A DNA stretch of 64,000 nucleotides from Candidatus Latescibacterota bacterium (GTDB lineage: Bacteria > Latescibacterota > UBA2968), in contig JAJEHL010000044.1 in assembly GCA_022823725.1 (NCBI GenBank), positions 62,001 to 126,000 of the forward strand, written 5' to 3'. Numbering within the stretch: the stretch's first letter is position 1; every line of letters starts with the position of its first letter. Positions 1 to 64,000 of the stretch are shown here, piece after piece. A program made the translations under genes and the position numbers. The notes beneath the pieces are model-generated. The model did not search any database and had not been told where the DNA came from. It saw only the letters and a list, made by a program, of their open reading frames with translations.

Positions 1-1264
1 GCCGCAAAGTCAGTTCGCGTTGTCCCGGTTCGATCTTCACCCGCGTCCGCATCGGCTCATACTCAAATCCCCGGGCGACATCCACAATGACCTCGCCGCG
101 CGGCAGCCACCCCTGACAACGACCGTCGATATACGCATAAGTAATTTGTCCAAGTCGAAGATCCCCGCCGATATCAATATGCCAGCTATCGAGATTGGAA
201 TTGACCTGATTGTGATGTCCATAAGGCTGATAGGGAATCCCCTCCGGCGAGCGGAAATGGACGCGGCAAGGGATAGGCTTGCCCGTATCGTCATCGAGAA
301 CCGTAACGTGAACCCAGTTCCGTCCTCGATCCAGGAGTTCCACGCGCATTCGCGGGGTCTCTACCACCTTCTTCTCCTCCACATCACCCCACTTGACCTC
401 GCCCACCTTTTCCTCGCCCTGCTTCACCGTCATCGTAGCTGAAGGCGTGGCAGCGACCTCGACATACGCCGGGCTTGACTTGGGATTCTGCGCCTCTCCC
501 CAACCGGCAAAATCATCAGTGACAAAATCATCGGCAGACGCTTCGGGCAGTGGATGCACATAAGTAGCCGTCCCCCGATCCACCTCCACGCTGAGATCAA
601 ACGGCTTTTCTGCATCTTCGGGATGGGTCAAAATCAGGCGCGCTTCCCGCTTCCCATGCCGCACAAAAGGATGCTCTTCAAGATGCGAAAGCGTGACACC
701 CGCGATAATAAAACGCGGACCACCCGGGATAATCTCCAGCGACTCAACCACGCGATCCGGCAAAGGATTCTCCCACGCCCACAAAAAATAACCGCGGGCC
801 GAACCGCGCGCCACCTCGGTCTGACGCCGCCCCATATCCTGCCATCTCCCTTCGTAACGCGGCAACAACCGGTCGTTCTGGTCCGGAAGTGCGACAAAGG
901 GCGCACCGCCGCTGGATAAATGTGCGATTTCAAAACGCTCGCGGATGGGGATACGGAATTCTTCACCCTCCGCCATCCGGAACAAATAATCCGCCACGTT
1001 CTCCCCCAACGGACCACCCTCCATCAGATCGGAATCCAGCAAGCGATGGGCAATAATCACGCGGCGTGCCGACTCGTTAATCGGAATCGTCACGCGACCA
1101 GAAGCCTCATCCAACGCGATAAAACAATTCGAACCATCGTCGTTTACCAAAAACGGCAAACCGCGGAATAATTGTTTGCCTACAGGAGCATTCGCATTTG
1201 CGCCCAAAACTTCAAGCCCCGCATTGCACAACGCCGACAAATCGAGAGGTTGATAGTCTGCCAT
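1..1264 (-). CDS. CehA/McbA-like protein, N-terminal part (runs off the window)
   Basis: Open for 421 codons with no stop from the ATG at 1264-1262 to the window edge, so only the N-terminal portion is present. An AGAAAGGAT ribosome binding site lies about 6-10 bases before the start. The last ~100 codons hold a beta-sandwich-like stretch (VHVTVLDDDTGKPIPCRVHF, then SPEGIPYQPYGHHNQ and CQGWLPRGEVIVDVARGFEY) of the kind that precedes the PHP metallohydrolase domain in CehA/McbA-like proteins. That family assignment is from memory of the family. The catalytic part would lie outside the window, so function is unproven. It lies 107 bases downstream of the dehydratase on the same strand and may share its transcript. 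Confidence 0.7.
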   Translation of the reverse strand, partial: MADYQPLDLSALCNAGLEVLGANANAPVGKQLFRGLPFLVNDDGSNCFIALDEASGRVTIPINESARRVIIAHRLLDSDLMEGGPLGENVADYLFRMAEGEEFRIPIRERFEIAHLSSGGAPFVALPDQNDRLLPRYEGRWQDMGRRQTEVARGSARGYFLWAWENPLPDRVVESLEIIPGGPRFIIAGVTLSHLEEHPFVRHGKREARLILTHPEDAEKPFDLSVEVDRGTATYVHPLPEASADDFVTDDFAGWGEAQNPKSSPAYVEVAATPSATMTVKQGEEKVGEVKWGDVEEKKVVETPRMRVELLDRGRNWVHVTVLDDDTGKPIPCRVHFRSPEGIPYQPYGHHNQVNSNLDSWHIDIGGDLRLGQITYAYIDGRCQGWLPRGEVIVDVARGFEYEPMRTRVKIEPGQRELTLR

Positions 1265-1371
1265 GACAGGTATCCTTTCTATTGAGAGACTCGGTGATAG
1301 TCTGAAGGTGTACACGCTTACATTTTATAGAGTGTATATATTGCCCGCAAACAATAAAATAACTGCTGACC

Positions 1372-3060
1372 TCACAAAAAATCCAGATCTGCGCCGAGAT
1401 GCGCGGGCAAAACACATTTGGCATACAGGTGTCGCCATCCGCGTTCGGGAATTGGCGCGGGAACAAAAGCCTCGCGGCGACGCGCGAGTTCTGCCGCATC
1501 GACCAGCAAATCAATACGGCGTTCTCCTGCATTCAACTCTACCATATCGCCATCGCGCACAAAAGCAAGCGGTCCCCCTGTCGCCGCCTCGGGAGAACAG
1601 TGCAACACCACCGTACCATAAGACGTCCCACTCATACGCGCATCGGAAATCCGCACCATATCTTTAACTCCCTTTTGCGCCAGATATTTGGGAATGGGCA
1701 GAGACCCCGCCTCCGGGAACCCATCGCCCACGGGACCGGCATTTCGCAAAATCATCACATGATCCGGCGTAATATTGAGAGACGGATCATCAATCCGCGC
1801 AGACGCATCCCCAGCAGAATCAAAAACAACCGCAGGACCCCGGTGCGCGAGCAATTCGGGAGACGCCGCAGCGACCTTCAGCACAGCCCCATCTGGCGCC
1901 AGATTGCCGCGAACCACAATCAGCGCACCCGTCTCCCCAAGAGGATCGTCCAGCGTGCGAATAGTACTTTGCCAGGACTGAGGGGGTTCAACCGTCTTCA
2001 AATAATCGCCCAGCGATTGCCCCGTAATCGTCGGCACAGAACAATCCAGCAGAGGCTCCAGCGCCTTGAGCAACGCGGGAACGCCACCCGCCTCGTGAAA
2101 ATCCTCCATATAACCCACACCGGCGGGCTTGCAATCCACGAGCAACGGCACCTGTTGCGACACATCGTGCATATCTTCCAGAGTCAGCCGAGTCCCCGCC
2201 CGCCGCGCAATCGCCAGAAGGTGAACAATCGCATTCGTAGAACCACCCAGCGCATGAAGCACCGTGAGCGCATTGAGAAAAGACGCCCGCGTGAGCAATT
2301 GTACGGGCCGGTGTTCCGCACGAGCTATCGCAACGGCCATACGCCCAGACCGCACACCCACGCGCAATCGATCTCCCGTACCCGAAAGCGGCGTCGCCCC
2401 ACCAGAAACCATCAAACCCAGCGTCTCCACCACACTCGCCATCGTCGAAGCAGTCCCCATAACCATACACGTCCCGGGCGTACTGCAAAGCGACTGCGTC
2501 ACACCTTCGATCTGCTCATCGCTCAATTCCCCAGCGCGAAACTGCGCCCAATAGCGGCGGCAATCCGTACACGCGCCCAACCTCTCGCCCTGCCACGAAC
2601 CCGTTCGCATCGCGCCAGACACCACCTGAACAGCGGGGATATTCGCCGAAGCAGCCGCCATCAACTGCGCTGGCACAGTCTTATCGCAGCCCCCCATCAG
2701 CACCACAGCATCCATAGGTTGAGCCGTAATCAACTCTTCGGTCTCCATAGACAGCAAATTCCGAAAAAGCATCGTCGTAGGCGAAAAGAAAATCTCATTC
2801 AGCGAAAGCGTGGGAAACACAAAAGGCAGACCACCGCCTTCGAAAACCCCGCGCTTGACCGCCTCGATCAAATCCGGCATATGCCCGTGGCATGGATTAT
2901 AATCGGAAGCCGTCGAAGCAATACCAATAATGGGACGATCCACATCCTCGCCATCATATCCCGCAGCAGCGAGAAACGCCCTCCGAATATACTTGCTAAA
3001 TTCCGGATCGCCGTAGCTGGTCAAATTTCGGTTAATACCGGTGTCTGTTGATCGGGTCAT
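1372..3060 (-). CDS. IlvD/Edd-family sugar-acid dehydratase
   Basis: A 562-residue member of the IlvD/Edd [2Fe-2S] dehydratases, which remove water from a dihydroxy acid to give a 2-keto-3-deoxy acid. Three cysteines fit the cluster ligands: C57 (NPCHGH), C125 (GGCDKTVPA) and C198 (TPGTCMVMGTASTM). Their positions and the TASTM wording resemble L-arabinonate/xylonate-type enzymes more than IlvD of branched-chain synthesis. I chose the ATG at 3060 because it overlaps the upstream mutase stop (ATGA), which implies translational coupling; an in-frame ATG 24 bases upstream would lie inside that gene. Exact substrate is not determinable here; a biosynthetic IlvD role cannot be excluded. Confidence 0.88.
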   Translation of the reverse strand: MTRSTDTGINRNLTSYGDPEFSKYIRRAFLAAAGYDGEDVDRPIIGIASTASDYNPCHGHMPDLIEAVKRGVFEGGGLPFVFPTLSLNEIFFSPTTMLFRNLLSMETEELITAQPMDAVVLMGGCDKTVPAQLMAAASANIPAVQVVSGAMRTGSWQGERLGACTDCRRYWAQFRAGELSDEQIEGVTQSLCSTPGTCMVMGTASTMASVVETLGLMVSGGATPLSGTGDRLRVGVRSGRMAVAIARAEHRPVQLLTRASFLNALTVLHALGGSTNAIVHLLAIARRAGTRLTLEDMHDVSQQVPLLVDCKPAGVGYMEDFHEAGGVPALLKALEPLLDCSVPTITGQSLGDYLKTVEPPQSWQSTIRTLDDPLGETGALIVVRGNLAPDGAVLKVAAASPELLAHRGPAVVFDSAGDASARIDDPSLNITPDHVMILRNAGPVGDGFPEAGSLPIPKYLAQKGVKDMVRISDARMSGTSYGTVVLHCSPEAATGGPLAFVRDGDMVELNAGERRIDLLVDAAELARRREAFVPAPIPERGWRHLYAKCVLPAHLGADLDFL

Positions 3061-4898
3061 AACGCCGCCGCTTTCAGCGCGCACTCTGCTGAATCGAGCA
3101 TCCCATTGACAATCTCATAGGCGAGTTGATCGACATTCTCGCGCGTCTGCTCCAGATCCTCCCCAGCCAGATCTGCGCAATCAGCCGAAGACGCCGAAAC
3201 ATAATACTTGATCTTCGGTTCTGTACCAGAAGGCCGAGCTGTTACCCGCGTATGCCCTTCTTCCGTAAAAGTAAAAGCGAGAACATTGCCCATAGCACCC
3301 TGAATTGTGCGCGGCTTCCCCGTCTGAACATTATGCACAATATTCGTCTGGCGATCGATAACCTCAACCACCTTATGCCCGCCAATTTCAGCAGGCGGAT
3401 CCTCGCGCAGACCAGTCATAATCTGAGCGATCTCCTCATTGCCCTGCGCACCTTCTCGATACGTCGATTTCTGCACCTCGCAAAAATATCCGAACGCGCG
3501 ATAAATATCATCCAGATAATCCCTCAGCGTGCGACCTTGCCTCTTGAGTTTAGCCGCGCACTCCGCGAGCAAAACCGCAGCAACAGCCGCATCCTTATCT
3601 CGTACAAAATCCGTAAACAAATAACCGTGACTCTCTTCCGTACCAAACACAAAAGTCTCATCATCTGACAAAGTATTGATCACATCGCCAATATATTTGA
3701 ACCCAACGAGAAGGTTATCAACAGGCGCCAAACCAAAATCCTTCGCAATAAGACTGATCAAATCCGTCGTAACAATCGTCTTACACACAACCCCCCTATC
3801 GGGCAATGTATCCTGCTCCTTAAGCGAAGTCAAAATATAATAGCACAAAACAGCGCCAATCTGATTGCCATTAATCGCAAGCTCTTCGGGAAGCGCATCC
3901 CAGCCCTTCTGCGGATCGGGCAGCGCACAACCCAGGCGGTCGGCATCTGGATCGCTCGCCAGAACAACATCAGCCCGAACCTGCCGTGCCTCTCCAATAG
4001 CCAGAGAAAGCGCGCCCGGATCTTCGGGATTTGCCACACCGTCTGCCACCGTCGGAAAATTGCCATCCGGAACATCTTGCGCCTCAACCAGATGGGGAGA
4101 ATAGCCCAACTTCCGCAGCGCGGGCACAACACTCGTTGAACCAACACCGTGAAGCGGCGTATAAACAACACGTATATCGCGGGCATCGCAAAGGGAAAGA
4201 TCGGCCAGCTTTTCAATATATTGCGCGTCGAGCTTCTCTTCGAGCATCTCAATCAGCCCCCCCTCCACCCCGTCCGCATAGTCAATTCTATCGAGACGCT
4301 TAACAGCCCCAACCTCGGCAATAATATTCTTATCGTGCGGCGGAACAACCTGCCCGCCATCGATCCAGTACGCCTTAAAACCATTATCCGAAGGCGGATT
4401 GTGACTCGCGCTAATCACCACCCCTGCAACAGCACCCATCTGGCGCAGCGCAAAAGAAAGATGCGGCGTTGCGCGGGGACCATCAAACAGACGCGCAACA
4501 ATACCATTGCCCGCAATAATCGCAGCCGTCTCCCGCGCAAAAACATCCGAATTATTGCGCGTATCATACGCAATCACCACGCCCTTATCTCTGGCATCTT
4601 CAATACCCGACTTGAGAATACACTGCGCCAAACCCTGCGCTGCCTCTCCAATCGTCCTCAGATTAATACGGTTGGGACCCGGCCCCATCTTACCGCGAAT
4701 CCCCCCCGTACCAAACTCGATATGGGTGCGAAAGGCATCCTCGAGCTCGTCTATATCTTCATTCTCAATGAGCAATTGAATTCCCGGTACAAAATCGGCA
4801 AATTCCGGATCAATAAGCCATTGCGAAAGTGCTCGAAATGCCTCGGCAGAAAGCCTGTTCTCTGCCGCCCAGTCTTTGATCTGCTGATGTATCGTCAT
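3057..4898 (-). CDS. phosphoglucomutase/phosphomannomutase
   Basis: A 613-residue alpha-D-phosphohexomutase that interconverts hexose 1- and 6-phosphates in the cytoplasm. All four family loops are visible: the catalytic phosphoserine loop SASHNP near residue 165, the metal loop SDPDADRLG near 315, the sugar-binding loop GTEESHGY near 420 and the phosphate loop RPSGTEPKIK near 557. The length fits the longer PgcA-type enzymes rather than ManB/GlmM (~450). A clear AGGAG ribosome binding site precedes the ATG. Its stop overlaps the start of the sugar-acid dehydratase by four bases, suggesting a carbohydrate-catabolic operon. Confidence 0.93.
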   Translation of the reverse strand: MTIHQQIKDWAAENRLSAEAFRALSQWLIDPEFADFVPGIQLLIENEDIDELEDAFRTHIEFGTGGIRGKMGPGPNRINLRTIGEAAQGLAQCILKSGIEDARDKGVVIAYDTRNNSDVFARETAAIIAGNGIVARLFDGPRATPHLSFALRQMGAVAGVVISASHNPPSDNGFKAYWIDGGQVVPPHDKNIIAEVGAVKRLDRIDYADGVEGGLIEMLEEKLDAQYIEKLADLSLCDARDIRVVYTPLHGVGSTSVVPALRKLGYSPHLVEAQDVPDGNFPTVADGVANPEDPGALSLAIGEARQVRADVVLASDPDADRLGCALPDPQKGWDALPEELAINGNQIGAVLCYYILTSLKEQDTLPDRGVVCKTIVTTDLISLIAKDFGLAPVDNLLVGFKYIGDVINTLSDDETFVFGTEESHGYLFTDFVRDKDAAVAAVLLAECAAKLKRQGRTLRDYLDDIYRAFGYFCEVQKSTYREGAQGNEEIAQIMTGLREDPPAEIGGHKVVEVIDRQTNIVHNVQTGKPRTIQGAMGNVLAFTFTEEGHTRVTARPSGTEPKIKYYVSASSADCADLAGEDLEQTRENVDQLAYEIVNGMLDSAECALKAAAL

Positions 4899-4938
4899 AA
4901 ATACTCCTGTTTATCGCATTTACATAACTATCTATCGC

Positions 4939-4970
4939 CATATATTGTCATCTACACGCCCTTGTGTCAA
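4939..4970 (-). promoter_or_regulatory. likely promoter of the phosphohexomutase operon
   Basis: On the minus strand a perfect TTGACA (4970-4965) is followed by an AT-rich block containing CAATATATGG, which gives several possible -10 hexamers at 17-20 bases spacing. It sits about 45-70 bases before the mutase ATG. The -35 is clear, the -10 is not. Confidence 0.45.
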
Positions 4971-5023
4971 GTGCAGAACCAAAACTACTTGACTTTAACC
5001 CTCATTTATGCCCTATTTTGAAA

Positions 5024-5662
5024 ATGCTCACAACAATCCTCATCGCCATTGGCCTTGTGCTGGGTATTCCCCTCGCTATTATAGCACTTTTCTTATGCCT
5101 GCCAATCCGCGTAAGCGCAACGGGATACTACCGAGAAAACGACTACAACATATCCGGTTCTGCACGCGGTTGGGCCGGGCTATGCGGTATTATTTGCGAC
5201 ATTGACAAAAAGGGGATACAGTTGCGCGTCGTTATCGGACGCTTGACCGCACGGCACCTCTATGCACGCGGGAACCTGAAACAATTCCTGAGCTATGTCG
5301 GAAACGCGCTCCCCTTTGTGATTCTGACGCAGTTTATGAAGCGCTTATCAAAAACAATTGCATTTCAATACCTCGAATTGAATCTGGAATTAGGAACAGA
5401 CGACCCCGCTTTCACCGGACGTCTATTTGGATATGTCGAAGCATTCAAGCGCATCTTTGGCAAACGCATCTGCATCTCACTCACCCCTGACTTTGTCCAG
5501 CCTCGCTTTGCCGGATCGGGATCCTTGAGACTCTCCATATATCTTCACCGTTTGATATTCGCCGCACTCGTCCTGACCGTGCGTCTTGGACTTTCGGAAG
5601 CAAAGACCTGGTGGAGAGAGCGCAAAAACAGGCGCAAAATTCCCCTGACGGCTGGGGGATAG
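5024..5662 (+). CDS. DUF2953 (YtfI-like) membrane protein
   Basis: A 212-residue protein with one N-terminal membrane segment (residues ~3-28, LTTILIAIGLVLGIPLAIIA) followed by a globular region with an SGSARGWAGL stretch, as in DUF2953 proteins. In Bacillus the equivalent gene (ytfI) sits directly before the GerW-family gene ytfJ, and the same order is seen here, which supports the call. I chose the ATG at 5024 because the membrane segment begins there; an upstream in-frame start at 4964 would add 20 residues of unlikely sequence. Role outside spore formers is unknown. Confidence 0.7.
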   Translation: MLTTILIAIGLVLGIPLAIIALFLCLPIRVSATGYYRENDYNISGSARGWAGLCGIICDIDKKGIQLRVVIGRLTARHLYARGNLKQFLSYVGNALPFVILTQFMKRLSKTIAFQYLELNLELGTDDPAFTGRLFGYVEAFKRIFGKRICISLTPDFVQPRFAGSGSLRLSIYLHRLIFAALVLTVRLGLSEAKTWWRERKNRRKIPLTAGG

Positions 5663-5700
5663 GGACTGGGGGCTGGTTAGGGCTGACTGCTGATTGTTTA
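5650..5700 (+). repeat. degenerate G-rich iterated intergenic sequence
   Basis: Between the two YtfI/YtfJ-like genes lies a run of imperfect short iterations (GGCTGGGGGAT, GGGACTGGGGG, CTGGTTAGGG, CTGACTGCTG). It does not look coding and overlaps the end of the upstream gene. Similar G-rich iterations occur as intergenic filler in several bacteria. No function can be assigned. Confidence 0.4.
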
Positions 5701-5724
5701 TGACTTTATTTATCGGGAGGAAAC

Positions 5725-6111
5725 ATGGCAATAGAAGACATAGTGCGAACAATGTTAAACGAACTGCGTGAAATCGTGAAAACCGAAACCGTAGTAGGCG
5801 AACCCCTTGTCCTGGGCGACGTCACCATCATACCCGTATCCAAAATATCCTTTGGATTTGGCGCAGGGGGTGGACAAAGTGAAAAAGACGACGGCAATAG
5901 TGGCACAGGCGGAGGCGGCTCTGTGCAACCCGTGGCATTCATCGTCATAAAAAAAGGCAAAGCACAACTCCTCCCCATAGAAGACAAAAGCATGTCCATC
6001 GCCGACCTGCTCAAATACGCGCCCGATGTACTTGAAAAAATTAAAGCATTTAAGGACAAGCGAAAACAGAAGAAAGATGACGAGGAAGGCGACAGCGAAG
6101 AAAAACAATAA
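5725..6111 (+). CDS. GerW/YtfJ-family protein
   Basis: A 128-residue protein of the GerW (YtfJ) family. Visible marks are the N-terminal helix IEDIVRTMLNELREIVK, the segment TVVGEPLVLGDVTIIPVSKI, a glycine-rich stretch GFGAGGGQ, and a C-terminal AFIVIKKGKAQLLPI strand pair. The tail is highly charged (KRKQKKDDEEGDSEEK). A GGGAGGAAAC ribosome binding site precedes the ATG. In Bacillus the homologue is a sporulation protein, but the family is broadly distributed in non-sporing bacteria. It ends six bases before recG and probably shares its transcript. Confidence 0.88.
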   Translation: MAIEDIVRTMLNELREIVKTETVVGEPLVLGDVTIIPVSKISFGFGAGGGQSEKDDGNSGTGGGGSVQPVAFIVIKKGKAQLLPIEDKSMSIADLLKYAPDVLEKIKAFKDKRKQKKDDEEGDSEEKQ

Positions 6112-6117
6112 ACCGAT

Positions 6118-8211
6118 ATGCTCTCAAACTTAAACCAGCCCTTGCGAACCCTGCCGGGCATTGGGCTAAAGCGCGAAAAAGTCTTGGAAAACGCCGGCAT
6201 CGCCACCGTGGGCGATCTCCTATTGTATGTGCCCTATCGGTACATAGATCGATCCACCGAAGTCGGAATCGCACACTTGCCGCTGGATGGAGAAGTCACC
6301 GCAGTAGGCGAAATTGTGAGCATGCAAACAATCCCCGGCAAGCGTCGGCGATTCGTCATGACAGTCGAAGACCAGACCGGGTCGGTCGCCTGCACGTGGT
6401 TCGGAGGCATACAATACCTCAAAAATGCATATCGCGCGGGCGACATCGTAGCACTCGGCGGAAAATTGACGCGGTTTGGGCGCACCTTACAAATGGTACA
6501 CCCCGAAATAGAAGTTCTCGCAAACGAAGACGACGACAATCAACGGCTGCATACCGGACGCATCATCCCGCTGTATTCCACCACATCACAAATGAAATCA
6601 GACCGCCTCACAGCCCGCGCACTCCGCCGCCTGTTATTCGCCGCGCTACAAGCTATTGGGGATCAGATCGAAGACCCATTAAACGAAAACATACGCAAAC
6701 GCTGTGGCCTGATGCGCCTGCGAGACGCAATAGAAAAAATCCATTTCCCAGACACAACAACGGACATAGAAACTGCGCGGCAACGCCTATCTTTTGACGA
6801 AATCTTCTATATCCAGCTTTATCTCGGCCACGCAAAAAAGCTGCGCCAGCGCACCCCCGGACGCGTACTGATATCCAGCGGTCCCCTGACGCGGCAACTC
6901 GTGTCGCATTTGCCTTTCAAATTGACGCCTGCACAAACGCGCGCCATTTCAGAAATCGGCCACGACTTACAGCGCCCCGTTGCCATGCACCGCCTGTTAC
7001 AGGGCGACGTGGGATCCGGCAAAACCCTCGTCGCCCTCCACGCCATGTTGTGTGCCGCAGACAGCGGCGCGCAAGCCGCCTTAATGGCCCCTACAGAAAT
7101 CTTAGCCGAGCAACACGCCCACACCATACGGGAACTCGTCGCCCCATTGGGTTTAGACATAGCACTGGTGACCGGGCGCATGCGAAAAGCACAACGCGCC
7201 AAAATACTGGACGGATTGGGATCTGGAAAAATAAAAATAGCAGTCGGCACCCATGCCCTGTTGCAAAACGACATCGCATTTGCCGACCTCGCACTCATCG
7301 TCGTCGATGAGCAACATCGCTTTGGCGTGATCCAGCGCGCCATGTTGCGAGAAAAAGGCAATACACCCCATCTCCTGGTCATGACCGCCACGCCCATACC
7401 CAGATCCCTATCGCTGACCCTGTATGGCGATCTGGATGTCACCATCATCGACGCCCTGCCGCCCGGTCGCATCCCTGTACGCACGGGATGGCGTTTTGCA
7501 CAGGACCGCGCCCGCGCATTGCAATTCCTGCGCAGCGAACTGCAACAAGGACATCAGGCATATATCGTCTATCCACTCGTATCCGAATCCGAAAAAAGCG
7601 ACCTGCAAGCCGCCACCGCCGCCTTTGAAGACCTGCAACAAGGCGCACTCTCCAACTTTCAATTGGGCCTGCTTCACGGCCGCCTAAAACGCGACGAAAA
7701 AGAGACCACAATGTCGGCTTTCAGGCGCGGCGACCTGGATGCGCTGGTCACGACAACAGTCATCGAAGTCGGTGTCGATATACCCAATGCCACAGTCATG
7801 ATGGTTGAACACGCCGAGCGCTTTGGACTATCTCAATTGCACCAATTGCGCGGTCGCGTGGGTCGCGGACAACATCAATCCTACTGTATTTTAATCGCAG
7901 ACCCCCAGGAAGGGCTATCGGATGATGCACGTGAACGCCTCGACGCCATGGCGCGAACAACGGACGGATTCGAAATCTCAGAAGCCGACCTGCACATCCG
8001 GGGACCCGGACATATTTTTGGCACCCAACAAGCCGGCTTTCCCAAATTTCACTTTGCCGACCTCGCACGCGACGGCGCCTTAATCACCGCCGCACGTCGA
8101 GAAGCCCAGACACTCCTGAACCACGACCCAAATTTGACCACACACACGGTTTTAAGACGAGAATTAGACGCAACCGCACGCCACGACCTGCAAATTGTGG
8201 AAGCGGGGTAA
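6118..8211 (+). CDS. recG: ATP-dependent DNA helicase RecG
   Basis: A 697-residue superfamily 2 helicase that remodels stalled forks and branched DNA. The N-terminal wedge/OB region includes LPGIGLKREKVLENAGI. Helicase motifs follow in order: Walker A LLQGDVGSGKT near residue 293, APTEILAEQH, the DEQH box (VVDEQHRFGV) near 396, TATPIPRSL near 425, and the C-terminal motifs TTTVIEVGVDIPNAT and QLRGRVGRG. Length is normal for RecG. It starts six bases after the GerW-family gene, without a good separate promoter. Confidence 0.97.
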   Translation: MLSNLNQPLRTLPGIGLKREKVLENAGIATVGDLLLYVPYRYIDRSTEVGIAHLPLDGEVTAVGEIVSMQTIPGKRRRFVMTVEDQTGSVACTWFGGIQYLKNAYRAGDIVALGGKLTRFGRTLQMVHPEIEVLANEDDDNQRLHTGRIIPLYSTTSQMKSDRLTARALRRLLFAALQAIGDQIEDPLNENIRKRCGLMRLRDAIEKIHFPDTTTDIETARQRLSFDEIFYIQLYLGHAKKLRQRTPGRVLISSGPLTRQLVSHLPFKLTPAQTRAISEIGHDLQRPVAMHRLLQGDVGSGKTLVALHAMLCAADSGAQAALMAPTEILAEQHAHTIRELVAPLGLDIALVTGRMRKAQRAKILDGLGSGKIKIAVGTHALLQNDIAFADLALIVVDEQHRFGVIQRAMLREKGNTPHLLVMTATPIPRSLSLTLYGDLDVTIIDALPPGRIPVRTGWRFAQDRARALQFLRSELQQGHQAYIVYPLVSESEKSDLQAATAAFEDLQQGALSNFQLGLLHGRLKRDEKETTMSAFRRGDLDALVTTTVIEVGVDIPNATVMMVEHAERFGLSQLHQLRGRVGRGQHQSYCILIADPQEGLSDDARERLDAMARTTDGFEISEADLHIRGPGHIFGTQQAGFPKFHFADLARDGALITAARREAQTLLNHDPNLTTHTVLRRELDATARHDLQIVEAG

Positions 8212-8228
8212 TCACTAACCGCTAATAG

Positions 8229-8257
8229 TTGACACCCATATTGTATTATGGTAGATT
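8229..8257 (+). promoter_or_regulatory. predicted sigma70-type promoter
   Basis: TTGACA at 8229-8234 and TAGATT at 8252-8257 with a 17-base spacer, 56 bases before the PfkB-type kinase start. It would drive the long packed series of genes that follows. Confidence 0.55.
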
Positions 8258-8312
8258 GATTCGGCTTACTTATGCGGATGATCTTTTTCACCATTACCCC
8301 GGAAACTGACTG

Positions 8313-9323
8313 ATGAATCATAAGCTGCGCATTGCGTTGCTTGGCACGATTAACCGCGATACGATTTACACCGCCGATGGCGTGACAACCGAAAGCTACG
8401 GCGGTTTGTTGTACAGCATCCTGGCATTGGCCGAGATCGCATCCTCTCAAGTGACGATCTACCCCATCTGCAATGCAGGCACCGACATAGAGGCCGTGGT
8501 GCGCAAAAAACTCGCACCATACCCGCACGTCAAATTCGACGGCATCCAATTTGTATCAGACAAAAATCCCCATTGCTTTTTGGATTACGACACAAAAGGG
8601 CGCAAACGCGAAACCCTGCACAACGATGTCCCGCAAATCTCTTTTTCACAAATTGAACCATTTTTAGACTGCGACGCGATATGCTTTAATTTTATCACCG
8701 GAATGGAACTCGCCCTCGAAACCGCACAGCGCGTGCGTCGTTTCGCTACCGGTTTGCTATTGATGGATGTCCACAGTTTAACCCTGGGCATGGATGAAAA
8801 ACGCCGCCGATTCTGGCGCGTGCCCCCGCAGTGGAAAAAATGGATGGGATGCGTGGATGTCGTACAAATGAACGAGCAAGAAGGCGCTCTGCTCGCTGGC
8901 GAAACACTCGATAGCAAAGATGCAACACGCCGTTTTGCAAAACAAGTATTGTGCGCGGGACCTTCAGTCTTGATGATCACACGCAGCAACCGCGGTTCTG
9001 AGACAATTTTTCAAAATGACCGCTCAGATATTGTAATCGACAAATTCGATCCCGCGCCCATAGCTGAACCCTGTGACGAAACCGGATGTGGCGACACCTT
9101 TTTAATGGGATATACCTGGGCCTTCTTACAAACGGGCAACCGCGCCTTTGCCAGTCGTTTTGCCAATCGAGTAGCGGGTATCAACGTGTGTTTGCGCGGC
9201 ATTGAGGGCATTGCAAAAATAAGTCAATTCTTAACCCCCGACGACCTGTCTATGCAGGACACTCAGACAGGTCAATCTGCCGTATTAAACGGCATTCTCC
9301 CCGGTCCTGAAAGGAGGGCCTGA
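8313..9323 (+). CDS. PfkB-family carbohydrate kinase
   Basis: A 336-residue ribokinase/PfkB-fold kinase, expected to phosphorylate a sugar or nucleoside with ATP. The C-terminal signature DETGCGDTFLMGY (near residue 250) has the GxGD anion-hole and catalytic Asp; the N-terminal GGLLYSILALAE matches the substrate-binding glycine region. The substrate cannot be read from the sequence. Its TGA stop shares a base with the hflK ATG, so it is the first gene of a coupled string. Confidence 0.85.
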   Translation: MNHKLRIALLGTINRDTIYTADGVTTESYGGLLYSILALAEIASSQVTIYPICNAGTDIEAVVRKKLAPYPHVKFDGIQFVSDKNPHCFLDYDTKGRKRETLHNDVPQISFSQIEPFLDCDAICFNFITGMELALETAQRVRRFATGLLLMDVHSLTLGMDEKRRRFWRVPPQWKKWMGCVDVVQMNEQEGALLAGETLDSKDATRRFAKQVLCAGPSVLMITRSNRGSETIFQNDRSDIVIDKFDPAPIAEPCDETGCGDTFLMGYTWAFLQTGNRAFASRFANRVAGINVCLRGIEGIAKISQFLTPDDLSMQDTQTGQSAVLNGILPGPERRA

Positions 9324-10297
9324 TGCAAGAATATCAATTTCCAAATCGTCCAAATTTCGATTTGCAATTCAACCCCAAGTTCATCTATTACGGGTTAATT
9401 GTACTGGCATTGCTCTGGTTGGCCAGTGGCATCTATACGGTGCGACAAGATGAGCAAGCAGTGGTATTTCGATTTGGACGAGCGGTGAGCCTGGAAGATC
9501 CTGGCATCCACTACCACTGGCCCACACCCATCGAGCGCGTTGAGAAAGAGCGCGTATCAGAGGTAAAACGCCTCGAAGTCGGCTTCCGCACCATCAGCGT
9601 GAGTCCCACGCCGAGATACCAGAAGGTCTCAGCCGAATCCGCAATGTTGACTGGCGATGAGAATATTGTGGATGTAGAACTCATCGTTCAGTATCGCATC
9701 CGCGATTTGGAGAACTACTTGTTCCGGGTCAACGACCAGCGAAAAGCCATCAAAGACGTGACCGAGGCCGCATTGCGCCAGGTTATTGGGCAGCGCACCA
9801 TCGACGAGGCTCTCACAGAGGGCAAGCTGGAAATACAGGAAGAGATTCTGAAACAGGTTCAAGAAGTCCTGGATATCTACAAAATCGGTGTGCGCGTCGA
9901 TCAAGCCAAATTGCAGACCGTATCTGTACCCCAGGAAGTCGATCACGCATTTAAGGACGTTGCCAACGCGCGAGAAGACCGCGAAAAACTCCGCAATGAA
10001 GCCGAAGCCTATCGCAACGATATTATCCCAAAAACGCGCGGTGAAGCCGAAAAAATGATCCGAGAAGCCGAAGCCTATAAAGTCGAGCGCGTCAAGCGCT
10101 CACAAGGCGATGCAGACCGATTCGTCGAGGTACTCAAAGAATATCGCAATGCAAAAGACGTGACCGAAACGCGAATGTACCTCGAAACAATGGAAAAAAT
10201 TCTGCCCGGCATGCAAAAATACGTCGTCGAATCCGACGGCAAGGGCGGTATCCTCAACGTTCTCAACCTGCAAAAGCCAGTTGGAGGAGGAAATTGA
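9323..10297 (+). CDS. hflK: FtsH protease modulator HflK
   Basis: A 324-residue SPFH/band-7 protein with one N-terminal membrane helix (residues ~16-35), then the diagnostic VRQDEQAVVFRFGRAVS and PGIHYHWPTPIE, and a long charged coiled coil (NEAEAYRNDIIPKTRGEAEK). HflK pairs with HflC to form a membrane cage around FtsH. It lacks the Gly/Pro-rich N-terminal extension of enterobacterial HflK. The ATG overlaps the kinase stop and hflC follows after one base. Confidence 0.95.
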   Translation: MQEYQFPNRPNFDLQFNPKFIYYGLIVLALLWLASGIYTVRQDEQAVVFRFGRAVSLEDPGIHYHWPTPIERVEKERVSEVKRLEVGFRTISVSPTPRYQKVSAESAMLTGDENIVDVELIVQYRIRDLENYLFRVNDQRKAIKDVTEAALRQVIGQRTIDEALTEGKLEIQEEILKQVQEVLDIYKIGVRVDQAKLQTVSVPQEVDHAFKDVANAREDREKLRNEAEAYRNDIIPKTRGEAEKMIREAEAYKVERVKRSQGDADRFVEVLKEYRNAKDVTETRMYLETMEKILPGMQKYVVESDGKGGILNVLNLQKPVGGGN

Positions 10298-10298
10298 T

Positions 10299-11159
10299 AT
10301 GCGCAACCTCGTAACTCTGGTGGTCATTTTGATCGCAGCGACTATCTTATTGCAATCAGCGTGTTATATCGTGGATGAACGCGAACAGGTCGTCGTCACA
10401 GAATTTGGGCAACCCGTACGCACCGTACAGTCTCCGGGTCTGCATTTTAAAATCCCGTTTATCCAACAATTACACACCTTCGAAGATCGCCTGCTGTACA
10501 GCGATGCCGATCCCAGACAGATTTACACACAGGACAAGAAAAATCTCATCGTCGATAATTTCGCACGCTGGCGCATCACAGATCCACTCAAATTTCTGGT
10601 ATCCGTGCAAAATGTCTCTTATGCACAATCGCGCTTGGACGACATCATTTTTTCTGCAGTGCGCGAAGAACTCGGGCAACGCACGCTGGTCGAGATCGTA
10701 GCGACGCACCGCGAAGAAATCATGAAAAAAGTGACCGAGCGATCCCACGAGGCAGCACTCGCACTGGGCATTGATATTCTCGATGTGCGGATCAAGCGCG
10801 CAGATTTGCCTCGCGAAAACAAAAACAACGTGTTTGAACGCATGCGCGCAGAACGCACGCGGCAAGCCAAAGAATATCGCGCCGAAGGCGAGGAAATGTC
10901 TCTGAAAATCCGTGCGGAAACCGACCTCGAAGTAACGCGCCTCAAATCCGAAGCCCTGCAAAAATCGCAGTTGATTCGCGGCGAGGGCGATGCCGAGGCA
11001 TTGCGCATCTATGCCAATGCCTTTGAACAAGACCCCCGCTTTTTTCAATTCTGGCGCACCCTCGAAGCCTATGAAAAAACCTTGGGCGAAGGAACGACCG
11101 TCGTGATGCCACCCACCAGCGATTTCTTTAAGTACCTGACCAAAAAGCGTCCGCGGTAG
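10299..11159 (+). CDS. hflC: FtsH protease modulator HflC
   Basis: A 286-residue SPFH protein, partner of HflK. It has an N-terminal membrane segment (LVTLVVILIAATILLQSA), YIVDEREQVVVTEFGQPV, PGLHFKIPFIQ and the typical LLYSDADPRQIYTQDKK. The C-terminal half is a charged coiled coil. I chose the ATG at 10299 because it follows a GGAGGAGGAAA ribosome binding site; an upstream in-frame codon at 10281 would overlap hflK. Confidence 0.95.
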   Translation: MRNLVTLVVILIAATILLQSACYIVDEREQVVVTEFGQPVRTVQSPGLHFKIPFIQQLHTFEDRLLYSDADPRQIYTQDKKNLIVDNFARWRITDPLKFLVSVQNVSYAQSRLDDIIFSAVREELGQRTLVEIVATHREEIMKKVTERSHEAALALGIDILDVRIKRADLPRENKNNVFERMRAERTRQAKEYRAEGEEMSLKIRAETDLEVTRLKSEALQKSQLIRGEGDAEALRIYANAFEQDPRFFQFWRTLEAYEKTLGEGTTVVMPPTSDFFKYLTKKRPR

Positions 11160-11168
11160 GGATGGACC

Positions 11169-11198
11169 GCAGGTGCGGGTTTAAAAACCTGCACCTGC
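11169..11198. repeat. extragenic palindrome after hflC
   Basis: Two 14-base arms (GCAGGTGCGGGTTT and AAACCTGCACCTGC, one G/T wobble) around a two-base centre, ten bases after the hflC stop. There is no T-run, so it is not a standard terminator. It could stabilise the 3' end of the hflKC message or be a REP-like element. Confidence 0.6.
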
Positions 11199-11218
11199 GC
11201 CTCAACGAGGCAACCCCC

Positions 11219-12151
11219 ATGTCTGCCCGTTCAAAGAAAATCTCGTATCTCTGCTTTCTCCTCCTCTTCTCTTTTTCCGCAGCAAACGCGACAGAATGGC
11301 ACAGATTTGAACGCGATGGCCTCGCCTTACACCTCGCGCATAACGATGCGGTTCGAGCAGGGGAATTGTTGAACGCGCTCCTTATTGGGCGCAATGAAAT
11401 TCGGCGCAAACTGGGCGGCACTCCCGAGATTCCGATAACGGTTTATCTCGCACCTAACGAAGCTATTTTTCGAGAATTGACACACGGGCGCTTACCGCAT
11501 TGGAGCGCGGGCGTTGCATTTCTCGAATCGCGCACCATTATTCTGCAAGCCAGTGCCGACAATTTGCTACAGGTTGCAAAGCACGAATTTGCCCATATAT
11601 TTTTGCACGCCATCGCACCATCGCGCGTGCCCGTCTGGTTTCACGAAGGCGTGGCGATGTGGGCGTCGCACGAGTGGCGCTTGCGACAAAGCGCGGCGGT
11701 GTTTTACGCGGTCTTTTCGGAAAACTTAATCCCGCTCTCCGAAATTGATGAAGTCCTTTCTTTTTCCTCGGCAAAAGCCGATCTGGCCTATACGGAAAGC
11801 TTGCTGGCAGTCTCGTTTTTAATCCGTTTGGGCGGTCCCAATGCCGTGGTTGTCATGCTTTCCGAACTGGAAGCAGACGCGCCCTTTGAAGTCGCACTAT
11901 TTCGCGTAACTGGCGAAACGCCCCGCGAATTTGAGCGGCGATGGCGCGATGATGTACAGGCGCGATACAGTCTGGTGACGTTGCTCTTTTCGCCCGATTT
12001 GATCTGGCTGTATCTCACCTTGCTCTTGCTGCTTGCCTATATATGCGTGAGACTGCGGAATCGCGCGACCTTGCGGCGGTGGGAAGCCGAAGATGCAGCC
12101 GAGGAATTAACCCTGCAATTGCGCGTGTATCGCCGAGAGGACGAGCAGTGA
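11219..12151 (+). CDS. membrane-anchored gluzincin peptidase (peptidase MA-like)
   Basis: A 310-residue predicted extracytoplasmic zinc peptidase. It has a signal peptide (residues 1-24, LCFLLLFSFSAANA), the zinc motif HEFAH (H122, E123, H126), the third ligand in WFHEGVA (E143) and a C-terminal membrane helix around residues 265-285 followed by a cytoplasmic tail. The arrangement matches the peptidase MA family. I chose the ATG at 11219, which follows an ACGAGG site and begins directly with the signal peptide. Its stop overlaps the coaE start by four bases. The substrate is unknown. Confidence 0.8.
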   Translation: MSARSKKISYLCFLLLFSFSAANATEWHRFERDGLALHLAHNDAVRAGELLNALLIGRNEIRRKLGGTPEIPITVYLAPNEAIFRELTHGRLPHWSAGVAFLESRTIILQASADNLLQVAKHEFAHIFLHAIAPSRVPVWFHEGVAMWASHEWRLRQSAAVFYAVFSENLIPLSEIDEVLSFSSAKADLAYTESLLAVSFLIRLGGPNAVVVMLSELEADAPFEVALFRVTGETPREFERRWRDDVQARYSLVTLLFSPDLIWLYLTLLLLLAYICVRLRNRATLRRWEAEDAAEELTLQLRVYRREDEQ

Positions 12152-12750
12152 TCATAGGCGTAACAGGAGGCATTGGCGCGGGCAAAAGCACCGTGTGCGC
12201 CGTATTTGAAAAAGCTGGCGCGCACATAATCGACGCCGATGCAACAGGTCACGAAGTACTCCGCGACCCAATTGTAATTCGCAACCTGACCGATGTATTC
12301 GGACGGGAGATCCTGGATGCCGACGGACAAATCGCACGCCGGAAATTGGGCAAGCGGGCATTTGCATCTGATGAAAACCGCGAAAAACTCAACACCATCG
12401 TATGGCAACCGCTTCGGCAGTTATTACTGGACAAAATTCACGCGGCTCTGGATCGAGAACCCACGAGACCCGTCGTTGTAGATGCGGCCCTGCTGGTCGA
12501 GCGCGGCGATCCGAAAAAAATCGTCGATGTACTCGTCGTGGTGACAGCCCCCGAAGCCTTGCGGATTCAGCGGACAATGGCGCGATTGGGCATCTCCAGA
12601 GCCGAAGTTTTGGCGCGACTATCCGCACAATTGCCCGAAGAAGACAAAGTCGCAGTTGCGGATTTTGTCATAGTCAATGATAAAACCCCCGCCGTGTGTC
12701 GCCAGCGCGCGCGGGCTATTTGGAACAAATTGCAATGTGAGGAACAATGA
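12148..12750 (+). CDS. coaE: dephospho-CoA kinase
   Basis: A 200-residue kinase for the last step of coenzyme A synthesis. The protein opens with IIGVTGGIGAGKST (P-loop), followed by HIIDADATGHEVL and later LLVERGDPKKIVDVLVVV, all CoaE hallmarks. The start is a GTG that overlaps the previous stop (GTGA), and the protein then has exactly the usual family length. Its stop overlaps the gcvPA start (ATGA). Confidence 0.95.
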   Translation: MIIGVTGGIGAGKSTVCAVFEKAGAHIIDADATGHEVLRDPIVIRNLTDVFGREILDADGQIARRKLGKRAFASDENREKLNTIVWQPLRQLLLDKIHAALDREPTRPVVVDAALLVERGDPKKIVDVLVVVTAPEALRIQRTMARLGISRAEVLARLSAQLPEEDKVAVADFVIVNDKTPAVCRQRARAIWNKLQCEEQ

Positions 12751-14075
12751 ATTACACGCCACATACAGAACGCGATATTCAGCACATGCTCAACGTGATC
12801 GGAGTTGCATCCACAGATGATCTATTTGCACCCGTTCCCGAATCGCTGCGTCTGAACGCGCTCAATCTGCCCCCTGGAATCAGTGAAATGGAGGCGATGG
12901 CTTTTGCGCAATCCCTGACCGATCAAAGCGAGACACCCCTATCATTCCTGGGCGGAGGTGCTTACGATCACTTTTCGCCCAGCGTAGTTGATGCCATCAT
13001 TTCACGAGGCGAATTTTTTACAGCCTACACGCCCTATCAGCCCGAGGTGAGCCAGGGAACCCTTCGGGCTATTTTTGAATTTCAATCCATGATTTGTGAA
13101 CTGACCAACATGGAAGTCGCCAATGCATCCATGTACGACGGCGCTTCTGCACTGGCCGAAGCCGTACTGATGTCGGTCCGCCTGAACAACCGTACGCGCG
13201 TTTTATTGCCGCGCAGCCTGCACCCGTTTTACCGCCAGGTGGTGGCGACTTATGTGCGGGGGATAGATCTCGAACTCGTGGATATTCCCTGGTCTGACTC
13301 CGGCACCCTGGATATCGCCGCCTTGAAGCGCGAATTGAACGATAATACCGCCGCCGTGGTCGTACAAAATCCAAATTTTTTGGGCGTGCTCGAACACCTG
13401 CAAGAAGTTGGCGACCTCGTCAACAATACCAGAACGGCTTTTATAGCCTGTGTCAACCCCATATCCCTGAGCGCGATTCGCCCACCAGGCGACTTCGGCG
13501 CCGATATGGTCGTAGGCGATGGACAGCCACTGGGCCTTCCCCTGTCTTACGGCGGACCTTATGTCGGATTTTTTGCATCGCGGGAAGCACACATGCGAAA
13601 AATGCCCGGTCGTATCTGCGGCCAGACCATTGATGTAGATGGCAAGCGCGGCTTTGTACTGACATTGCAAACGCGCGAGCAGCACATTCGACGCGAACGC
13701 GCCACATCGAACATCTGCACCAACCAGACCCTTTGTGCAACCGCAGCAACCGTGTACCTATCCTCTGTCGGACCGCAGGGCTTCCGCGAAGTTGGCGAAT
13801 TGAACTGGCATCAAAGCCATCGCGCTTTGCAGGCATTGACCGCCTTAGACGGGGTGCGCCAGAAATTCTCCGGTCCAATATTTAACGAATTTGTTCTGGA
13901 AACAGACCGCAAAGCATCGGATATTCTAACGGCTTTGCAACATCGGGGCATCGAAGCCGGCATTGACCTGGGCAGATTTTATCCCGCACTCGAAAATTGT
14001 ATTCTCACATGCGTCACAGAAAAACGCACAGACGCCGACATTGATCGCCTGATCGATGCGTGGAGGACATTGTAA
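12747..14075 (+). CDS. gcvPA: glycine dehydrogenase (decarboxylating) subunit 1
   Basis: A 442-residue N-terminal half of the split P-protein of the glycine cleavage system. Typical stretches are FLGGGAYDHFSPSVVD, FTAYTPYQPEVSQGTLR, EVANASMYDGASALAEA and the LPLSYGGPYVGFFASR loop. It pairs with the adjacent GcvPB, which carries the PLP lysine. The other components (gcvT, gcvH, lpd) are not in the window. The start overlaps coaE and the stop overlaps gcvPB by one base. Confidence 0.96.
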   Translation: MNYTPHTERDIQHMLNVIGVASTDDLFAPVPESLRLNALNLPPGISEMEAMAFAQSLTDQSETPLSFLGGGAYDHFSPSVVDAIISRGEFFTAYTPYQPEVSQGTLRAIFEFQSMICELTNMEVANASMYDGASALAEAVLMSVRLNNRTRVLLPRSLHPFYRQVVATYVRGIDLELVDIPWSDSGTLDIAALKRELNDNTAAVVVQNPNFLGVLEHLQEVGDLVNNTRTAFIACVNPISLSAIRPPGDFGADMVVGDGQPLGLPLSYGGPYVGFFASREAHMRKMPGRICGQTIDVDGKRGFVLTLQTREQHIRRERATSNICTNQTLCATAATVYLSSVGPQGFREVGELNWHQSHRALQALTALDGVRQKFSGPIFNEFVLETDRKASDILTALQHRGIEAGIDLGRFYPALENCILTCVTEKRTDADIDRLIDAWRTL

Positions 14076-15523
14076 TGAACCGCGATAAGTTAATTTTTGA
14101 ACGCGGCGCGCCGGGCAGGCGCTGTGTCGCATTTCCCGCTGCCGTGGATTCCGGAACAGAGATACCCGAAACCATGCGGCGCGATGTGCCACCCGGTCTC
14201 CCCGAAGTGAGCGAACTGGAACTCGTGCGCCACTACACCGCGCTTTCACAGATGAATTTCAGCATCGACACACATTTTTATCCTCTCGGATCCTGTACCA
14301 TGAAATACAATCCCAGAGTACATGAGAACGCTGCGCGTATCCCGCAGATCGCGGGATTGCATCCCCTATCCGAAAATGCCCAACCCGCCCTGCAAATCTT
14401 ATGGGAAATGGAACAAGTGCTCAAAGCCGTCAGCGGAATGGATGGATTCACCTTTCAACCCACAGCCGGGGCACAGGGCGAATTCGTGGGCATCTCACTG
14501 ATCGCCGCCTATCACAGGGCACAGGGCAACACCAAAAAAATAGTCCTTATCCCCGACTCTGCCCACGGCACAAATCCGGCAACCGCGGCAATCTGCGGAT
14601 ATTCGGTACAGGCGATAAAATCAACAGAACGCGGCACAGTCGATGTAGAAGATCTCAAGGCCCACTTGACCGAAGACGTAGCCGGATTGATGTTGACCAA
14701 TCCCAATACATTTGGCGTATTTGAAGACGAAATCGAAGACATCGCCGCATTGGTACACGACGCGGGTGGCCTCTTGTATTACGACGGCGCAAACCTGAAC
14801 GCCTTTCTGGGCCAGTGCCGCCCCGGCGACATGGGCTTTGACGTCGTACACATCAACCTGCACAAAACATTTACCACGCCCCACGGAGGTGGCGGACCAG
14901 GCTCTGGTCCCGTAGGCGTAAAGCAGGCACTCTTGCCATTCTTACCCCTGCCCGTAGTTTTGAAAGAAGGAAATGCATTCAAGCTCGACTTTGACCGCCC
15001 GGAATCCATCGGCAAAGTGAGTTCGTTCTACGGCAATTTTGGCATGGTCATACGCGCATTGGTCTATGCCAAAATGCTCGGTGCAGAAGGCATGCGCCGC
15101 ACCAGCGAAATGGCCGTCTTGAATGCCAATTACATCGCGGCAAAACTCGACCCCCACTACGACCGCCCCAAAAATGCACAACCCATGCACGAAATGGTAT
15201 TCTCGGCATCGCGACAAAAAAAGGCGAACGGGATCACCGCAACCGACATCGCCAAACGGCTGATCGATTACGGCGTCCATCCGCCCACCATTTACTTTCC
15301 CCTGCCCAACGTAGCACCCGAAACCATGCTCATCGAACCGACCGAGACCGAAAGTCTCGAACAGGTCAACGACTTTATCGAAGCCATGATTCAAATAGCA
15401 AAAGAAGCCGAAGAAAACCCCGACCTCCTCAAAGAAGCCCCCCACGCAACACCCGTGCGAAGACTGGACGAAGCAACCGCCGCGCGAAAACCCATCCTTC
15501 GGTTCAAGACCAATAACCCTTGA
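14075..15523 (+). CDS. gcvPB: glycine dehydrogenase (decarboxylating) subunit 2
   Basis: A 482-residue C-terminal half of the split glycine decarboxylase. The PLP-binding lysine lies in NLHKTFTTPHGGGGPGSGP; FYPLGSCTMKYNP and AHGTNPATA are also diagnostic. It releases CO2 from glycine and passes the aminomethyl group to GcvH lipoate. The ATG at 14075 shares one base with the gcvPA stop (TAATG); an in-frame codon 15 bases earlier is less likely. Confidence 0.97.
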   Translation: MNRDKLIFERGAPGRRCVAFPAAVDSGTEIPETMRRDVPPGLPEVSELELVRHYTALSQMNFSIDTHFYPLGSCTMKYNPRVHENAARIPQIAGLHPLSENAQPALQILWEMEQVLKAVSGMDGFTFQPTAGAQGEFVGISLIAAYHRAQGNTKKIVLIPDSAHGTNPATAAICGYSVQAIKSTERGTVDVEDLKAHLTEDVAGLMLTNPNTFGVFEDEIEDIAALVHDAGGLLYYDGANLNAFLGQCRPGDMGFDVVHINLHKTFTTPHGGGGPGSGPVGVKQALLPFLPLPVVLKEGNAFKLDFDRPESIGKVSSFYGNFGMVIRALVYAKMLGAEGMRRTSEMAVLNANYIAAKLDPHYDRPKNAQPMHEMVFSASRQKKANGITATDIAKRLIDYGVHPPTIYFPLPNVAPETMLIEPTETESLEQVNDFIEAMIQIAKEAEENPDLLKEAPHATPVRRLDEATAARKPILRFKTNNP

Positions 15524-15562
15524 CATATTCAAATATCTAACTATATTCCCTGGGGAATATAG
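15520..15562 (+). promoter_or_regulatory. promoter with palindromic operator for the R-M module
   Basis: TTGACA (15520-15525), a 16-base spacer and TATATT (15542-15547). The -10 box lies inside a perfect palindrome: CTATATTCCC (15541-15550), TG, GGGAATATAG (15553-15562). A protein bound here would block the promoter, so autorepression, perhaps by the small HTH protein just downstream, is a reasonable inference. The site is not the classic C-box sequence. Confidence 0.7.
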
Positions 15563-15588
15563 CTTGTTGATCTCTCCAGGAGCTATCC

Positions 15589-15789
15589 ATGAGCAAGAAA
15601 GGCATCTCGCAAGAACTAATTACAACTCGAGAGGCTGCTGAAAACCTTGGATATACAATTCAGCACACACGCCTGTTGATACGTCGTGGACAAATTGAAG
15701 CAACAAAATTTGGCAGAGATTGGCTGGTCGTGCGTGAATCTGTTGTCGAATACAAGACGGGTGGTGCATCAGACAATTCCGACGAGTGA
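15589..15789 (+). CDS. excisionase/MerR-type HTH protein of the R-M module
   Basis: A 66-residue protein with a winged HTH of the excisionase (HTH_17) type: ITTREAAENLGYTIQHTRLL then RRGQIEATKFGRDWLVV. A CCAGGAGC ribosome binding site precedes the ATG. It is 15 bases upstream of an EcoRV-like methylase gene and downstream of a palindrome that covers the promoter. A controller role is an inference; proteins of this class can also simply be DNA-binding accessory factors. Confidence 0.75.
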   Translation: MSKKGISQELITTREAAENLGYTIQHTRLLIRRGQIEATKFGRDWLVVRESVVEYKTGGASDNSDE

Positions 15790-15804
15790 ACCGAGGGGAT
15801 ACAG

Positions 15805-16719
15805 ATGAATAAAAAAATAAACAATGTAAAAGCACCGCCCCTCAAAATTCAGGGCATCAAAACAAAGCTCGTTTCATTTATTATGCACAATGTGAAATGG
15901 GATGGACAAGGAAGGTGGGTCGAACCATTCTTGGGGTCAGGAGTTGTGGTACTGAACGTCAACCCAGAGAAAGCCTTGCTCGCAGATACGAATGAACACA
16001 TCATTCACTTCTATCGCGCCATACAAACTGGCGAAATGAATCCCTATGATTTGCGCTGCTTTTTAGAACGAGAAGGGAGTGAGCTAAAAGAAAAAGGCCA
16101 GGACCACTACTATGAACTGCGTGAACGCTTTAATACACATCATTCGCCCTTTGACTTTCTCTTTTTGAATCGGGCGTGTTTTAACGGCATGATGAGATTC
16201 AACTCAAAGGGCAAATTTAACGTGCCTTTTTGCAGAAAACCCGAAAGATTTGCTCAGGCTTATATCACCAAAATATGCAATCAAGTCGCCTGGGCACTTG
16301 AAAGAATAAAGGGAAAAGATTGGCACTTCGAGGTTCAGGACTGGCGCGATACGATAAGCCAAATTGAAGATTCCGATTTTGTGTACCTCGACCCGCCTTA
16401 TAATGATAGACATACGGATTATTATAACCAGTGGCGCAACAGCGATGCAGACGGGTTAGCGCAATCAGTCAAAAAATTAAAAGCCCCTTTTGCTTACTCT
16501 ACCTGGAAGCAAAATAAATACCGTACAAATGACCACCTGACAAAGCACTTTTCTGATTTTCCCACGGCGACAAAGGAGCATTTCTATCATATCGGCTCAA
16601 AAGAATCACTCCGCAACGCGATGGAAGAGGCTCTCGTCATGTCACCAGATTGTGTCGCACAAAATGAGAAAGACAGTATGTTACCGGACTTTCAGGAACA
16701 ATACGCTATTTCTTTTTAG
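15805..16719 (+). CDS. EcoRV-like adenine-specific DNA methyltransferase
   Basis: A 304-residue D12-class N6-adenine methyltransferase. AdoMet motif I is EPFLGSGVV (residues 40-48) and the catalytic motif IV is DPPY (196-199). From memory, long stretches match M.EcoRV: IKTKLV near the N-terminus, DFLFLNRACFNGMMRFNSKG, NVPFC-KP-RFAQAYITKI and TKEHFYHIG. Together with the adjacent EcoRV-like endonuclease this predicts methylation of adenine in GATATC. It overlaps the convergent endonuclease gene tail to tail by four bases. Confidence 0.9.
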   Translation: MNKKINNVKAPPLKIQGIKTKLVSFIMHNVKWDGQGRWVEPFLGSGVVVLNVNPEKALLADTNEHIIHFYRAIQTGEMNPYDLRCFLEREGSELKEKGQDHYYELRERFNTHHSPFDFLFLNRACFNGMMRFNSKGKFNVPFCRKPERFAQAYITKICNQVAWALERIKGKDWHFEVQDWRDTISQIEDSDFVYLDPPYNDRHTDYYNQWRNSDADGLAQSVKKLKAPFAYSTWKQNKYRTNDHLTKHFSDFPTATKEHFYHIGSKESLRNAMEEALVMSPDCVAQNEKDSMLPDFQEQYAISF

Positions 16720-17450
16720 CGATATTGTCTCCATATCCTGAACTCTGCCAAATTTTTGTATTTCCCTTCACGCTCAGACGCTGATCTTCCGTAATTTCGC
16801 CAATATTCCAAAAACTCTTCCTTTGACTGGAAAGGCCCCAATTCATTTTTAAAATCATCCAAATCCCCCGATATACTTCCAATATTTGCCGTATTTCCAC
16901 TGCCTGCAGTGTCACCAGCTATTTTCCATTTTCGGGCCACAAACCAGGACACATCTTCGAATGGTAACGGGATTTCATAGAGTCTTTCTAAATCGTAAAT
17001 GTGATTTGGATCATCTCCAGAAGGTTTTCTTGTATATATAAAGCCGACCACCCATTCTTCTGCGTACTGACTGTATGGAAACTCGATGTTTTTGGTTTCA
17101 TTTCTGATAAAACTCGTGTAACCTCCAAGTGTAAAATTGACTTTTGACCTTTCTCGACTGCGGTAGGTGGTTTTGACATCTACCGCGATTTTTTTGTCGT
17201 CCGCTGTGCTCTCCATTAACGTGAAATCAGGATAGTAATTCTGAGCTTTTGCTTCCCGAACAATCATTCCATTTTGCTGCGCGACCTGATAAATTACTGG
17301 TCTGACGAGCAATTCAAAAACAGTACTCAAAACTTTGGAATCAGTACCAAGAGAGTAAATTTTCTCATCCGCTGTTATAATACCTTTGATATCGTAGCTG
17401 ATATTGTGCTCCTCAAAAATTCTCTCGAATTCAGTTCGAAAATCAAGCAT
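16716..17450 (-). CDS. EcoRV-like type II restriction endonuclease
   Basis: A 244-residue homologue of R.EcoRV (about 245 residues). Catalytic residues are all present: E46, D75 (YYPDFTL), D91 and K93 (IAVDVKTTY). Other near-identical blocks from memory of EcoRV are TLGGYTSFIRN, YPLGTDSKVLST-like residues 32-43 (YSLGTDSKVLST) and the recognition loop AGSGNTANIGS. Preservation of the loop GSGNT predicts cutting at GATATC. A GAGGTG site precedes the ATG. Gene order differs from the classic EcoRV locus in being convergent with the methylase. Confidence 0.9.
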   Translation of the reverse strand: MLDFRTEFERIFEEHNISYDIKGIITADEKIYSLGTDSKVLSTVFELLVRPVIYQVAQQNGMIVREAKAQNYYPDFTLMESTADDKKIAVDVKTTYRSRERSKVNFTLGGYTSFIRNETKNIEFPYSQYAEEWVVGFIYTRKPSGDDPNHIYDLERLYEIPLPFEDVSWFVARKWKIAGDTAGSGNTANIGSISGDLDDFKNELGPFQSKEEFLEYWRNYGRSASEREGKYKNLAEFRIWRQYR

Positions 17451-17513
17451 GTTTACACCTCATTTGATCACATCTGTAAAGTATGCTGTCTGGTGACCAG
17501 CGATTTTTGATTT

Positions 17514-18287
17514 TTAATCGGCGCAAAAATTCATGGTATTAACATTTCCTGTCTTTAGATCATCTAAGGTCATATTATACCACCATGGGAGTTGCGCTCC
17601 TGGTCCCAATGCTTCTTTGAATTTGGCATAGTATCTAAGCGCGATCCTCTTATTCTGTGCCATCTGTTCTTCATAAGGACGACGTTCCACATAGGGTTTA
17701 TAGCAATCATACAAAAAATCTTTCTCTTTTCCTTCGCTCAGACGTTTCACAACACCGAAAAGGTCCATGTGAAAACTCGCAATAATCCGATAAACATCTG
17801 CAATAAAAGGCCCATTGGGAAACGCCTTTGCATATTGGTAGGCGACCTTTATGTTGGGCATTTCTCCAAGTCCATGATACGAACGAACGCCCAGAATTTG
17901 TGAAAAAAGGGTATATTCCCGATATTTAGAATCGGGATCCATTTTATGAGCTTGAACGAGAAATTTTTCAGAATATACCAGAGCCTGACTGTATGTTCCC
18001 CCAGCATATTTGGATGTTTCTATTCCCAACGCCCGCGTGCGATCATTATCGTATTTATAGTAATCTTCATGCTTTTCAATTTTGAAGAGATCGTCAAACT
18101 TCCTCAACTCCTCTGATATGAACGCTCTCAGTTTCCCATCTAACTCGACATATTTTTTTACCGTAGGATTTGCAACTATTGCTTCGTATTCCGCATAAAG
18201 CTGATCGAGTCGTTGTTGTATGGGATCTTCTCCAAACGCATTTGAAGTAATCGCGCACCCCATAAAAATATAGAAAATTATTCTCAC
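17514..18287 (-). CDS. secreted protein of unknown function, helical repeat-like
   Basis: A 257-residue protein with a signal peptide (MRIIFYIFMGCAITSNAFG) and a mainly helical mature part rich in Tyr, Lys and Glu. Segments such as YAGGTYSQALVYSEKFLVQA and NIKVAYQYAKAFPNG look like TPR-type helix pairs. I do not recognise a family. Base composition is closer to the R-M module than to the GC-rich flanks. It lies downstream of nothing obvious and is read toward the endonuclease gene. Confidence 0.6.
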   Translation of the reverse strand: MRIIFYIFMGCAITSNAFGEDPIQQRLDQLYAEYEAIVANPTVKKYVELDGKLRAFISEELRKFDDLFKIEKHEDYYKYDNDRTRALGIETSKYAGGTYSQALVYSEKFLVQAHKMDPDSKYREYTLFSQILGVRSYHGLGEMPNIKVAYQYAKAFPNGPFIADVYRIIASFHMDLFGVVKRLSEGKEKDFLYDCYKPYVERRPYEEQMAQNKRIALRYYAKFKEALGPGAQLPWWYNMTLDDLKTGNVNTMNFCAD

Positions 18288-18405
18288 TGCGTATCCTCCT
18301 TAATTTTATCCTCACAAAACCCACCTCACTTGCATATTCCCGTTCTCCGGGCGGTTCAAGATTTTCTGGCATGTTCTTTTGGAACTTATTATGGTAAAAT
18401 ACGGC

Positions 18406-18447
18406 AAAAACCTTCTGGATCGCGGCTAACATCCTGCCGCGATGACG
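18406..18447 (+). repeat. short copy of dispersed hairpin repeat (copy 1)
   Basis: Core AACCTTCTGGATCGCGGC, a 9-base loop, then GCCGCGATGACG. The stem is ATCGCGGC (18419-18426) with GCCGCGAT (18436-18443). The same core recurs at 20.25, 23.57 and 27.82 kb. This copy lacks the iterated ends seen in the longer copies. Confidence 0.7.
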
Positions 18448-18543
18448 ATTGCCTTTAACGTATTACTTGTTTCTCACATCTTGTATCTTTGTGTCTTTGT
18501 GTGAAGCCCTCTCACATCCCACTTCCCACAAGCAGGTGCTATC

Positions 18544-19362
18544 ATGTCTTTCCAATTCACAGAAAAACACATCGCCGATTACCACACCCTCGGATACACC
18601 ATATTCCAGGACATCATACCCACAACCCTACTCACAGACCTGCGTCGCGTCTCCGACAAAGCCAGAGAAATAGCGCGCAAAGTCACCGGTCCACAGGCGC
18701 AACGTCTCCAGCCCATCGCCAAATACGACCTCGACCAGCAACCCTTCAAAAACTACGGTGAATTGCCGGAACTCAACGACGCCATCCACCAGGTACTCAC
18801 CCCACATCACTACCACGCCGACCTCGACCGCACCGGCATCCTCCTCGAACCCGCCGAACACCCCTGGTGTACGGACTGGCACCGCGACTGGCGCGATCAT
18901 ATGCCCCGGGAAGTATTCGAATCCGAATTTCGCGAAGAATGGCAATGGCAATCATACCACATCGACTACCAGAACCAGATCAACTGCGCCCTGTACGAAG
19001 ACCCCGCCACCTGGATCGTACCCGGCAGTCACTATCGCCAGCGCAACCTCCCCGGCGAAATCGCCGCCAAAAACGCTTATGACCGCGATAAATTCCGCAA
19101 CCAGAGACCCGTCTCCAACGAACAACAAGAACGCGACTGCCTCGGCTACGCGCGCAACATGCCCGGCGCTGTGCAACTACGCCTCAACGCGGGCGACTTC
19201 GCCCTCTACCGCTCCAGTGCCTGGCATATTGGCAATTATGTCCCCTACCGCAAACGCGCCACCATCCACGACTTCTGCGGCACACCTGAATATTCCCAAC
19301 ACATCAACGAACGCGTTGAAAGAAAAGAAACAGCCATCAAACGCCTTGCATCTGCTACCTGA
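18544..19362 (+). CDS. phytanoyl-CoA dioxygenase-family protein (divergent)
   Basis: A 272-residue Fe(II)/2-oxoglutarate dioxygenase of the PhyH superfamily. Likely iron ligands are H113 and D115 (DWHRDWRD) and H228 (SAWHIGNY), with R236 or R238 (PYRKRAT) for 2-oxoglutarate. The N-terminal FTEKHIADYHTLGYTIFQD is typical of the family. It differs clearly from the two PhyH proteins downstream, so it is not part of that tandem duplication. The substrate is unknown. Confidence 0.8.
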   Translation: MSFQFTEKHIADYHTLGYTIFQDIIPTTLLTDLRRVSDKAREIARKVTGPQAQRLQPIAKYDLDQQPFKNYGELPELNDAIHQVLTPHHYHADLDRTGILLEPAEHPWCTDWHRDWRDHMPREVFESEFREEWQWQSYHIDYQNQINCALYEDPATWIVPGSHYRQRNLPGEIAAKNAYDRDKFRNQRPVSNEQQERDCLGYARNMPGAVQLRLNAGDFALYRSSAWHIGNYVPYRKRATIHDFCGTPEYSQHINERVERKETAIKRLASAT

Positions 19363-19462
19363 ACACATTATGGACGCGGCATATAACAGTTGTCTTTGAA
19401 TTTTACTCTTCTTAAATTTAGCAATAATTATACAACACACGTTCACCTACAGGAGCCACGCT

Positions 19463-20233
19463 ATGCAACTCACACCCGAACAAATACGCGAATTTTACGA
19501 CCGCGGTTACGTCAAAATACCCGGCGCCATATCAAAAGCCATGGTCGATACCGCGCGTCAGGCCGTCAACCACTCCATCGGTACCCTGGGCCCAAACGGC
19601 GAAGACATGTCCAAACATCGCGCAGCGCAATTCTGCCGCGACTTAAATGGCGCCCCGGTTATCATGGACCTCTTCAACGCCAGCCCGGTCACCTCCCTCG
19701 CCGAATCGCTCATGGGAGAAGGCAACTTGCAAAAACCCATCAGAGGCGCGCAAGTCGCCCCGCGCTTTCCCACAGTAATCGGCAATGTTCCACCCGAACC
19801 GCGCGGGCATCTCGACGGCATGGGCACTGGCACAAATGGCATGCCAAAAGGCGTGTATCGACGCGGATTCACGGCCTTCGCCGTCATCTATCTCGCCGAC
19901 GTACCCGAACCCTACAGCGGCAACTTCACCGTCTGGCCGGGTTCCCATCGCTTCTTTGAAAACTACCTCAAACGCGAGGGCCTCGAAATACTCTCCAACG
20001 GCACCCCGCGCGTTGACCTGCCCGAAGGCCCGGACATGGTCACTGGCAACGCCGGCGACCTCATCATCGCACACCATCAGATGATCCACACCGGTGGGCC
20101 CAATGCCTCGCCCAACATACGCTACGCCGCCATCGCGCGCCTTCGCCACATCGACTGCGACAAAAATGGCAACGACGGCTTCCTGGACATCTGGCGCGAA
20201 TTTCCCTGCGTGCGCGAAGCCGTCGCGGCGTAA
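19463..20233 (+). CDS. phytanoyl-CoA dioxygenase-family protein (tandem copy 1)
   Basis: A 256-residue PhyH-family oxygenase. Iron ligands H116 and D118 lie in RGHLDGMG, the distal His is H209 (HHQMIHTGG) and R220 is the probable 2-oxoglutarate arginine. A CAGGAG site precedes the ATG. About half of its residues match the next dioxygenase in collinear blocks (for example PEPYSGNFTVWP), which marks a tandem duplication. Substrate unknown. Confidence 0.85.
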   Translation: MQLTPEQIREFYDRGYVKIPGAISKAMVDTARQAVNHSIGTLGPNGEDMSKHRAAQFCRDLNGAPVIMDLFNASPVTSLAESLMGEGNLQKPIRGAQVAPRFPTVIGNVPPEPRGHLDGMGTGTNGMPKGVYRRGFTAFAVIYLADVPEPYSGNFTVWPGSHRFFENYLKREGLEILSNGTPRVDLPEGPDMVTGNAGDLIIAHHQMIHTGGPNASPNIRYAAIARLRHIDCDKNGNDGFLDIWREFPCVREAVAA

Positions 20234-20249
20234 AGGCAAAAAAAGACAC

Positions 20250-20292
20250 AAAAACCTTCTGGATCGCGGCTCAACATCATGCCGCGATGACG
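20250..20292 (+). repeat. short copy of dispersed hairpin repeat (copy 2)
   Basis: Same core as at 18.4 kb. The stem is ATCGCGGC (20263-20270) with GCCGCGAT (20281-20288) around a 10-base loop. It lies in the 90-base gap between the two tandem dioxygenase genes. Confidence 0.7.
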
Positions 20293-20323
20293 CCTTTCAT
20301 GTTCTTTTACTAAGAGGTTTACC

Positions 20324-21091
20324 ATGTCTATGACCATTACTGACGCACAAAAACGCCAATTCGCCGAAGAAGGCTACCTCAAAATCCCAGGGGCTGTCCC
20401 CAAAGACATGATCGAAACATCACTTCGCGCCGTCAATCATTCCATCGGCAATGTCGGCATTGGCGGCGAAGACCTCTCCAGACACCGCTCCGGCTTCTTT
20501 TGCGCCGAGCTTTTGGACGCGCCCTTCATTCTCGACATGTACAACAAAACCCCGGTCATGAAAATCGCCGAATCGCTCATGGGCAAAGGCAATGTCCTCC
20601 CCGTTGAACGCGCCAAAACCTATCCGCGCTTCCCCCTCCCCCTCGGACAAGAACCATCGCCACCGCGCGGACACATCGACGGCATTGGCAGCGGCACCAA
20701 CGGCACGGCCAAAGGCGATTACAAACGCTCATTCACCGCCTTCGCCGTCGTCTATCTCGTCGATGTACCCGAACCTTACAGCGGCAACTTCACCGTCTGG
20801 CCCCAATCCCATCGCTTCTTTGCCGACTATTTTATAGAACACGGCCACGAAGTACTCGCCAACGGCATGCCCAGGCCCGACCTGCCCAAAGATCCCATCA
20901 TGATCACCGGCAACGCGGGCGACCTCATCCTCGCGCATCACCAGGTCGTCCACGGAGCCTGTCTCAACGCATCGCCCAACGTGCGCCTCGCCACCATCAC
21001 CCGTCTCAAACACAAAGACACCGACGAAATCGGCAAAGACGCCTACACGGACATCTGGCGCGAATGGTCTGGTGTCCGCGAGGTCCTGTAG
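20324..21091 (+). CDS. phytanoyl-CoA dioxygenase-family protein (tandem copy 2)
   Basis: A 255-residue paralogue of the preceding gene. Iron ligands are H117 and D119 (RGHIDGIG) and H210 (HHQVVHGA), with R221 following SPNV. Two in-frame starts (20324 and 20330) are possible; AAGAGG lies before the first. The hairpin repeat between the two paralogues suggests that repeat and gene copying may be related. Substrate unknown. Confidence 0.85.
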   Translation: MSMTITDAQKRQFAEEGYLKIPGAVPKDMIETSLRAVNHSIGNVGIGGEDLSRHRSGFFCAELLDAPFILDMYNKTPVMKIAESLMGKGNVLPVERAKTYPRFPLPLGQEPSPPRGHIDGIGSGTNGTAKGDYKRSFTAFAVVYLVDVPEPYSGNFTVWPQSHRFFADYFIEHGHEVLANGMPRPDLPKDPIMITGNAGDLILAHHQVVHGACLNASPNVRLATITRLKHKDTDEIGKDAYTDIWREWSGVREVL

Positions 21092-21100
21092 TTTGGACGA

Positions 21101-21253
21101 CTAAAACTCTCGCCACCAGTACGGATTGGACATCTCCCCCGGATAAGAGGAATGAACCAATTCGTAAACCCCCGTACCTCGCCGATCTCTAAACACAAAT
21201 TCGTAATCCGACTCCCTCACGCCAGCCCGGCGGGCCAGCTCTCCAAAGCGTCA
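21101..21253 (-). pseudogene. in-frame continuation of the downstream-truncated dioxygenase
   Basis: After the TGA at 21253-21251 that ends the upstream dioxygenase, the same frame stays open for 49 more codons to a TAG at 21103-21101. The continuation reads like protein (GELARRAGVRESDYEFVF, then GTGVYELVHSSYPGEMSNPY). It may be the original C-terminus cut off by a CGA-to-TGA change, or the tail of another deleted gene. Nothing indicates programmed read-through. Confidence 0.45.
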
Positions 21254-22027
21254 TATCCATTCCTCACACCCTTTAAACGGCATCGTCTCACCCGGAACAT
21301 ATTGCGGGCGCGCCGCATACACATTCGCAACATCTGGAGCGGCCTTGCCGCGCACGAGAATATTCTCGTGATCTTCTCTATTTACCCATGTACTCGTCGG
21401 AATATACCTCAACGTAAGACCAACGCGCCACTGGCCCGACGTATTGGCATTGGAACCGTGGATAATATTCGGATTGTGGATCGAAACATCGCCCGCGTTG
21501 AGCTCCAGATCAACCGCATCCGAATCGTCGATCTGATCGGGATGAATCCCCACGCCGAGCACGTACTTCTCCTGATCCAGATCAATGAGATCGCGGCGCT
21601 TGAGCAAATGCTTGTTCTGCGTCCCCGGCAACACCCGCATACAGCCATTATCAACCGTCGAAGGCGTCCCCGCAACCCACAAAGTCGTCACTTCCATCGG
21701 CTCGAGAGGCCAATAAGATCCATCTTGATGCCACTGCACAGCCTGACCATCGCCCGGGGGTTTGGCGATATAATGCGCGGCAAACATCGCGACATCAGGC
21801 CCCAGAAATTGCTCGGCAATATCTACCAGGCGTTCATCCCCCACGAGCCGGTGCATAAAAGGATCGCGAGCGAGCAAATTGTGATGCAAACGCTCGGGAC
21901 GCACGCCGGGATTCCGCTCAATAAGCCAATGGACGTGTTGCACCGTCTCCTCTGCGAGCGCGGCATCAATCGCCTTACGCGCAATCACATAGCCATTTTG
22001 ATCGTATTCACTTCGCAAATTTTTCAT
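21251..22027 (-). CDS. phytanoyl-CoA dioxygenase-family protein
   Basis: A 258-residue PhyH-family oxygenase with all core residues: H100 and D102 (QWHQDGSYW), H190 (NPNIIHGS) and R201 (GQWRVGLTLRY). I chose the ATG at 22027 because it follows TAGGTGAGGG and lies four bases after the sulfatase stop, so the two genes are probably cotranscribed. The frame continues beyond the TGA for 49 sensible codons, so the protein may be slightly shortened; the catalytic core is intact either way. Confidence 0.85.
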   Translation of the reverse strand: MKNLRSEYDQNGYVIARKAIDAALAEETVQHVHWLIERNPGVRPERLHHNLLARDPFMHRLVGDERLVDIAEQFLGPDVAMFAAHYIAKPPGDGQAVQWHQDGSYWPLEPMEVTTLWVAGTPSTVDNGCMRVLPGTQNKHLLKRRDLIDLDQEKYVLGVGIHPDQIDDSDAVDLELNAGDVSIHNPNIIHGSNANTSGQWRVGLTLRYIPTSTWVNREDHENILVRGKAAPDVANVYAARPQYVPGETMPFKGCEEWI

Positions 22028-22031
22028 ACCC

Positions 22032-23489
22032 TCACCTAGACCTGATCTCTCGCAACCGATTCGCCATTCGCTCGGCAACATCGGGATAGATTGACGCCAC
22101 ATTCTCAATCTGCCCAATATCGCCCGAAAGATAGTAAAGTTGCGGAACTGGGGAATTGCCAGTCTCAATATTCACATTCGTATTCACAGGCGGACCCTGA
22201 TGCGGCGGAATGAACACCCAATCCCCCTGCCGCAAAACGGTCCTTGCCTGAATACCCTCCAGAACGATCTCCGCGCGACCCTCATCGCTTTGCCCCAGCA
22301 GAGCATCGAGCACATCCACGCTATCGGGACCCGCATCTGCATCCAGCGAAACACCCACAAGCGCAGCAAAAGACGCCAGAAAATCGACCTGACTGACCAG
22401 CGCCTCAGACTCCCCGATTTCCACATTATCGGGCCAGGAAACAATAAAAGGCACGCGGGTACCCCCATCGTACATACTGTATTTTCCCCCGCGCAACGGA
22501 CCTGCTGGCCGGTGATCGCCACACAGCTCAACCGCCTCGTCGTAATAACCATCATTCAACACCGGACCATTATCGCTGGAAAAAACCACAATCGTATCTT
22601 CCTTTAATCCACAGCGCTCAAGCGCATCGAGCATCTCGCCAACACACCAATCCATCTCGGCAATCGCATCGCCGCGCGGACCCAATCCGGTGCGCCCCAC
22701 AAATCGAGGATGGGGCAAACGCGGAACATGGGGCTGATGGAACGCGTAATACAGGAAAAAGGGATTATCCTTGTTCTCTTCCACAAATGAAACGGCCTTT
22801 TCCAAAAACACATCGGCCATATCTTCATCTACCCAAAGAGCAGCCTCGCCCCCTCTCATATACCCAATTCGACTCACCCCATTGACAATACTCATATCGT
22901 GACCGTGATGGAACTTCATCTTCAGCAACTCGGGATTGTCTTTCCCGGTCGGCAAACCTGGAAACGGCTTATTCTTATCGTACTCCACCTCAATCGGATC
23001 GGACGGATCGAGATCCACCACATCTCTACCATCCAGATACACACACGGCACGCGATCATTGGTCGCAGCCATGATATAAGAATAGTCAAACCCAATATCC
23101 AGAGGTGTCAGCGGAAGCGGCTCATTCCAATTTTGATTCCCCTCGCCAATGCCCAGATGCCACTTGCCAACAACACCCGTTGTATAACCGGCCTCCTTAA
23201 GCACGGAAGGCAACGTAGAAGTGTCGGGATCTATAATAAGCGGCGCATCACCGGGTAAAATATGTGCGCGTTCATTGCGCCAGGAATAAGACCCCGTAAG
23301 CAAGCTATAGCGCGAAGGCGTACACGTCGCCGCCGTAGCATACCCGTGATAAAACACCAGCCCCTCGGAAGCCAAACGATCAATATTGGGCGTATCGAGT
23401 ACCGTAGCACCGTAACAACCCACATCTCCAAAACCGAGATCATCTGCGTACATAACGACAATATTGGGGTGCCTTGCCGAATCCGTCAT
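22032..23489 (-). CDS. type I sulfatase (arylsulfatase-like)
   Basis: A 485-residue formylglycine-dependent sulfatase that hydrolyses sulfate esters. The maturation motif CTPSRYSLLTG starts at C56, which an FGE would convert to formylglycine. The metal ligands D16-D17 (YADDLGFGD) and FSSDNGPV further on are present. I see no clear signal peptide. The substrate may be a sulfated sugar, given the marine-type gene set, but that is inference. It is followed by a dioxygenase gene after four bases. Confidence 0.93.
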   Translation of the reverse strand: MTDSARHPNIVVMYADDLGFGDVGCYGATVLDTPNIDRLASEGLVFYHGYATAATCTPSRYSLLTGSYSWRNERAHILPGDAPLIIDPDTSTLPSVLKEAGYTTGVVGKWHLGIGEGNQNWNEPLPLTPLDIGFDYSYIMAATNDRVPCVYLDGRDVVDLDPSDPIEVEYDKNKPFPGLPTGKDNPELLKMKFHHGHDMSIVNGVSRIGYMRGGEAALWVDEDMADVFLEKAVSFVEENKDNPFFLYYAFHQPHVPRLPHPRFVGRTGLGPRGDAIAEMDWCVGEMLDALERCGLKEDTIVVFSSDNGPVLNDGYYDEAVELCGDHRPAGPLRGGKYSMYDGGTRVPFIVSWPDNVEIGESEALVSQVDFLASFAALVGVSLDADAGPDSVDVLDALLGQSDEGRAEIVLEGIQARTVLRQGDWVFIPPHQGPPVNTNVNIETGNSPVPQLYYLSGDIGQIENVASIYPDVAERMANRLREIRSR

Positions 23490-23513
23490 ATTTTTTTTAT
23501 CCTTTCTAAGTAA

Positions 23514-23649
23514 ACGAATAGACGAATAGACGAATAGACGAACCCCGCCCCACCACCCAAAACCTCTGGATTGCGGCTAAAACCCTGCCGCAATGACGGC
23601 TTTCATGTACATTACCTGCTTCGTTGATTCGTTGATTCGTTGATTCGTT
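23514..23649. repeat. MITE-like dispersed repeat, long copy (copy 3)
   Basis: Left end: three ACGAATAG iterations (23514-23537) then ACGAACCCC. Centre: the shared core with stem ATTGCGGC (23570-23577) and GCCGCAAT (23587-23594). Right end: TCGTTGAT iterations to about 23649, which read CGAATCAA on the other strand and so form an imperfect inverted copy of the left end. It is nearly identical over ~125 bases to the copy at 27.8 kb. It fills most of the gap between the sulfatase and the next gene. Confidence 0.75.
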
Positions 23650-23761
23650 TAACTACTGGCGCAATTGTGCCTCGTTGTGTACATTAGCTCGCAATATAGG
23701 ACGTTATTCAAACCGCAAGCAAGCGGAAATAATCGCCATACGCATTGCACAAGGAGGATAT

Positions 23762-24541
23762 ATGATTACTCGACTAACGATTCTCGCGGTATTGCTGAGC
23801 ACAATGGCCCAGGCAGAAACCAATCCCGCAGCCGAAGGATTCAACCAGTCGGGATCAGATGCAAAAGCAATTGAAATTGCCGATGCAGTAATGGAAAAAA
23901 TGGGGGGATGGAAAAATTGGAATCAGACCCGGTACATCACATGGCGTTTCTTTGGACGGCGCATGCACGTATGGGACAAATGGACGGGCAACCTGCGGCA
24001 TGAAGACGGGGACATGCTCATCACAATGAACATAAACACAAAAAAAGGCCGCGTCTGGTTCGGAGGAACAGAGCAAACAAACCCCGACTCTGTCAAAAAA
24101 TATGTAAACCAGGGATACAGGCGATGGATCAACGACTCTTACTGGCTGGTCATGCCCTATAAATTGAAAGACACGGGCGTCACCTTAAAATACAGCGGCG
24201 AAGACAAAACCCTCGAAGACCGCCCCGCGCACAAATTGACCCTCACCTTTCAAAACACCGGCGTCACGCCGCGAAACAAATACGATGTCTGGGTAGATAA
24301 AGAGCACAACCTGGTCACAGAATGGGCTTTTTATCCCAGAGCATCGGACGCAGAACCGCGATTCCGCAGCCCGTGGACAAACTGGACAAAACACGGCAAC
24401 ATCCTGCTCTCCGACGGACGCGGAACAACGCGCAGAGGCGAACGCAAGCATACGGAGATTGCCGTTTTTGATACATTACCCGCTTCGGTATTTGAAAGCC
24501 CCGACCCCGTAGATATGATGGCCCTCAAAGGATCGATGTAA
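23762..24541 (+). CDS. secreted LolA-like (DUF6503-type) protein
   Basis: A 259-residue exported protein with a signal peptide (residues 1-19, LTILAVLLSTMAQA). The mature part, DAVMEKMGGWKNWNQTRYI onward with alternating strands, resembles outer-membrane-lipoprotein-sorting-like folds of unknown role. I chose the ATG at 23762 because of an AAGGAGGATAT ribosome binding site; an in-frame start 87 bases earlier would place the signal sequence inside the protein. No catalytic motif is visible. Confidence 0.7.
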   Translation: MITRLTILAVLLSTMAQAETNPAAEGFNQSGSDAKAIEIADAVMEKMGGWKNWNQTRYITWRFFGRRMHVWDKWTGNLRHEDGDMLITMNINTKKGRVWFGGTEQTNPDSVKKYVNQGYRRWINDSYWLVMPYKLKDTGVTLKYSGEDKTLEDRPAHKLTLTFQNTGVTPRNKYDVWVDKEHNLVTEWAFYPRASDAEPRFRSPWTNWTKHGNILLSDGRGTTRRGERKHTEIAVFDTLPASVFESPDPVDMMALKGSM

Positions 24542-24543
24542 AC

Positions 24544-24987
24544 CTATCCCGCGAGAATATTCTTCAGAGAATCAAAACCGCCTTGAAAAACGCCATTGCC
24601 GACAAAATCGACCAGTTCCTCTTCTTCATCAGCCGGACAACCAAATTCTGCGGTCCACTGAATATACGTTCGATTGCCATCCGTAATAGGTGTCAAACTC
24701 AAAGTCGCCACATAGTCTTCAACCGGCATGGGCGACTCGAGAATAGAATACGTACACGTAAAAGTAACATCGCTCAACGTGAGCAATTGTTCGCGAATAT
24801 TGCCGCCATCATTCAAATTAAAATTGCGAATACAGCCCACGCTATCGCTGGATTCACCACCTTCAATATGGCTATCAGCAATCGCGGGATGCCATTCGGG
24901 CAGCGCATTAAAATCGCGAATCTTTTCCCACACAGCATCTACTGATGCGTCGAGAACTGAACTGACAAAAACATTGGCCTTGGCCAT
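24544..24987 (-). CDS. SRPBCC-family protein
   Basis: A 147-residue START/Bet v1-like (SRPBCC) protein with an internal hydrophobic pocket, related to polyketide cyclase/dehydrase-like proteins. Characteristic stretches are LDASVDAVWEKIRDFNALPEWHP near the N-terminus and FVGNGVFQGGFDSLKNIL at the C-terminus. I chose the ATG at 24987 because GGGGGAAGA lies before it; a start at 25002 is possible. It converges with the preceding gene with a two-base gap. The ligand is unknown. Confidence 0.85.
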   Translation of the reverse strand: MAKANVFVSSVLDASVDAVWEKIRDFNALPEWHPAIADSHIEGGESSDSVGCIRNFNLNDGGNIREQLLTLSDVTFTCTYSILESPMPVEDYVATLSLTPITDGNRTYIQWTAEFGCPADEEEELVDFVGNGVFQGGFDSLKNILAG

Positions 24988-25044
24988 CTCATCTTCCCCC
25001 ATGTGTTATTGTTTAAATAGCGCAGCAAGTTAGTAGAATACAGT

Positions 25045-26142
25045 TTAAGATGCCATCTCTCTCCATTCCAGGCGGACTTTAAGTTCGTTCAATTGTCTCC
25101 AGGGTAGATGGCCTTCATGTTGAAGCCTTCCGACGACGATACCCGGAGCAATACCCTGTTCGTCAGCGAATGCACAAACCATCTCCTCTTCGCACGGACA
25201 ACTTGCAACAAACCGCTCCCACGCGCGCTTCGGCACCAGCCTGTTTGTCGCCCATTCATTCGCTTCGGCTTCAAGGTCTGCAATCTCACCCTGCTTCATG
25301 CCATCAATAAATACGCTCTTCTTGCTATGGAGAAGAACATGTGCGGCCTCGTGGAACAGGCTGAACCACAAATGGTCGTCTGTCTTGTAGCGTGCGCTCA
25401 ACTGGATTATAGCCTTCCGAGGGGAAAGCCACCACGCTGCCCCGCTAAGGGCTGTTCTCGGCAGAGGCTTAATCAGAGCCAGGGCAACGCCTGCTTGATT
25501 GCAGAGTTGTTGCGCGTCGGATAGCCCTTTTTCTATCGGTACTCGCGTCAGTCTGCGAATCTCTTGCAACGCCTGCTTAAAACGCATCTCATTGTAGTCG
25601 GCGCAATCCTGTTGTCCAGCATCAAGCTCTCCGAGCCGGAGCCATGTTGCCAGCGCAATCTCATCACTTTCAAAACTCGGCGAATGTCGATATGCCACAT
25701 TCGCCAAACTGTACTTCATGTGCCAGGCCTTAATCGAACCGACGCCGAAAAATGAGAGCAACTCAGACACAGACTCCACATCTAACTTCGACTTGCGAAG
25801 AACACCCCTTTTCACGAGTTCATTAACCGGAAATTGTTTCAACCACTCAGCAGATTTTGCGGCTTCCTCCGCCTCGGATTCTCGGGCGCATTGAAGGCGA
25901 TAGGCGGCCTCAATGCCGAGCCATAAGCTCGCATCAACCCCCAGCACCCTTTCAAACTGTAATGCCGTCGCTGGCTCAAGGGGAGCTTTCCCAGAGATGA
26001 TCTCACTGATCAGCTTCGGAGAGCGCCCGCACCGCCGCGCAAACTCAGCCTGGGATATACTATGCGCTTCTAAACGCTCCTCCAAAACCCAGCCCGGCGG
26101 AACCGCATAGTCCGGACGATACTCATTGGTCTCCACTGCCAT
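25045..26142 (-). CDS. HigA-type antitoxin fused to an ImmA/IrrE-like domain
   Basis: A 365-residue two-domain protein. Residues ~18-75 form an XRE-type HTH (ISQAEFARRCGRSPKLISEI) as in HigA. The C-terminal part has the ImmA/IrrE zinc motif HEAAH (H264, E265, H268) and a downstream EANEWA. It follows a RelE/HigB-like toxin gene by 14 bases with its own AAGGAGCGAG site. The HTH part should repress the operon; the peptidase domain could degrade the antitoxin or another regulator, which is inference. Confidence 0.87.
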   Translation of the reverse strand: MAVETNEYRPDYAVPPGWVLEERLEAHSISQAEFARRCGRSPKLISEIISGKAPLEPATALQFERVLGVDASLWLGIEAAYRLQCARESEAEEAAKSAEWLKQFPVNELVKRGVLRKSKLDVESVSELLSFFGVGSIKAWHMKYSLANVAYRHSPSFESDEIALATWLRLGELDAGQQDCADYNEMRFKQALQEIRRLTRVPIEKGLSDAQQLCNQAGVALALIKPLPRTALSGAAWWLSPRKAIIQLSARYKTDDHLWFSLFHEAAHVLLHSKKSVFIDGMKQGEIADLEAEANEWATNRLVPKRAWERFVASCPCEEEMVCAFADEQGIAPGIVVGRLQHEGHLPWRQLNELKVRLEWREMAS

Positions 26143-26156
26143 TTCTCGCTCCTTAT

Positions 26157-26492
26157 TCAGTGGTAGTCGATCACTTCAATGATCGTGATTGCACTCACTT
26201 TCTTTGCATCTATTCCTCCATCCTCCTTACGTGGTATGGGATTGTGATCAGGCTCAAAAATTAGCCGATAGGGATAGACAAGATTAACGGCATATTGCTC
26301 GTCGCGATCTCCTCGAAGCTGGTGACGCCGATCTGGTGGAGTCGTGGGTACTTGCTCTAATGTCTCGGCGGCCTTTAGCGTAGCGAGGCGGATCATAATC
26401 ACCTTTGCCATACGAGGGCCATACACCCTTTGGAGTAAGCGAGCAGAGTTAAAAGTTCTCGCAATCTTACTGGTTCGAAAGGTGATGTCCAA
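26157..26492 (-). CDS. RelE/HigB-family toxin
   Basis: A 111-residue RelE/ParE-superfamily protein, expected to cleave mRNA on the ribosome. The segment RGDRDEQYAVNLVYPYRLIF is typical of the HigB type (conserved basic residues before the Y-RLIF strand). I chose the TTG at 26492 because TAGGAG lies eight bases before it; no ATG fits. It precedes the antitoxin, the order found in HigBA loci. Confidence 0.85.
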   Translation of the reverse strand: MDITFRTSKIARTFNSARLLQRVYGPRMAKVIMIRLATLKAAETLEQVPTTPPDRRHQLRGDRDEQYAVNLVYPYRLIFEPDHNPIPRKEDGGIDAKKVSAITIIEVIDYH

Positions 26493-26522
26493 TACCCCGG
26501 CTCCTATTAATTACTTTTTTCG

Positions 26523-26537
26523 TTACCTTATAGGTAA
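26523..26537. promoter_or_regulatory. probable HigBA operator
   Basis: A perfect inverted repeat TTACCT-TAT-AGGTAA, 30 bases upstream of the toxin start. On the minus strand it contains TATAAG, a plausible -10 box, so binding by the HTH antitoxin would cover the promoter. Confidence 0.6.
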
Positions 26538-26705
26538 TATATTATCAGGTTTTGCTCAGAGAGGCAAGAATAATCTGGTAGCAATAGTATCGCTGTTTGG
26601 AGGCCAGTGTGAAAAGCCCCTTTGCCAGACCATATTAACCTGCTATATTCCAGAACCTACTATTCATCGCCTGATTAATGACGTCTCATTTTTCGGAGGT
26701 TTAGA

Positions 26706-27755
26706 ATGCAACTATTAAAAGAATTGTGTGAATGTTCGGGAGTACCTGGGCGCGAAGAGCGACTGCGCGAAATCGTGCGGCGAGAACTGGAGCCTATCGC
26801 AGATGAACTTCGCGTAGATGGAATGGGCAACTTAATTATCAAAAAGAACGCAAGCGCGGGCGAAAACCCCAAAAAGCTAATGCTGGCCGCGCACATGGAC
26901 GAAATAGGCTTTGTCGTATCCCACATCGACAAACAGGGCCTCTTGCGCCTCGTACCTCTGGGTGGGCATGATCCCCGCAACATGGTCGCGCAACGCGTAA
27001 CCGTCGCCGGCACCGAAAAAGATCACACGGGCCTGCTCTACCCCGGTGTAAAACCACCGCATATCCAGACCGAAGCCGACCGCAACAAAAAACTGGACGT
27101 CAGCGACTTTGTCGTAGATCTCTACATGTCAGCCGACGACGTCAAAGAAGAAATCGAAATCGGCGCAATGGTAACACTACAACGCGACTTTGTCGAAATA
27201 GGCAACGGCGTAAGTTGTAAAGCCATGGACAATCGGATCGCCGTATATGTCATGATCGAAGCCGTAAAACGGGCCGACTCCTTCGCCTTTGAAACATATC
27301 CCGTAGCCACAGTACAGGAAGAAATTGGCCTGCGAGGGGCAACCGCGAGTGCCTTTGGCGTAAATCCAGACGTAGGCGTAGCCCTGGACATCACACTGGC
27401 AGCCGACATACCGGGCATCCCCGAGCACGAACAGGTCACGCGCCTGGGAGAAGGTGCTGCAATTAAAATTCAAGATTCCAGTTCGATTTCACATCCTGGA
27501 TTAGTCGCGCACATGAAAACCCTCGCAAAAGAGCGCGACATCAAACACCAGATGGAAATACTGCCCCGGGGCGGCACGGACGCAGGCGGAATACAGCGGA
27601 TACGAGCCGGCGTACCCGTAATCACACTATCCATCCCCACGCGCTACGTACACACATCCATCGAATTGGCGGACAAAGACGACATCGAAGCCACGATCCA
27701 ACTCCTGGCCGCCTTCCTCGAAGAAGGCCATCGCACGGACTGGGATATGGTGTGA
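26706..27755 (+). CDS. M42-family aminopeptidase
   Basis: A 349-residue dinuclear-zinc peptidase of the M42 family (glutamyl/deblocking aminopeptidase type; some members were once annotated as endoglucanases). Metal and catalytic regions are visible: H63 and D65 (AAHMDEIGFV), CKAMDNR near residue 180, QEEIGLRGA with the catalytic Glu pair near 215, DITLAADIPG near 238 and PRGGTDAGG near 287. A GGAGGTTTAG site precedes the ATG. It stands alone. Confidence 0.92.
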   Translation: MQLLKELCECSGVPGREERLREIVRRELEPIADELRVDGMGNLIIKKNASAGENPKKLMLAAHMDEIGFVVSHIDKQGLLRLVPLGGHDPRNMVAQRVTVAGTEKDHTGLLYPGVKPPHIQTEADRNKKLDVSDFVVDLYMSADDVKEEIEIGAMVTLQRDFVEIGNGVSCKAMDNRIAVYVMIEAVKRADSFAFETYPVATVQEEIGLRGATASAFGVNPDVGVALDITLAADIPGIPEHEQVTRLGEGAAIKIQDSSSISHPGLVAHMKTLAKERDIKHQMEILPRGGTDAGGIQRIRAGVPVITLSIPTRYVHTSIELADKDDIEATIQLLAAFLEEGHRTDWDMV

Positions 27756-27775
27756 GGAAAAAACCTGTAAAAGCG

Positions 27776-27901
27776 CGAATAGACGAATAGACGAACCCCA
27801 CCCAACCACCCAAAACCTCTGGATTGCGGCTAAAACCATGCCGCAATGACGGCTTTCAGGTACATTACCTGCTTCGTAGATTCGTTGATTCGTTGATTCG
27901 C
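27776..27901. repeat. MITE-like dispersed repeat, long copy (copy 4)
   Basis: Left end CGAATAGA iterated twice then CGAACCCC, central stem ATTGCGGC (27823-27830) with GCCGCAAT (27840-27847), and right end TCGTTGAT iterations to 27900. It lies between two convergent genes and overlaps the stop of the right-hand one by a base. It differs from the 23.5 kb copy by only a few substitutions and one fewer left iteration. Confidence 0.75.
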
Positions 27902-28851
27902 TACCCCCGCTGTTCCTCATGAAAGAGAAACGAGAGCAACGTAAAACGCCGCCCTCTGGTCACCGGCTGGACTTCGTGGAGAAAAGAACTGGAAAACGCG
28001 ATAGCATCGCCTGCTGACGGGCGATAGCGGTGGGGACCAAACTCGGGAAAAATCAGATGACCACCTGTGTAATCGTCATTGAGATTGAGCGTAAGCGCAA
28101 AGCGGCGGTGGGCAGTTGAAGGACTGAGATTATCGCGGTGGGCGCGAAAAAAACCGCCACTCTCCGCGTCATAACACGCGATCTTAAAGCCCTCGAAACG
28201 CGTCGCCCTGTAGTGGAAAGCGCGTTGTACTTCGGGCATAACCCGACGCCCTACCGTGGAAGTAAGCAAGCGCAAAAGTCGGGCATCAGTAACCTCGTGG
28301 TCTCGCCGCTTTTTGTTCTCGTAGTCAATAACATCGCGCCGAACGCCAGATTTGGAACTTTCAACACCGGTCTCGGTATTGCCCTTTGTCGCCCATACAT
28401 TGATGAGCGCCCGACAGATATCCGGAGTCAGAACATTGGGAATGAGGAGCACGGGCGCCTGGACATCGATATCAATAGACCCATGAGAAAGCAGGCTCTT
28501 AAACGCGCGATAAATCTGATCAAACGCATTCGGATCCTCAATCCCCGCCAGAACGCGCAGATTGGCATCCAGCGCGAACGCGGCAAAAACGCCATCGAGA
28601 CCATAAGCTTTGCCAACCGCGTTTTCACCGTCGATAAATACGGTGACACTCGCCTTCGCAAGCTCCGATGGGCTAATAACAAAAACATCTACCTCTCCCG
28701 AAACCTCTAAAACCTCTAAAACCTGCTCTTCCCCTGTAAAAATCAAAAGTGTCGGACGGCCGCCTGCGCGAGAATAAAAGCGCGTTTGAGGACCGTCTAT
28801 TGTCGGAAGAACAAAATCGGGGGCGCGCTCGCCCCAGTTGAGGATACTCAT
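27901..28851 (-). CDS. 2OG-Fe(II) oxygenase with an N-terminal peroxiredoxin-like domain
   Basis: A 316-residue fusion. Residues 1-~125 resemble an AhpC/TSA peroxiredoxin (GERAPDFVLPTIDGPQTRF, then RPTLLIFTGEE), but this half has no cysteine at all, so it cannot be a normal peroxidase. Residues ~135-316 form a prolyl-4-hydroxylase-like oxygenase: HRD in FFRAHRDNLSP, a distal His in SSFLHEVQPV and an arginine in TRGRRFTL. I chose the ATG at 28851 behind AAGAGG. It diverges from the binding-protein gene with a 22-base gap. Confidence 0.82.
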   Translation of the reverse strand: MSILNWGERAPDFVLPTIDGPQTRFYSRAGGRPTLLIFTGEEQVLEVLEVSGEVDVFVISPSELAKASVTVFIDGENAVGKAYGLDGVFAAFALDANLRVLAGIEDPNAFDQIYRAFKSLLSHGSIDIDVQAPVLLIPNVLTPDICRALINVWATKGNTETGVESSKSGVRRDVIDYENKKRRDHEVTDARLLRLLTSTVGRRVMPEVQRAFHYRATRFEGFKIACYDAESGGFFRAHRDNLSPSTAHRRFALTLNLNDDYTGGHLIFPEFGPHRYRPSAGDAIAFSSSFLHEVQPVTRGRRFTLLSFLFHEEQRG

Positions 28852-28873
28852 CGTGAGCCTCTTAGCATTTAAC

Positions 28874-30799
28874 ATGAATCATCATCCACATTGTATTTAT
28901 CTATTTCTCTTCTTCCTCGGATGCCTCGCTCCCGACCCTGGCCATAACACGCCTACCCAACCCACATCCAGCGCTCAAAAGCAAACACCTCAGACCCGTG
29001 CCCCCCTCAAAATCGACCCCGCCATACTCCAGAATCGCACCTTTAATGAAGCCTCCATGTTCACCGAACAGGTCAAACAGGGCAAACTTCCACCCGTCTT
29101 TGAGCGACTGCCCGAAAATCCCCTCGTCATCGTACCTCTTGAAGAAATTGGAATATACGGCGGCACACTGAGACGCGCCCTCACCGGCGACATCGTGCAA
29201 ACCCCGGGGCCCAACAAGACCCTCCACGAAAACCTCATGGGCTATGAACGCCCCTTTCCAAACAGCATCCAGCTCAACCTTGCCGAGCACTTTACTTATC
29301 AGGACAGTGGCAAAGTCGCAATTTTCAAAATCCGCAAAGGCGTCAAATGGTCCGACGGCCACCCATTCACAGTTGACGACATCCTCTTCTGGTATTACGA
29401 CATGACCTTTGACGACGACGCCCGTCAAAACCCCTTTCCCCCAGCGGGATGGATGGTAGATGGCAAACCCATGCGGCTCAAAAAAATCGACCCACACACC
29501 CTTGAAATCTCATCGCCCAAACCCCTGGGTCGCGTACTCCACGAACTCAGCCGCGCTCTAATCGCCGCGCCAAAACACATCCTGTCTCCCCTGCACCCCA
29601 AATACAATCCCAAAGCCGATTACAACGCCTTTCGCGAAGCCACGACCAGCGCGCAATTGCTCATGCAGCCCGGCATCCCCCGCATCTCTGCCTGGATCCC
29701 CGTCGAATGGATTCGAGGTCAGCGCATCATCTATGAGCGCAACCCCTACTACTGGAAAATAGATACAGCGGGCAATCAACTCCCTTATGCCGACCGCATC
29801 ATCTTCAACATCATCCAGGACCCCCAGGTAATCCTGCTAAAATTCATCAACGGCGAACTCGACCTGATCGGACGTTACACCCGCATCGACATGTTCCCCA
29901 CCCTCAAAGTAAAAGAGAAAAACGGGAAATTCAATCTCCGAATCACCGGACCCAACAGAGGCCCGGCCTACCACCTCAACTGGGACGCGCCCAACCCCGC
30001 CTTGCGAGAAGCCTTTCGCAACAAAAACGTCCGCATCGCGCTCTCACACGCTGTGAACCGCGCAGAAATTGACGAAATAATCTTTCACGGCCTCCTCGAT
30101 CCCTCGGGCTATTCTTTTGGACCTATAAGCCCCTATTTTTCTCCAGAAGCCTACAAAAAATACGCCGAATACGACCCCGACAAAGCCAGACATCTTCTCG
30201 ACCTCGAAGGCTATATCGACACCGATGGCGATGGCATCCGCGAACTTCGGGATGGCTCTCGCTTTGAACTCACCATCGACTTCGTGCATCCCGGCGGCAT
30301 GTTCAACGGTCAACCCGTCTCTGAACTGGTTGCCGATCACTGGCGAGCCATAGGAATCAAAGTCAACCTCAACGGCGGCCTGCGCGACATCATCGTCCCT
30401 CGCCGCTACAACTGCGAATACGACGTCCACTACTGGGGCCTCGAAGGACCCAATGCCCCCTTAACATATCCCATTGGCTGGGCTATTCTGGCTAAAAACG
30501 TACCCTATTGGCATCAGAAAGCCTATGACGAAGGTCCCCCCTGGCTGCGCGAAGCCACCAAATACGTCCGACTGGCAATGACCACTGTCGATACCGCGCA
30601 ACTCCGCACTTATATGACCCGCGTGCGCGACCTCCACACGGAAAACGTCCCCATCATCACCATCGGTTCTGCGTACCACGTTTGGGGTGCCAACAGTCGC
30701 CTGGGCAATATCCCTTATGAAAACGTGGCCGACAACGCCTTTCTGGGCTGGAGTCGGCCAGTGTTTCACGAGCAGATATTTGTGAAAAACGGTCAGTGA
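28874..30799 (+). CDS. ABC-transporter substrate-binding lipoprotein, family 5
   Basis: A 641-residue peptide/oligosaccharide-type (OppA/DppA superfamily) binding protein. The lipobox is FFLGC near residue 17. Family marks are IFKIRKGVKWSDGHPFTVDD and ISAWIPVEWIRGQRIIYERNPYYW. I chose the ATG at 28874 because the lipoprotein signal starts there; an earlier in-frame codon would overlap the divergent gene. No family-5 permease lies nearby, so its transporter partner is elsewhere or absent. Its stop abuts the next, convergent gene. Confidence 0.88.
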   Translation: MNHHPHCIYLFLFFLGCLAPDPGHNTPTQPTSSAQKQTPQTRAPLKIDPAILQNRTFNEASMFTEQVKQGKLPPVFERLPENPLVIVPLEEIGIYGGTLRRALTGDIVQTPGPNKTLHENLMGYERPFPNSIQLNLAEHFTYQDSGKVAIFKIRKGVKWSDGHPFTVDDILFWYYDMTFDDDARQNPFPPAGWMVDGKPMRLKKIDPHTLEISSPKPLGRVLHELSRALIAAPKHILSPLHPKYNPKADYNAFREATTSAQLLMQPGIPRISAWIPVEWIRGQRIIYERNPYYWKIDTAGNQLPYADRIIFNIIQDPQVILLKFINGELDLIGRYTRIDMFPTLKVKEKNGKFNLRITGPNRGPAYHLNWDAPNPALREAFRNKNVRIALSHAVNRAEIDEIIFHGLLDPSGYSFGPISPYFSPEAYKKYAEYDPDKARHLLDLEGYIDTDGDGIRELRDGSRFELTIDFVHPGGMFNGQPVSELVADHWRAIGIKVNLNGGLRDIIVPRRYNCEYDVHYWGLEGPNAPLTYPIGWAILAKNVPYWHQKAYDEGPPWLREATKYVRLAMTTVDTAQLRTYMTRVRDLHTENVPIITIGSAYHVWGANSRLGNIPYENVADNAFLGWSRPVFHEQIFVKNGQ

Positions 30800-31621
30800 T
30801 CACAAAAAAGACCTCAGAAAATTTGCCGACCGGATTGCGGCTTCATCGGGTGGCAGATCCCCGCCAAAGGCGTGATGCAGCGTTACATAACCGCGGTAAT
30901 CAATGCTGTGCAGCCCATCAAAAACCTCTTGAAAATCTATCCCACCAGATTCATCCAGCGGTCGCAAAGTGGAATAAACCGTACCGCGCACCCATGTAGT
31001 CATAGGCATATCGCCATTGGGATCCGGGACGTGATTTTGCAAATAGACATTAAAAAGATACGGTGCAAAGCGTTTGAGGGTATCGGAACCGTAGTCTTCC
31101 CCACACAGAGCCAAATTCGCTGGCTCGTAAATAATGCCAAAATTTGGTCGGTCAATACTTTGAAGCGTCTCGACCGATCCCGCCACGGTTTCAAAAAGAC
31201 TCTGAGTGTGCGATTGATGTGCCAGGCGTATATCTCGCTCGGCTGCCTCGTCGGCTGCGCGCTGGGCATACACAATATCTGTATCGGTCTTGATACAGAT
31301 GCGCAATAAATTGCAGCCAAGTGCGTCTGCCAGATCGAGATGCGGGGTAATATTGCGCAAACTCTCCGGTCCGTTGGGACCATTCTCGGGTATCGCAAAA
31401 TCGCCGGTTGCCATTGAAACCGCGAGCTTGTGTCTCTTTAAAATATGTTGCACTTCAACAATGCGTTCGGGCGGGCTATGCGTACCCACGCCCGATGCAC
31501 GCATGCAAAGTGCTTTATAACCTGCGCTTTGGGCAATCTCCGCGAGATCGGGCAGGGCAATTGTCAAATTGCGTTTATTGCGAAAGCTTTCTGCCACGCG
31601 GACAGAGAGAGAAAGTTGCAT
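30800..31621 (-). CDS. sugar phosphate isomerase/epimerase-like TIM barrel protein
   Basis: A 273-residue AP-endonuclease-2/xylose-isomerase-like TIM barrel. Typical segments are LAEIAQSAGYKALCMRASG, GCNLLRICIKTDTD, FGIIYEPANLALCGED (metal-binding Glu) and YRGYVTLHHAFGG. I chose the ATG at 31621 behind TTTGGAG; an in-frame codon ten residues earlier is less likely. These proteins isomerise or dehydrate sugars and inositols; the substrate is not evident. Confidence 0.8.
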   Translation of the reverse strand: MQLSLSVRVAESFRNKRNLTIALPDLAEIAQSAGYKALCMRASGVGTHSPPERIVEVQHILKRHKLAVSMATGDFAIPENGPNGPESLRNITPHLDLADALGCNLLRICIKTDTDIVYAQRAADEAAERDIRLAHQSHTQSLFETVAGSVETLQSIDRPNFGIIYEPANLALCGEDYGSDTLKRFAPYLFNVYLQNHVPDPNGDMPMTTWVRGTVYSTLRPLDESGGIDFQEVFDGLHSIDYRGYVTLHHAFGGDLPPDEAAIRSANFLRSFL

Positions 31622-31724
31622 TGCAATCTCCAAACGAGGTAAAAATTTCAACTTGCATCCGATAGATTTTTAACTATCCTTATCGCTGTCACATATTTTT
31701 CATTGCTGACGGAAGGCGGATGTC

Positions 31725-32378
31725 ATGATTGAAATGCGGGTTGTAGATTTGCGTCAAGAGCATTCGAAACAGAACGTGGTATGGCTGCAAAGCGTTGAGG
31801 GCAGTGTAATGGTACCCATTGAAATTGGACATACCGAATATCGGTCTATTCAGGTAGAACTGGCAAGTGAATCCATGCCGCGACCTCTTGCTTATGATTT
31901 GATGTGTGCAGTGTTGGCACATTTTGATACCGAAATTGAACAGGTGCAGATTGTCGAATTGAAAGATCAGATTTTCTACGCCGAACTCATCCTCTTCGCC
32001 CGGGGTGAACAAGTGCGTTTAGACGCCCGCCCCAGTGATAGTATCGTTCTGGCACTCAAATTTGGCGCACCCATCTACATGGATCCCAAAATTATTCAAC
32101 AAGTGGGATTCAAAGTCCGCCGCACCGAATACGGTTATGAACTTGAGCAATTGAATCCACCCCAGGAACAAGACATTCTTGAAGAACCTATTCTGGACAT
32201 CGCGCAGGCAGCCGAGCAACCACTGGAAGGTGTTGATTTGCAGGGACAGGATATCGATCCAGATGAACTGCTAAAAATTTTGAAAGAGCAGATGAACAAA
32301 GCGGTTAAGGAAGAGCGCTACGAAGACGCGGGCATAATTCGAGATGAAATTGAGCGAATAGAGGAGAAAAGCAGGTAA
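31725..32378 (+). CDS. bifunctional nuclease (DUF151) with C-terminal UVR motif
   Basis: A 217-residue protein. The first ~140 residues are a BFN/DUF151 domain (VVWLQSVEGSVMVPIEIG, then RPSDSIVLALKFGAPIYM). The tail (residues ~180-217) is a UvrB/UvrC-type coiled motif, MNKAVKEERYEDAGIIRDEI. Such two-domain proteins are common in bacteria and are linked loosely to nuclease activity and stress. It stands alone. Confidence 0.88.
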   Translation: MIEMRVVDLRQEHSKQNVVWLQSVEGSVMVPIEIGHTEYRSIQVELASESMPRPLAYDLMCAVLAHFDTEIEQVQIVELKDQIFYAELILFARGEQVRLDARPSDSIVLALKFGAPIYMDPKIIQQVGFKVRRTEYGYELEQLNPPQEQDILEEPILDIAQAAEQPLEGVDLQGQDIDPDELLKILKEQMNKAVKEERYEDAGIIRDEIERIEEKSR

Positions 32379-32434
32379 GACGTAAGAGGACCACCCAACC
32401 CCTCTCACCTTTTACGTCTCACGTCTCACCGCCT
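32374..32434. repeat. iterated inverted repeat between convergent genes
   Basis: Left end GTAAGACGTAAGAGG and right end TTTTACGTCTCACGTCTCAC, which reads GTGAGACGTGAGACGTAAAA on the other strand. So 8-base iterations lie in opposite orientation at the two ends, the same design as the longer repeats at 23.5 and 27.8 kb but with a different unit. It may also terminate transcription of both flanking genes. Confidence 0.5.
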
Positions 32435-33199
32435 TTAAACAGGCAGCAACACAGTGCTGTGCGCCTCGACATGGCCGATGTTCTCGTCGATTTCGCCGCG
32501 ATTCATCATCCCAACAGTAATGGCGTCAATCGCTGGAATATCGAGAACATAGTGAATCGCATCGCGTGCGGGCAAGTCGCCGCGGCCCACGACTTTCATC
32601 CCGTAAACGCCGATATCATTGTCATCCATCTCTTCCAGAATGGGAACGACGCGCTCGGGCGGACCATCCATATTTTTTCCGGCGTAATTGATACGCGCCA
32701 AAACAACATCCACCCAGGGGGTAATAGCCGCTTGCTGGAAGGCATCGATATCGTGACATGAAACACCGTGTGCGCGAATGATGCCTTTTTGCTTTTTATC
32801 GGCGAGAACATCCATAACCCCGCGATAGGAACTGGGCCAGTCTTCATCTGTCAGACAATGCATAAGAACAATATCGATATAATCCGTATCTAACTCGCCC
32901 AAAATGCGATCCATATCGCGCTCTGCCTCATAGGCTGTTGTCGCGCGGATCTTGGATGTAATCACAACCCGATCGCGATCAATATGCTCCAATGCACCTG
33001 CAAGATGGGCATGACTGCCGTATTGATCGGCACTATCCCAAAAAGTGATACCCCGTTCAAAGCCATAAATAAGCAAGTCAGTAAGCACCTGTGTTCCCAG
33101 ATCCGTCTGATTGGAACGCCCGCCCCAGCCATTGGTACCAGTACCAAAACTGAGTTGCGAAGCCAATATACCAGTCGTGCCAAGCTCGACAGTTTTCAT
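32435..33199 (-). CDS. aldo/keto reductase
   Basis: A 254-residue NAD(P)H-dependent oxidoreductase with the AKR TIM barrel. Catalytic-type residues are seen in FWDSADQYGS (Asp and Tyr) and VVITSKIRA (Lys), followed by LGELDTDYIDIVLMHCLTDE (His region). It is shorter than many family members (~300), with a compressed C-terminus. GGAAAGGAG precedes the ATG. Substrate unknown. Confidence 0.88.
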   Translation of the reverse strand: MKTVELGTTGILASQLSFGTGTNGWGGRSNQTDLGTQVLTDLLIYGFERGITFWDSADQYGSHAHLAGALEHIDRDRVVITSKIRATTAYEAERDMDRILGELDTDYIDIVLMHCLTDEDWPSSYRGVMDVLADKKQKGIIRAHGVSCHDIDAFQQAAITPWVDVVLARINYAGKNMDGPPERVVPILEEMDDNDIGVYGMKVVGRGDLPARDAIHYVLDIPAIDAITVGMMNRGEIDENIGHVEAHSTVLLPV

Positions 33200-33320
33200 G
33201 GTAAACTCCTTTCCTGTCTCCTGTGTTTTTTATCCCAATTTTTCGTATATTAAAGCACAGTTTTACATCCGTCAATGGATTTTAGCCCTCTCCCTTGAAG
33301 GAGAAAGGAATATCACCACC

Positions 33321-34361
33321 ATGAGACTCGGGCTAATTGGATTGCCGCAGGTCGGTAAAAAAACGCTATTCCGCTTACTAACCGGGCACACAGGTGAAAT
33401 GGGACAGGCAAAAGTGCGGGATGAGCGATTTGATCGCCTGGTAGAAATGTACAAACCCAAACGCGAAGTACCTGCGGAAATAGCATTTGTACTATTGCCC
33501 GACCTGGACACACAGACCGAACGCAACACACCTGTTTTGCAAGATCTCGAGCAGGTAGATGTAATTTGCTTCCTCGCCCGGGTATTTGAAAACGACACCG
33601 TCTTTCACATCGCGGGCGACGTAGATGCCAAACGCGACATACGGGCTTTTTGGGAAGAACTATTACTCGCCGACCTGATCTTTATAGAAAAGCGACTGGA
33701 GCGAATAGCACAAGACCGGCACACAAAAGACAGACTGAGAATAGAGCAAGAAAAGGACTTAATGACGCGCATGCAGGCGCATCTGGAAGCCGGAAACCCT
33801 CTGCGTCAGTTTGCGCTAACCTCCGATGAGGTAAAACTGACATCCAGCTATCCCTTCTTAACCACCAAAGCCGTGATCGTAGTCCTGAACACAGACGAAG
33901 ATCAAATCGGCGACGATGCAATCATACATGAAATAGCCGCTGAATTTACCGACTGCGATTTTGAATGGATCGCAATATCCGCACAAATCGAAGAAGAAAT
34001 CTCCCTGCTCGACGACGAAACACGCGAGGAATTTCTCGCCGACCTCGGCATTGAACAACCCGCGCTGGATCGGTTGACCCTGTTGTGTTATGAAACCCTG
34101 GGATTGATCTCATTCTTCACAGTGGTCAACGACGAAGTACACGCCTGGACCATTCCGAGAGGTTCTCTGGCACCGCAGGCGGGCGGCGCAGTCCACGGAG
34201 ACATCGAACGGGGATTCATCCGGGCTGAAGTCATGCGCTACGAAGATCTAATCGCACTGGGAGACGAGCAAAAAGTAAAAGCAGCGGGCAAGCTCATGGT
34301 CAAAGGAAAAGACGCAGAGATCTTTGATGGCGATGTGATACACTTCTTGTTTAAGGTTTGA
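33321..34361 (+). CDS. YchF-like P-loop NTPase with degenerate G domain
   Basis: A 346-residue protein resembling YchF/Ola1 ATPases. The P-loop is GLPQVGKKTLF near residue 6 and the NxxE-type motif is LNTDEDQ near 195. The C-terminal TGS/DUF933 part is clear (TVVNDEVHAWTIPRGSLAPQ, then VHGDIERGFIRAEVM). The usual switch-II DxPG motif is missing: the corresponding place reads VLLPDLDTQ. So it is probably a divergent paralogue rather than the canonical ychF. GAAGGAGAAAGG precedes the ATG. Confidence 0.82.
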   Translation: MRLGLIGLPQVGKKTLFRLLTGHTGEMGQAKVRDERFDRLVEMYKPKREVPAEIAFVLLPDLDTQTERNTPVLQDLEQVDVICFLARVFENDTVFHIAGDVDAKRDIRAFWEELLLADLIFIEKRLERIAQDRHTKDRLRIEQEKDLMTRMQAHLEAGNPLRQFALTSDEVKLTSSYPFLTTKAVIVVLNTDEDQIGDDAIIHEIAAEFTDCDFEWIAISAQIEEEISLLDDETREEFLADLGIEQPALDRLTLLCYETLGLISFFTVVNDEVHAWTIPRGSLAPQAGGAVHGDIERGFIRAEVMRYEDLIALGDEQKVKAAGKLMVKGKDAEIFDGDVIHFLFKV

Positions 34362-34462
34362 GATTAGCCCTTTATCCGTTATTTTTCTTTACATACAGAC
34401 CTTTTTTGCATATTATTCCACGCTCTAAAAAGAACTGTTTCACCACAACAGGAGATCGCATA

Positions 34463-34747
34463 ATGGCCGCCAAAATCTCGGAAATATTCACCGAATACGA
34501 AGAAGCGAACAAAGACCTGGAGCCTACGACCAGCAAGTTTGATACCGAACAAGAAATCCCGGTAGAAAAATATTGCTGCGTCACGGGCGAAGCAGTAAAA
34601 TCGAGCTTTTGCCGTTATCCCGACAAAAAAGAAGGCACCATCATGGTCATGTCAAAAGAGCAGATGCTATTGCACTCCCGCAATGGTGGAAATATTTCAG
34701 AGATATTTAAGCAAGTATTGACACTTCGCAGAAAACGGGAACAGTAG
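34463..34747 (+). CDS. small conserved-looking hypothetical protein
   Basis: A 94-residue soluble protein preceded by AACAGGAGA. It is rich in Glu and Lys and has a Cys-containing centre (EKYCCVTGEAVKSSFCRYP). I do not recognise a family. It lies between the YchF-like gene and the sugar ABC transporter and belongs clearly to neither. Confidence 0.65.
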   Translation: MAAKISEIFTEYEEANKDLEPTTSKFDTEQEIPVEKYCCVTGEAVKSSFCRYPDKKEGTIMVMSKEQMLLHSRNGGNISEIFKQVLTLRRKREQ

Positions 34748-34791
34748 GCCACCACCCATCGCGGTTTCCATCCCTCCACCCCTTTCGAGAA

Positions 34792-35676
34792 ATGCGCGTG
34801 AAAGACGGCGTCTTGAAATACGGCTTTGTGGGTCCGGCACTGGTCTTTCTGATCGCGTTCAACATCTTTCCTCTCTTTTACAACATCTACCTCAGCTTCA
34901 CCGATGCCGAACTCAGTGGTGGTGTGACACAGCTCATAGGCGGACGCAACTACGGCGTCATCTTTGACGACACGCGCTATGGTACGGCTCTCCGCACAAC
35001 CGGCCTATTCGTAGTTCTGGCAGTCGCGACTGAACTCATTCTCGGCTTTGCCCTTGCCCTCGCCCTTCAAAAACCCTTCTGGGGCAAACCCGCCATCACC
35101 ACCATACTCCTGGTGCCCATGATGCTATCCCCCGCAGTCATGGGCCTGTACTGGAACTTTATCCTCAATGGACATTACGGCGTCGTCAATCAAGCACTAT
35201 CCGTCTTTGGCCTCTTTCAACCGCAATGGCTAACCGACCCCGACTTGAAACTCTTCTCCATCCTGATGATCGACATCTGGATGTGGACGCCCTTTATGAT
35301 GCTCATCGCACTCGCCGGTCTCAACGCCATACCCAATCACCTCTACGAAGCCGCGGCCATTGACCGGGCATCCCGTTGGACCGTCTTTCGGCGCATCACT
35401 CTGCCATTGTGCTCACCCCTCCTCTTTCTCGCAGTCCTGCTGCGCACCACAGATGCCCTCAAACAATTTGATCTCGTCATGGCGGTCACGGGGCCCAATG
35501 ATCGCGCCACTCAAACATTGAGTGCCCTCCTGTATCAAGTCATGTTCCGCGGATATAAAATTGGGCTGGGCAGCTCTTATAGTATCGTCATTCTTCTCAT
35601 CGTCATCGCGCTCGCAACTATTTTTATTCGATACATCGCTGGCATCCAGGCAAAACAGGGAAGGGAAACCGCGTGA
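34792..35676 (+). CDS. sugar ABC transporter permease (MalF/UgpA type)
   Basis: A 294-residue inner-membrane permease with about six hydrophobic segments (first GFVGPALVFLIAFNIFPLFY). The cytoplasmic EAA loop is EAAAIDRASRWTVFRRITLP near residue 187, which docks onto the ATPase. The next permease starts with a GTG that overlaps this stop (GTGA). With two permeases and two ATPases the operon resembles GlpPQST-type carbohydrate importers. The solute is unknown. Confidence 0.92.
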   Translation: MRVKDGVLKYGFVGPALVFLIAFNIFPLFYNIYLSFTDAELSGGVTQLIGGRNYGVIFDDTRYGTALRTTGLFVVLAVATELILGFALALALQKPFWGKPAITTILLVPMMLSPAVMGLYWNFILNGHYGVVNQALSVFGLFQPQWLTDPDLKLFSILMIDIWMWTPFMMLIALAGLNAIPNHLYEAAAIDRASRWTVFRRITLPLCSPLLFLAVLLRTTDALKQFDLVMAVTGPNDRATQTLSALLYQVMFRGYKIGLGSSYSIVILLIVIALATIFIRYIAGIQAKQGRETA

Positions 35677-36536
35677 AATATTTGAGATGGCTCGTCATCA
35701 TTCCGTATTTTTGTCTCGCCACACTCCCCCTGTGCTGGCTCTTCTTCACCTCCCTGAAAACCCAGGAAGCAGCGATCAGCCCTACAGCCTCTCTCATACC
35801 ATCCACCGCAGAAAACATCGCCCCTGGAGACCTGACCTTCTCCGCCACATTGGACGCCTATCGCAAATTGGCAACACCGCACACGGGCAAAGCACACGCA
35901 TTTTTTCACTATCTCTTCAACAGCGTCATCATCGGCCTGCTCAGCACCCTTGCATCGGTCGTCCTCGGAACGGGCTGCGCGTATGGATTTAGCCGATTTC
36001 GCATCGCAGGTGCCCGAGACTGGCTATTCTTCATCCTCTCGACCCGCTTCCTGCCCCCGCTTGCCGTCGTAGTCCCCGTATTGATGATGTACCGCGTCTT
36101 TAATCTGCCCAATACACACCTGGGCCTCATCCTCCTCTACACGGCATTTAACCTCTCGCTCGCGGTCTGGCTCATGAAGGGATTCATCGATGAAATCCCC
36201 CGGGCGTATGAAGAGGCCGCGCTCGTCGATGGATACAGCCCACTTCAAGCATTTTACAAAATCATCTTACCCCACTCTGCAACCGGCATGGCAGTAACTG
36301 CCGTCTTCTGTCTCATATCTGCCTGGAATGAATACGGTTTCGCGCTCGCACTCAACAACGCCGAAGCCGTAACAGTACCCGTGTATTTTGCCGGGCTTCA
36401 GGGCAATATCCAGGGCATCCCCTGGCCGCAAATTGCCGCGGGCGTTCTCATTTTTGTCGTGCCTATTGCGGTCTTCACAGTACTCGTCCGCAACCATCTG
36501 CTGCGGGGCGTGACATTTGGAACGATTAAGCAGTGA
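35673..36536 (+). CDS. sugar ABC transporter permease (MalG/UgpE type)
   Basis: A 287-residue permease, partner of the preceding gene. The EAA loop is EEAALVDGYSPLQAFYKIIL near residue 175. The GTG start overlaps the upstream stop. The ATPase gene follows after three bases. Confidence 0.92.
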   Translation: MKYLRWLVIIPYFCLATLPLCWLFFTSLKTQEAAISPTASLIPSTAENIAPGDLTFSATLDAYRKLATPHTGKAHAFFHYLFNSVIIGLLSTLASVVLGTGCAYGFSRFRIAGARDWLFFILSTRFLPPLAVVVPVLMMYRVFNLPNTHLGLILLYTAFNLSLAVWLMKGFIDEIPRAYEEAALVDGYSPLQAFYKIILPHSATGMAVTAVFCLISAWNEYGFALALNNAEAVTVPVYFAGLQGNIQGIPWPQIAAGVLIFVVPIAVFTVLVRNHLLRGVTFGTIKQ

Positions 36537-36539
36537 CCC

Positions 36540-37598
36540 ATGCCATTTCTCGAACTTCAAAACCTCCAAAAAACCTATCCCGACGGCACACGGGCAGTCA
36601 GAGGTATTGACCTGCGTGTTGACAAAGGGGAATTTATCGTCCTCCTGGGGCCTTCGGGATGTGGAAAAACAACCACATTGCGGATGATCGCGGGGCTGGA
36701 AGACCCAACGGGCGGACAGATCACTCTCGACAATCAAAACGTCACGCACCTGCCGCCATCTCAACGCGATGTGGGATTTGTCTTCCAGTTTTACGCGCTC
36801 TACCCACACATGACCGTCCAAAAAAATATCGCGTTTCCGCTTGAGAACATCGGCACATCCCCCTCAGAGATCGAAGCGGCGATTGATCGCGTAGCGCGTG
36901 CCCTAAGTATCGAAACATTGCTCGACCAATACCCCAGACAACTTTCAGGCGGCGACCAACAGCGCGTCTCGCTCGCCCGGGCAATGGTACGCACACCGGA
37001 TATCTATCTCATGGATGAACCCCTGGGCACACTCGACGCAGAACATCGACTGGAACTCAGAGCGTTTATACGCCGTCAGCAACTATCACTCTCCATAACA
37101 GCTATTTACGTCACACACGACCAGGAAGAAGCCATGAGCCTGGCGGATCGCATTGTCGTCATGGACGGCGGCAAAATCAGACAAATCGGATCCCCATCAG
37201 AAATCTACACGCATCCCGCAGATCTCTTTGTCGCAAACTTTGTCGGCAGCCCGGGCATGAATCTGTTAAGCGGACAAATTGTGCAAAACGGGGACAATCT
37301 AACTTTCACCCGCCCGGATACAGACATTCACATCCCCATCCGCGCGAACACCGCGCCCGCGCAAGTCGTCTTCGGCATGCGCCCGGAATTTATCCGCCCC
37401 GCCAACCGCGGCATCCCGGGCAAAGTCATCCTCAGCGAGTACCTCGGCAGCCACGGTTACGTACATGTCGATACGCCAATAGGCGAACTCGTAATGCGCT
37501 CAACCGATCGCTTTGCCACCGGAGAAAAAATCCATCTACACCTGAATGAGACACATATTCGCCTGTTTGACCCGGATACGGAAACTGCCCTCACATGA
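36540..37598 (+). CDS. MalK/UgpC-type ABC ATPase 1
   Basis: A 352-residue ATP-binding subunit. Walker A GPSGCGKTT (near residue 39), Q-loop FVFQFYALYPHM, signature LSGGDQQRVSLARAM, Walker B IYLMDEPLG and switch His THDQEEAMSLAD are all present. The C-terminal ~110 residues are the OB-type regulatory domain (FGMRPEFIRP). It overlaps the second ATPase by four bases. Confidence 0.93.
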   Translation: MPFLELQNLQKTYPDGTRAVRGIDLRVDKGEFIVLLGPSGCGKTTTLRMIAGLEDPTGGQITLDNQNVTHLPPSQRDVGFVFQFYALYPHMTVQKNIAFPLENIGTSPSEIEAAIDRVARALSIETLLDQYPRQLSGGDQQRVSLARAMVRTPDIYLMDEPLGTLDAEHRLELRAFIRRQQLSLSITAIYVTHDQEEAMSLADRIVVMDGGKIRQIGSPSEIYTHPADLFVANFVGSPGMNLLSGQIVQNGDNLTFTRPDTDIHIPIRANTAPAQVVFGMRPEFIRPANRGIPGKVILSEYLGSHGYVHVDTPIGELVMRSTDRFATGEKIHLHLNETHIRLFDPDTETALT

Positions 37599-38662
37599 AC
37601 AACTCATTCCTCAAAATTGATAACCTGTCCAAAAATTACGGCGAAACGCCAGCACTCTCGGACGTCTCACTATCTCTCCACACCGAAGAACTCCTCGTCA
37701 TCCTGGGACCAACAGGTGCGGGCAAAACAACGCTCTTGCGCACCATCGCAGGCCTCGAAACAGCGGATACTGGACGTATAACCGTCAATGGCACAGACAT
37801 AACCCATCAACTACCCGCAGAACGCGATATCGCCCTCGTCTTTCAGAACTTCTCACTCTATCCCAACAAAACCGTGCGTCAAAATCTCGCATTTCCGCTA
37901 CAAGCCCCCGGACGCAACCTCTCCAAAACAGACATAGCAAACAGAATTTCCCACACCGCCGACCTGCTTCGCATAACCCCGCTTTTAGATCGACCCGCCA
38001 CGCACTTATCCGGCGGCGAAATGCAACGCGTCGCAATCGGACGCGCCATCGTGCGCCAACCCCAACTCTTTCTCCTCGACGAACCCCTCACCAACCTGGA
38101 CGCAAAATTGCGCGAAGTACTGCGAGTCGAACTCATCCGCCTCCAGCGCGACCTGCGCACACCTATGATTTACGTCACCCACGACCGGATTGAAGCCCTC
38201 TCAATGGGCGACCGAATCGCCGTCTTATCCGAAGGAAAAATCCTGCAAATCGGTACCCCCGAAGAAATCTACCAACAACCCAATTCTCCGATTGTCGCCC
38301 GTCAACTCGGCTATCCCCCCATCAATACCATAGACGTCCACAAACAGCAAAACCAATGGTTCACAGCTTCGAATCAACCCATCATGGCCGCAGACCCCAA
38401 CGCCCCTTCAAACGCGACCCTCGGCATCCGCGCGGAAGATATATCCCCCCAAGGTGGCGAAATCTCCGCGACCATCGAAGTCATCGAAGACCTCGGCGCA
38501 TCGACCATCTTGCTCGCCAACTGGGCGGGACAATCCATTCAGATCTCGATCTCCGGTGAGCAACAGTGGCATGTCGGAGATGAGATATACCCGTCTATTG
38601 ATCCGGACCGCGTTCTGGTGTGGGGAGAGGCACAGTCAGAATCAGAGCCTGCACTGGAGTGA
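37595..38662 (+). CDS. MalK/UgpC-type ABC ATPase 2
   Basis: A 355-residue ATP-binding subunit with intact motifs: GPTGAGKTT, LVFQNFSLYPNKTV, LSGGEMQRVAIGRAI, LFLLDEPLTNLD and THDRIEALSMGD. A TOBE-like regulatory domain follows (LGIRAEDISPQGG). Two different ATPases beside two permeases suggests an asymmetric ATPase heterodimer. No solute-binding protein gene accompanies the operon. Confidence 0.93.
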   Translation: MNNSFLKIDNLSKNYGETPALSDVSLSLHTEELLVILGPTGAGKTTLLRTIAGLETADTGRITVNGTDITHQLPAERDIALVFQNFSLYPNKTVRQNLAFPLQAPGRNLSKTDIANRISHTADLLRITPLLDRPATHLSGGEMQRVAIGRAIVRQPQLFLLDEPLTNLDAKLREVLRVELIRLQRDLRTPMIYVTHDRIEALSMGDRIAVLSEGKILQIGTPEEIYQQPNSPIVARQLGYPPINTIDVHKQQNQWFTASNQPIMAADPNAPSNATLGIRAEDISPQGGEISATIEVIEDLGASTILLANWAGQSIQISISGEQQWHVGDEIYPSIDPDRVLVWGEAQSESEPALE

Positions 38663-38704
38663 CTCTATCCAGTGATAAGTGCGATTTTCCTTATGTTCAC
38701 CATC

Positions 38705-38768
38705 AAAAAACCGATCTTGAAATTCAAAGCATGTGCTGAAGTGCTTTGATTCAGTGAGCGGTTTTTAT
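38705..38768 (+). terminator. predicted terminator of the ABC operon
   Basis: Nested inverted repeats: an outer AAAAAACCG (38705-38713) pairs with CGGTTTTT (38759-38766), and inside CAAAGCA (38725-38731) pairs with TGCTTTG (38742-38748). A T-rich tail follows. The rest of the gap to 38965 is AT-rich and shows no further gene-like signal. Confidence 0.6.
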
Positions 38769-38965
38769 TCTTTATACGCCATGTGATTCAGGCTTGTTGG
38801 AAGAACCTTCAGTTTTTATACTGTATTTTAACAACATCTCTATTAAACTCCAAGAGGTCCATTATAAAAAAATGCATTTGTTCAATTTTCTGATGCGATT
38901 TACCAACTCTGGAAAAATCAGTGCTGCAACCGTAGAGGATGTAGCCATAACCTGAGGAACCGACT

Positions 38966-39568
38966 GTGGAAGCGTTTATTATTTTGACTATTCTCATCAT
39001 CGTAATCCTTGGGACTTTTGGCCGATGGGCGAAGGGTTTCTTTGGTTGTTGCTGCCACGAGTGTGGAACCAAAATGCAGCCATTCGAAAAATTGCCCGAT
39101 AGGGATAAGTCCGATATTCTGGAATACTTCAAACGTTTTGAGAACCGCGAGCCAGACGAAGAGGGCATCTTCGCGTGTGGACATTGTCTGCTGGTGTACG
39201 ACGACTTCTCGGGTGAAAAGCGCACGATGGATGGTGACGAAAAGTCATTCTGCAAGGTGTGCAACTCTGCAGGTGTATCGTATATAGGTCCCATGGTGAT
39301 TTCTGGCGAGTTGGAAAAATTTCAGGAACGCAACAAAAACCTGATCGAACAAATCGAATGCCTGCGATGTCAAAGAAAACCTTCGGGAGTTTGGGACTGC
39401 ATCCCCTGCGACACAGAGATCAAGATAACGGCTTGCCGACGTTGCTATTCGATCTATGCTCAGATGCCCGTTAATGGCAGTCGATACAGATTTCATGTCT
39501 TGCTTTCGGATAGGGAAATCATCAAGGACTCAGCCGACTCGAAGTGGGGTTTATTTGAACCAGAGTAA
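38966..39568 (+). CDS. membrane-anchored zinc-ribbon protein, copy A
   Basis: A 200-residue protein with one N-terminal membrane segment (AFIILTILIIVILGTFGRWA) and several CxxC pairs: CHEC, CGHC, CKVC, CLRC, CIPC and CRRC. These suggest three zinc ribbons in the cytoplasm. The start is a GTG behind TGAGGAACC. It is closely similar to the gene at 42.6 kb, including about 20 bases after the stop, so the two arose by duplication. Function unknown. Confidence 0.75.
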   Translation: MEAFIILTILIIVILGTFGRWAKGFFGCCCHECGTKMQPFEKLPDRDKSDILEYFKRFENREPDEEGIFACGHCLLVYDDFSGEKRTMDGDEKSFCKVCNSAGVSYIGPMVISGELEKFQERNKNLIEQIECLRCQRKPSGVWDCIPCDTEIKITACRRCYSIYAQMPVNGSRYRFHVLLSDREIIKDSADSKWGLFEPE

Positions 39569-39667
39569 ACGATTATATGCAAAGCGAATCGACACACCTT
39601 TTTTGCCACTCCAAATCGATAAATGCCGCATCGCCCAAGACGGTTGTCTCTCCGCCGGGTATTAGAT

Positions 39668-41134
39668 ATGAAAAAAATTTATGCCATCATTTTATTCGTT
39701 GTATGCGTCTTGCCGACGGGCACTTGCGTGGCTTATCAGCTTATTGGGACGGAAACATTGTCTGAAGAACTCGTCGCGCAACACTACACCATCAACCCCA
39801 ACCTCGACGCTGTTATCGTTGTAGATCGAACAATCCCGACATTTGAATACCAGACCTTCTACTGCGTTGGCTGGGCAAATGAAAAAGATGGTGAACAAGG
39901 ACGAATACACTTCTTAGAGCATATCATGTTTGATACTGGCAGCTATGAGCCGGGGAAACTCAACCAACTTATCGTCGATAATGGAGGGCAAAACTATGCC
40001 TTTACAACTATCCATTATATGTACTTAAGAATGCGATTCCCAAAGGATAAATTTGACCTCGCAGTTGAGATAGACCGCGATAGATTTTACAATACAAGGA
40101 TCAATGAAGAGGTCGTTGAAAACCAAAAGAAAATTGTACTAACGGAAAGAAGTCGTAATTCAACAGACTTAAACAGAAACATTACCAATCGCTTTTTTGG
40201 CTTAATCCATGATAAAAATCAGTCGTCATACATTGGCACCGAGGCTTTTATTGAACAACTCGAACCCGTCGATCTAAAAGCGTACTATGAGAATTTTTTG
40301 CGTCACCAAAAGAGATTGGTCGTTGTAATCGGCGATGTGGATATGGACCATGTCCTGACAAAGTTGGACGAAGCTTATGGCAATGAGCAAATAGCAGGCG
40401 AATTATCGAACGAATCACCTTCTCCACAATTTCCCAACTCTGAAATACTCGGAAAAAAAATAAAAGACACTTCAAAAAGTCTCAGTATTGCCAAATTCAG
40501 GAAGAGTTGGCATACCCCCCATTTAGGCCATCGCGACTATGCGACCTTGCTCATTCTTGCTCGAATTTTGAATAAAACCTCAAATTCCCTGCGATCTTCT
40601 GTGATTGATTCTAAGCTGGCAAGAGTTTTCAGGGTATCGTTTTACCACTATAAAGGATTTAGTCTGCTGAGTTGCCTGGCAGACCTGCCGCCCGACAATT
40701 CAATAGATGCCCTTGAAACCGCTATCCAAACAGAATTGGAGAAGATCAGAGCGCATGGTATCTCTGAAGATGAATTTACTTCAGCTCAAAATCTGCAATT
40801 AAAGTCAATGTATTCCGCATTTTACGACCGCTCAAGTATGGCCCTTCAGCTCGGAGGGGCGTTTGTCCATGCCAACGATCCTTTGCTATATCCAAAATTG
40901 ATAAAAGACCTCAAATCTGCCCGCAGAGACGATATCCCTCGCCTGATAGATCAATACCTGACAAATGACAATTCGATAACGCTTTCCCTAACAGTGCCAA
41001 CAAAGCAAAAACCGACTCTGAGAACCTCGTTATACTATGGGATTGTGGTATTGGTTTTGGCAGGTTTTGTCTCGCTGGTGGGATGGGCTATAAGAAGACA
41101 TAGTTCTCCCGAAAGGCTGTCTTCAAATGAATAG
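39668..41134 (+). CDS. M16-family zinc peptidase, membrane-anchored
   Basis: A 488-residue insulinase-family peptidase. The inverted zinc motif HFLEH is at residues 81-85; the third ligand is a Glu in the EVVENQKKIVLTE region. An N-terminal signal/anchor (IYAIILFVVCVLPTG) and a C-terminal helix (YGIVVLVLAGFVSLVGWAI) suggest an extracytoplasmic, membrane-tethered enzyme. It overlaps the next M16-type gene by eight bases. Such pairs normally form active/inactive heterodimers. Confidence 0.88.
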   Translation: MKKIYAIILFVVCVLPTGTCVAYQLIGTETLSEELVAQHYTINPNLDAVIVVDRTIPTFEYQTFYCVGWANEKDGEQGRIHFLEHIMFDTGSYEPGKLNQLIVDNGGQNYAFTTIHYMYLRMRFPKDKFDLAVEIDRDRFYNTRINEEVVENQKKIVLTERSRNSTDLNRNITNRFFGLIHDKNQSSYIGTEAFIEQLEPVDLKAYYENFLRHQKRLVVVIGDVDMDHVLTKLDEAYGNEQIAGELSNESPSPQFPNSEILGKKIKDTSKSLSIAKFRKSWHTPHLGHRDYATLLILARILNKTSNSLRSSVIDSKLARVFRVSFYHYKGFSLLSCLADLPPDNSIDALETAIQTELEKIRAHGISEDEFTSAQNLQLKSMYSAFYDRSSMALQLGGAFVHANDPLLYPKLIKDLKSARRDDIPRLIDQYLTNDNSITLSLTVPTKQKPTLRTSLYYGIVVLVLAGFVSLVGWAIRRHSSPERLSSNE

Positions 41135-42467
41135 ACTCCAGAGTGTAATTTGCAGCCTTGTGCTGTATTACCTGTGTAGTATTCTGCCCGCTTATGCAGA
41201 GATTTCTAACCATCAAATTTTTTATCGCCAGGACAAACGTGCGCCATTGACCAAAATTGATATTGTCTTTCTCGGAGCGGGCAAAAACCAGGAACCTCCT
41301 TCTCAAAATGGACTGGCGGAGATAGCTTCAAAGTTGATTAGGAAAGGTATAGAAAAGCGAGGGGACATAGATCAACTGGCAGTATTAGGTACTGATTTGT
41401 CTGTCTTTGCCAACACAACATCCCTGACGATATCCGTTTACACCTTGTCCGAGAATTGTGCTGAGTCCATAGCAATCATCCGTGACCTCATCTACAACCT
41501 CGAGTTTTCCGAGTCTGACCTCGAAGATGTGAAAAAGCGAGAGGTGACTAATTATCAGAATAATCTGGAAAGAAATACCGCTAATCATATGAGAAATTTT
41601 GCACTTGCACGAACAAAAGGCATAAAAAAACTCAGGTCCTTAAAAACGCTGAAAAACCTTTCTGCAAAGGACATCAGACAATATTATGCGCAGCTTCAGA
41701 AAACAGAAGTGGTGTTTTTTAAGGTACTCTCAAACCGAGATTCCACTGAGATCGCCAAAATGCTTCGTCCAATTATAGAAAAACGAGAAGCCCGACGACA
41801 GGCAGGCGGGTTTGTGCATTCATTGGCATCTTCAGAGGCCAATTATTACTTTGGTCCTTCGGCTTTTGTCTTTGAGAATTATTCAGACTTAAAGAATGTT
41901 TTCTGTTATTGGCTGATCCCCTATGGGAGTGTAGGTGAAACAAATTATATTTCCCCAATGATATCCATGACGCTTGGGCCATATCTCTACAAATATTTTA
42001 GAGAAGAGTTGGGGTTGGTCTATGATACTGCTTGCAATTATCGATCATCAAAAAATATTAGATTTCTCGAAATTCATGCAGATCCCCAGTTACAAAACAG
42101 CGAAGAACTAATCGCAAAAATGTTCGACTTTATCCGAGGACTTTCTGACGATCCCCGTTTTTGGAAAAAAATAAAAGCGTTGCGTGAGAATAGCAATATC
42201 GCCTATGCTCATGTCCATGAACGATTGACACCACAGCGAAGGCTGGACAGTGAGGTATATCGAGCCATCTATAATCCTGCAACCCGCAAAGGCGGTTCCG
42301 GGTCAATTACCGATGCGGAGGTGCGTACCTTTCTCGAAAAGTTCTTCGTCCCAGAGAATATGATCATGATATTTGTCGGGCCGCAGGATCACATCATAGA
42401 CATTCTGAATAAACACTTGCCTGAAGTTGATATTCGCGTTCACGATGTCAAAGAATTGATTGAGTAG
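41127..42467 (+). CDS. M16-like protein lacking the zinc motif
   Basis: A 446-residue M16 partner with a signal peptide (SVICSLVLYYLCSILPAYA). The M16 fold is recognisable (DIVFLGAGKNQEPPSQNGLAE, YFREELGLVYDTACNYR), but no HxxEH is present in the corresponding N-terminal place, so it is catalytically inactive. It overlaps the active M16 gene by eight bases, and the two likely form one chamber. Confidence 0.85.
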   Translation: MNRLQSVICSLVLYYLCSILPAYAEISNHQIFYRQDKRAPLTKIDIVFLGAGKNQEPPSQNGLAEIASKLIRKGIEKRGDIDQLAVLGTDLSVFANTTSLTISVYTLSENCAESIAIIRDLIYNLEFSESDLEDVKKREVTNYQNNLERNTANHMRNFALARTKGIKKLRSLKTLKNLSAKDIRQYYAQLQKTEVVFFKVLSNRDSTEIAKMLRPIIEKREARRQAGGFVHSLASSEANYYFGPSAFVFENYSDLKNVFCYWLIPYGSVGETNYISPMISMTLGPYLYKYFREELGLVYDTACNYRSSKNIRFLEIHADPQLQNSEELIAKMFDFIRGLSDDPRFWKKIKALRENSNIAYAHVHERLTPQRRLDSEVYRAIYNPATRKGGSGSITDAEVRTFLEKFFVPENMIMIFVGPQDHIIDILNKHLPEVDIRVHDVKELIE

Positions 42468-42500
42468 ATCCGCAGATAGACGCAGATGGACACAGGCATG

Positions 42501-42518
42501 TCCCTGTGAAAACAGGGA
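42501..42518 (+). repeat. short hairpin with GAAA tetraloop
   Basis: TCCCTGT-GAAA-ACAGGGA in the gap after the M16 pair. No T-run follows. Upstream are CGCAGATAGA/CGCAGATGGA iterations of a kind common in intergenic repeats. Confidence 0.4.
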
Positions 42519-42576
42519 TGGATAGAGACGAAAACCCGCAGGACAGAGGACATAGCAATAACAGGAGAAGCCAACT

Positions 42577-43149
42577 GTGGAAGCGTTTATTATTATGCTC
42601 ACTCTCATTATCTTATTCCTTGGAATTGGTGGTCTCTGGGCAAAACGTTTCTTTGGCGACCCCTGTGAGAAGTGTGGAACCAAAATGCAGCCTTATGAAA
42701 AATTGTCCGATGATGATAAGGCCGATATTCTGGCGTATTTCAGACGTTTTGAGGATCGCGAGCCAGATGTGGAGTACATTTCCGTATGTGGTAATTGTCA
42801 GCTCGTGTACGACGACTTTTCAGAATGGTACTGCAAAGAGTGTCACTCTGCAGGTCTGAGGTATATAGGTGCCTTGGTCGCTCCTGGCGAGTTAGTGAAA
42901 TACCAGGAACGCAACAAAAACCTGATTGAACAAATTGAGTGCCTGCGATGCAAAAGAAAGCCTAATGGGCGTTGGGATTGTGTCCTCTGTGACACAGAGA
43001 TTAAGATAAAGGCGTGCCGGCGTTGCTATTCAGTCCACGCACAGATGCCTGTTAATGGCAGTCGATACAGATTTCATGTCCTGCTTTCGGACAAGACAGT
43101 GCTCAAGGAGTCACCCGACTCAAAGTGGCGTGTATTTGAAGCTGAGTAA
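42577..43149 (+). CDS. membrane-anchored zinc-ribbon protein, copy B
   Basis: A 190-residue paralogue of the 38.97 kb gene, with the same GTG start context, an N-terminal membrane segment (AFIIMLTLIILFLGIGGLWA) and conserved CxxC pairs (CEKC, CGNC, CKEC, CLRC, CVLC, CRRC). It lacks about ten residues of copy A between the second and third pairs. Copies A and B bracket the M16 pair. An intrinsic terminator follows. Confidence 0.75.
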   Translation: MEAFIIMLTLIILFLGIGGLWAKRFFGDPCEKCGTKMQPYEKLSDDDKADILAYFRRFEDREPDVEYISVCGNCQLVYDDFSEWYCKECHSAGLRYIGALVAPGELVKYQERNKNLIEQIECLRCKRKPNGRWDCVLCDTEIKIKACRRCYSVHAQMPVNGSRYRFHVLLSDKTVLKESPDSKWRVFEAE

Positions 43150-43176
43150 AAGACTTTATGCAAAGCGAATCGAAAC

Positions 43177-43209
43177 AAAAAAGCCGACGTTTGCGCGTCG
43201 GCTTTTTTT
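43177..43209 (+). terminator. intrinsic terminator
   Basis: GCCGACG (43183-43189), loop TTTGCG, CGTCGGC (43196-43202), then seven T; an A-run precedes the stem, so it could work in both directions. It ends the zinc-ribbon/M16 unit. Confidence 0.88.
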
Positions 43210-43309
43210 ATCAACTAAAAAAAAATGCAAAAATCTAACATACAAGCAATGATTCTAACATCTGAGCAATCTTTTTAAATTGAAATTACAGGCGCGATGG
43301 TATTATCAT

Positions 43310-43386
43310 AAAAAAGCCGCTGACAAGACTCGGCAAAGTCCCCTGTCAGCGGCGGCAAATATCTCAAGCGGATAACTTGAGATGAC
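43310..43386 (-). ncRNA. candidate small RNA, copy A
   Basis: Read on the minus strand: a promoter (separate entry) places the start near 43386. Then come hairpin 2, ATCTCAAG with CTTGAGAT (43383-43361), and a terminator hairpin, GCCGCTGACA pairing with TGTCAGCGGC (43353-43316), followed by six U (43315-43310). The terminator loop has an inner GAC/GTC pairing and a TTTGCC stretch shared with copy B. The size is about 77 nt. It points toward the terminator of the zinc-ribbon unit and diverges from the AraC-type regulator gene. Confidence 0.65.
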
Positions 43387-43392
43387 CAAACT

Positions 43393-43421
43393 AAAGTAAC
43401 GACCCAAAGCGCGATTGTCAA
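43393..43421 (-). promoter_or_regulatory. promoter of small RNA copy A
   Basis: On the minus strand TTGACA (43421-43416), a 17-base spacer and TACTTT (43398-43393). The predicted start falls at the first base pairs of the leading hairpin. Between here and 43586 the sequence is AT-rich without other clear features. Confidence 0.6.
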
Positions 43422-43586
43422 TGTGGATTAAAGCGCGTAAGGGGTAAATAATGTTCCATCGAAAAGAGAAAAGTGAACAATGTTTTCACCTCTTAATTCG
43501 ATATTCAACCTGACTTTTTCTCGCCAACGACCTCTATGTGAAACAAAAATAATACTTTACAAATATTATCATTAGCAAAATCTACA

Positions 43587-44495
43587 TTGGCACACCTGTT
43601 GCATATATCTGGTTTATGCAGAGAAAAATCTGCTTTGAATAGTGTCGAGAGCTGTGCTCTATCCCTCAAAAATTTAGACTGCGTTTTATCGCATCTGAGA
43701 AATCTGAACAAACAGAAAATTCTGATTATAGATCACGATCCCCGCGTTCTATCGACCCTTGTGGAATTCCTGAATGATGCCCCTTATGACGTACGCACGG
43801 CGGAAAATGGAAAAGAAGGACTTGAAATTTTGAGACGGAAGAAGGAGAAGATCGATCTCGTCATCGCTGAAATGTATATGGGAGGCCTCGATGGGGCCGC
43901 ACTTTTGGAGCGCGTTGCTGCAGATAACATTCAGACAAACGTCCTGATCATGGGAAACGTTTTTCTTATGAAAGTAACCCAAAAAATACTCACAGCAGGT
44001 GCTGTGGGCGTATTGGACAAACCGATTATGAAGGACGAATTTTTGACAGAGGTCAAAAACTGTATTCTACCGAATGAAGTGGGATACAATGTGTCGCGGG
44101 TCCGTGAAGTGTCCCGTTCACTGCCCAGATCCTTTCAACAGCCGTTAAACACCAGCCGAGAGAAGGTTTCACCAGAGGCGTTGGAATCATTTTTGAAGCA
44201 GCGTTACAGAGAGTCAGACCTGAAATTTGAAGACCTCACATTCCATTTTCAGATCACCCCACCGCACGGTCATGTGCTGTTCAAAAAATTTTTTAACAAA
44301 ACCTTCCGCGAAAAATTGCGAGAGGTCAGAATAGCGCAGGCAGAGCATTTTTTGACAGAATCATCTATGTATATATATGAAATAGCACGCACATGTGGGT
44401 TTAATTCATCAAGTCGTTTCTGTCAGGCTTTCAAGAGGATACATGGCATTTCTGCCACCCAATACCGCAAAAAAGTTTGGCACGGAGAAAGTTAG
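43587..44495 (+). CDS. pseudo-receiver/AraC-family transcription regulator
   Basis: About 302 residues: a CheY-like receiver (residues ~43-160; KILIIDHDPRVLSTL, conserved Lys in LDKPI at 145) and a C-terminal AraC HTH (residues ~215-302; IYEIARTCGFNSSSRFCQAF). The expected phospho-acceptor Asp is a Glu (E95, LVIAEMYMGGLDG) and the usual Thr/Ser is Gly, so phosphorylation control is unlikely. The start is uncertain: the frame opens with TTG at 43587 and has no ATG before the receiver. It may regulate the neighbouring peptide/protease genes. Confidence 0.78.
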   Translation: MAHLLHISGLCREKSALNSVESCALSLKNLDCVLSHLRNLNKQKILIIDHDPRVLSTLVEFLNDAPYDVRTAENGKEGLEILRRKKEKIDLVIAEMYMGGLDGAALLERVAADNIQTNVLIMGNVFLMKVTQKILTAGAVGVLDKPIMKDEFLTEVKNCILPNEVGYNVSRVREVSRSLPRSFQQPLNTSREKVSPEALESFLKQRYRESDLKFEDLTFHFQITPPHGHVLFKKFFNKTFREKLREVRIAQAEHFLTESSMYIYEIARTCGFNSSSRFCQAFKRIHGISATQYRKKVWHGES

Positions 44496-44564
44496 ACGTT
44501 TTCCGAAAATGGTGGTAAACGGAACAAATTTTTAGATTTGAAATCGCAAGGGTCAATCATTTTT

Positions 44565-44643
44565 AAAAAAAAGCCGCCGACAGACCCTGGCAAGTCGAGT
44601 GTCGGCGGCAGTTCAAAGCTCAAGCATTTGGGAATGTGAGCTT
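44565..44643 (-). ncRNA. candidate small RNA, copy B
   Basis: On the minus strand, after its promoter, hairpin 2 is CTCA-CATT-CCCA-AATG-CT-TGAG (44640-44619): an 8-bp stem with a 2-base bulge and a CCCA loop. The terminator stem GCCGCCGACA/TGTCGGCGGC (44609-44573) is followed by eight U (44572-44565). The linker GCTTTGAACT is shared with copies C and D. Total length is about 79 nt. It diverges from the acyl-carrier-like gene. Confidence 0.7.
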
Positions 44644-44649
44644 GATAGT

Positions 44650-44678
44650 AAGATACTTTTTGAGGGATAGGATGTCAA
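44650..44678 (-). promoter_or_regulatory. promoter of small RNA copy B
   Basis: On the minus strand TTGACA (44678-44673), a 17-base spacer and TATCTT (44655-44650). It matches the layout of the copy A promoter. Confidence 0.65.
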
Positions 44679-44705
44679 CTATCGTGTAACCGGATATAAA
44701 ATTTT

Positions 44706-44984
44706 ATGACAAAAAACACAATAACAACATCCGAGATTGAGAATCAGATTCAAGGTCTGGTCCTGAAGGCTTTAGACTGTGAAGGCACATCTGATGATAT
44801 AGATTGGGGCACTCTTCCTTTGAATTCTATACTCGATTCTATTTCTACCCTAGCCCTCGTGACGGGCTTAGAGGATACATTTGACGTGATCGTAGAGGAT
44901 GAAGAACTCACAGAAGACATGCTCACTTCGACACGTTCGGTAGCGCAGTATATATATGAGAAATTAGCCACTGATACGCATTGA
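44706..44984 (+). CDS. acyl-carrier-like protein
   Basis: A 92-residue acidic helical protein of the ACP/PCP type. The phosphopantetheine serine is S45 in ILDSISTLALV, followed by GLEDTFDVIVEDEELTEDM as in carrier proteins. No ketosynthase or adenylation gene is nearby, so it may carry an acyl or aminoacyl group for a modification step. It is read with the protease gene 11 bases downstream. The ribosome binding site is weak (GGA 11 bases before the ATG). Confidence 0.82.
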   Translation: MTKNTITTSEIENQIQGLVLKALDCEGTSDDIDWGTLPLNSILDSISTLALVTGLEDTFDVIVEDEELTEDMLTSTRSVAQYIYEKLATDTH

Positions 44985-44995
44985 AAGGTTTTTTG

Positions 44996-46894
44996 ATGGC
45001 ACATTTTCTTTCAGATTTGACAGGTGCAGGGACTCGGATCGGCGTTATTGATAGCGGTTTTAACGCCAGCCACAAAAATGTGCATGTGTTGAATGGTACC
45101 AGTTTCTGCAATGACGATCAAGATTCAAATTACAAGGATATGATAGGCCACGGCACAGCATGTATTGGCGTCATCCACTCGAAAGCTCCAAATGCTGAAT
45201 TTTTGCCTATCAAAATCTTCGAGTCAGAACTGATCGCGACAATGGACATTTTGTGCAAGGCGATTTACTGGTGTGTTAAACATCACTGTCACATTATCAA
45301 TTTGAGTTTGGGCACTATAGATGAGAGCGATAGTGATGTTTTGAAGGAAGCCTGTGATTTTGCACACAAACACCATACGTTCATTGTTGCTGCGACATCA
45401 AATGATGGACAACCGAGTATTCCCGCGTCTTTTCCCAATGTCTTTGGCGTAGCAGGAGGAAAAGTGAGTGGAAAATTTGATTACTTTTTTGACCCGCACG
45501 AAAAAATACAGTTTGTCGCACGAGGTGATCGTCAACGCCTCGATTGGCTGGCAGGCAAACAGATATTTATGGGCGGATCGAGTTTTGCGGCTCCGCATAT
45601 TTCTGGCTTGATTGCTCTGATCATAGAGAAATATGATGGCATAACTTACAACGATCTGACAGAAATTTTGCAGAGACATTCCTTAAATCAATGTCCCGAG
45701 CTGGTAGATAGCAGTACTTATGCGATGAGCGGGATGCCCAGGTCTCGCTCAGGCGTTTCTATCCGCGATATAGATAAGGAAAATACGCCAGGCTGGATAG
45801 AAGAAGCTGTTATTTTCCCCTATAACAAAGAAATGCATGGGTTGGTGCGATTTCGGGAGTTATTGCCGTTTAGAATTACCAGAGTAGTTGACGTTGTTGG
45901 AAAAAGAACCATAGGCAAAGATTGTGGGGAGGTTATTGGTGGAGCCAAATCTAATCTCATCATACAACAAAATTTGAAAAATTGCCTGCAATACGGCGAT
46001 ACGCTCATTTTGGGTTATTTGGACGAAATTAGCCGGATTAAGAAACGCGATATGTTACGAGAATCTCTAAAACTGGCATTGAAGCATAACAAGAATGTTT
46101 ACAGTCTGAGCCCCATTACAAATAATCAATATGAAAGCATAAGCAAAGCATTTAGAGAAAAACATCTGCATTGTGCAGCACCGACCATTGATTTTGCAAC
46201 TTATGAGGCTTTGACCAAAATTTATGATTGGAGAAGCAGAAGCCAGAAACCTGTCGTGGGTGTGTTTGGGACAGGACCGCAGCAAGGCAAGTTCACTGCT
46301 CAACTGGCACTGAGAAAACAATTACAGAAAATTGGCTATAAAGTTGGTCAACTGGGTACGGAACATCAATCTGCGTTATTTGATTTCGATTTTACATTTC
46401 CAAATGGATATGATGGGCGTCAGAGCATCCAAATTCCCATGGATTTGCACATTCCACTTCTAAATTCCGCTATGGTCGGCATTGAACACTCAGACCCGGA
46501 TATCATCATTGTTGGTGGCCAGTCCGGTATCATACCTCATAGCTTTTACGAAAAATCTCAGAGTTATACGTTGCCCTCATTGATCTTGCTCTTTGGAACC
46601 GTTCCCGATGCCTATATCCTGATCGTTAATTCTATCGACGAGCCTAAATTTATACAGGAAAATATCCGCGTGTTAGAGAGCTTGGGAAAAGGAAAAGTTA
46701 TTCTGCTCGTTTTTAGCGACAAGAAAAAAATTGTTAATGACACTGTTCATACAGTCGTCAGCCAGCCGCTCTCTAAAGCGGAAATTTGCCAAATCACATC
46801 GCGCATAGAATCAACGCAGGGCCTTCCAGCCACTGAGATAATCAGCGCAGAAGGACGCAAAAAGATGGCCGATGTAGTTGTTGATTTTTTTTGA
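44996..46894 (+). CDS. cytoplasmic subtilase fused to a DUF1611-like P-loop domain
   Basis: A 632-residue fusion. Residues ~10-240 are an S8 subtilisin domain with catalytic D19 (GVIDSGFN), H52 (GHGTACIG) and S196 (GGSSFAAPH), and N136 for the oxyanion hole. The domain starts almost at residue 1, with no signal peptide or propeptide, as in proteases that mature peptides inside the cell. Residues ~330-632 resemble DUF1611: GTGPQQGKFT (near 422) has the G-T-x4-G-K-x-T pattern. GAAAGG lies seven bases before the ATG. A peptide-processing role is inferred from context. Confidence 0.82.
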   Translation: MAHFLSDLTGAGTRIGVIDSGFNASHKNVHVLNGTSFCNDDQDSNYKDMIGHGTACIGVIHSKAPNAEFLPIKIFESELIATMDILCKAIYWCVKHHCHIINLSLGTIDESDSDVLKEACDFAHKHHTFIVAATSNDGQPSIPASFPNVFGVAGGKVSGKFDYFFDPHEKIQFVARGDRQRLDWLAGKQIFMGGSSFAAPHISGLIALIIEKYDGITYNDLTEILQRHSLNQCPELVDSSTYAMSGMPRSRSGVSIRDIDKENTPGWIEEAVIFPYNKEMHGLVRFRELLPFRITRVVDVVGKRTIGKDCGEVIGGAKSNLIIQQNLKNCLQYGDTLILGYLDEISRIKKRDMLRESLKLALKHNKNVYSLSPITNNQYESISKAFREKHLHCAAPTIDFATYEALTKIYDWRSRSQKPVVGVFGTGPQQGKFTAQLALRKQLQKIGYKVGQLGTEHQSALFDFDFTFPNGYDGRQSIQIPMDLHIPLLNSAMVGIEHSDPDIIIVGGQSGIIPHSFYEKSQSYTLPSLILLFGTVPDAYILIVNSIDEPKFIQENIRVLESLGKGKVILLVFSDKKKIVNDTVHTVVSQPLSKAEICQITSRIESTQGLPATEIISAEGRKKMADVVVDFF

Positions 46895-46902
46895 AACCGT
46901 AG

Positions 46903-46923
46903 GGGCAACCCTCGTGGTTGCCC
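46903..46923. repeat. REP-like hairpin
   Basis: GGGCAACC (46903-46910), CTCGT, GGTTGCCC (46916-46923), directly after the protease stop. This GTAGGGGCAACCC type of palindrome is a common extragenic repeat; without a T-run it is not a typical terminator. Confidence 0.55.
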
Positions 46924-46977
46924 GCATTTGAGACAGGTGGATCTGTGGTTGCCTGTGGTGATGTGGAGAGGAAGATA

Positions 46978-47700
46978 ATGCAAGAAATTCGGAAAATGTC
47001 ACTGATTTTGAATATCCTGCTATTTGTTTTGCTTTTGGTTGCGTTATTTGGAATATGGAAGTTGAGAAATACGAACGCTCGTCGTTGGGAGGAAATCAGA
47101 GACCTCCGAAAAGAGAATGCAGATTACAAGGAGCATATAAACGCTTCTACCTATGCCTCCAATTATCAAGGGCAAGAATTTCCGAAGTTGCAATTGAAGA
47201 ATACAAATGGCGACTGGATCTCAACAGACTTTTCTAAAACAGGAAAAGGATTGGTTCTTGTCTTCAAACCGCAAGACTGTCAGCCCTGTTTAATCACCCA
47301 GATAAAGTTATTGGAGCATGTGTACCAAAATCAGGATCCCGAAAAACGCTTTCCAATTTATGCTTTTGCCAATGCTTCTGCGGGCGTGTTGAAAAGATAC
47401 AAAAGGAGTTTTAACCTGCATTACGAGTTGCTTCCGGATACTGAGAACATGCTATTCCGAAATGAGTTACTCACCCATCGCACTCCAGCTATTTTTGTTG
47501 TAAACAAGAAAAATATCATAACGCATTGTCACTTGCCCTCAAAAGACCGTCCTCAAAATACAGTCCTCTTTTTTGGGGTGATTCAAAAACATTTGCCTTT
47601 GCAAAAACCACTTCTAAACGATCATCTCAAAGGATTGACCTATTCTCGAATCATTGCTAAAAATTTTGATATATCTCCTTTATCTACTTTTATTTATTGA
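46978..47700 (+). CDS. membrane-anchored thioredoxin-like (TlpA-type) protein
   Basis: A 240-residue protein with an N-terminal membrane helix (LILNILLFVLLLVALFGIW), a short coiled coil and a thioredoxin-like domain facing the periplasm. The active site CQPC is at C101-C104 (LVFKPQDCQPC), and a cis-Pro-like HRTPAIFVVN follows. It probably controls disulfides of an exported substrate, and the nearby Cys-containing peptide is a natural candidate. I chose the ATG at 46978 because of GAGAGGAAG before it. Confidence 0.82.
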   Translation: MQEIRKMSLILNILLFVLLLVALFGIWKLRNTNARRWEEIRDLRKENADYKEHINASTYASNYQGQEFPKLQLKNTNGDWISTDFSKTGKGLVLVFKPQDCQPCLITQIKLLEHVYQNQDPEKRFPIYAFANASAGVLKRYKRSFNLHYELLPDTENMLFRNELLTHRTPAIFVVNKKNIITHCHLPSKDRPQNTVLFFGVIQKHLPLQKPLLNDHLKGLTYSRIIAKNFDISPLSTFIY

Positions 47701-47744
47701 TATTTATGAACAATATTTGACATGGCAAAATTTTGATATAAATA

Positions 47745-47881
47745 GTCGTCGACAGACTCTGTCGAGTTAAGTGTCAGCGGCAAAATACAATACTCGTCCA
47801 CCGCATAAAGGCATTGCGGTTTAGGCCTCTGCATGAGGTAAGCAGGAAGCGGTTTAAAGCTCAAACATTTGGGAATGTGAG
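47745..47881 (-). ncRNA. decayed, expanded relative of the small RNA (copy C)
   Basis: Hairpin 2 is well kept (CTCA 47860-47863, CATT, TGGG, AATG, TGAG 47878-47881 in plus-strand reading). The terminator stem is weakened (GACA/TGTC core only), the A/T run is lost and ~75 bases with two extra hairpins are inserted (ACCGCA/TGCGGT at 47800-47820, CCTC/GAGG at 47826-47838). No minus-strand promoter is seen. It now lies just upstream of the Cys-peptide gene, and a plus-strand TTGACA at 47717 may make it part of that 5' leader. Confidence 0.5.
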
Positions 47882-47975
47882 CCTGAGAGAATGGTTTTAC
47901 TTGAGCCCATCAAGTAAGGTGTCCTTATGCACCTGCATATTTCAGTTTGACTCAAAAAGGAAAGGAGGTGATATT

Positions 47976-48188
47976 ATGAAATTTTTGTCAAAGCCAGTAA
48001 AGGTTAGTACTATGTCCCCGTGTATCTATGGATATGAAGACGAGTCTGATTGTGAACCAGGGTCTGCCTGGGAAAGCAAAACTTATCGCAATCGCAATGT
48101 GACTATCTCAAGGCATAGGTGCGTAGCAACTGACTGCCAGCCGACCAGATGTAGAGTGGGTGCTACATTTATAACAGTTAGCTGGTAG
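47976..48188 (+). CDS. 70-residue Cys-containing peptide, candidate precursor
   Basis: A small protein with a near-perfect AAAGGAGGTGAT ribosome binding site six bases before the ATG, implying strong translation. It has five cysteines (C16, C26, C49, C54, C59), a basic N-terminus (MKFLSKPVKVSTM), an acidic centre (YEDESDCEPGS) and a hydrophobic C-terminal end (GATFITVSW). There is no typical signal peptide. Neighbours are a thioredoxin, ABC exporter, rhodanese and cytoplasmic protease. I do not recognise a family; a modified or disulfide-bonded secreted peptide is inferred. Confidence 0.75.
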   Translation: MKFLSKPVKVSTMSPCIYGYEDESDCEPGSAWESKTYRNRNVTISRHRCVATDCQPTRCRVGATFITVSW

Positions 48189-48233
48189 TTATCTGAAATT
48201 AGTGTACAATTAACTTTATGGGCTCAAAATTGG

Positions 48234-48269
48234 CTCGGTGTTCTCGGTGAACCGCTAGGGAACACCGAG
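48234..48269 (+). promoter_or_regulatory. stem-loop between peptide and propeller genes
   Basis: CTCGGTGTTC (48234-48243) pairs perfectly with GAACACCGAG (48260-48269) around a 16-base loop that itself repeats TCGGTGAAC. No T-run follows. It could act as a processing or attenuation element that lets the peptide message be more abundant than the distal genes. Confidence 0.55.
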
Positions 48270-48296
48270 TCAACGACAATAGAAGGATTATCACTG

Positions 48297-49394
48297 ATGA
48301 TTGAAAAAAAGTTATTGATTCCAGTAAAATGGCTGGCACTACTCTTTCTCATCTTTGGGGGTTGTGAAAAGAGTTCGGTTGAAAACCAGAAAGATGTAAC
48401 CGTCCTCAAGGCGCAAACACAAGGGGGCCAACTCTCATTGCTTGATGCCATTATCCTTGAACTTCCAGAGGTGGGACCAGCACTCGGGATGATAGGCTCT
48501 GTTACAATTGTAGAGGACTATATCATTATTTTGGATGATCTGAGAGAAAGTGTTGAAGTTTTTGACATAGAAGGCAACTATAAGTGGTCTATTGGCAGTC
48601 GCGGGGATGGAGAAGGGCAGTACAAAATACCGATCTACTCAACGATTATTCCCAATACAGGCCAAATTTTGATCTATGATGGAGGCCCCGGGCGAATTCT
48701 TCGCTTCTCAATCAAAGGTGAATTTTTGGGGCAGGTAAAACTGCCTGAAAGGCGCTTTATTAATCGCATGCTGGTTTCTGAAGAGCATAATTTCATTCAT
48801 ACTTATGTTGACAAAAATAAAAATGGTATGCTTTGCGTTACCTCTCTCGACACGGGTGAAGATCTCGCTAAATTTAAAGTCTGCGATAAACAATACAGGA
48901 ATCTATTTTTTAATTTACAGGCTTCTCAAGGGTTTGCCTACGACGAGGTGCGAAAAATCATATACTTTGCTCTGCCCTGGGAAGAGAAAATTACGCGAAT
49001 TGATTGGGCAACACAGGATTTTCTTACGCCTATAGTCACAAATCATCCCAAATTTGTCAGTCTCAAATTAGATGAAATAGGTAATAATAAAGATATAAGA
49101 GAATTATCACAATTAAAGTTTAGCAGATTGGACGGCATGCATATCTTCTCCTCGGGAGATATGTTACTCAGGTATATGTTCGAGGATTCATCAACGAGTA
49201 CCGAGCTTATACTTTTATCAGGCTTGGATGTGCAGCCATCAGTACAAAAAATAAAAAATGAATTGGGATACAATATCTTTACTTGTTATGGAACGCATAT
49301 TTATGAGTACTCACCCCCTAAGGATGACGAAGATACGAATGGAAGTATCCGTGTATATCGTCTAACAGAATCCCAAGGATCTCCTACCAGATAG
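48297..49394 (+). CDS. beta-propeller lipoprotein
   Basis: A 365-residue lipoprotein (lipobox LIFGGC near residue 22) with repeated blade-like segments, for example VEVFDIEGNYKWSIGSRGDG and ILIYDGGPGRILRFSIKGEF, as in 6-bladed NHL-like propellers. Such propellers are often encoded beside small secreted peptides in Bacteroidetes. Here it directly follows the Cys peptide, suggesting binding or recognition of that peptide outside the cell, which is inference. AGAAGGA precedes the ATG. Confidence 0.78.
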   Translation: MIEKKLLIPVKWLALLFLIFGGCEKSSVENQKDVTVLKAQTQGGQLSLLDAIILELPEVGPALGMIGSVTIVEDYIIILDDLRESVEVFDIEGNYKWSIGSRGDGEGQYKIPIYSTIIPNTGQILIYDGGPGRILRFSIKGEFLGQVKLPERRFINRMLVSEEHNFIHTYVDKNKNGMLCVTSLDTGEDLAKFKVCDKQYRNLFFNLQASQGFAYDEVRKIIYFALPWEEKITRIDWATQDFLTPIVTNHPKFVSLKLDEIGNNKDIRELSQLKFSRLDGMHIFSSGDMLLRYMFEDSSTSTELILLSGLDVQPSVQKIKNELGYNIFTCYGTHIYEYSPPKDDEDTNGSIRVYRLTESQGSPTR

Positions 49395-49444
49395 TGAAGA
49401 AATTCAGCCGTGGTTAATCGTCCCTTGATAGCTGAGGATGACCG

Positions 49445-51922
49445 ATGATTTCAAATTATTTTCGAACGTGGTTCCGCAATGTCCTCAAATATAAAACTTA
49501 TGCAGCCATTAACCTGCTAGGTTTGGGGATAGGAATTGCCTGCTGTTATCTTTGTGTACTTTACCTTCTGTACGATTGGAGCTTTGATAGGTTCCATCAA
49601 GACCATCATCGTATATATCGCGTTAATGGAAAGGTAATGTATGACAAAAGTATAATAGGGCCATCGGCGGGCACATGGACTGAGACAGCGTCTTTTCCCG
49701 TTGCACTGTCATCAATGATGGTGGTCGAGATTCCAGAAATTGAGCGAACCACCCGTGTAACGAGTAGCATGCCGACTACGACTTGGGATGTGGGCACTCA
49801 CAAAAATTTTCTGCGCCCTGTCGAAACGGTCTGGTTTGTAGATAGAAGTTTTGAAGAGGTGTTCTCCTTCCCGCTCATTCGCGGTACGTTCTTCTCAAGT
49901 CCAGAGCAAGCCGTGATCACACGTAGATTTGCTCGGACGCTATCCAATGATGTTGACAGTTTGGTGGGACAAGTGCTATGGCTAAGACTTTCTCATACCC
50001 TTGGTTTTTTTAGAGATCAGAAACCAATAATAGCCTCCGTTGAAATAGGGGGTATTGTGGAAACCCCACCTCACAATTCGAGCCTGGATTTTGAAATTCT
50101 TCTGCCATTGAGTATGTCCCCCACCTTTCTCGATAAGAAAGAAGGCAAGTGGAATTGGCACTTTATGTCCAATCACTACATCCATTTGGCTGAAGAGGCG
50201 AATATAGAGGACATTGAGAAGAAGCTCACGCAGATCATCCAAAAGCAGTCCTCCTTCAACTCGGTATGGGATTTAGATACTTTTACAGGCAGGCTTCAAT
50301 CTATCACAGAGTTGAGGCGACAGGTTGTGTATGACGCATTCCAGCGACGGACAACAAATTCCTCGTATGGATACATTCTCGTGGGTATCAGTGTCCTTGT
50401 TCTATCTGTTGCGTGTTTGAATTATGTGCTCCTCTATGTAGGTCGGTTCAACTCGCGTACCAAAGAACTGGGTATAAGGCAAGTTTTTGGCGCGAATCTC
50501 CGTCACCTCAGGTACCAACTATTAGTCGAATGCTTTGGATACAGCATTTTGGCTTGTATTATTGGCTTAATGATTGCCGAATTAGCATCAAGTTCTCTTG
50601 AAAGTGTTCTACGAACGCCTTTTATATTTTTGGTAGAACCTACCCAAACCGTGATCATTCTTCTGATACTGGCTTGTCTGATCGGGATCGGAACAGCCTT
50701 GTATCCGACGATCTTTATATCGTCTGTGTCTGCCCTCAGCGTTTTGAGCAAGACCTCAAAAGCTGTCAGGGCTGGTCCTTTTTTGAAAGTGTTGATGGCT
50801 ATTCAGTCTGGTGTGACATTGGTGTTTGTATTTTGCGCCGTCATTATTTTTCAACAGACTTTTTTTGTTATCACGGCAGATCCAGGTTTTGAACCCGCGA
50901 ACCTGGTCAGAGTCAATACCGGTGGATTGACAAAAAATGAGATCAATCGTCTGCAGGCGTCCTTATCTGCATCTCCTCTCGTGACATCCTGTGTGCGGAC
51001 GAATCTGCCCCTCGGATGGTCAAACTCAATCTTGGTAAAAGACAGCAGTGACAAATTCATTGATGAAGTAAACTATTATCAGGTGGATGGTCCCTTTCTC
51101 GAGACCGTCGGGTTGCAACTCGTGCAAGGAAGCCCACTGCATCCCAACTCCATCCCGGGCGATGTGCTTGTGAATGAAGCCTTCCAAAAGCATCTTACAT
51201 CGCCACAGCCTCTTGGACAGGTGATCACGCAGGCGGATACAAAGTACAGAAGCCCCGTATTTGGCCGCGATGTCAGTGGTCGCATTGTAGGTGTGATCAA
51301 GAATTTTCGCTTCCAAAGTTTACATCATACGGTCCCACCGACGATCATCACGACTGTCCCAAATGAGGCAACAACTGAGAGACAAGACATCGAAATATTA
51401 ATTCGGATTCAAGATGGCCGTGCCGAAGCGTTTGGTGTGTATCTCAAGAGCCTGTGGAAAGACCTCAAAACGGAGCAGCAACTAATGTTTTCTTATGTAG
51501 AAGATGACAGGCGACACTTTTACACCAAAGAAATCAGTTGGAGCAAAATCGTTTCTGGCGCGACTTTGTGTGCTGTCCTCATCGCCTCAATGGGTGTGTT
51601 GGGCATGATCTCCTTGGCTGTGACACGCAAGCGAAAGGAAATCGCCATCCGAAGGGTCATGGGTGCTGTACCGTCCAAAATAGCCAGTGGTATTGTGTTG
51701 AACTACGCAGTGCCCGGATTTATAGCTGCCATCATCGCGTTGCCGCTCTCGTATTTCTTTATGGATGAGTGGCTCTCGATATTTGCCTACCGCTTTCAAT
51801 TTGGTGTTGGCACGATTTTGGTGGCGATCTTACTGGGCATTCTGCTTCCGCTCATAGGCGGCTTTTTACACGCGCTGAAGGTCGCCTATGACAGTCCAAT
51901 TGAAGCCCTGCGGGAGGATTGA
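49445..51922 (+). CDS. FtsX/MacB-type ABC permease
   Basis: An 825-residue permease with the MacB-like architecture repeated twice: an N-terminal helix (TYAAINLLGLGIGIACCYLC), a periplasmic domain, a three-helix FtsX block (residues ~305-440), then a second helix, periplasmic domain and FtsX block (SLAVTRKRKEIAIRRVMGA near 720). No LolD-type ATPase is adjacent. It may act on the same secreted products as its neighbours. The ATG at 49445 follows weak GAGGATGACCG. Confidence 0.85.
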   Translation: MISNYFRTWFRNVLKYKTYAAINLLGLGIGIACCYLCVLYLLYDWSFDRFHQDHHRIYRVNGKVMYDKSIIGPSAGTWTETASFPVALSSMMVVEIPEIERTTRVTSSMPTTTWDVGTHKNFLRPVETVWFVDRSFEEVFSFPLIRGTFFSSPEQAVITRRFARTLSNDVDSLVGQVLWLRLSHTLGFFRDQKPIIASVEIGGIVETPPHNSSLDFEILLPLSMSPTFLDKKEGKWNWHFMSNHYIHLAEEANIEDIEKKLTQIIQKQSSFNSVWDLDTFTGRLQSITELRRQVVYDAFQRRTTNSSYGYILVGISVLVLSVACLNYVLLYVGRFNSRTKELGIRQVFGANLRHLRYQLLVECFGYSILACIIGLMIAELASSSLESVLRTPFIFLVEPTQTVIILLILACLIGIGTALYPTIFISSVSALSVLSKTSKAVRAGPFLKVLMAIQSGVTLVFVFCAVIIFQQTFFVITADPGFEPANLVRVNTGGLTKNEINRLQASLSASPLVTSCVRTNLPLGWSNSILVKDSSDKFIDEVNYYQVDGPFLETVGLQLVQGSPLHPNSIPGDVLVNEAFQKHLTSPQPLGQVITQADTKYRSPVFGRDVSGRIVGVIKNFRFQSLHHTVPPTIITTVPNEATTERQDIEILIRIQDGRAEAFGVYLKSLWKDLKTEQQLMFSYVEDDRRHFYTKEISWSKIVSGATLCAVLIASMGVLGMISLAVTRKRKEIAIRRVMGAVPSKIASGIVLNYAVPGFIAAIIALPLSYFFMDEWLSIFAYRFQFGVGTILVAILLGILLPLIGGFLHALKVAYDSPIEALRED

Positions 51923-51972
51923 TACAGGCACATTTGCCTATTTTGGTATGTCGTGGCTATATTTCCTCGTTT

Positions 51973-53757
51973 ATGTCACAAATAAATATGAAGAACAAAC
52001 AACAGATCATATCAGCCATTTTCAATCTCTCTAATCAGAGACACATCTTTTATTATTTTTTGAAATTCCTAAAACCCTATTGGATACAAGAAAGTATTGT
52101 TTTCATCCTCATGGTCCTGGAGACCGTTAGCTCGCTGGCCTTTCCCTATATCCTGAAGATTATCATTGATGACGTGTTTCCAAACAAAGATTATGAACTA
52201 TTGATATTTATTTTATTTGTCCTCCTGGGCATTACAGTAGGCAATATCATCATTGGTTTTTGTTCAGACTATTTGTTTGCTTGGATAAACAATCGCATCA
52301 TGCTGGATATAAGGAGCCATCTTTTCAACCACTTGATCCAGTTACCATTGGGCTTTTATGATCGCAATAAATCTGGAGATATCGTTTATCGAATGTCCAA
52401 CGAAGTAGATAGGATACAGTCGTTTATCACTTCGAGTGCTTTGAATCTTGTACATAGCTTGTTGATACTTATAGGACTTACTGTAGCTCTCTGCTGGTTG
52501 AATTGGCAGTTATTTTTATTGTCTATTATTGTCATGCCCTTTCTGGTCCTCAATATTCTCTACTTCCAGCCAAAAATAAAAGATATTACAGAGCATGGCC
52601 AAAAGAAAGGCTCTGAAGTGATGAGCTATTTGATTGAGCGTTTTGAATCTATCCAATTGATTCAGGTCTATAATGCCTATAATTATGAAAATAATAGACT
52701 ACGGTCACAGCTAAATGATCTCATGGATATCAGTATGCAAAATGTAACCTATTCTGGAATAATGAGATCAATTTCGAGATTTTTAACTTCACTGACACCT
52801 GCGATCATTTTGGGATGGGGAGGGCATAAGGTGATGTTGGGCGTCATGAGTCTGGGGGCGTTGGTTGCTTTTTTGCAATACCTGTCGCGTCTTTTTGAAC
52901 CATTCAGAAATCTCAACCGTCTTTATGTAGAACTTATCCGTGTATCTGTTTCAATGAAGCGAGTATTCGAATTTCTCGAGATTGATGTTCAGAAAAACAT
53001 AGATGGGTCTGCTACCAGTCCTTTTTCTTTTAAAAAGGAGATTGCGTTCACCAACCTCAATTTTGGATATAACGGGCAATCCGTTTTGCAGGACCTCAAC
53101 TTAAGACTTGAGAAAGGGAAAAAATATGCTCTGGTAGGCTCAAGCGGTTGTGGCAAGAGTTCATTGATAAATTTGCTGTGTCGCTTTTATGAATTGAATA
53201 CAGGTGAAATTACTATTGATCACACACCGCTTCCCAATATCAAGCTGTATGAACTCAGAGAGCATATTGGTCTCGTAACGCAGGAGAATCAAGTTTTTCA
53301 TGATACAATCTGGGATAATATCCGATACAGCAAGCCCGAAAGTACGCCTGAAGAGATCAATAGTGCGATCAGAATAGCTGGTTTGGATGGATTTATTGAG
53401 AAGTCTGAAGAGGGTGCGCTTACGCTTATCGGTGATCGTGGTAACACACTTTCGGCTGGTCAAAGGCAGCGGATTGCGATTGCGCGTGCAATTTTGAAAG
53501 ACTCGGATATTTTGATCCTGGATGAAGCGACGTCGGCACTGGATTCCGAAAGCGAAGGTAAAATTATAGCAAATCTACAGGATCTATATGAAGATAAGAC
53601 AATGATTGTGATTAGCCACAGACTCAGCACCATCCAGCAGGTAGATGAAATTATTTGTTTAGATGGGGGCAGAGTTGTGGAGCAAGGAACCCATGAAGAG
53701 TTGATTGAGGAGAAGGGACATTATTGGCGTCTTTTTCGCAAACAACTTATCGCATAA
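51973..53757 (+). CDS. ABC exporter (fused permease-ATPase)
   Basis: About 594 residues: a six-helix type-1 exporter domain, then an ATPase with Walker A GSSGCGKSS, Q-loop TQENQVF, signature LSAGQRQRIAIARAI and Walker B ILILDEATSALD. There is no C39 peptidase domain, so any leader removal must be done by another protein, such as the subtilase. The start is uncertain (51973 or 51988; an extension to 51919 also stays open). It is the likely exporter for the peptide in this cluster. Confidence 0.88.
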   Translation: MSQINMKNKQQIISAIFNLSNQRHIFYYFLKFLKPYWIQESIVFILMVLETVSSLAFPYILKIIIDDVFPNKDYELLIFILFVLLGITVGNIIIGFCSDYLFAWINNRIMLDIRSHLFNHLIQLPLGFYDRNKSGDIVYRMSNEVDRIQSFITSSALNLVHSLLILIGLTVALCWLNWQLFLLSIIVMPFLVLNILYFQPKIKDITEHGQKKGSEVMSYLIERFESIQLIQVYNAYNYENNRLRSQLNDLMDISMQNVTYSGIMRSISRFLTSLTPAIILGWGGHKVMLGVMSLGALVAFLQYLSRLFEPFRNLNRLYVELIRVSVSMKRVFEFLEIDVQKNIDGSATSPFSFKKEIAFTNLNFGYNGQSVLQDLNLRLEKGKKYALVGSSGCGKSSLINLLCRFYELNTGEITIDHTPLPNIKLYELREHIGLVTQENQVFHDTIWDNIRYSKPESTPEEINSAIRIAGLDGFIEKSEEGALTLIGDRGNTLSAGQRQRIAIARAILKDSDILILDEATSALDSESEGKIIANLQDLYEDKTMIVISHRLSTIQQVDEIICLDGGRVVEQGTHEELIEEKGHYWRLFRKQLIA

Positions 53758-53769
53758 GGAACGCAACTG

Positions 53770-54264
53770 GTGGATGTGGGATTCTATAATTATAAGTTAG
53801 TTCTCTTGCGTACATTGGTTATCCAAATTTTGGGAATAGGCGCAGGATTGATTTACACTGTTATTTTTAGCGAGCAACTCCTGTTCGGAGATATTGAAAT
53901 CTCTGAAAAACAATATGATATAACATATCTATCTTTGGAAGCACTCCAAAATATAATTCAATCGAAATCAAAAATACTACTCATCGATGGGCGTTCTGAA
54001 CTTGCTTATCATGAAGGCCATATTTTAGGGGCAGTGAACATACCGTATATGCAGCGCGATTATTTTTCTCAACAGCTTTTGGCGGATGTTGCCCGTGAGC
54101 TCCCAATAATTGTCTATTGTTCTGGCAAGAATTGTAATACCAGCGTCGAATTGGCAAAGTTTCTATCGCAAAAATTTAGATTTATAAATATTCAAGTTTT
54201 TGAAGGTGGGTGGGAAGAATGGATAAAGGGAGAAAATCCGATTCAAAAGGGTTCTAGTAGATGA
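53770..54264 (+). CDS. membrane-anchored rhodanese-like protein
   Basis: A 164-residue protein with one N-terminal membrane helix (VLLRTLVIQILGIGAGLIYT) and a rhodanese domain: LLIDGRSELAYHEGHILGAV and the active-site loop VYCSGKNCNTS with the catalytic Cys. It could move sulfane sulfur or act as a redox partner. The start is a GTG 13 bases after the exporter stop. Its stop overlaps the MauE-like gene (ATGA). Confidence 0.85.
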   Translation: MDVGFYNYKLVLLRTLVIQILGIGAGLIYTVIFSEQLLFGDIEISEKQYDITYLSLEALQNIIQSKSKILLIDGRSELAYHEGHILGAVNIPYMQRDYFSQQLLADVARELPIIVYCSGKNCNTSVELAKFLSQKFRFINIQVFEGGWEEWIKGENPIQKGSSR

Positions 54265-54716
54265 TTTTATCTCCCAAAATAGCATGGATAGGGATCGTAG
54301 TCCGGATGTTTATAGGAGGTATTCTCGGATGGGCAGGAATTGTAAAGATACAGAACCCCGAAGCATTTATTAAAATTGTGAAAGCTTACGACCTGTTGCC
54401 CGAAGGGCTGGTTGTACTATGGGGAATTTTCTTGCCCTGGATTGAGCTTGTAACAGGTTTATTTTTATTTTTAGGTTTGTGGCACAAGAGTGCAGTGCTC
54501 AGTAGCTCTGGTCTTTTTTTGGCATTTGCAGCAGCAGTCGGCATTAATATTCTCCGCGGTGCAGATATCGCCTGTGGTTGTTTTGGGTTCAATGACACTA
54601 ATTTGTATATTGTGTTACTCCAGGACCTGGTCTTCTTGCTTTGCTGTTATTTTTTATTTTTTTTAAAATCTACACCTTATTCTCTCGATCAAGTGCTTTA
54701 TAAGGTTTTGGTGTGA
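54261..54716 (+). CDS. MauE/DoxX-like membrane protein
   Basis: A 151-residue four-helix membrane protein. IVVRMFIGGILGWAGIVKI near the N-terminus and ADIACGCFGFND (a Cys pair in CGC) match MauE-type proteins, which take part in disulfide formation of exported proteins. With the TlpA-type thioredoxin and rhodanese it makes a plausible thiol-redox relay. It overlaps the rhodanese gene by four bases. Confidence 0.85.
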   Translation: MILSPKIAWIGIVVRMFIGGILGWAGIVKIQNPEAFIKIVKAYDLLPEGLVVLWGIFLPWIELVTGLFLFLGLWHKSAVLSSSGLFLAFAAAVGINILRGADIACGCFGFNDTNLYIVLLQDLVFLLCCYFLFFLKSTPYSLDQVLYKVLV

Positions 54717-54821
54717 TGAACATGAACAGTATAATAGATAAAATAAACCATACCCCGGTTCTGATGGGGCCGCTGACAACCTTACCTGTTTTTTATCGGG
54801 CACACGAATAAAGGAAATATT

Positions 54822-56342
54822 ATGAGGAATCGTATCGAAACAATCTCGATCCTCATCGCACTTGTGTTGGTGGTGTGCGAGCTATCTTCGACACTGGTTT
54901 TAGCTAGAGTAGAAGATGGTGAGGTGCATATCCCTGATGTCAATCTGCGAGCGGTGATTCTGGAAATGATAAATGCAAAGAGCGCGGCTCCAGACACGAT
55001 AATCACGCAGGCAGAAATGTCAACCTTAACTAGCCTTTATGCATCGAATGCGAAGATCAGCGATTTATCAGGGCTGGAATATGCAATCGGTCTAAAACGG
55101 CTGTTTTTTAGCAGTAACAACATTTCTGACATTAAACCGCTATCTGGATTGAACAATCTGACAGACCTAGAGCTTGACCACAATAGTATCTCTGACATTA
55201 AACCGCTATCTGGTTTAACCCGTCTGACACATCTGCATCTTTCCACCAATAGTATCTCGGATATCATACCGCTGTCTGGTCTAAAAAATCTGACAGACCT
55301 ACGGCTTGACAACAACCGCATCTTGAACCTGACGCCCCTATCTGGGTTGATAAACTTAAGCGTATTGTTTCTTGACAACAACCGCATCTTGAACCTGACG
55401 CCCCTATCTGAGTTGACCAGTCTGAAAGGGCTGCGGCTTTCCGGCAACGACATTTCGGATCTCACACCACTGTCTGAATTAAATGATCTGATACGGCTCT
55501 ATCTTTCCACCAACAATATCTCGGATCTCACACCGCTATCTGGCCTAAAAAATCTGACAGACCTGTATCTTAGTAACAACCGTATCTCAAACATCGCACC
55601 ATTAACCGGATTGACCCATCTGAGAGTATTATCTCTCGACACCAACGACATTTCGGATCTCACGCCGCTGTCTGCGTTAAAAGGCCTAGGAGAACTGGAT
55701 CTTTCCGACAACAGCATTTCGGACCTTTCGCCACTATCTGATCTAAAAAATTTGGCAGACCTGCGGCTTTCCAGCAACGCTATATCGGACCTCACGCCAT
55801 TATCTGAGTTAAACATCTTGACTTGGCTACGGCTTTCCGACAACAGCATTTCGGACCTTGTGCCTCTATCTAAATTGACCAACCTGACACGACTACATCT
55901 TGACGCCAACGCCGTCTCCGACCTCACGCCACTATCCGAGTTATACATCCTGACATGGCTGGGGCTTTCCGACAACAGCATTTCGGACCTTTCGCCTCTA
56001 TCTAAGTTAAACCTCCTGATAGGGGTGAATTTTTCCGACAATCGCATCTCGGATCTCACACCGCTGTCTGGTCTAAAAAATCTGGCAGACCTGCGGCTTG
56101 ATAACAACAGTATCTCGGATATTACGCCCCTATCTAAATTGACCGGTCTGAAAGGGTTGCGTCTTTATAACAACAAAATCTCGGATCTTTCGCCTTTGGT
56201 TGCAAACCCGGGATTAGTCAATGGAGACGGGGTTGATGTGGGCAATAACCCATTAAGTGCCACATCGCGCAATACGCATATTCCTGCCCTAAAAAATCGG
56301 GGGGTTACGGTAGAGATATATTCAAAAATTTTGGAGGACTAA
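54822..56342 (+). CDS. secreted leucine-rich-repeat protein
   Basis: A 506-residue exported protein: signal peptide (residues 1-~29), a cap region (VHIPDVNLRAVILEMIN, as in Poribacteria-type LRR proteins) and 17 consecutive 22-residue repeats (about residues 91-464) with consensus LxxLxLxxNxISDLTPLSxL, then a C-terminal cap. The repeat is of the internalin-like (SDS22-like) class for protein binding at the cell surface. At DNA level the repeats are 66 bp and some neighbours are identical over 40 bases, so copy number may vary. Confidence 0.9.
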   Translation: MRNRIETISILIALVLVVCELSSTLVLARVEDGEVHIPDVNLRAVILEMINAKSAAPDTIITQAEMSTLTSLYASNAKISDLSGLEYAIGLKRLFFSSNNISDIKPLSGLNNLTDLELDHNSISDIKPLSGLTRLTHLHLSTNSISDIIPLSGLKNLTDLRLDNNRILNLTPLSGLINLSVLFLDNNRILNLTPLSELTSLKGLRLSGNDISDLTPLSELNDLIRLYLSTNNISDLTPLSGLKNLTDLYLSNNRISNIAPLTGLTHLRVLSLDTNDISDLTPLSALKGLGELDLSDNSISDLSPLSDLKNLADLRLSSNAISDLTPLSELNILTWLRLSDNSISDLVPLSKLTNLTRLHLDANAVSDLTPLSELYILTWLGLSDNSISDLSPLSKLNLLIGVNFSDNRISDLTPLSGLKNLADLRLDNNSISDITPLSKLTGLKGLRLYNNKISDLSPLVANPGLVNGDGVDVGNNPLSATSRNTHIPALKNRGVTVEIYSKILED

Positions 56343-56349
56343 AGAAAAC

Positions 56350-56422
56350 GCCGACAGGCCCTGGCAAGTCGAGTGTCGGCAACAGACAGTAGTTCAAAGC
56401 TCAAGCATTTGGGAATGTGGGC
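56350..56422 (-). ncRNA. partial relative of the small RNA (copy D)
   Basis: In plus-strand reading GCCGACA (56350-56356) pairs with TGTCGGC (56374-56380), and CTCA-AG-CATT-TGGG-AATG-TGGG (56400-56421) forms hairpin 2, with a G-U pair that preserves the stem. The loop sequence is almost identical to copy B. The A-run before the first stem is short (GAAAAC) and no minus-strand promoter is visible, so it may not be expressed. Confidence 0.5.
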
Positions 56423-56507
56423 GCAATCAACTCAAAATACCTATCAAAAATTGCAATATTCTCGTATCGGAATCGTGTCTTTTATAATACATCAAAAGGA
56501 CAATCCA

Positions 56508-56567
56508 ATGCACAAGGCAATATGTAGTTGGCCTGAATTTGATACCAAAGAAGAATTGAGCAGATGA
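56508..56567 (+). CDS. possible 19-residue leader ORF before ydcF
   Basis: ATG at 56508 behind AAAAGGAC, reading MHKAICSWPEFDTKEELSR, with a TGA that overlaps the next start (ATGA). It could couple translation of the YdcF-like gene. Evidence is only the ribosome binding site and the overlap. Confidence 0.3.
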   Translation: MHKAICSWPEFDTKEELSR

Positions 56568-57217
56568 TTATGAATTATAGGTTTAAGAGGACCGTTAGGA
56601 CGATTTTGTACAAAGTATTTAATCAAGCTATCATTTTTTTGATTTTTATTTTTTTGGGAAGCGGAGTTGTTGCCATCTATGCATATCCCTTTTTTGCGAT
56701 AAGCAAACCATTACATGGCGACATTATGGTAGTAGAAGGATGGTTGCGTGCTGAAGAACTCAGATCAGCATTACAGATTTACAGATCTGGCAAATACGCT
56801 CAGATTGTCGTGACTGGAGGTCATTTCGCCTATAACACTGCGAAGATTCTTATCTCAGAATGGCAAATTGACCCTGACCTCGTCAGGGTAGTCGTTCGCG
56901 ACATACCGAATGGGAAGTTTGAGCGAGATCGTACTTTCAATTCCGCATTAGGACTTCGTCACTGGCTACTCGAGGTGAATAAAAAAGAAAAAAAAGTTGA
57001 TATAGTTACCAGAGGTCATCATGCCCGGCGCTCGTTTATTTTATTTCAAATCGCGCTTGATGGCGTGGCGAAAGTAGGAGTTATAGCTGTTCCGCCCTAT
57101 AACTACGATCCCGATTACTGGTATGATTCAAGTGCAGGGTTCAGGGCAGTTATAGGCGAAATCATTGCCTATATTTATGTAAAATTCATTTTCACTCCTG
57201 AGCTTCCCAAAAACTGA
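56564..57217 (+). CDS. YdcF/SanA-like DUF218 membrane protein
   Basis: A 217-residue protein with one N-terminal membrane helix (AIIFLIFIFLGSGVVAIYAY) and a DUF218 domain: DIMVVEGWLRAEELRSAL, YAQIVVTGG, and RGHHARRS. Family members (ElyC, SanA, YdcF) affect envelope polysaccharide metabolism. It heads the glycan cluster. An alternative ATG is at 56570. Confidence 0.8.
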   Translation: MIMNYRFKRTVRTILYKVFNQAIIFLIFIFLGSGVVAIYAYPFFAISKPLHGDIMVVEGWLRAEELRSALQIYRSGKYAQIVVTGGHFAYNTAKILISEWQIDPDLVRVVVRDIPNGKFERDRTFNSALGLRHWLLEVNKKEKKVDIVTRGHHARRSFILFQIALDGVAKVGVIAVPPYNYDPDYWYDSSAGFRAVIGEIIAYIYVKFIFTPELPKN

Positions 57218-57239
57218 GAGCAGTCTCACATTGAGAGGT

Positions 57240-58508
57240 ATGATTTTGAGAACAGTTTTGATGATCACACAAAAATTTCCTCCTTTTAATGGTGTTGGGG
57301 TTCTGCGGGTTACCAAATTCGTGAAGTATATTCAAGATTTTGGATGGCGACCAGTTGTTCTAACTTGCAAACAAGAAGAAGATCGTTTGGACGCTGTGGA
57401 TAAAAAACTATTAGATGGCATTCCAGAAGATTTAAGCATTCATCGGGTAAATGCACCTTCCCTGTATGACGTTTACAGACTAATAGGTGGACAGGCAAAA
57501 CAAGGCTCTTTTTCATTGTCTAAAAATCCTCTGGCTTCTTTAATCCGATCCTTATTTGTACCTGACCAATATGTAGCCTGGTATTTTACGGGAGTTCGTA
57601 AGGCAAGAGAGATTTTCCAGACGGAGAATATAGACGCGATCTACTCTACATCTCCTCGTGAAACCTCACATCTCATTGGACGAACGCTCCATCTAAAATA
57701 TAAGTGTCCCTGGATAGCCGATTTTAGGGATCCCTGGATCGGGAAGCAACACCGTCCAAAACGCATCCCGCCTCTCGAACAGTTCGAGAAGTACTTAGAA
57801 AAAATTGTGCTTCGCGATGCAGATGGCATTCTTGCTGCTTGGCCCGGTATTGTCCGAAGTTTTGAGCCTGGTGTAGAGGAGAAATCGCAAGTTTTGACTA
57901 ATGGATTTGATGAAGAAGACTTCAGAGATCTAAAGCCCCAGGTGTTCCCAAAATTCACTTTTTTGTATGCCGGATCCCTTTTTAAAGAATTATCTCCCCT
58001 GCCAATGTTCGAAGCATTGGATGTGCTGCTGCGAACACATCCAAAACTGCGGCAAAAAATGCAATTGGTCCTCTTAGGAAGGCAAGACGCATTTATCCGA
58101 GACACGATAACAAAATACGAGTTGGAATATTGTGTACATACCATCTCACAAATACCACACAGAGAATGTTTAGAGTACATGTTAGGTGCTGATGTATTGA
58201 CTTTTTTTGTACCAGATAAACAGTGGATTTCGAGCAAAATTTTCGAGTATTTAAGAGCCAATCGACCAATACTGGCAATAGCAGACCAGGATTCAGACGC
58301 TGTACAGATGATCATGCGCGTAAACCAGGATTTATGTTTCGCAAGCCGAGACCCTGAGCAGATAGCAGGTCATATCTCCACTTTAGTGCAAAGTCGCCAG
58401 ATTGCGAATTGTGGGATTCAGAACAATAGGCGACTCTGGGAGTTTGAGCGAAAACAATTAGCAAAACAATTTGCTCATATCCTTGACACGCTCGTTAATC
58501 AAGTTTAG
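57240..58508 (+). CDS. glycosyltransferase family 4-like
   Basis: A 422-residue GT-B fold glycosyltransferase. The N-terminal VLMITQKFPPFNGVGVLR binds the acceptor side, WIADFRDPWIG follows, and the C-terminal half has FTFLYAGSLFKELSPLPMFE and VLTFFVPDKQWISSKIFEYL for nucleotide-sugar binding. The start is uncertain: ATG at 57240 or a TTG at 57231; GAGAGG lies between. The sugar is unknown. Confidence 0.85.
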   Translation: MILRTVLMITQKFPPFNGVGVLRVTKFVKYIQDFGWRPVVLTCKQEEDRLDAVDKKLLDGIPEDLSIHRVNAPSLYDVYRLIGGQAKQGSFSLSKNPLASLIRSLFVPDQYVAWYFTGVRKAREIFQTENIDAIYSTSPRETSHLIGRTLHLKYKCPWIADFRDPWIGKQHRPKRIPPLEQFEKYLEKIVLRDADGILAAWPGIVRSFEPGVEEKSQVLTNGFDEEDFRDLKPQVFPKFTFLYAGSLFKELSPLPMFEALDVLLRTHPKLRQKMQLVLLGRQDAFIRDTITKYELEYCVHTISQIPHRECLEYMLGADVLTFFVPDKQWISSKIFEYLRANRPILAIADQDSDAVQMIMRVNQDLCFASRDPEQIAGHISTLVQSRQIANCGIQNNRRLWEFERKQLAKQFAHILDTLVNQV

Positions 58509-58511
58509 AAA

Positions 58512-59195
58512 ATGAGCCGTTTAACTAAAATGTTAAGAGTACTGTGTGCTCTGAGTTTTCTCATCTTACTATTACCGCTCGTGATCCTGGGTATCATATT
58601 GATCTGGATAGAGACGCGGGATAGATGCTTGTTCAAACAAATCCGAGTGGGAAAAAATTTAAGACCCTTTACCATTTATAAACTTAAAACAATGATTGAC
58701 CGTAAAAAAACAGATCGAAATGATCTCTTCGTAGATAAGGAAAAATATACGACAAAAAGTGGACGCCTGCTCAGGATGTCAAAAATCGACGAAATACCGC
58801 AACTTTGGAATATCATCAAAGGGGATATGGATTTTGTAGGGCCGAGGCCGCTAAGAGAACCACTACACAATTTTTATATGAAAAATATCCCAAACTTTGA
58901 ACGCCGATACCAAACTTTACCTGGCCTTACGGGAATCTCTCAAATTGTTGATCCTGAGAATACAGATCGCAGTCTCGGCCTATCTTGTGACTGTTACTAT
59001 ATCAATAACAAATCTGTGAAACTCGATGTTCAGATCATTGTATCGACGGTCATATATTTGATGTACAGTCTGTCAAGAGAAATTTACAACTGGACAACTG
59101 CAAGATGGCTCAGGCGTATCAATGTGGAAAATACCTCTAATATTCAAGCTGACAATTTGCAGTATATGAGTTTGTCAAAATGGGAACGTCAATAA
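58512..59195 (+). CDS. initiating sugar-1-phosphate transferase
   Basis: A 227-residue small (monotopic, PglC/WcaJ C-terminal type) phosphoglycosyltransferase that loads a sugar-1-phosphate on undecaprenyl phosphate. Marks: a hydrophobic reentrant helix (residues ~12-33), LFKQIRVGKNLRPFTIYKLK, SKIDEIPQLWNIIKGDM, VGPRPLRE and LPGLTGISQI. It is missing the large N-terminal domain of WbaP. It should start assembly of the glycan repeat. Confidence 0.93.
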   Translation: MSRLTKMLRVLCALSFLILLLPLVILGIILIWIETRDRCLFKQIRVGKNLRPFTIYKLKTMIDRKKTDRNDLFVDKEKYTTKSGRLLRMSKIDEIPQLWNIIKGDMDFVGPRPLREPLHNFYMKNIPNFERRYQTLPGLTGISQIVDPENTDRSLGLSCDCYYINNKSVKLDVQIIVSTVIYLMYSLSREIYNWTTARWLRRINVENTSNIQADNLQYMSLSKWERQ

Positions 59196-59196
59196 A

Positions 59197-60309
59197 ATGA
59201 AAACAGTGATTAGTGATATTGAATTCTATCAGCCTGCACAAGGTAAATCGAAGCATATGGTTTGCAGTAGTACTTTTTTGAACATTTTGGCCTATCACAA
59301 TCCATTTTTTAAAAAACCTATCCTGTATGATCTGCTGAGAGTTGGGTGGACGTTTTGGTATTCCCCAAAAAAGAGAAGACTGCGCTCAATGTATGCAACG
59401 AATGGCTTTTTATTTAATTTGAATTCTCTGTTTTCTGTAAACACAGAGTCCATATTCTGCTCAGACTTAAGTCACTTTAGAGCGTGTTTAAGAGAGCGGC
59501 TTATTGGAAAACGGCCACTATATATTGATCTATCCGGGACGCCTGTTTTGATAGGCGAAGAGCTTAAGTTCATAGATATACAACCAAAACATTTCACATA
59601 TGTTGTCTTTGGTTTCGACAGCAAAAATGATACTGTCTTACTTTTGACAAACGGAGCTTCAAAGGTCGGTTGGGCATCAATTTCTGAGGTTGCGAGCAGG
59701 CTTAAGAGAAATGAAATTGTAGATCTTATGAATCCTTTAGACTTACAGATTCCTGATCAAGAAAAACTTGCGAGCTTTTTTTTGCGAAAAATAAGAAGCA
59801 ACTTTAAAACCTATGCTACATTAAGCACCTTGGAGAGGATAAATCGCTATGTATGGAGAAATATTACGGGGAAATCAGTTCCTATAGATTTACCTCCTGT
59901 AAGAACTCTGAGTGGCATAGGTGGTATAGAAAAATTTTCGAAAGATCTCGTACACTTATACGAATTAGACAGGAATGAAATAAACGATTTTTCAAAGCAT
60001 ACATGCCGGAAGATAATAGGATTCCGAGATGAACGAGCGATATTTATGAGGTCATTATTAGGGTTAGCTCGTTTTAAAGAGAAAGATCATACGATAAAAG
60101 AAATTGAATGTCTATCACGAGATTTAGAAATAGCCTGGGTATCCTTAGCTAAATCCTTTGCTAGAGTTTATATGTCAGAGAAGAAGGATTCTGTAGATCG
60201 AATACAGGAAGAATTGCTAAAAATAAAGAGTCGAGAGAAGGCTCTCTTATTACTGATGCAGGATTTTTTAAAAAAAGGGGAGGTAGATGGATCGAATCTT
60301 TATGAATGA
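59197..60309 (+). CDS. BtrH-like/DUF4872 protein
   Basis: A 370-residue protein resembling butirosin-biosynthesis protein BtrH and its DUF4872 C-terminal half. Candidate catalytic Cys is C23 (KHMVCSSTFLNIL); PKHFTYVVFGFDSKNDTVLL has a His in the usual place, and the C-terminal part has GIGGIEKFSKDLVHLYE. BtrH moves an acyl group from an ACP to an amine, so a role in acylating an aminosugar, possibly with an ACP such as that at 44.7 kb, is conceivable but speculative. Confidence 0.6.
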   Translation: MKTVISDIEFYQPAQGKSKHMVCSSTFLNILAYHNPFFKKPILYDLLRVGWTFWYSPKKRRLRSMYATNGFLFNLNSLFSVNTESIFCSDLSHFRACLRERLIGKRPLYIDLSGTPVLIGEELKFIDIQPKHFTYVVFGFDSKNDTVLLLTNGASKVGWASISEVASRLKRNEIVDLMNPLDLQIPDQEKLASFFLRKIRSNFKTYATLSTLERINRYVWRNITGKSVPIDLPPVRTLSGIGGIEKFSKDLVHLYELDRNEINDFSKHTCRKIIGFRDERAIFMRSLLGLARFKEKDHTIKEIECLSRDLEIAWVSLAKSFARVYMSEKKDSVDRIQEELLKIKSREKALLLLMQDFLKKGEVDGSNLYE

Positions 60310-60360
60310 ATCATTAGAGTTTGGAGTTATCCAATTAGGCTCTACTAATAGGATTTGACC

Positions 60361-61650
60361 ATGAAAAAAAAAGTAAAAATAGCTTATATCTTCATACGGT
60401 TTCCCTGCTTGACTGAATTGTTTGCTTTACGTGAAGTAGAAGAATTGAGAAGATTGGGAATTGATGTTCAGCCTTATTCTTTAAACAGAGTACAGGCAGA
60501 AGAGATGCAAGATCCTCTCATGAAATTTTGGTTTGATAAAACCATATATATTCCTTCTTCTTCCAGTTTTCAATGCCTTGTATCGCTATCTAAGACCGGT
60601 ATTAAGCACTTTAGAATTTTCTGGGGAGGTCTCATAGTTAAATGTATCTCTGGAAATATACGAAACTTAAGATATTTGTTTTCTTCGCTTGCAGTATTTT
60701 CTCAGGCTACGCATATAACACAAGAGTTAGTAAAAACAAACGTTATGTGGGTCCATGCACATTTCGCGACCAATGCTACAACTGTTGCCTGGATAATCAA
60801 GCACCTATCGGGTATCCCCTATAGCTTTACCCCGCATGCCTATGATATATTCAAACGAGAATTCCAAACAGGTTTTCTCAAGACAAAGATTCAAGATGCC
60901 CATTTTGTTGTTGCGGAATCTCAATTTAACAGATTTTTCCTTCAAAATTTTAGCGGACAAAAGTCTGAAAATGGTCGGTATCCTGTGATTCATTGTGGTG
61001 TTGGGGCTGATTTTCTATACAGACAATCAAAGAAGGATTGTAAAAACCTGTTCCCTATTATTCTTTGTATAGCCCGATTAGTAGAGAAGAAAGGTCATGA
61101 ATATTTAATTAGAGCATTGGCCATCATTAAACAACAAGCATTGGATTTTAAATGTATAATGGTCGGTAATGGTCCTTTGCAAAAGCAGTTGATCAATCAG
61201 CTAAAAGAAAAAAAATTGGAAGATCGAGTCAAATTTGTGGGGGAGTTTTCTTCCGTCCAGGCGCAGGATATTTTGGACAAAGCAGATATATTTTGTCTTC
61301 CCTGTATTCAAGCAAGCTGTGGTGATAGAGACGGCATACCTGTTGCTCTTATGGAAGCAATGGCAAAACGCCTTCCTGTGATTTCAACTGATATGAAAGG
61401 AATCACCGAATTGGTCAGGTCTGGGGATAACGGGTTACTGGTACCAGAGAAAGACGAAAGAGCACTTGCAGAAGCATTAATAATTCTACTAAAAAGCCCT
61501 AATTTGAGATCGCGCTTGGCTGAAGCAGGTTATAATACGATTCACGAATATTTCAACTCACAAAAAGAAACTACAAAATTGTATCAAATATTTCTTAAAC
61601 AACTAAAAGAAAATACTAAGAATGATGATACGAAACGAATATGGACTTGA
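60361..61650 (+). CDS. glycosyltransferase family 4
   Basis: A 429-residue GT4 enzyme. It has AYIFIRFPCLTELFALREVE at the N-terminus, HAHFATNATTVAWI, IARLVEKKGHEYLIRAL in the C-terminal Rossmann domain and the EX7E-type motif in EAMAKRLPVISTDMKGITELV. I chose the ATG at 60361 with AGGA eight bases before it; a TTG six bases earlier is also in frame. It resembles colanic-acid-type WcaL enzymes. Confidence 0.9.
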   Translation: MKKKVKIAYIFIRFPCLTELFALREVEELRRLGIDVQPYSLNRVQAEEMQDPLMKFWFDKTIYIPSSSSFQCLVSLSKTGIKHFRIFWGGLIVKCISGNIRNLRYLFSSLAVFSQATHITQELVKTNVMWVHAHFATNATTVAWIIKHLSGIPYSFTPHAYDIFKREFQTGFLKTKIQDAHFVVAESQFNRFFLQNFSGQKSENGRYPVIHCGVGADFLYRQSKKDCKNLFPIILCIARLVEKKGHEYLIRALAIIKQQALDFKCIMVGNGPLQKQLINQLKEKKLEDRVKFVGEFSSVQAQDILDKADIFCLPCIQASCGDRDGIPVALMEAMAKRLPVISTDMKGITELVRSGDNGLLVPEKDERALAEALIILLKSPNLRSRLAEAGYNTIHEYFNSQKETTKLYQIFLKQLKENTKNDDTKRIWT

Positions 61651-61683
61651 CCCAAAAGTTTTTAGACTTGGATTATTAGACCA

Positions 61684-62790
61684 ATGAACTATATCGATTC
61701 TTGTCAGAAAATTATAGAGCAGGTACTCAAGATTGCGCAGAATAATAATAAATTGTCTGGCTTTTGCATTGGTTGTACACGAAAACCAGAAAAAAACGGT
61801 CTATATTTTACCCCGATTCGAAACACTTATAGGCTTGTTTCTGGGAGCGTAATCGTTTATACCCCAATGGAAGCCGCAAACATTGCCCGAATTGTCGATA
61901 GAAAAGTGCAATATATCTTGATTGACATAGAAAAAAAGATAAATCGCGAAGGACGCTGCCACCAACTGACAGACAGCATTGAGCAGGCGGTCAGAGAAAC
62001 TGTAAAGCATTCGACAATTTTGACCTATAAAGGGAATGATTTGGCGGTGGATTCCATTGACTGTTTAGTGGGGCGATTTCTGGAGAAAGGTCGCCTTCGG
62101 CGCCGGAAGAAAGTAGCTATTATTGGGGCGGGCAATGTGGGGGCAAAGCTGGCTCTTAAATTGGTCGAGAGAAATATAGATGTCGTGATTACCAGGCGAA
62201 ACCAAAAGAAACTGGAAGCCATTGTACAGGCACTGAACTTCATAAAAACTGAAGGAACGACGGGTGGAGTGAAAGGCATTCTGGATAACGAAGCCGCTGC
62301 TTATCACGCCGATATTCTGATCGGCCTGACAAATGGCATACCTGTCATTGGAGAAACTATGATTACTAATCTCGCCGAAGGCGCATTAATCATTGATGGC
62401 GGCAAGGGGTGTTTTTCTCCTGCGGCAATCTATAAGGCCAAAGAAATGGGTCTGAGGTTTTTTCGGGCAGATATTCGTCCAGGTTTTGAGGGATATATTT
62501 CTACAATTTTAGAGACTGAACAGATTATAGAAAATACCGTCGGACGTTGTACTATAGATGATATAACAATTGTTTCAGGAGGGTTGTTTGCCTATGCGAA
62601 TGAGATTGTGGTCGATAATATTTATGAACCTACAACAATATATGGTATAGCAGATGGTCAGGGGGATTTTGTGCGAACACTTTCTTCCATCCAAAAAGAG
62701 ATGATTGACACAATTGAGAGATATATCAATGAATGTAGATTTAGAAAAGAATACGTACATTGTAATCTCTTAAGAAAGGTTGAAACCTGA
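61684..62790 (+). CDS. NAD(P)-binding Rossmann dehydrogenase
   Basis: A 368-residue oxidoreductase. The dinucleotide motif is KKVAIIGAGNVGAKLALKLV (near residue 142), followed by DVVITRRNQKKLEAIV and ADILIGLTNGIPVIGETM. The N-terminal ~130 residues are separate and may be substrate-binding. The layout is like shikimate-dehydrogenase or ornithine-cyclodeaminase relatives, but the exact family is not clear. It abuts the next gene with no gap, so it likely makes a sugar or amino-sugar precursor for the glycan. Confidence 0.65.
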   Translation: MNYIDSCQKIIEQVLKIAQNNNKLSGFCIGCTRKPEKNGLYFTPIRNTYRLVSGSVIVYTPMEAANIARIVDRKVQYILIDIEKKINREGRCHQLTDSIEQAVRETVKHSTILTYKGNDLAVDSIDCLVGRFLEKGRLRRRKKVAIIGAGNVGAKLALKLVERNIDVVITRRNQKKLEAIVQALNFIKTEGTTGGVKGILDNEAAAYHADILIGLTNGIPVIGETMITNLAEGALIIDGGKGCFSPAAIYKAKEMGLRFFRADIRPGFEGYISTILETEQIIENTVGRCTIDDITIVSGGLFAYANEIVVDNIYEPTTIYGIADGQGDFVRTLSSIQKEMIDTIERYINECRFRKEYVHCNLLRKVET

Positions 62791-63798
62791 ATGCCAAAAG
62801 TAAGCGTGCTCATGCCTGTTTTTAATGGCAAGGACTTTATAGATGATGCGATTAAGAGTATTTTAGACCAAACTTATTCTGATTTAGAGCTTCTCATCAT
62901 TGATGATGGTTCCACAGATGGTACTCTAAAACGCATTGAAGCATATAATGATAGTAGAATTAGATTAATATCTAATGGATCGAACATTGGTATAACAAAA
63001 ACTCTGAATAAAGGTTTAAACCTCATATCCAGTAAATATATTGCCCGCATGGATTGTGATGATATATCCTTACCCACTCGCATAGAAAAGCAAGTTTCTT
63101 TTATGGATCACAATCCTGGAGTAGGTGTTTGCGGAACCTGGATGAAGACTATGGGAAAGTTACGAACTCGTTATTGGAAACCCCCATCTGGATCAGATGC
63201 TATCCAGTGTTTTTTCCCCTTCAAAAATCCGCTCGTTCATCCATCAGTTATTCTCCGAAGAGAAATGTTATTGAAATATGATCTAATGTACAGCGAGGAA
63301 TTCCACCATGCAGAAGATCTGGAGCTTTGGTCCAGATGTGCCAGGTATTTTCTATTAAGTAATATCCAGGAAGTACTGGTTTATTATCGGATTCATAACC
63401 AGTCAGCAGGAAGATTAAATAGAAATGTCCAAAAAGATTCCTCAAATAGAGTCCATAAGCGAGAGTTGATAAGAAGTGGTTTGCTGCCAGTTGTAGATTG
63501 TCATGAAGTTCTAAATTGGATCAATAATCCTTGGCGTGAAGAAAAAAAAACAAATCGACTTAATATCATCGAATACTGGCTTCATAAACTACGAGATACA
63601 AATTCCAGGAAGCGAATATATCCGGAACGGGCCTTCTCGAGAGTATTAGGTTGGATATGGTACCGGGAATGTCTTGCCTGTCGAAGTTTAGGTATTTGGA
63701 CCTGGCGAAAATTCCAAAGATCCTCTCTAAATGACCTGATGTCCTGGGAATTCAAAAACCAGCTTGAGTTGAGTATTCGATGTCTAATTCGAAAATAA
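62791..63798 (+). CDS. glycosyltransferase family 2
   Basis: A 335-residue GT-A enzyme. [33 protein letters not shown] and the DxD-like [13 protein letters not shown] carry the nucleotide-sugar and metal sites. The C-terminal part is mostly helical without membrane helices. The ATG follows the previous stop directly. Confidence 0.92.
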
Positions 63799-63845
63799 AG
63801 CGACGTTTTCTGTTCGACTTAGTCCAACTTTTTGGAGAAACTGTC

Positions 63846-64000
63846 ATGAAAAAAAAAGAAAATACTCCTGCGGTTGTCGTAGGCATTCCGGCACGCATGG
63901 GATCATCTCGATTTCCAGGTAAACCACTATGTGATATTTTGGGTATATCAATGATTGAACATGTATATAAGCGATGCAAACTTTCAGACAATGTAGATTT
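63846..64000 (+). CDS. KdsB-family cytidylyltransferase, start (runs off the window)
   Basis: The first 51 codons of a gene that leaves the window. [19 protein letters not shown] is the nucleotide-binding signature of 3-deoxy-manno-octulosonate cytidylyltransferase, followed by [16 protein letters not shown] precedes the ATG. Its presence suggests that the cluster makes a KDO or related acidic-sugar glycan. A paralogous cytidylyltransferase for another sugar cannot be excluded. Confidence 0.85.

Follow-up and report, generated by a model that had tools for sequence, protein, structure and literature searches.

Two candidate small RNA genes on either side of a response regulator gene

The stretch of DNA analysed here (the window, 64,000 nucleotides) belongs to a sponge-associated uncultured bacterium of the Latescibacterota, whose genome of 5.3 Mb is 98% complete. 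Within the window, a plus-strand gene for a response regulator with an AraC-type HTH (Response_reg and HTH_18; 43587–44495) is flanked by two candidate minus-strand sRNA genes, copy A (43310–43421, promoter included) and copy B (44565–44678, promoter included). The conserved part of the regulator starts from near position 43704, where some relatives begin the protein with an ATG (ATGAACAAACAG) and the window has a CTG.

Copy A displays a TTGACA box (43421–43416), a 17-bp spacer and a TACTTT box (43398–43393), together forming a promoter (43393–43421) that scored 9/12 in a simple promoter scan and was kept in 28 of 30 A-type loci, in one as ATGACA. The predicted transcript of ~80 nt (43310–43391), its 5′ end placed from the −10 box, would comprise a first hairpin (hairpin 1, 43383–43361) and a terminator (43310–43353), the stem of which (GCCGCTGACA/TGTCAGCGGC, 43353–43316) is followed by six T. 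Its folding energy of −37.7 kcal/mol (z −5.60) was not reached by any of 200 dinucleotide shuffles. Copy B is built likewise from TTGACA (44678–44673), a 17-bp spacer and TATCTT (44655–44650), a promoter (44650–44678) listed by the same scan with 10/12. Its predicted transcript (44565–44643) has a hairpin containing CATTCCCAAATG and a terminator stem GCCGCCGACA/TGTCGGCGGC (44609–44573) followed by eight T, folds at −33.4 kcal/mol (z −5.41; 0/200 shuffles as low), and has a counterpart of 94% identity in another genome, where the context is the same. The initial annotation had described both copies in these terms, with TTGACA, 17-bp spacer, −10 box, first hairpin and GC-rich terminator with 6–8 T, and our analysis confirmed this description, including the inner GAC/GTC pairing and the TTGCC run in the terminator loops. 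With its own promoter, a short predicted transcript and a hairpin followed by a U-tract, each copy exhibits the sequence features of an sRNA gene ended by an intrinsic terminator.

In the A copies, hairpin 1 has the form TCTCAAG-N7-CTTGAGA, a perfect 21-bp dyad that is nearly invariant, with ~91% identity over 30 loci for CTCAAG..CTTGAG compared to 55–75% for most flanking stretches, and paralogous copies within one genome have it in common. The alignment revealed no covariation or compensatory change in hairpin 1 among the A copies, so that hairpin 1 is best taken as a candidate RNA structure. The A terminator loop varies among relatives. The B loop is retained in most B-type copies, with a conserved CCCA that is specific to the B type, and the A and B loops have nothing in common. 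Upstream of the sRNA promoter, at 43430–43520 as well as in most A-type loci, we observed conserved palindromes of the form GTGAA-N7-TTCAC followed by TTGAACATT, possibly a second operator or a leader hairpin.

The family was found in one genus only

A covariance model built from 31 sRNA copies and searched over 60 relatives detected 2–7 copies per genome in 10 genomes of a single Latescibacterota genus and no copy in 49 genomes from outside this genus but within its family, order, class or phylum. A blastn search over 100 relatives agreed with this confinement to one genus, and the one genus member (a single-contig genome) devoid of the sRNA is also devoid of the response regulator. Rfam 15 yielded no match at gathering score over the sRNA of copy A or B, the only hits being weak, below threshold and located around a hairpin at 43177–43208, which we read as chance. 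The family is new to Rfam and quite probably real. Related genomes preserve its promoter, both hairpins and the terminator, which bears out the two-hairpin sRNA family proposed by the initial annotation. All four copies counted there were found, two of them being partial copies that lack the promoter (47731–47889 and 56338–56429). A mobile repeat or REP-type element was not supported, as the copies stay with one regulator family and with the operator and promoter positions.

A predicted convergent promoter with tandem repeats faces the candidate small RNA

Each sRNA copy is located between two convergent promoters, the plus-strand promoter starting at the sRNA end. For copy A this predicted promoter, TTGAAA-18-TATCAT (43280–43309, plus strand), is separated by ~6 bp from the terminator stem that follows it. 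The pattern TTG-18-TAT.AT recurs in most A-type loci, where the stem base follows the end of the −10 box by 5–10 bp, most often 6 bp, with weak −10/−35 boxes in several loci, and conservation in the alignment of the loci extends beyond the terminator. Just upstream of the plus −35 box, two 20-bp direct repeats (43234–43273, plus strand) form a putative response-regulator operator. Direct repeats 20 bp apart (21 bp in one locus) were detected in 26 of the 30 A-type loci at p ≤ 0.05 against shuffles. The half-sites matched at 11.2 of 16 positions within a locus versus 7.6 between loci, a within-locus agreement that none of 5000 permutations attained; the loci were aligned at the −35 box, and small offsets may depress the between-locus value. 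In line with this, the repeat sequences diverge between paralogous loci.

AraC-type operators consist of tandem direct repeats adjoining the −35 box. The A-type loci exhibit the same arrangement, with putative sites about two helical turns apart beside the −35 box and next to a gene encoding an AraC DNA-binding domain; they differ in the divergence of the repeats between paralogous loci and in the addition of a head-on sRNA gene. The response-regulator/AraC protein encoded next to them probably binds the 20-bp repeats.

The gene downstream of the plus promoter encodes a response-regulator/AraC protein in 23 of 30 loci; in the others the regulator lies just upstream (4/30), the contig ends (2/30) or no regulator is found nearby (1/30). 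Export genes (HlyD-, ABC-type) or glycosyltransferases come next in many A-type loci, and other paralogues of the regulator lack both the sRNA element and the repeats. The convergent promoter, the direct-repeat operator and the linkage to the response-regulator/AraC gene had escaped the initial annotation. Its description of the sRNAs as divergent from genes was incomplete, as the plus promoter on the other side points back through the sRNA at the regulator and cluster genes.

Several further features were observed around these promoters. In seven loci (L153, L154, L155, L032, L056, L057 and L059), the repeat-bearing plus promoter is positioned just downstream of the regulator gene and is followed by a long GC hairpin (GGCTGCGGG...CCCGCAGCC), a T-rich tail and a gene in the opposite direction, possibly delineating a plus-strand noncoding RNA of roughly 100–190 nt. 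In the window, the strong symmetric hairpin at 43177–43208 (AAAAAAGCCGACG..CGTCGGCTTTTTT) probably serves the preceding gene as a bidirectional terminator. A pair of M16 peptidases has on either side a gene for a cysteine-rich, zinc-ribbon-like protein of ~190–200 aa (38966–39568 and 42577–43149), and the second of these two copies had no Pfam match.

Stem changes point to the minus strand

We compared the paired positions of the terminator stem across the aligned copies. Cells with G.U on the minus strand numbered 31, versus 4 with A.C, which corresponds to G.U on the plus strand, and all four A.C cells, distributed over three pairs, belong to L003 and L030, the copies in which the minus promoter is deleted. 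On a flank-based tree that excluded the element, two stem pairs underwent 5 and 8 changes (13) among U-A, U.G and C-G, with minus-strand pairing kept each time. This bias marks the minus strand as the one under selection at the RNA level. Since selection on the terminator accompanies the minus promoter, it is good evidence for a minus-strand transcript, and the pattern of changes in the stem renders production of such an RNA very likely.

The loci in which the regulator precedes the element provide a natural experiment. The full element is present in G007 (L028) and G009 (L027), whereas in G000 (L003) and G004 (L030) the hairpins are present and the minus promoter is lost; with this loss the terminator stem begins to decay. 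The element is cleanly absent from the orthologous loci of G001, G003 and G006, where the repeats and the plus promoter are still there, indicating that these are conserved independently of the sRNA. A precise empty site for the element is seen in three loci, and the partially deleted orthologues suggest loss of the element, not insertion.

Copy B lies next to a peptide cluster and has promoterless partial copies

Copy B sits between the response regulator gene and an acyl-carrier-protein-like gene (44706–44984, plus strand), the first of a peptide cluster in which a small peptide containing cysteine is accompanied by a subtilisin-like maturation protease, a redoxin and an ABC exporter. Its convergent plus promoter, TTGAAA-18-TTTAAA (44538–44567, plus strand), is weaker, and the test against shuffles detected no significant direct repeat upstream of it; lacking clear tandem repeats, copy B departs from the AraC-type operator arrangement.

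Two promoterless B copies lie further into the cluster on the minus strand, one split by an insertion (47731–47889) and the other between cluster genes (56338–56429), the latter with an orthologue in a second genome (L147:15405–15496). The gene downstream of the first encodes a precursor-like peptide of 70 aa (MKFLSKPVKVSTMSPCIYGYEDES...; 47977–48188, plus strand) with a good ribosome-binding site. In these copies the homology covers the transcribed sRNA and excludes its promoter, and such copies sit between genes of the cluster in the genome of the window as well as in G002, G004 and G009. Their stems show no strand bias, with 8 changes fitting each strand, and the 56.3-kb copy folds about as expected by chance (z about −1.3); on these grounds we rejected the promoterless copies as selected RNA structures.

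The initial annotation had related the CCCA in the loop to UCCC-seed sRNAs pairing with Shine-Dalgarno sequences. Copy B does carry CCCA in its hairpin loop, but the motif is absent from the A family, and duplex prediction yielded no enrichment of pairing near 23 gene starts of the window, leaving this proposal unsupported. On the plus strand of the window, an exact 12-nt complement to the B loop is present at three sites only, copy B and the two promoterless copies.

Discussion

Convergent promoters with complementary RNAs are known from other systems. In prgQ/prgX of pCF10, two convergent promoters overlap to yield complementary RNAs that form an on/off switch (PMC4519249, where further convergent systems are also discussed), and the sRNA loci likewise have an opposing, predicted promoter that would give a complementary RNA. 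In pCF10, a conjugative plasmid, the antisense RNAs are truncated products of two protein-coding operons that oppose each other, whereas the antisense unit of the sRNA loci is a separate gene with its own terminator that recurs in several paralogous response-regulator loci. The par(pAD1)/Fst locus has convergent promoters and a short structured RNA that is complementary to a portion of the RNA from the opposite promoter (PMC7472228), the same convergent layout as in the sRNA loci; however, the sRNA terminator is not bidirectional, having no T-tract on the plus side, and downstream on the plus RNA lies a regulator gene. A type I toxin-antitoxin, which requires a conserved small hydrophobic toxin peptide in the sense RNA, or a leader peptide was rejected, as the overlap contains no plus-strand ORF with a conserved start.

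The location of the sRNA 3′ end at the plus start, together with the complementarity of the sRNA to ~75 nt at the beginning of the leader, speaks for a convergent-promoter switch. The most likely reading, to which we give roughly even credence, is a module of cis-antisense RNA and promoter interference that sets the threshold of an autoactivating regulator. In this model, an ~80-nt sRNA gene lies head-on within the reach of a regulated promoter. A sigma-70-like promoter without an evident activator site would transcribe the minus strand until the intrinsic terminator, whose T-tract occupies the gap between the −10 box and the predicted start of the opposing plus promoter. The A-type plus promoter, beside its two 20-bp repeats, would in most loci drive the regulator's own gene, and for copy B the opposing promoter faces the peptide cluster. 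As long as the regulator is inactive, the sRNA and the polymerase traffic would silence the leader RNA, the sRNA pairing with the initial ~75 nt of the leader and the two promoters interfering; once the regulator is active, plus transcription would read through and occlude the sRNA promoter, turning the switch on. The sequences themselves show the convergent layout, the repeats, the strand bias of the stem changes and the linkage to the regulator, from which we infer transcription of both strands, operator binding and the direction of the effect. Several observations speak against this module. Its loops would need no sequence conservation, yet hairpin 1 of the A copies is nearly invariant and free of compensatory changes, a hint that the copies have a trans partner in common or that the hairpin is a DNA dyad; moreover, copy B is without clear repeats, three regulator loci manage without the element, further paralogues of the regulator have neither element nor repeats, and the plus promoter boxes are weak in several loci.

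The near-invariance of hairpin 1 over its variable flanks, its sharing among paralogous copies and the retention of the B loop would also fit a trans-acting sRNA family, in which hairpin 1 or the CAUUCCCAAAUG loop of copy B pairs with distant mRNAs or binds a protein, and the position opposite the regulator merely couples sRNA expression to the regulator state. We consider this unlikely, as pairing is not enriched near gene starts of the window, the A and B loops are unlike and perfect cis targets are already present. Neither Hfq nor CsrA was found in the 98% complete genome in searches with positive controls, which led us to reject an Hfq-dependent sRNA and a CsrA decoy and further counts against action in trans. 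The dyad of hairpin 1, perfect and without covariation in the A copies, could instead be the DNA operator of a repressor. The minus promoter would then act by polymerase collision or occlusion only, an interference well documented for convergent promoters (PMC4519249), the terminator would insulate the plus promoter and the RNA would have no function. The G.U bias of the terminator is compatible with this too if termination alone matters. This reading, however, gives no reason for the conservation of the inner GAC/GTC stem, and we regard such a purely DNA-based role as quite improbable.

For copy B, the promoterless copies at 47.7 kb and 56.3 kb could be sense-strand targets in a polycistronic mRNA, making its sRNA a multi-site antisense regulator of the peptide cluster. 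Their restriction to the transcribed part of the sRNA, their placement in cluster gaps in four genomes, the confinement of the B-loop complement to the three B sites and predicted duplexes of −98 and −138 kcal/mol are consistent with such targets. Complementarity, however, follows automatically from duplication, and the unbiased stems and the weak fold of the 56.3-kb copy are as decay predicts, rendering this role quite unlikely. Equally speculative, and in our view quite improbable, is a multi-module antisense network, in which each paralogous regulator would have its own operator and head-on sRNA, and sRNA B would also silence the long cluster mRNA at dispersed sites, keeping the whole secreted-peptide programme off until the regulator fires.

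A search of a library of open-access papers returned no paper on small RNAs in this candidate phylum. If the cis-antisense module holds true, it would represent a genus-wide repeated design: each two-component regulator of a secreted-peptide or export cluster would have an antisense RNA of its own, directed at the promoter of that regulator. The loci, among them those lacking the minus promoter or the whole element, would then serve as natural replicates for the effect of the antisense RNA on switch thresholds, and the sRNA/regulator loci would offer a handle on what activates the clusters of these sponge symbionts.
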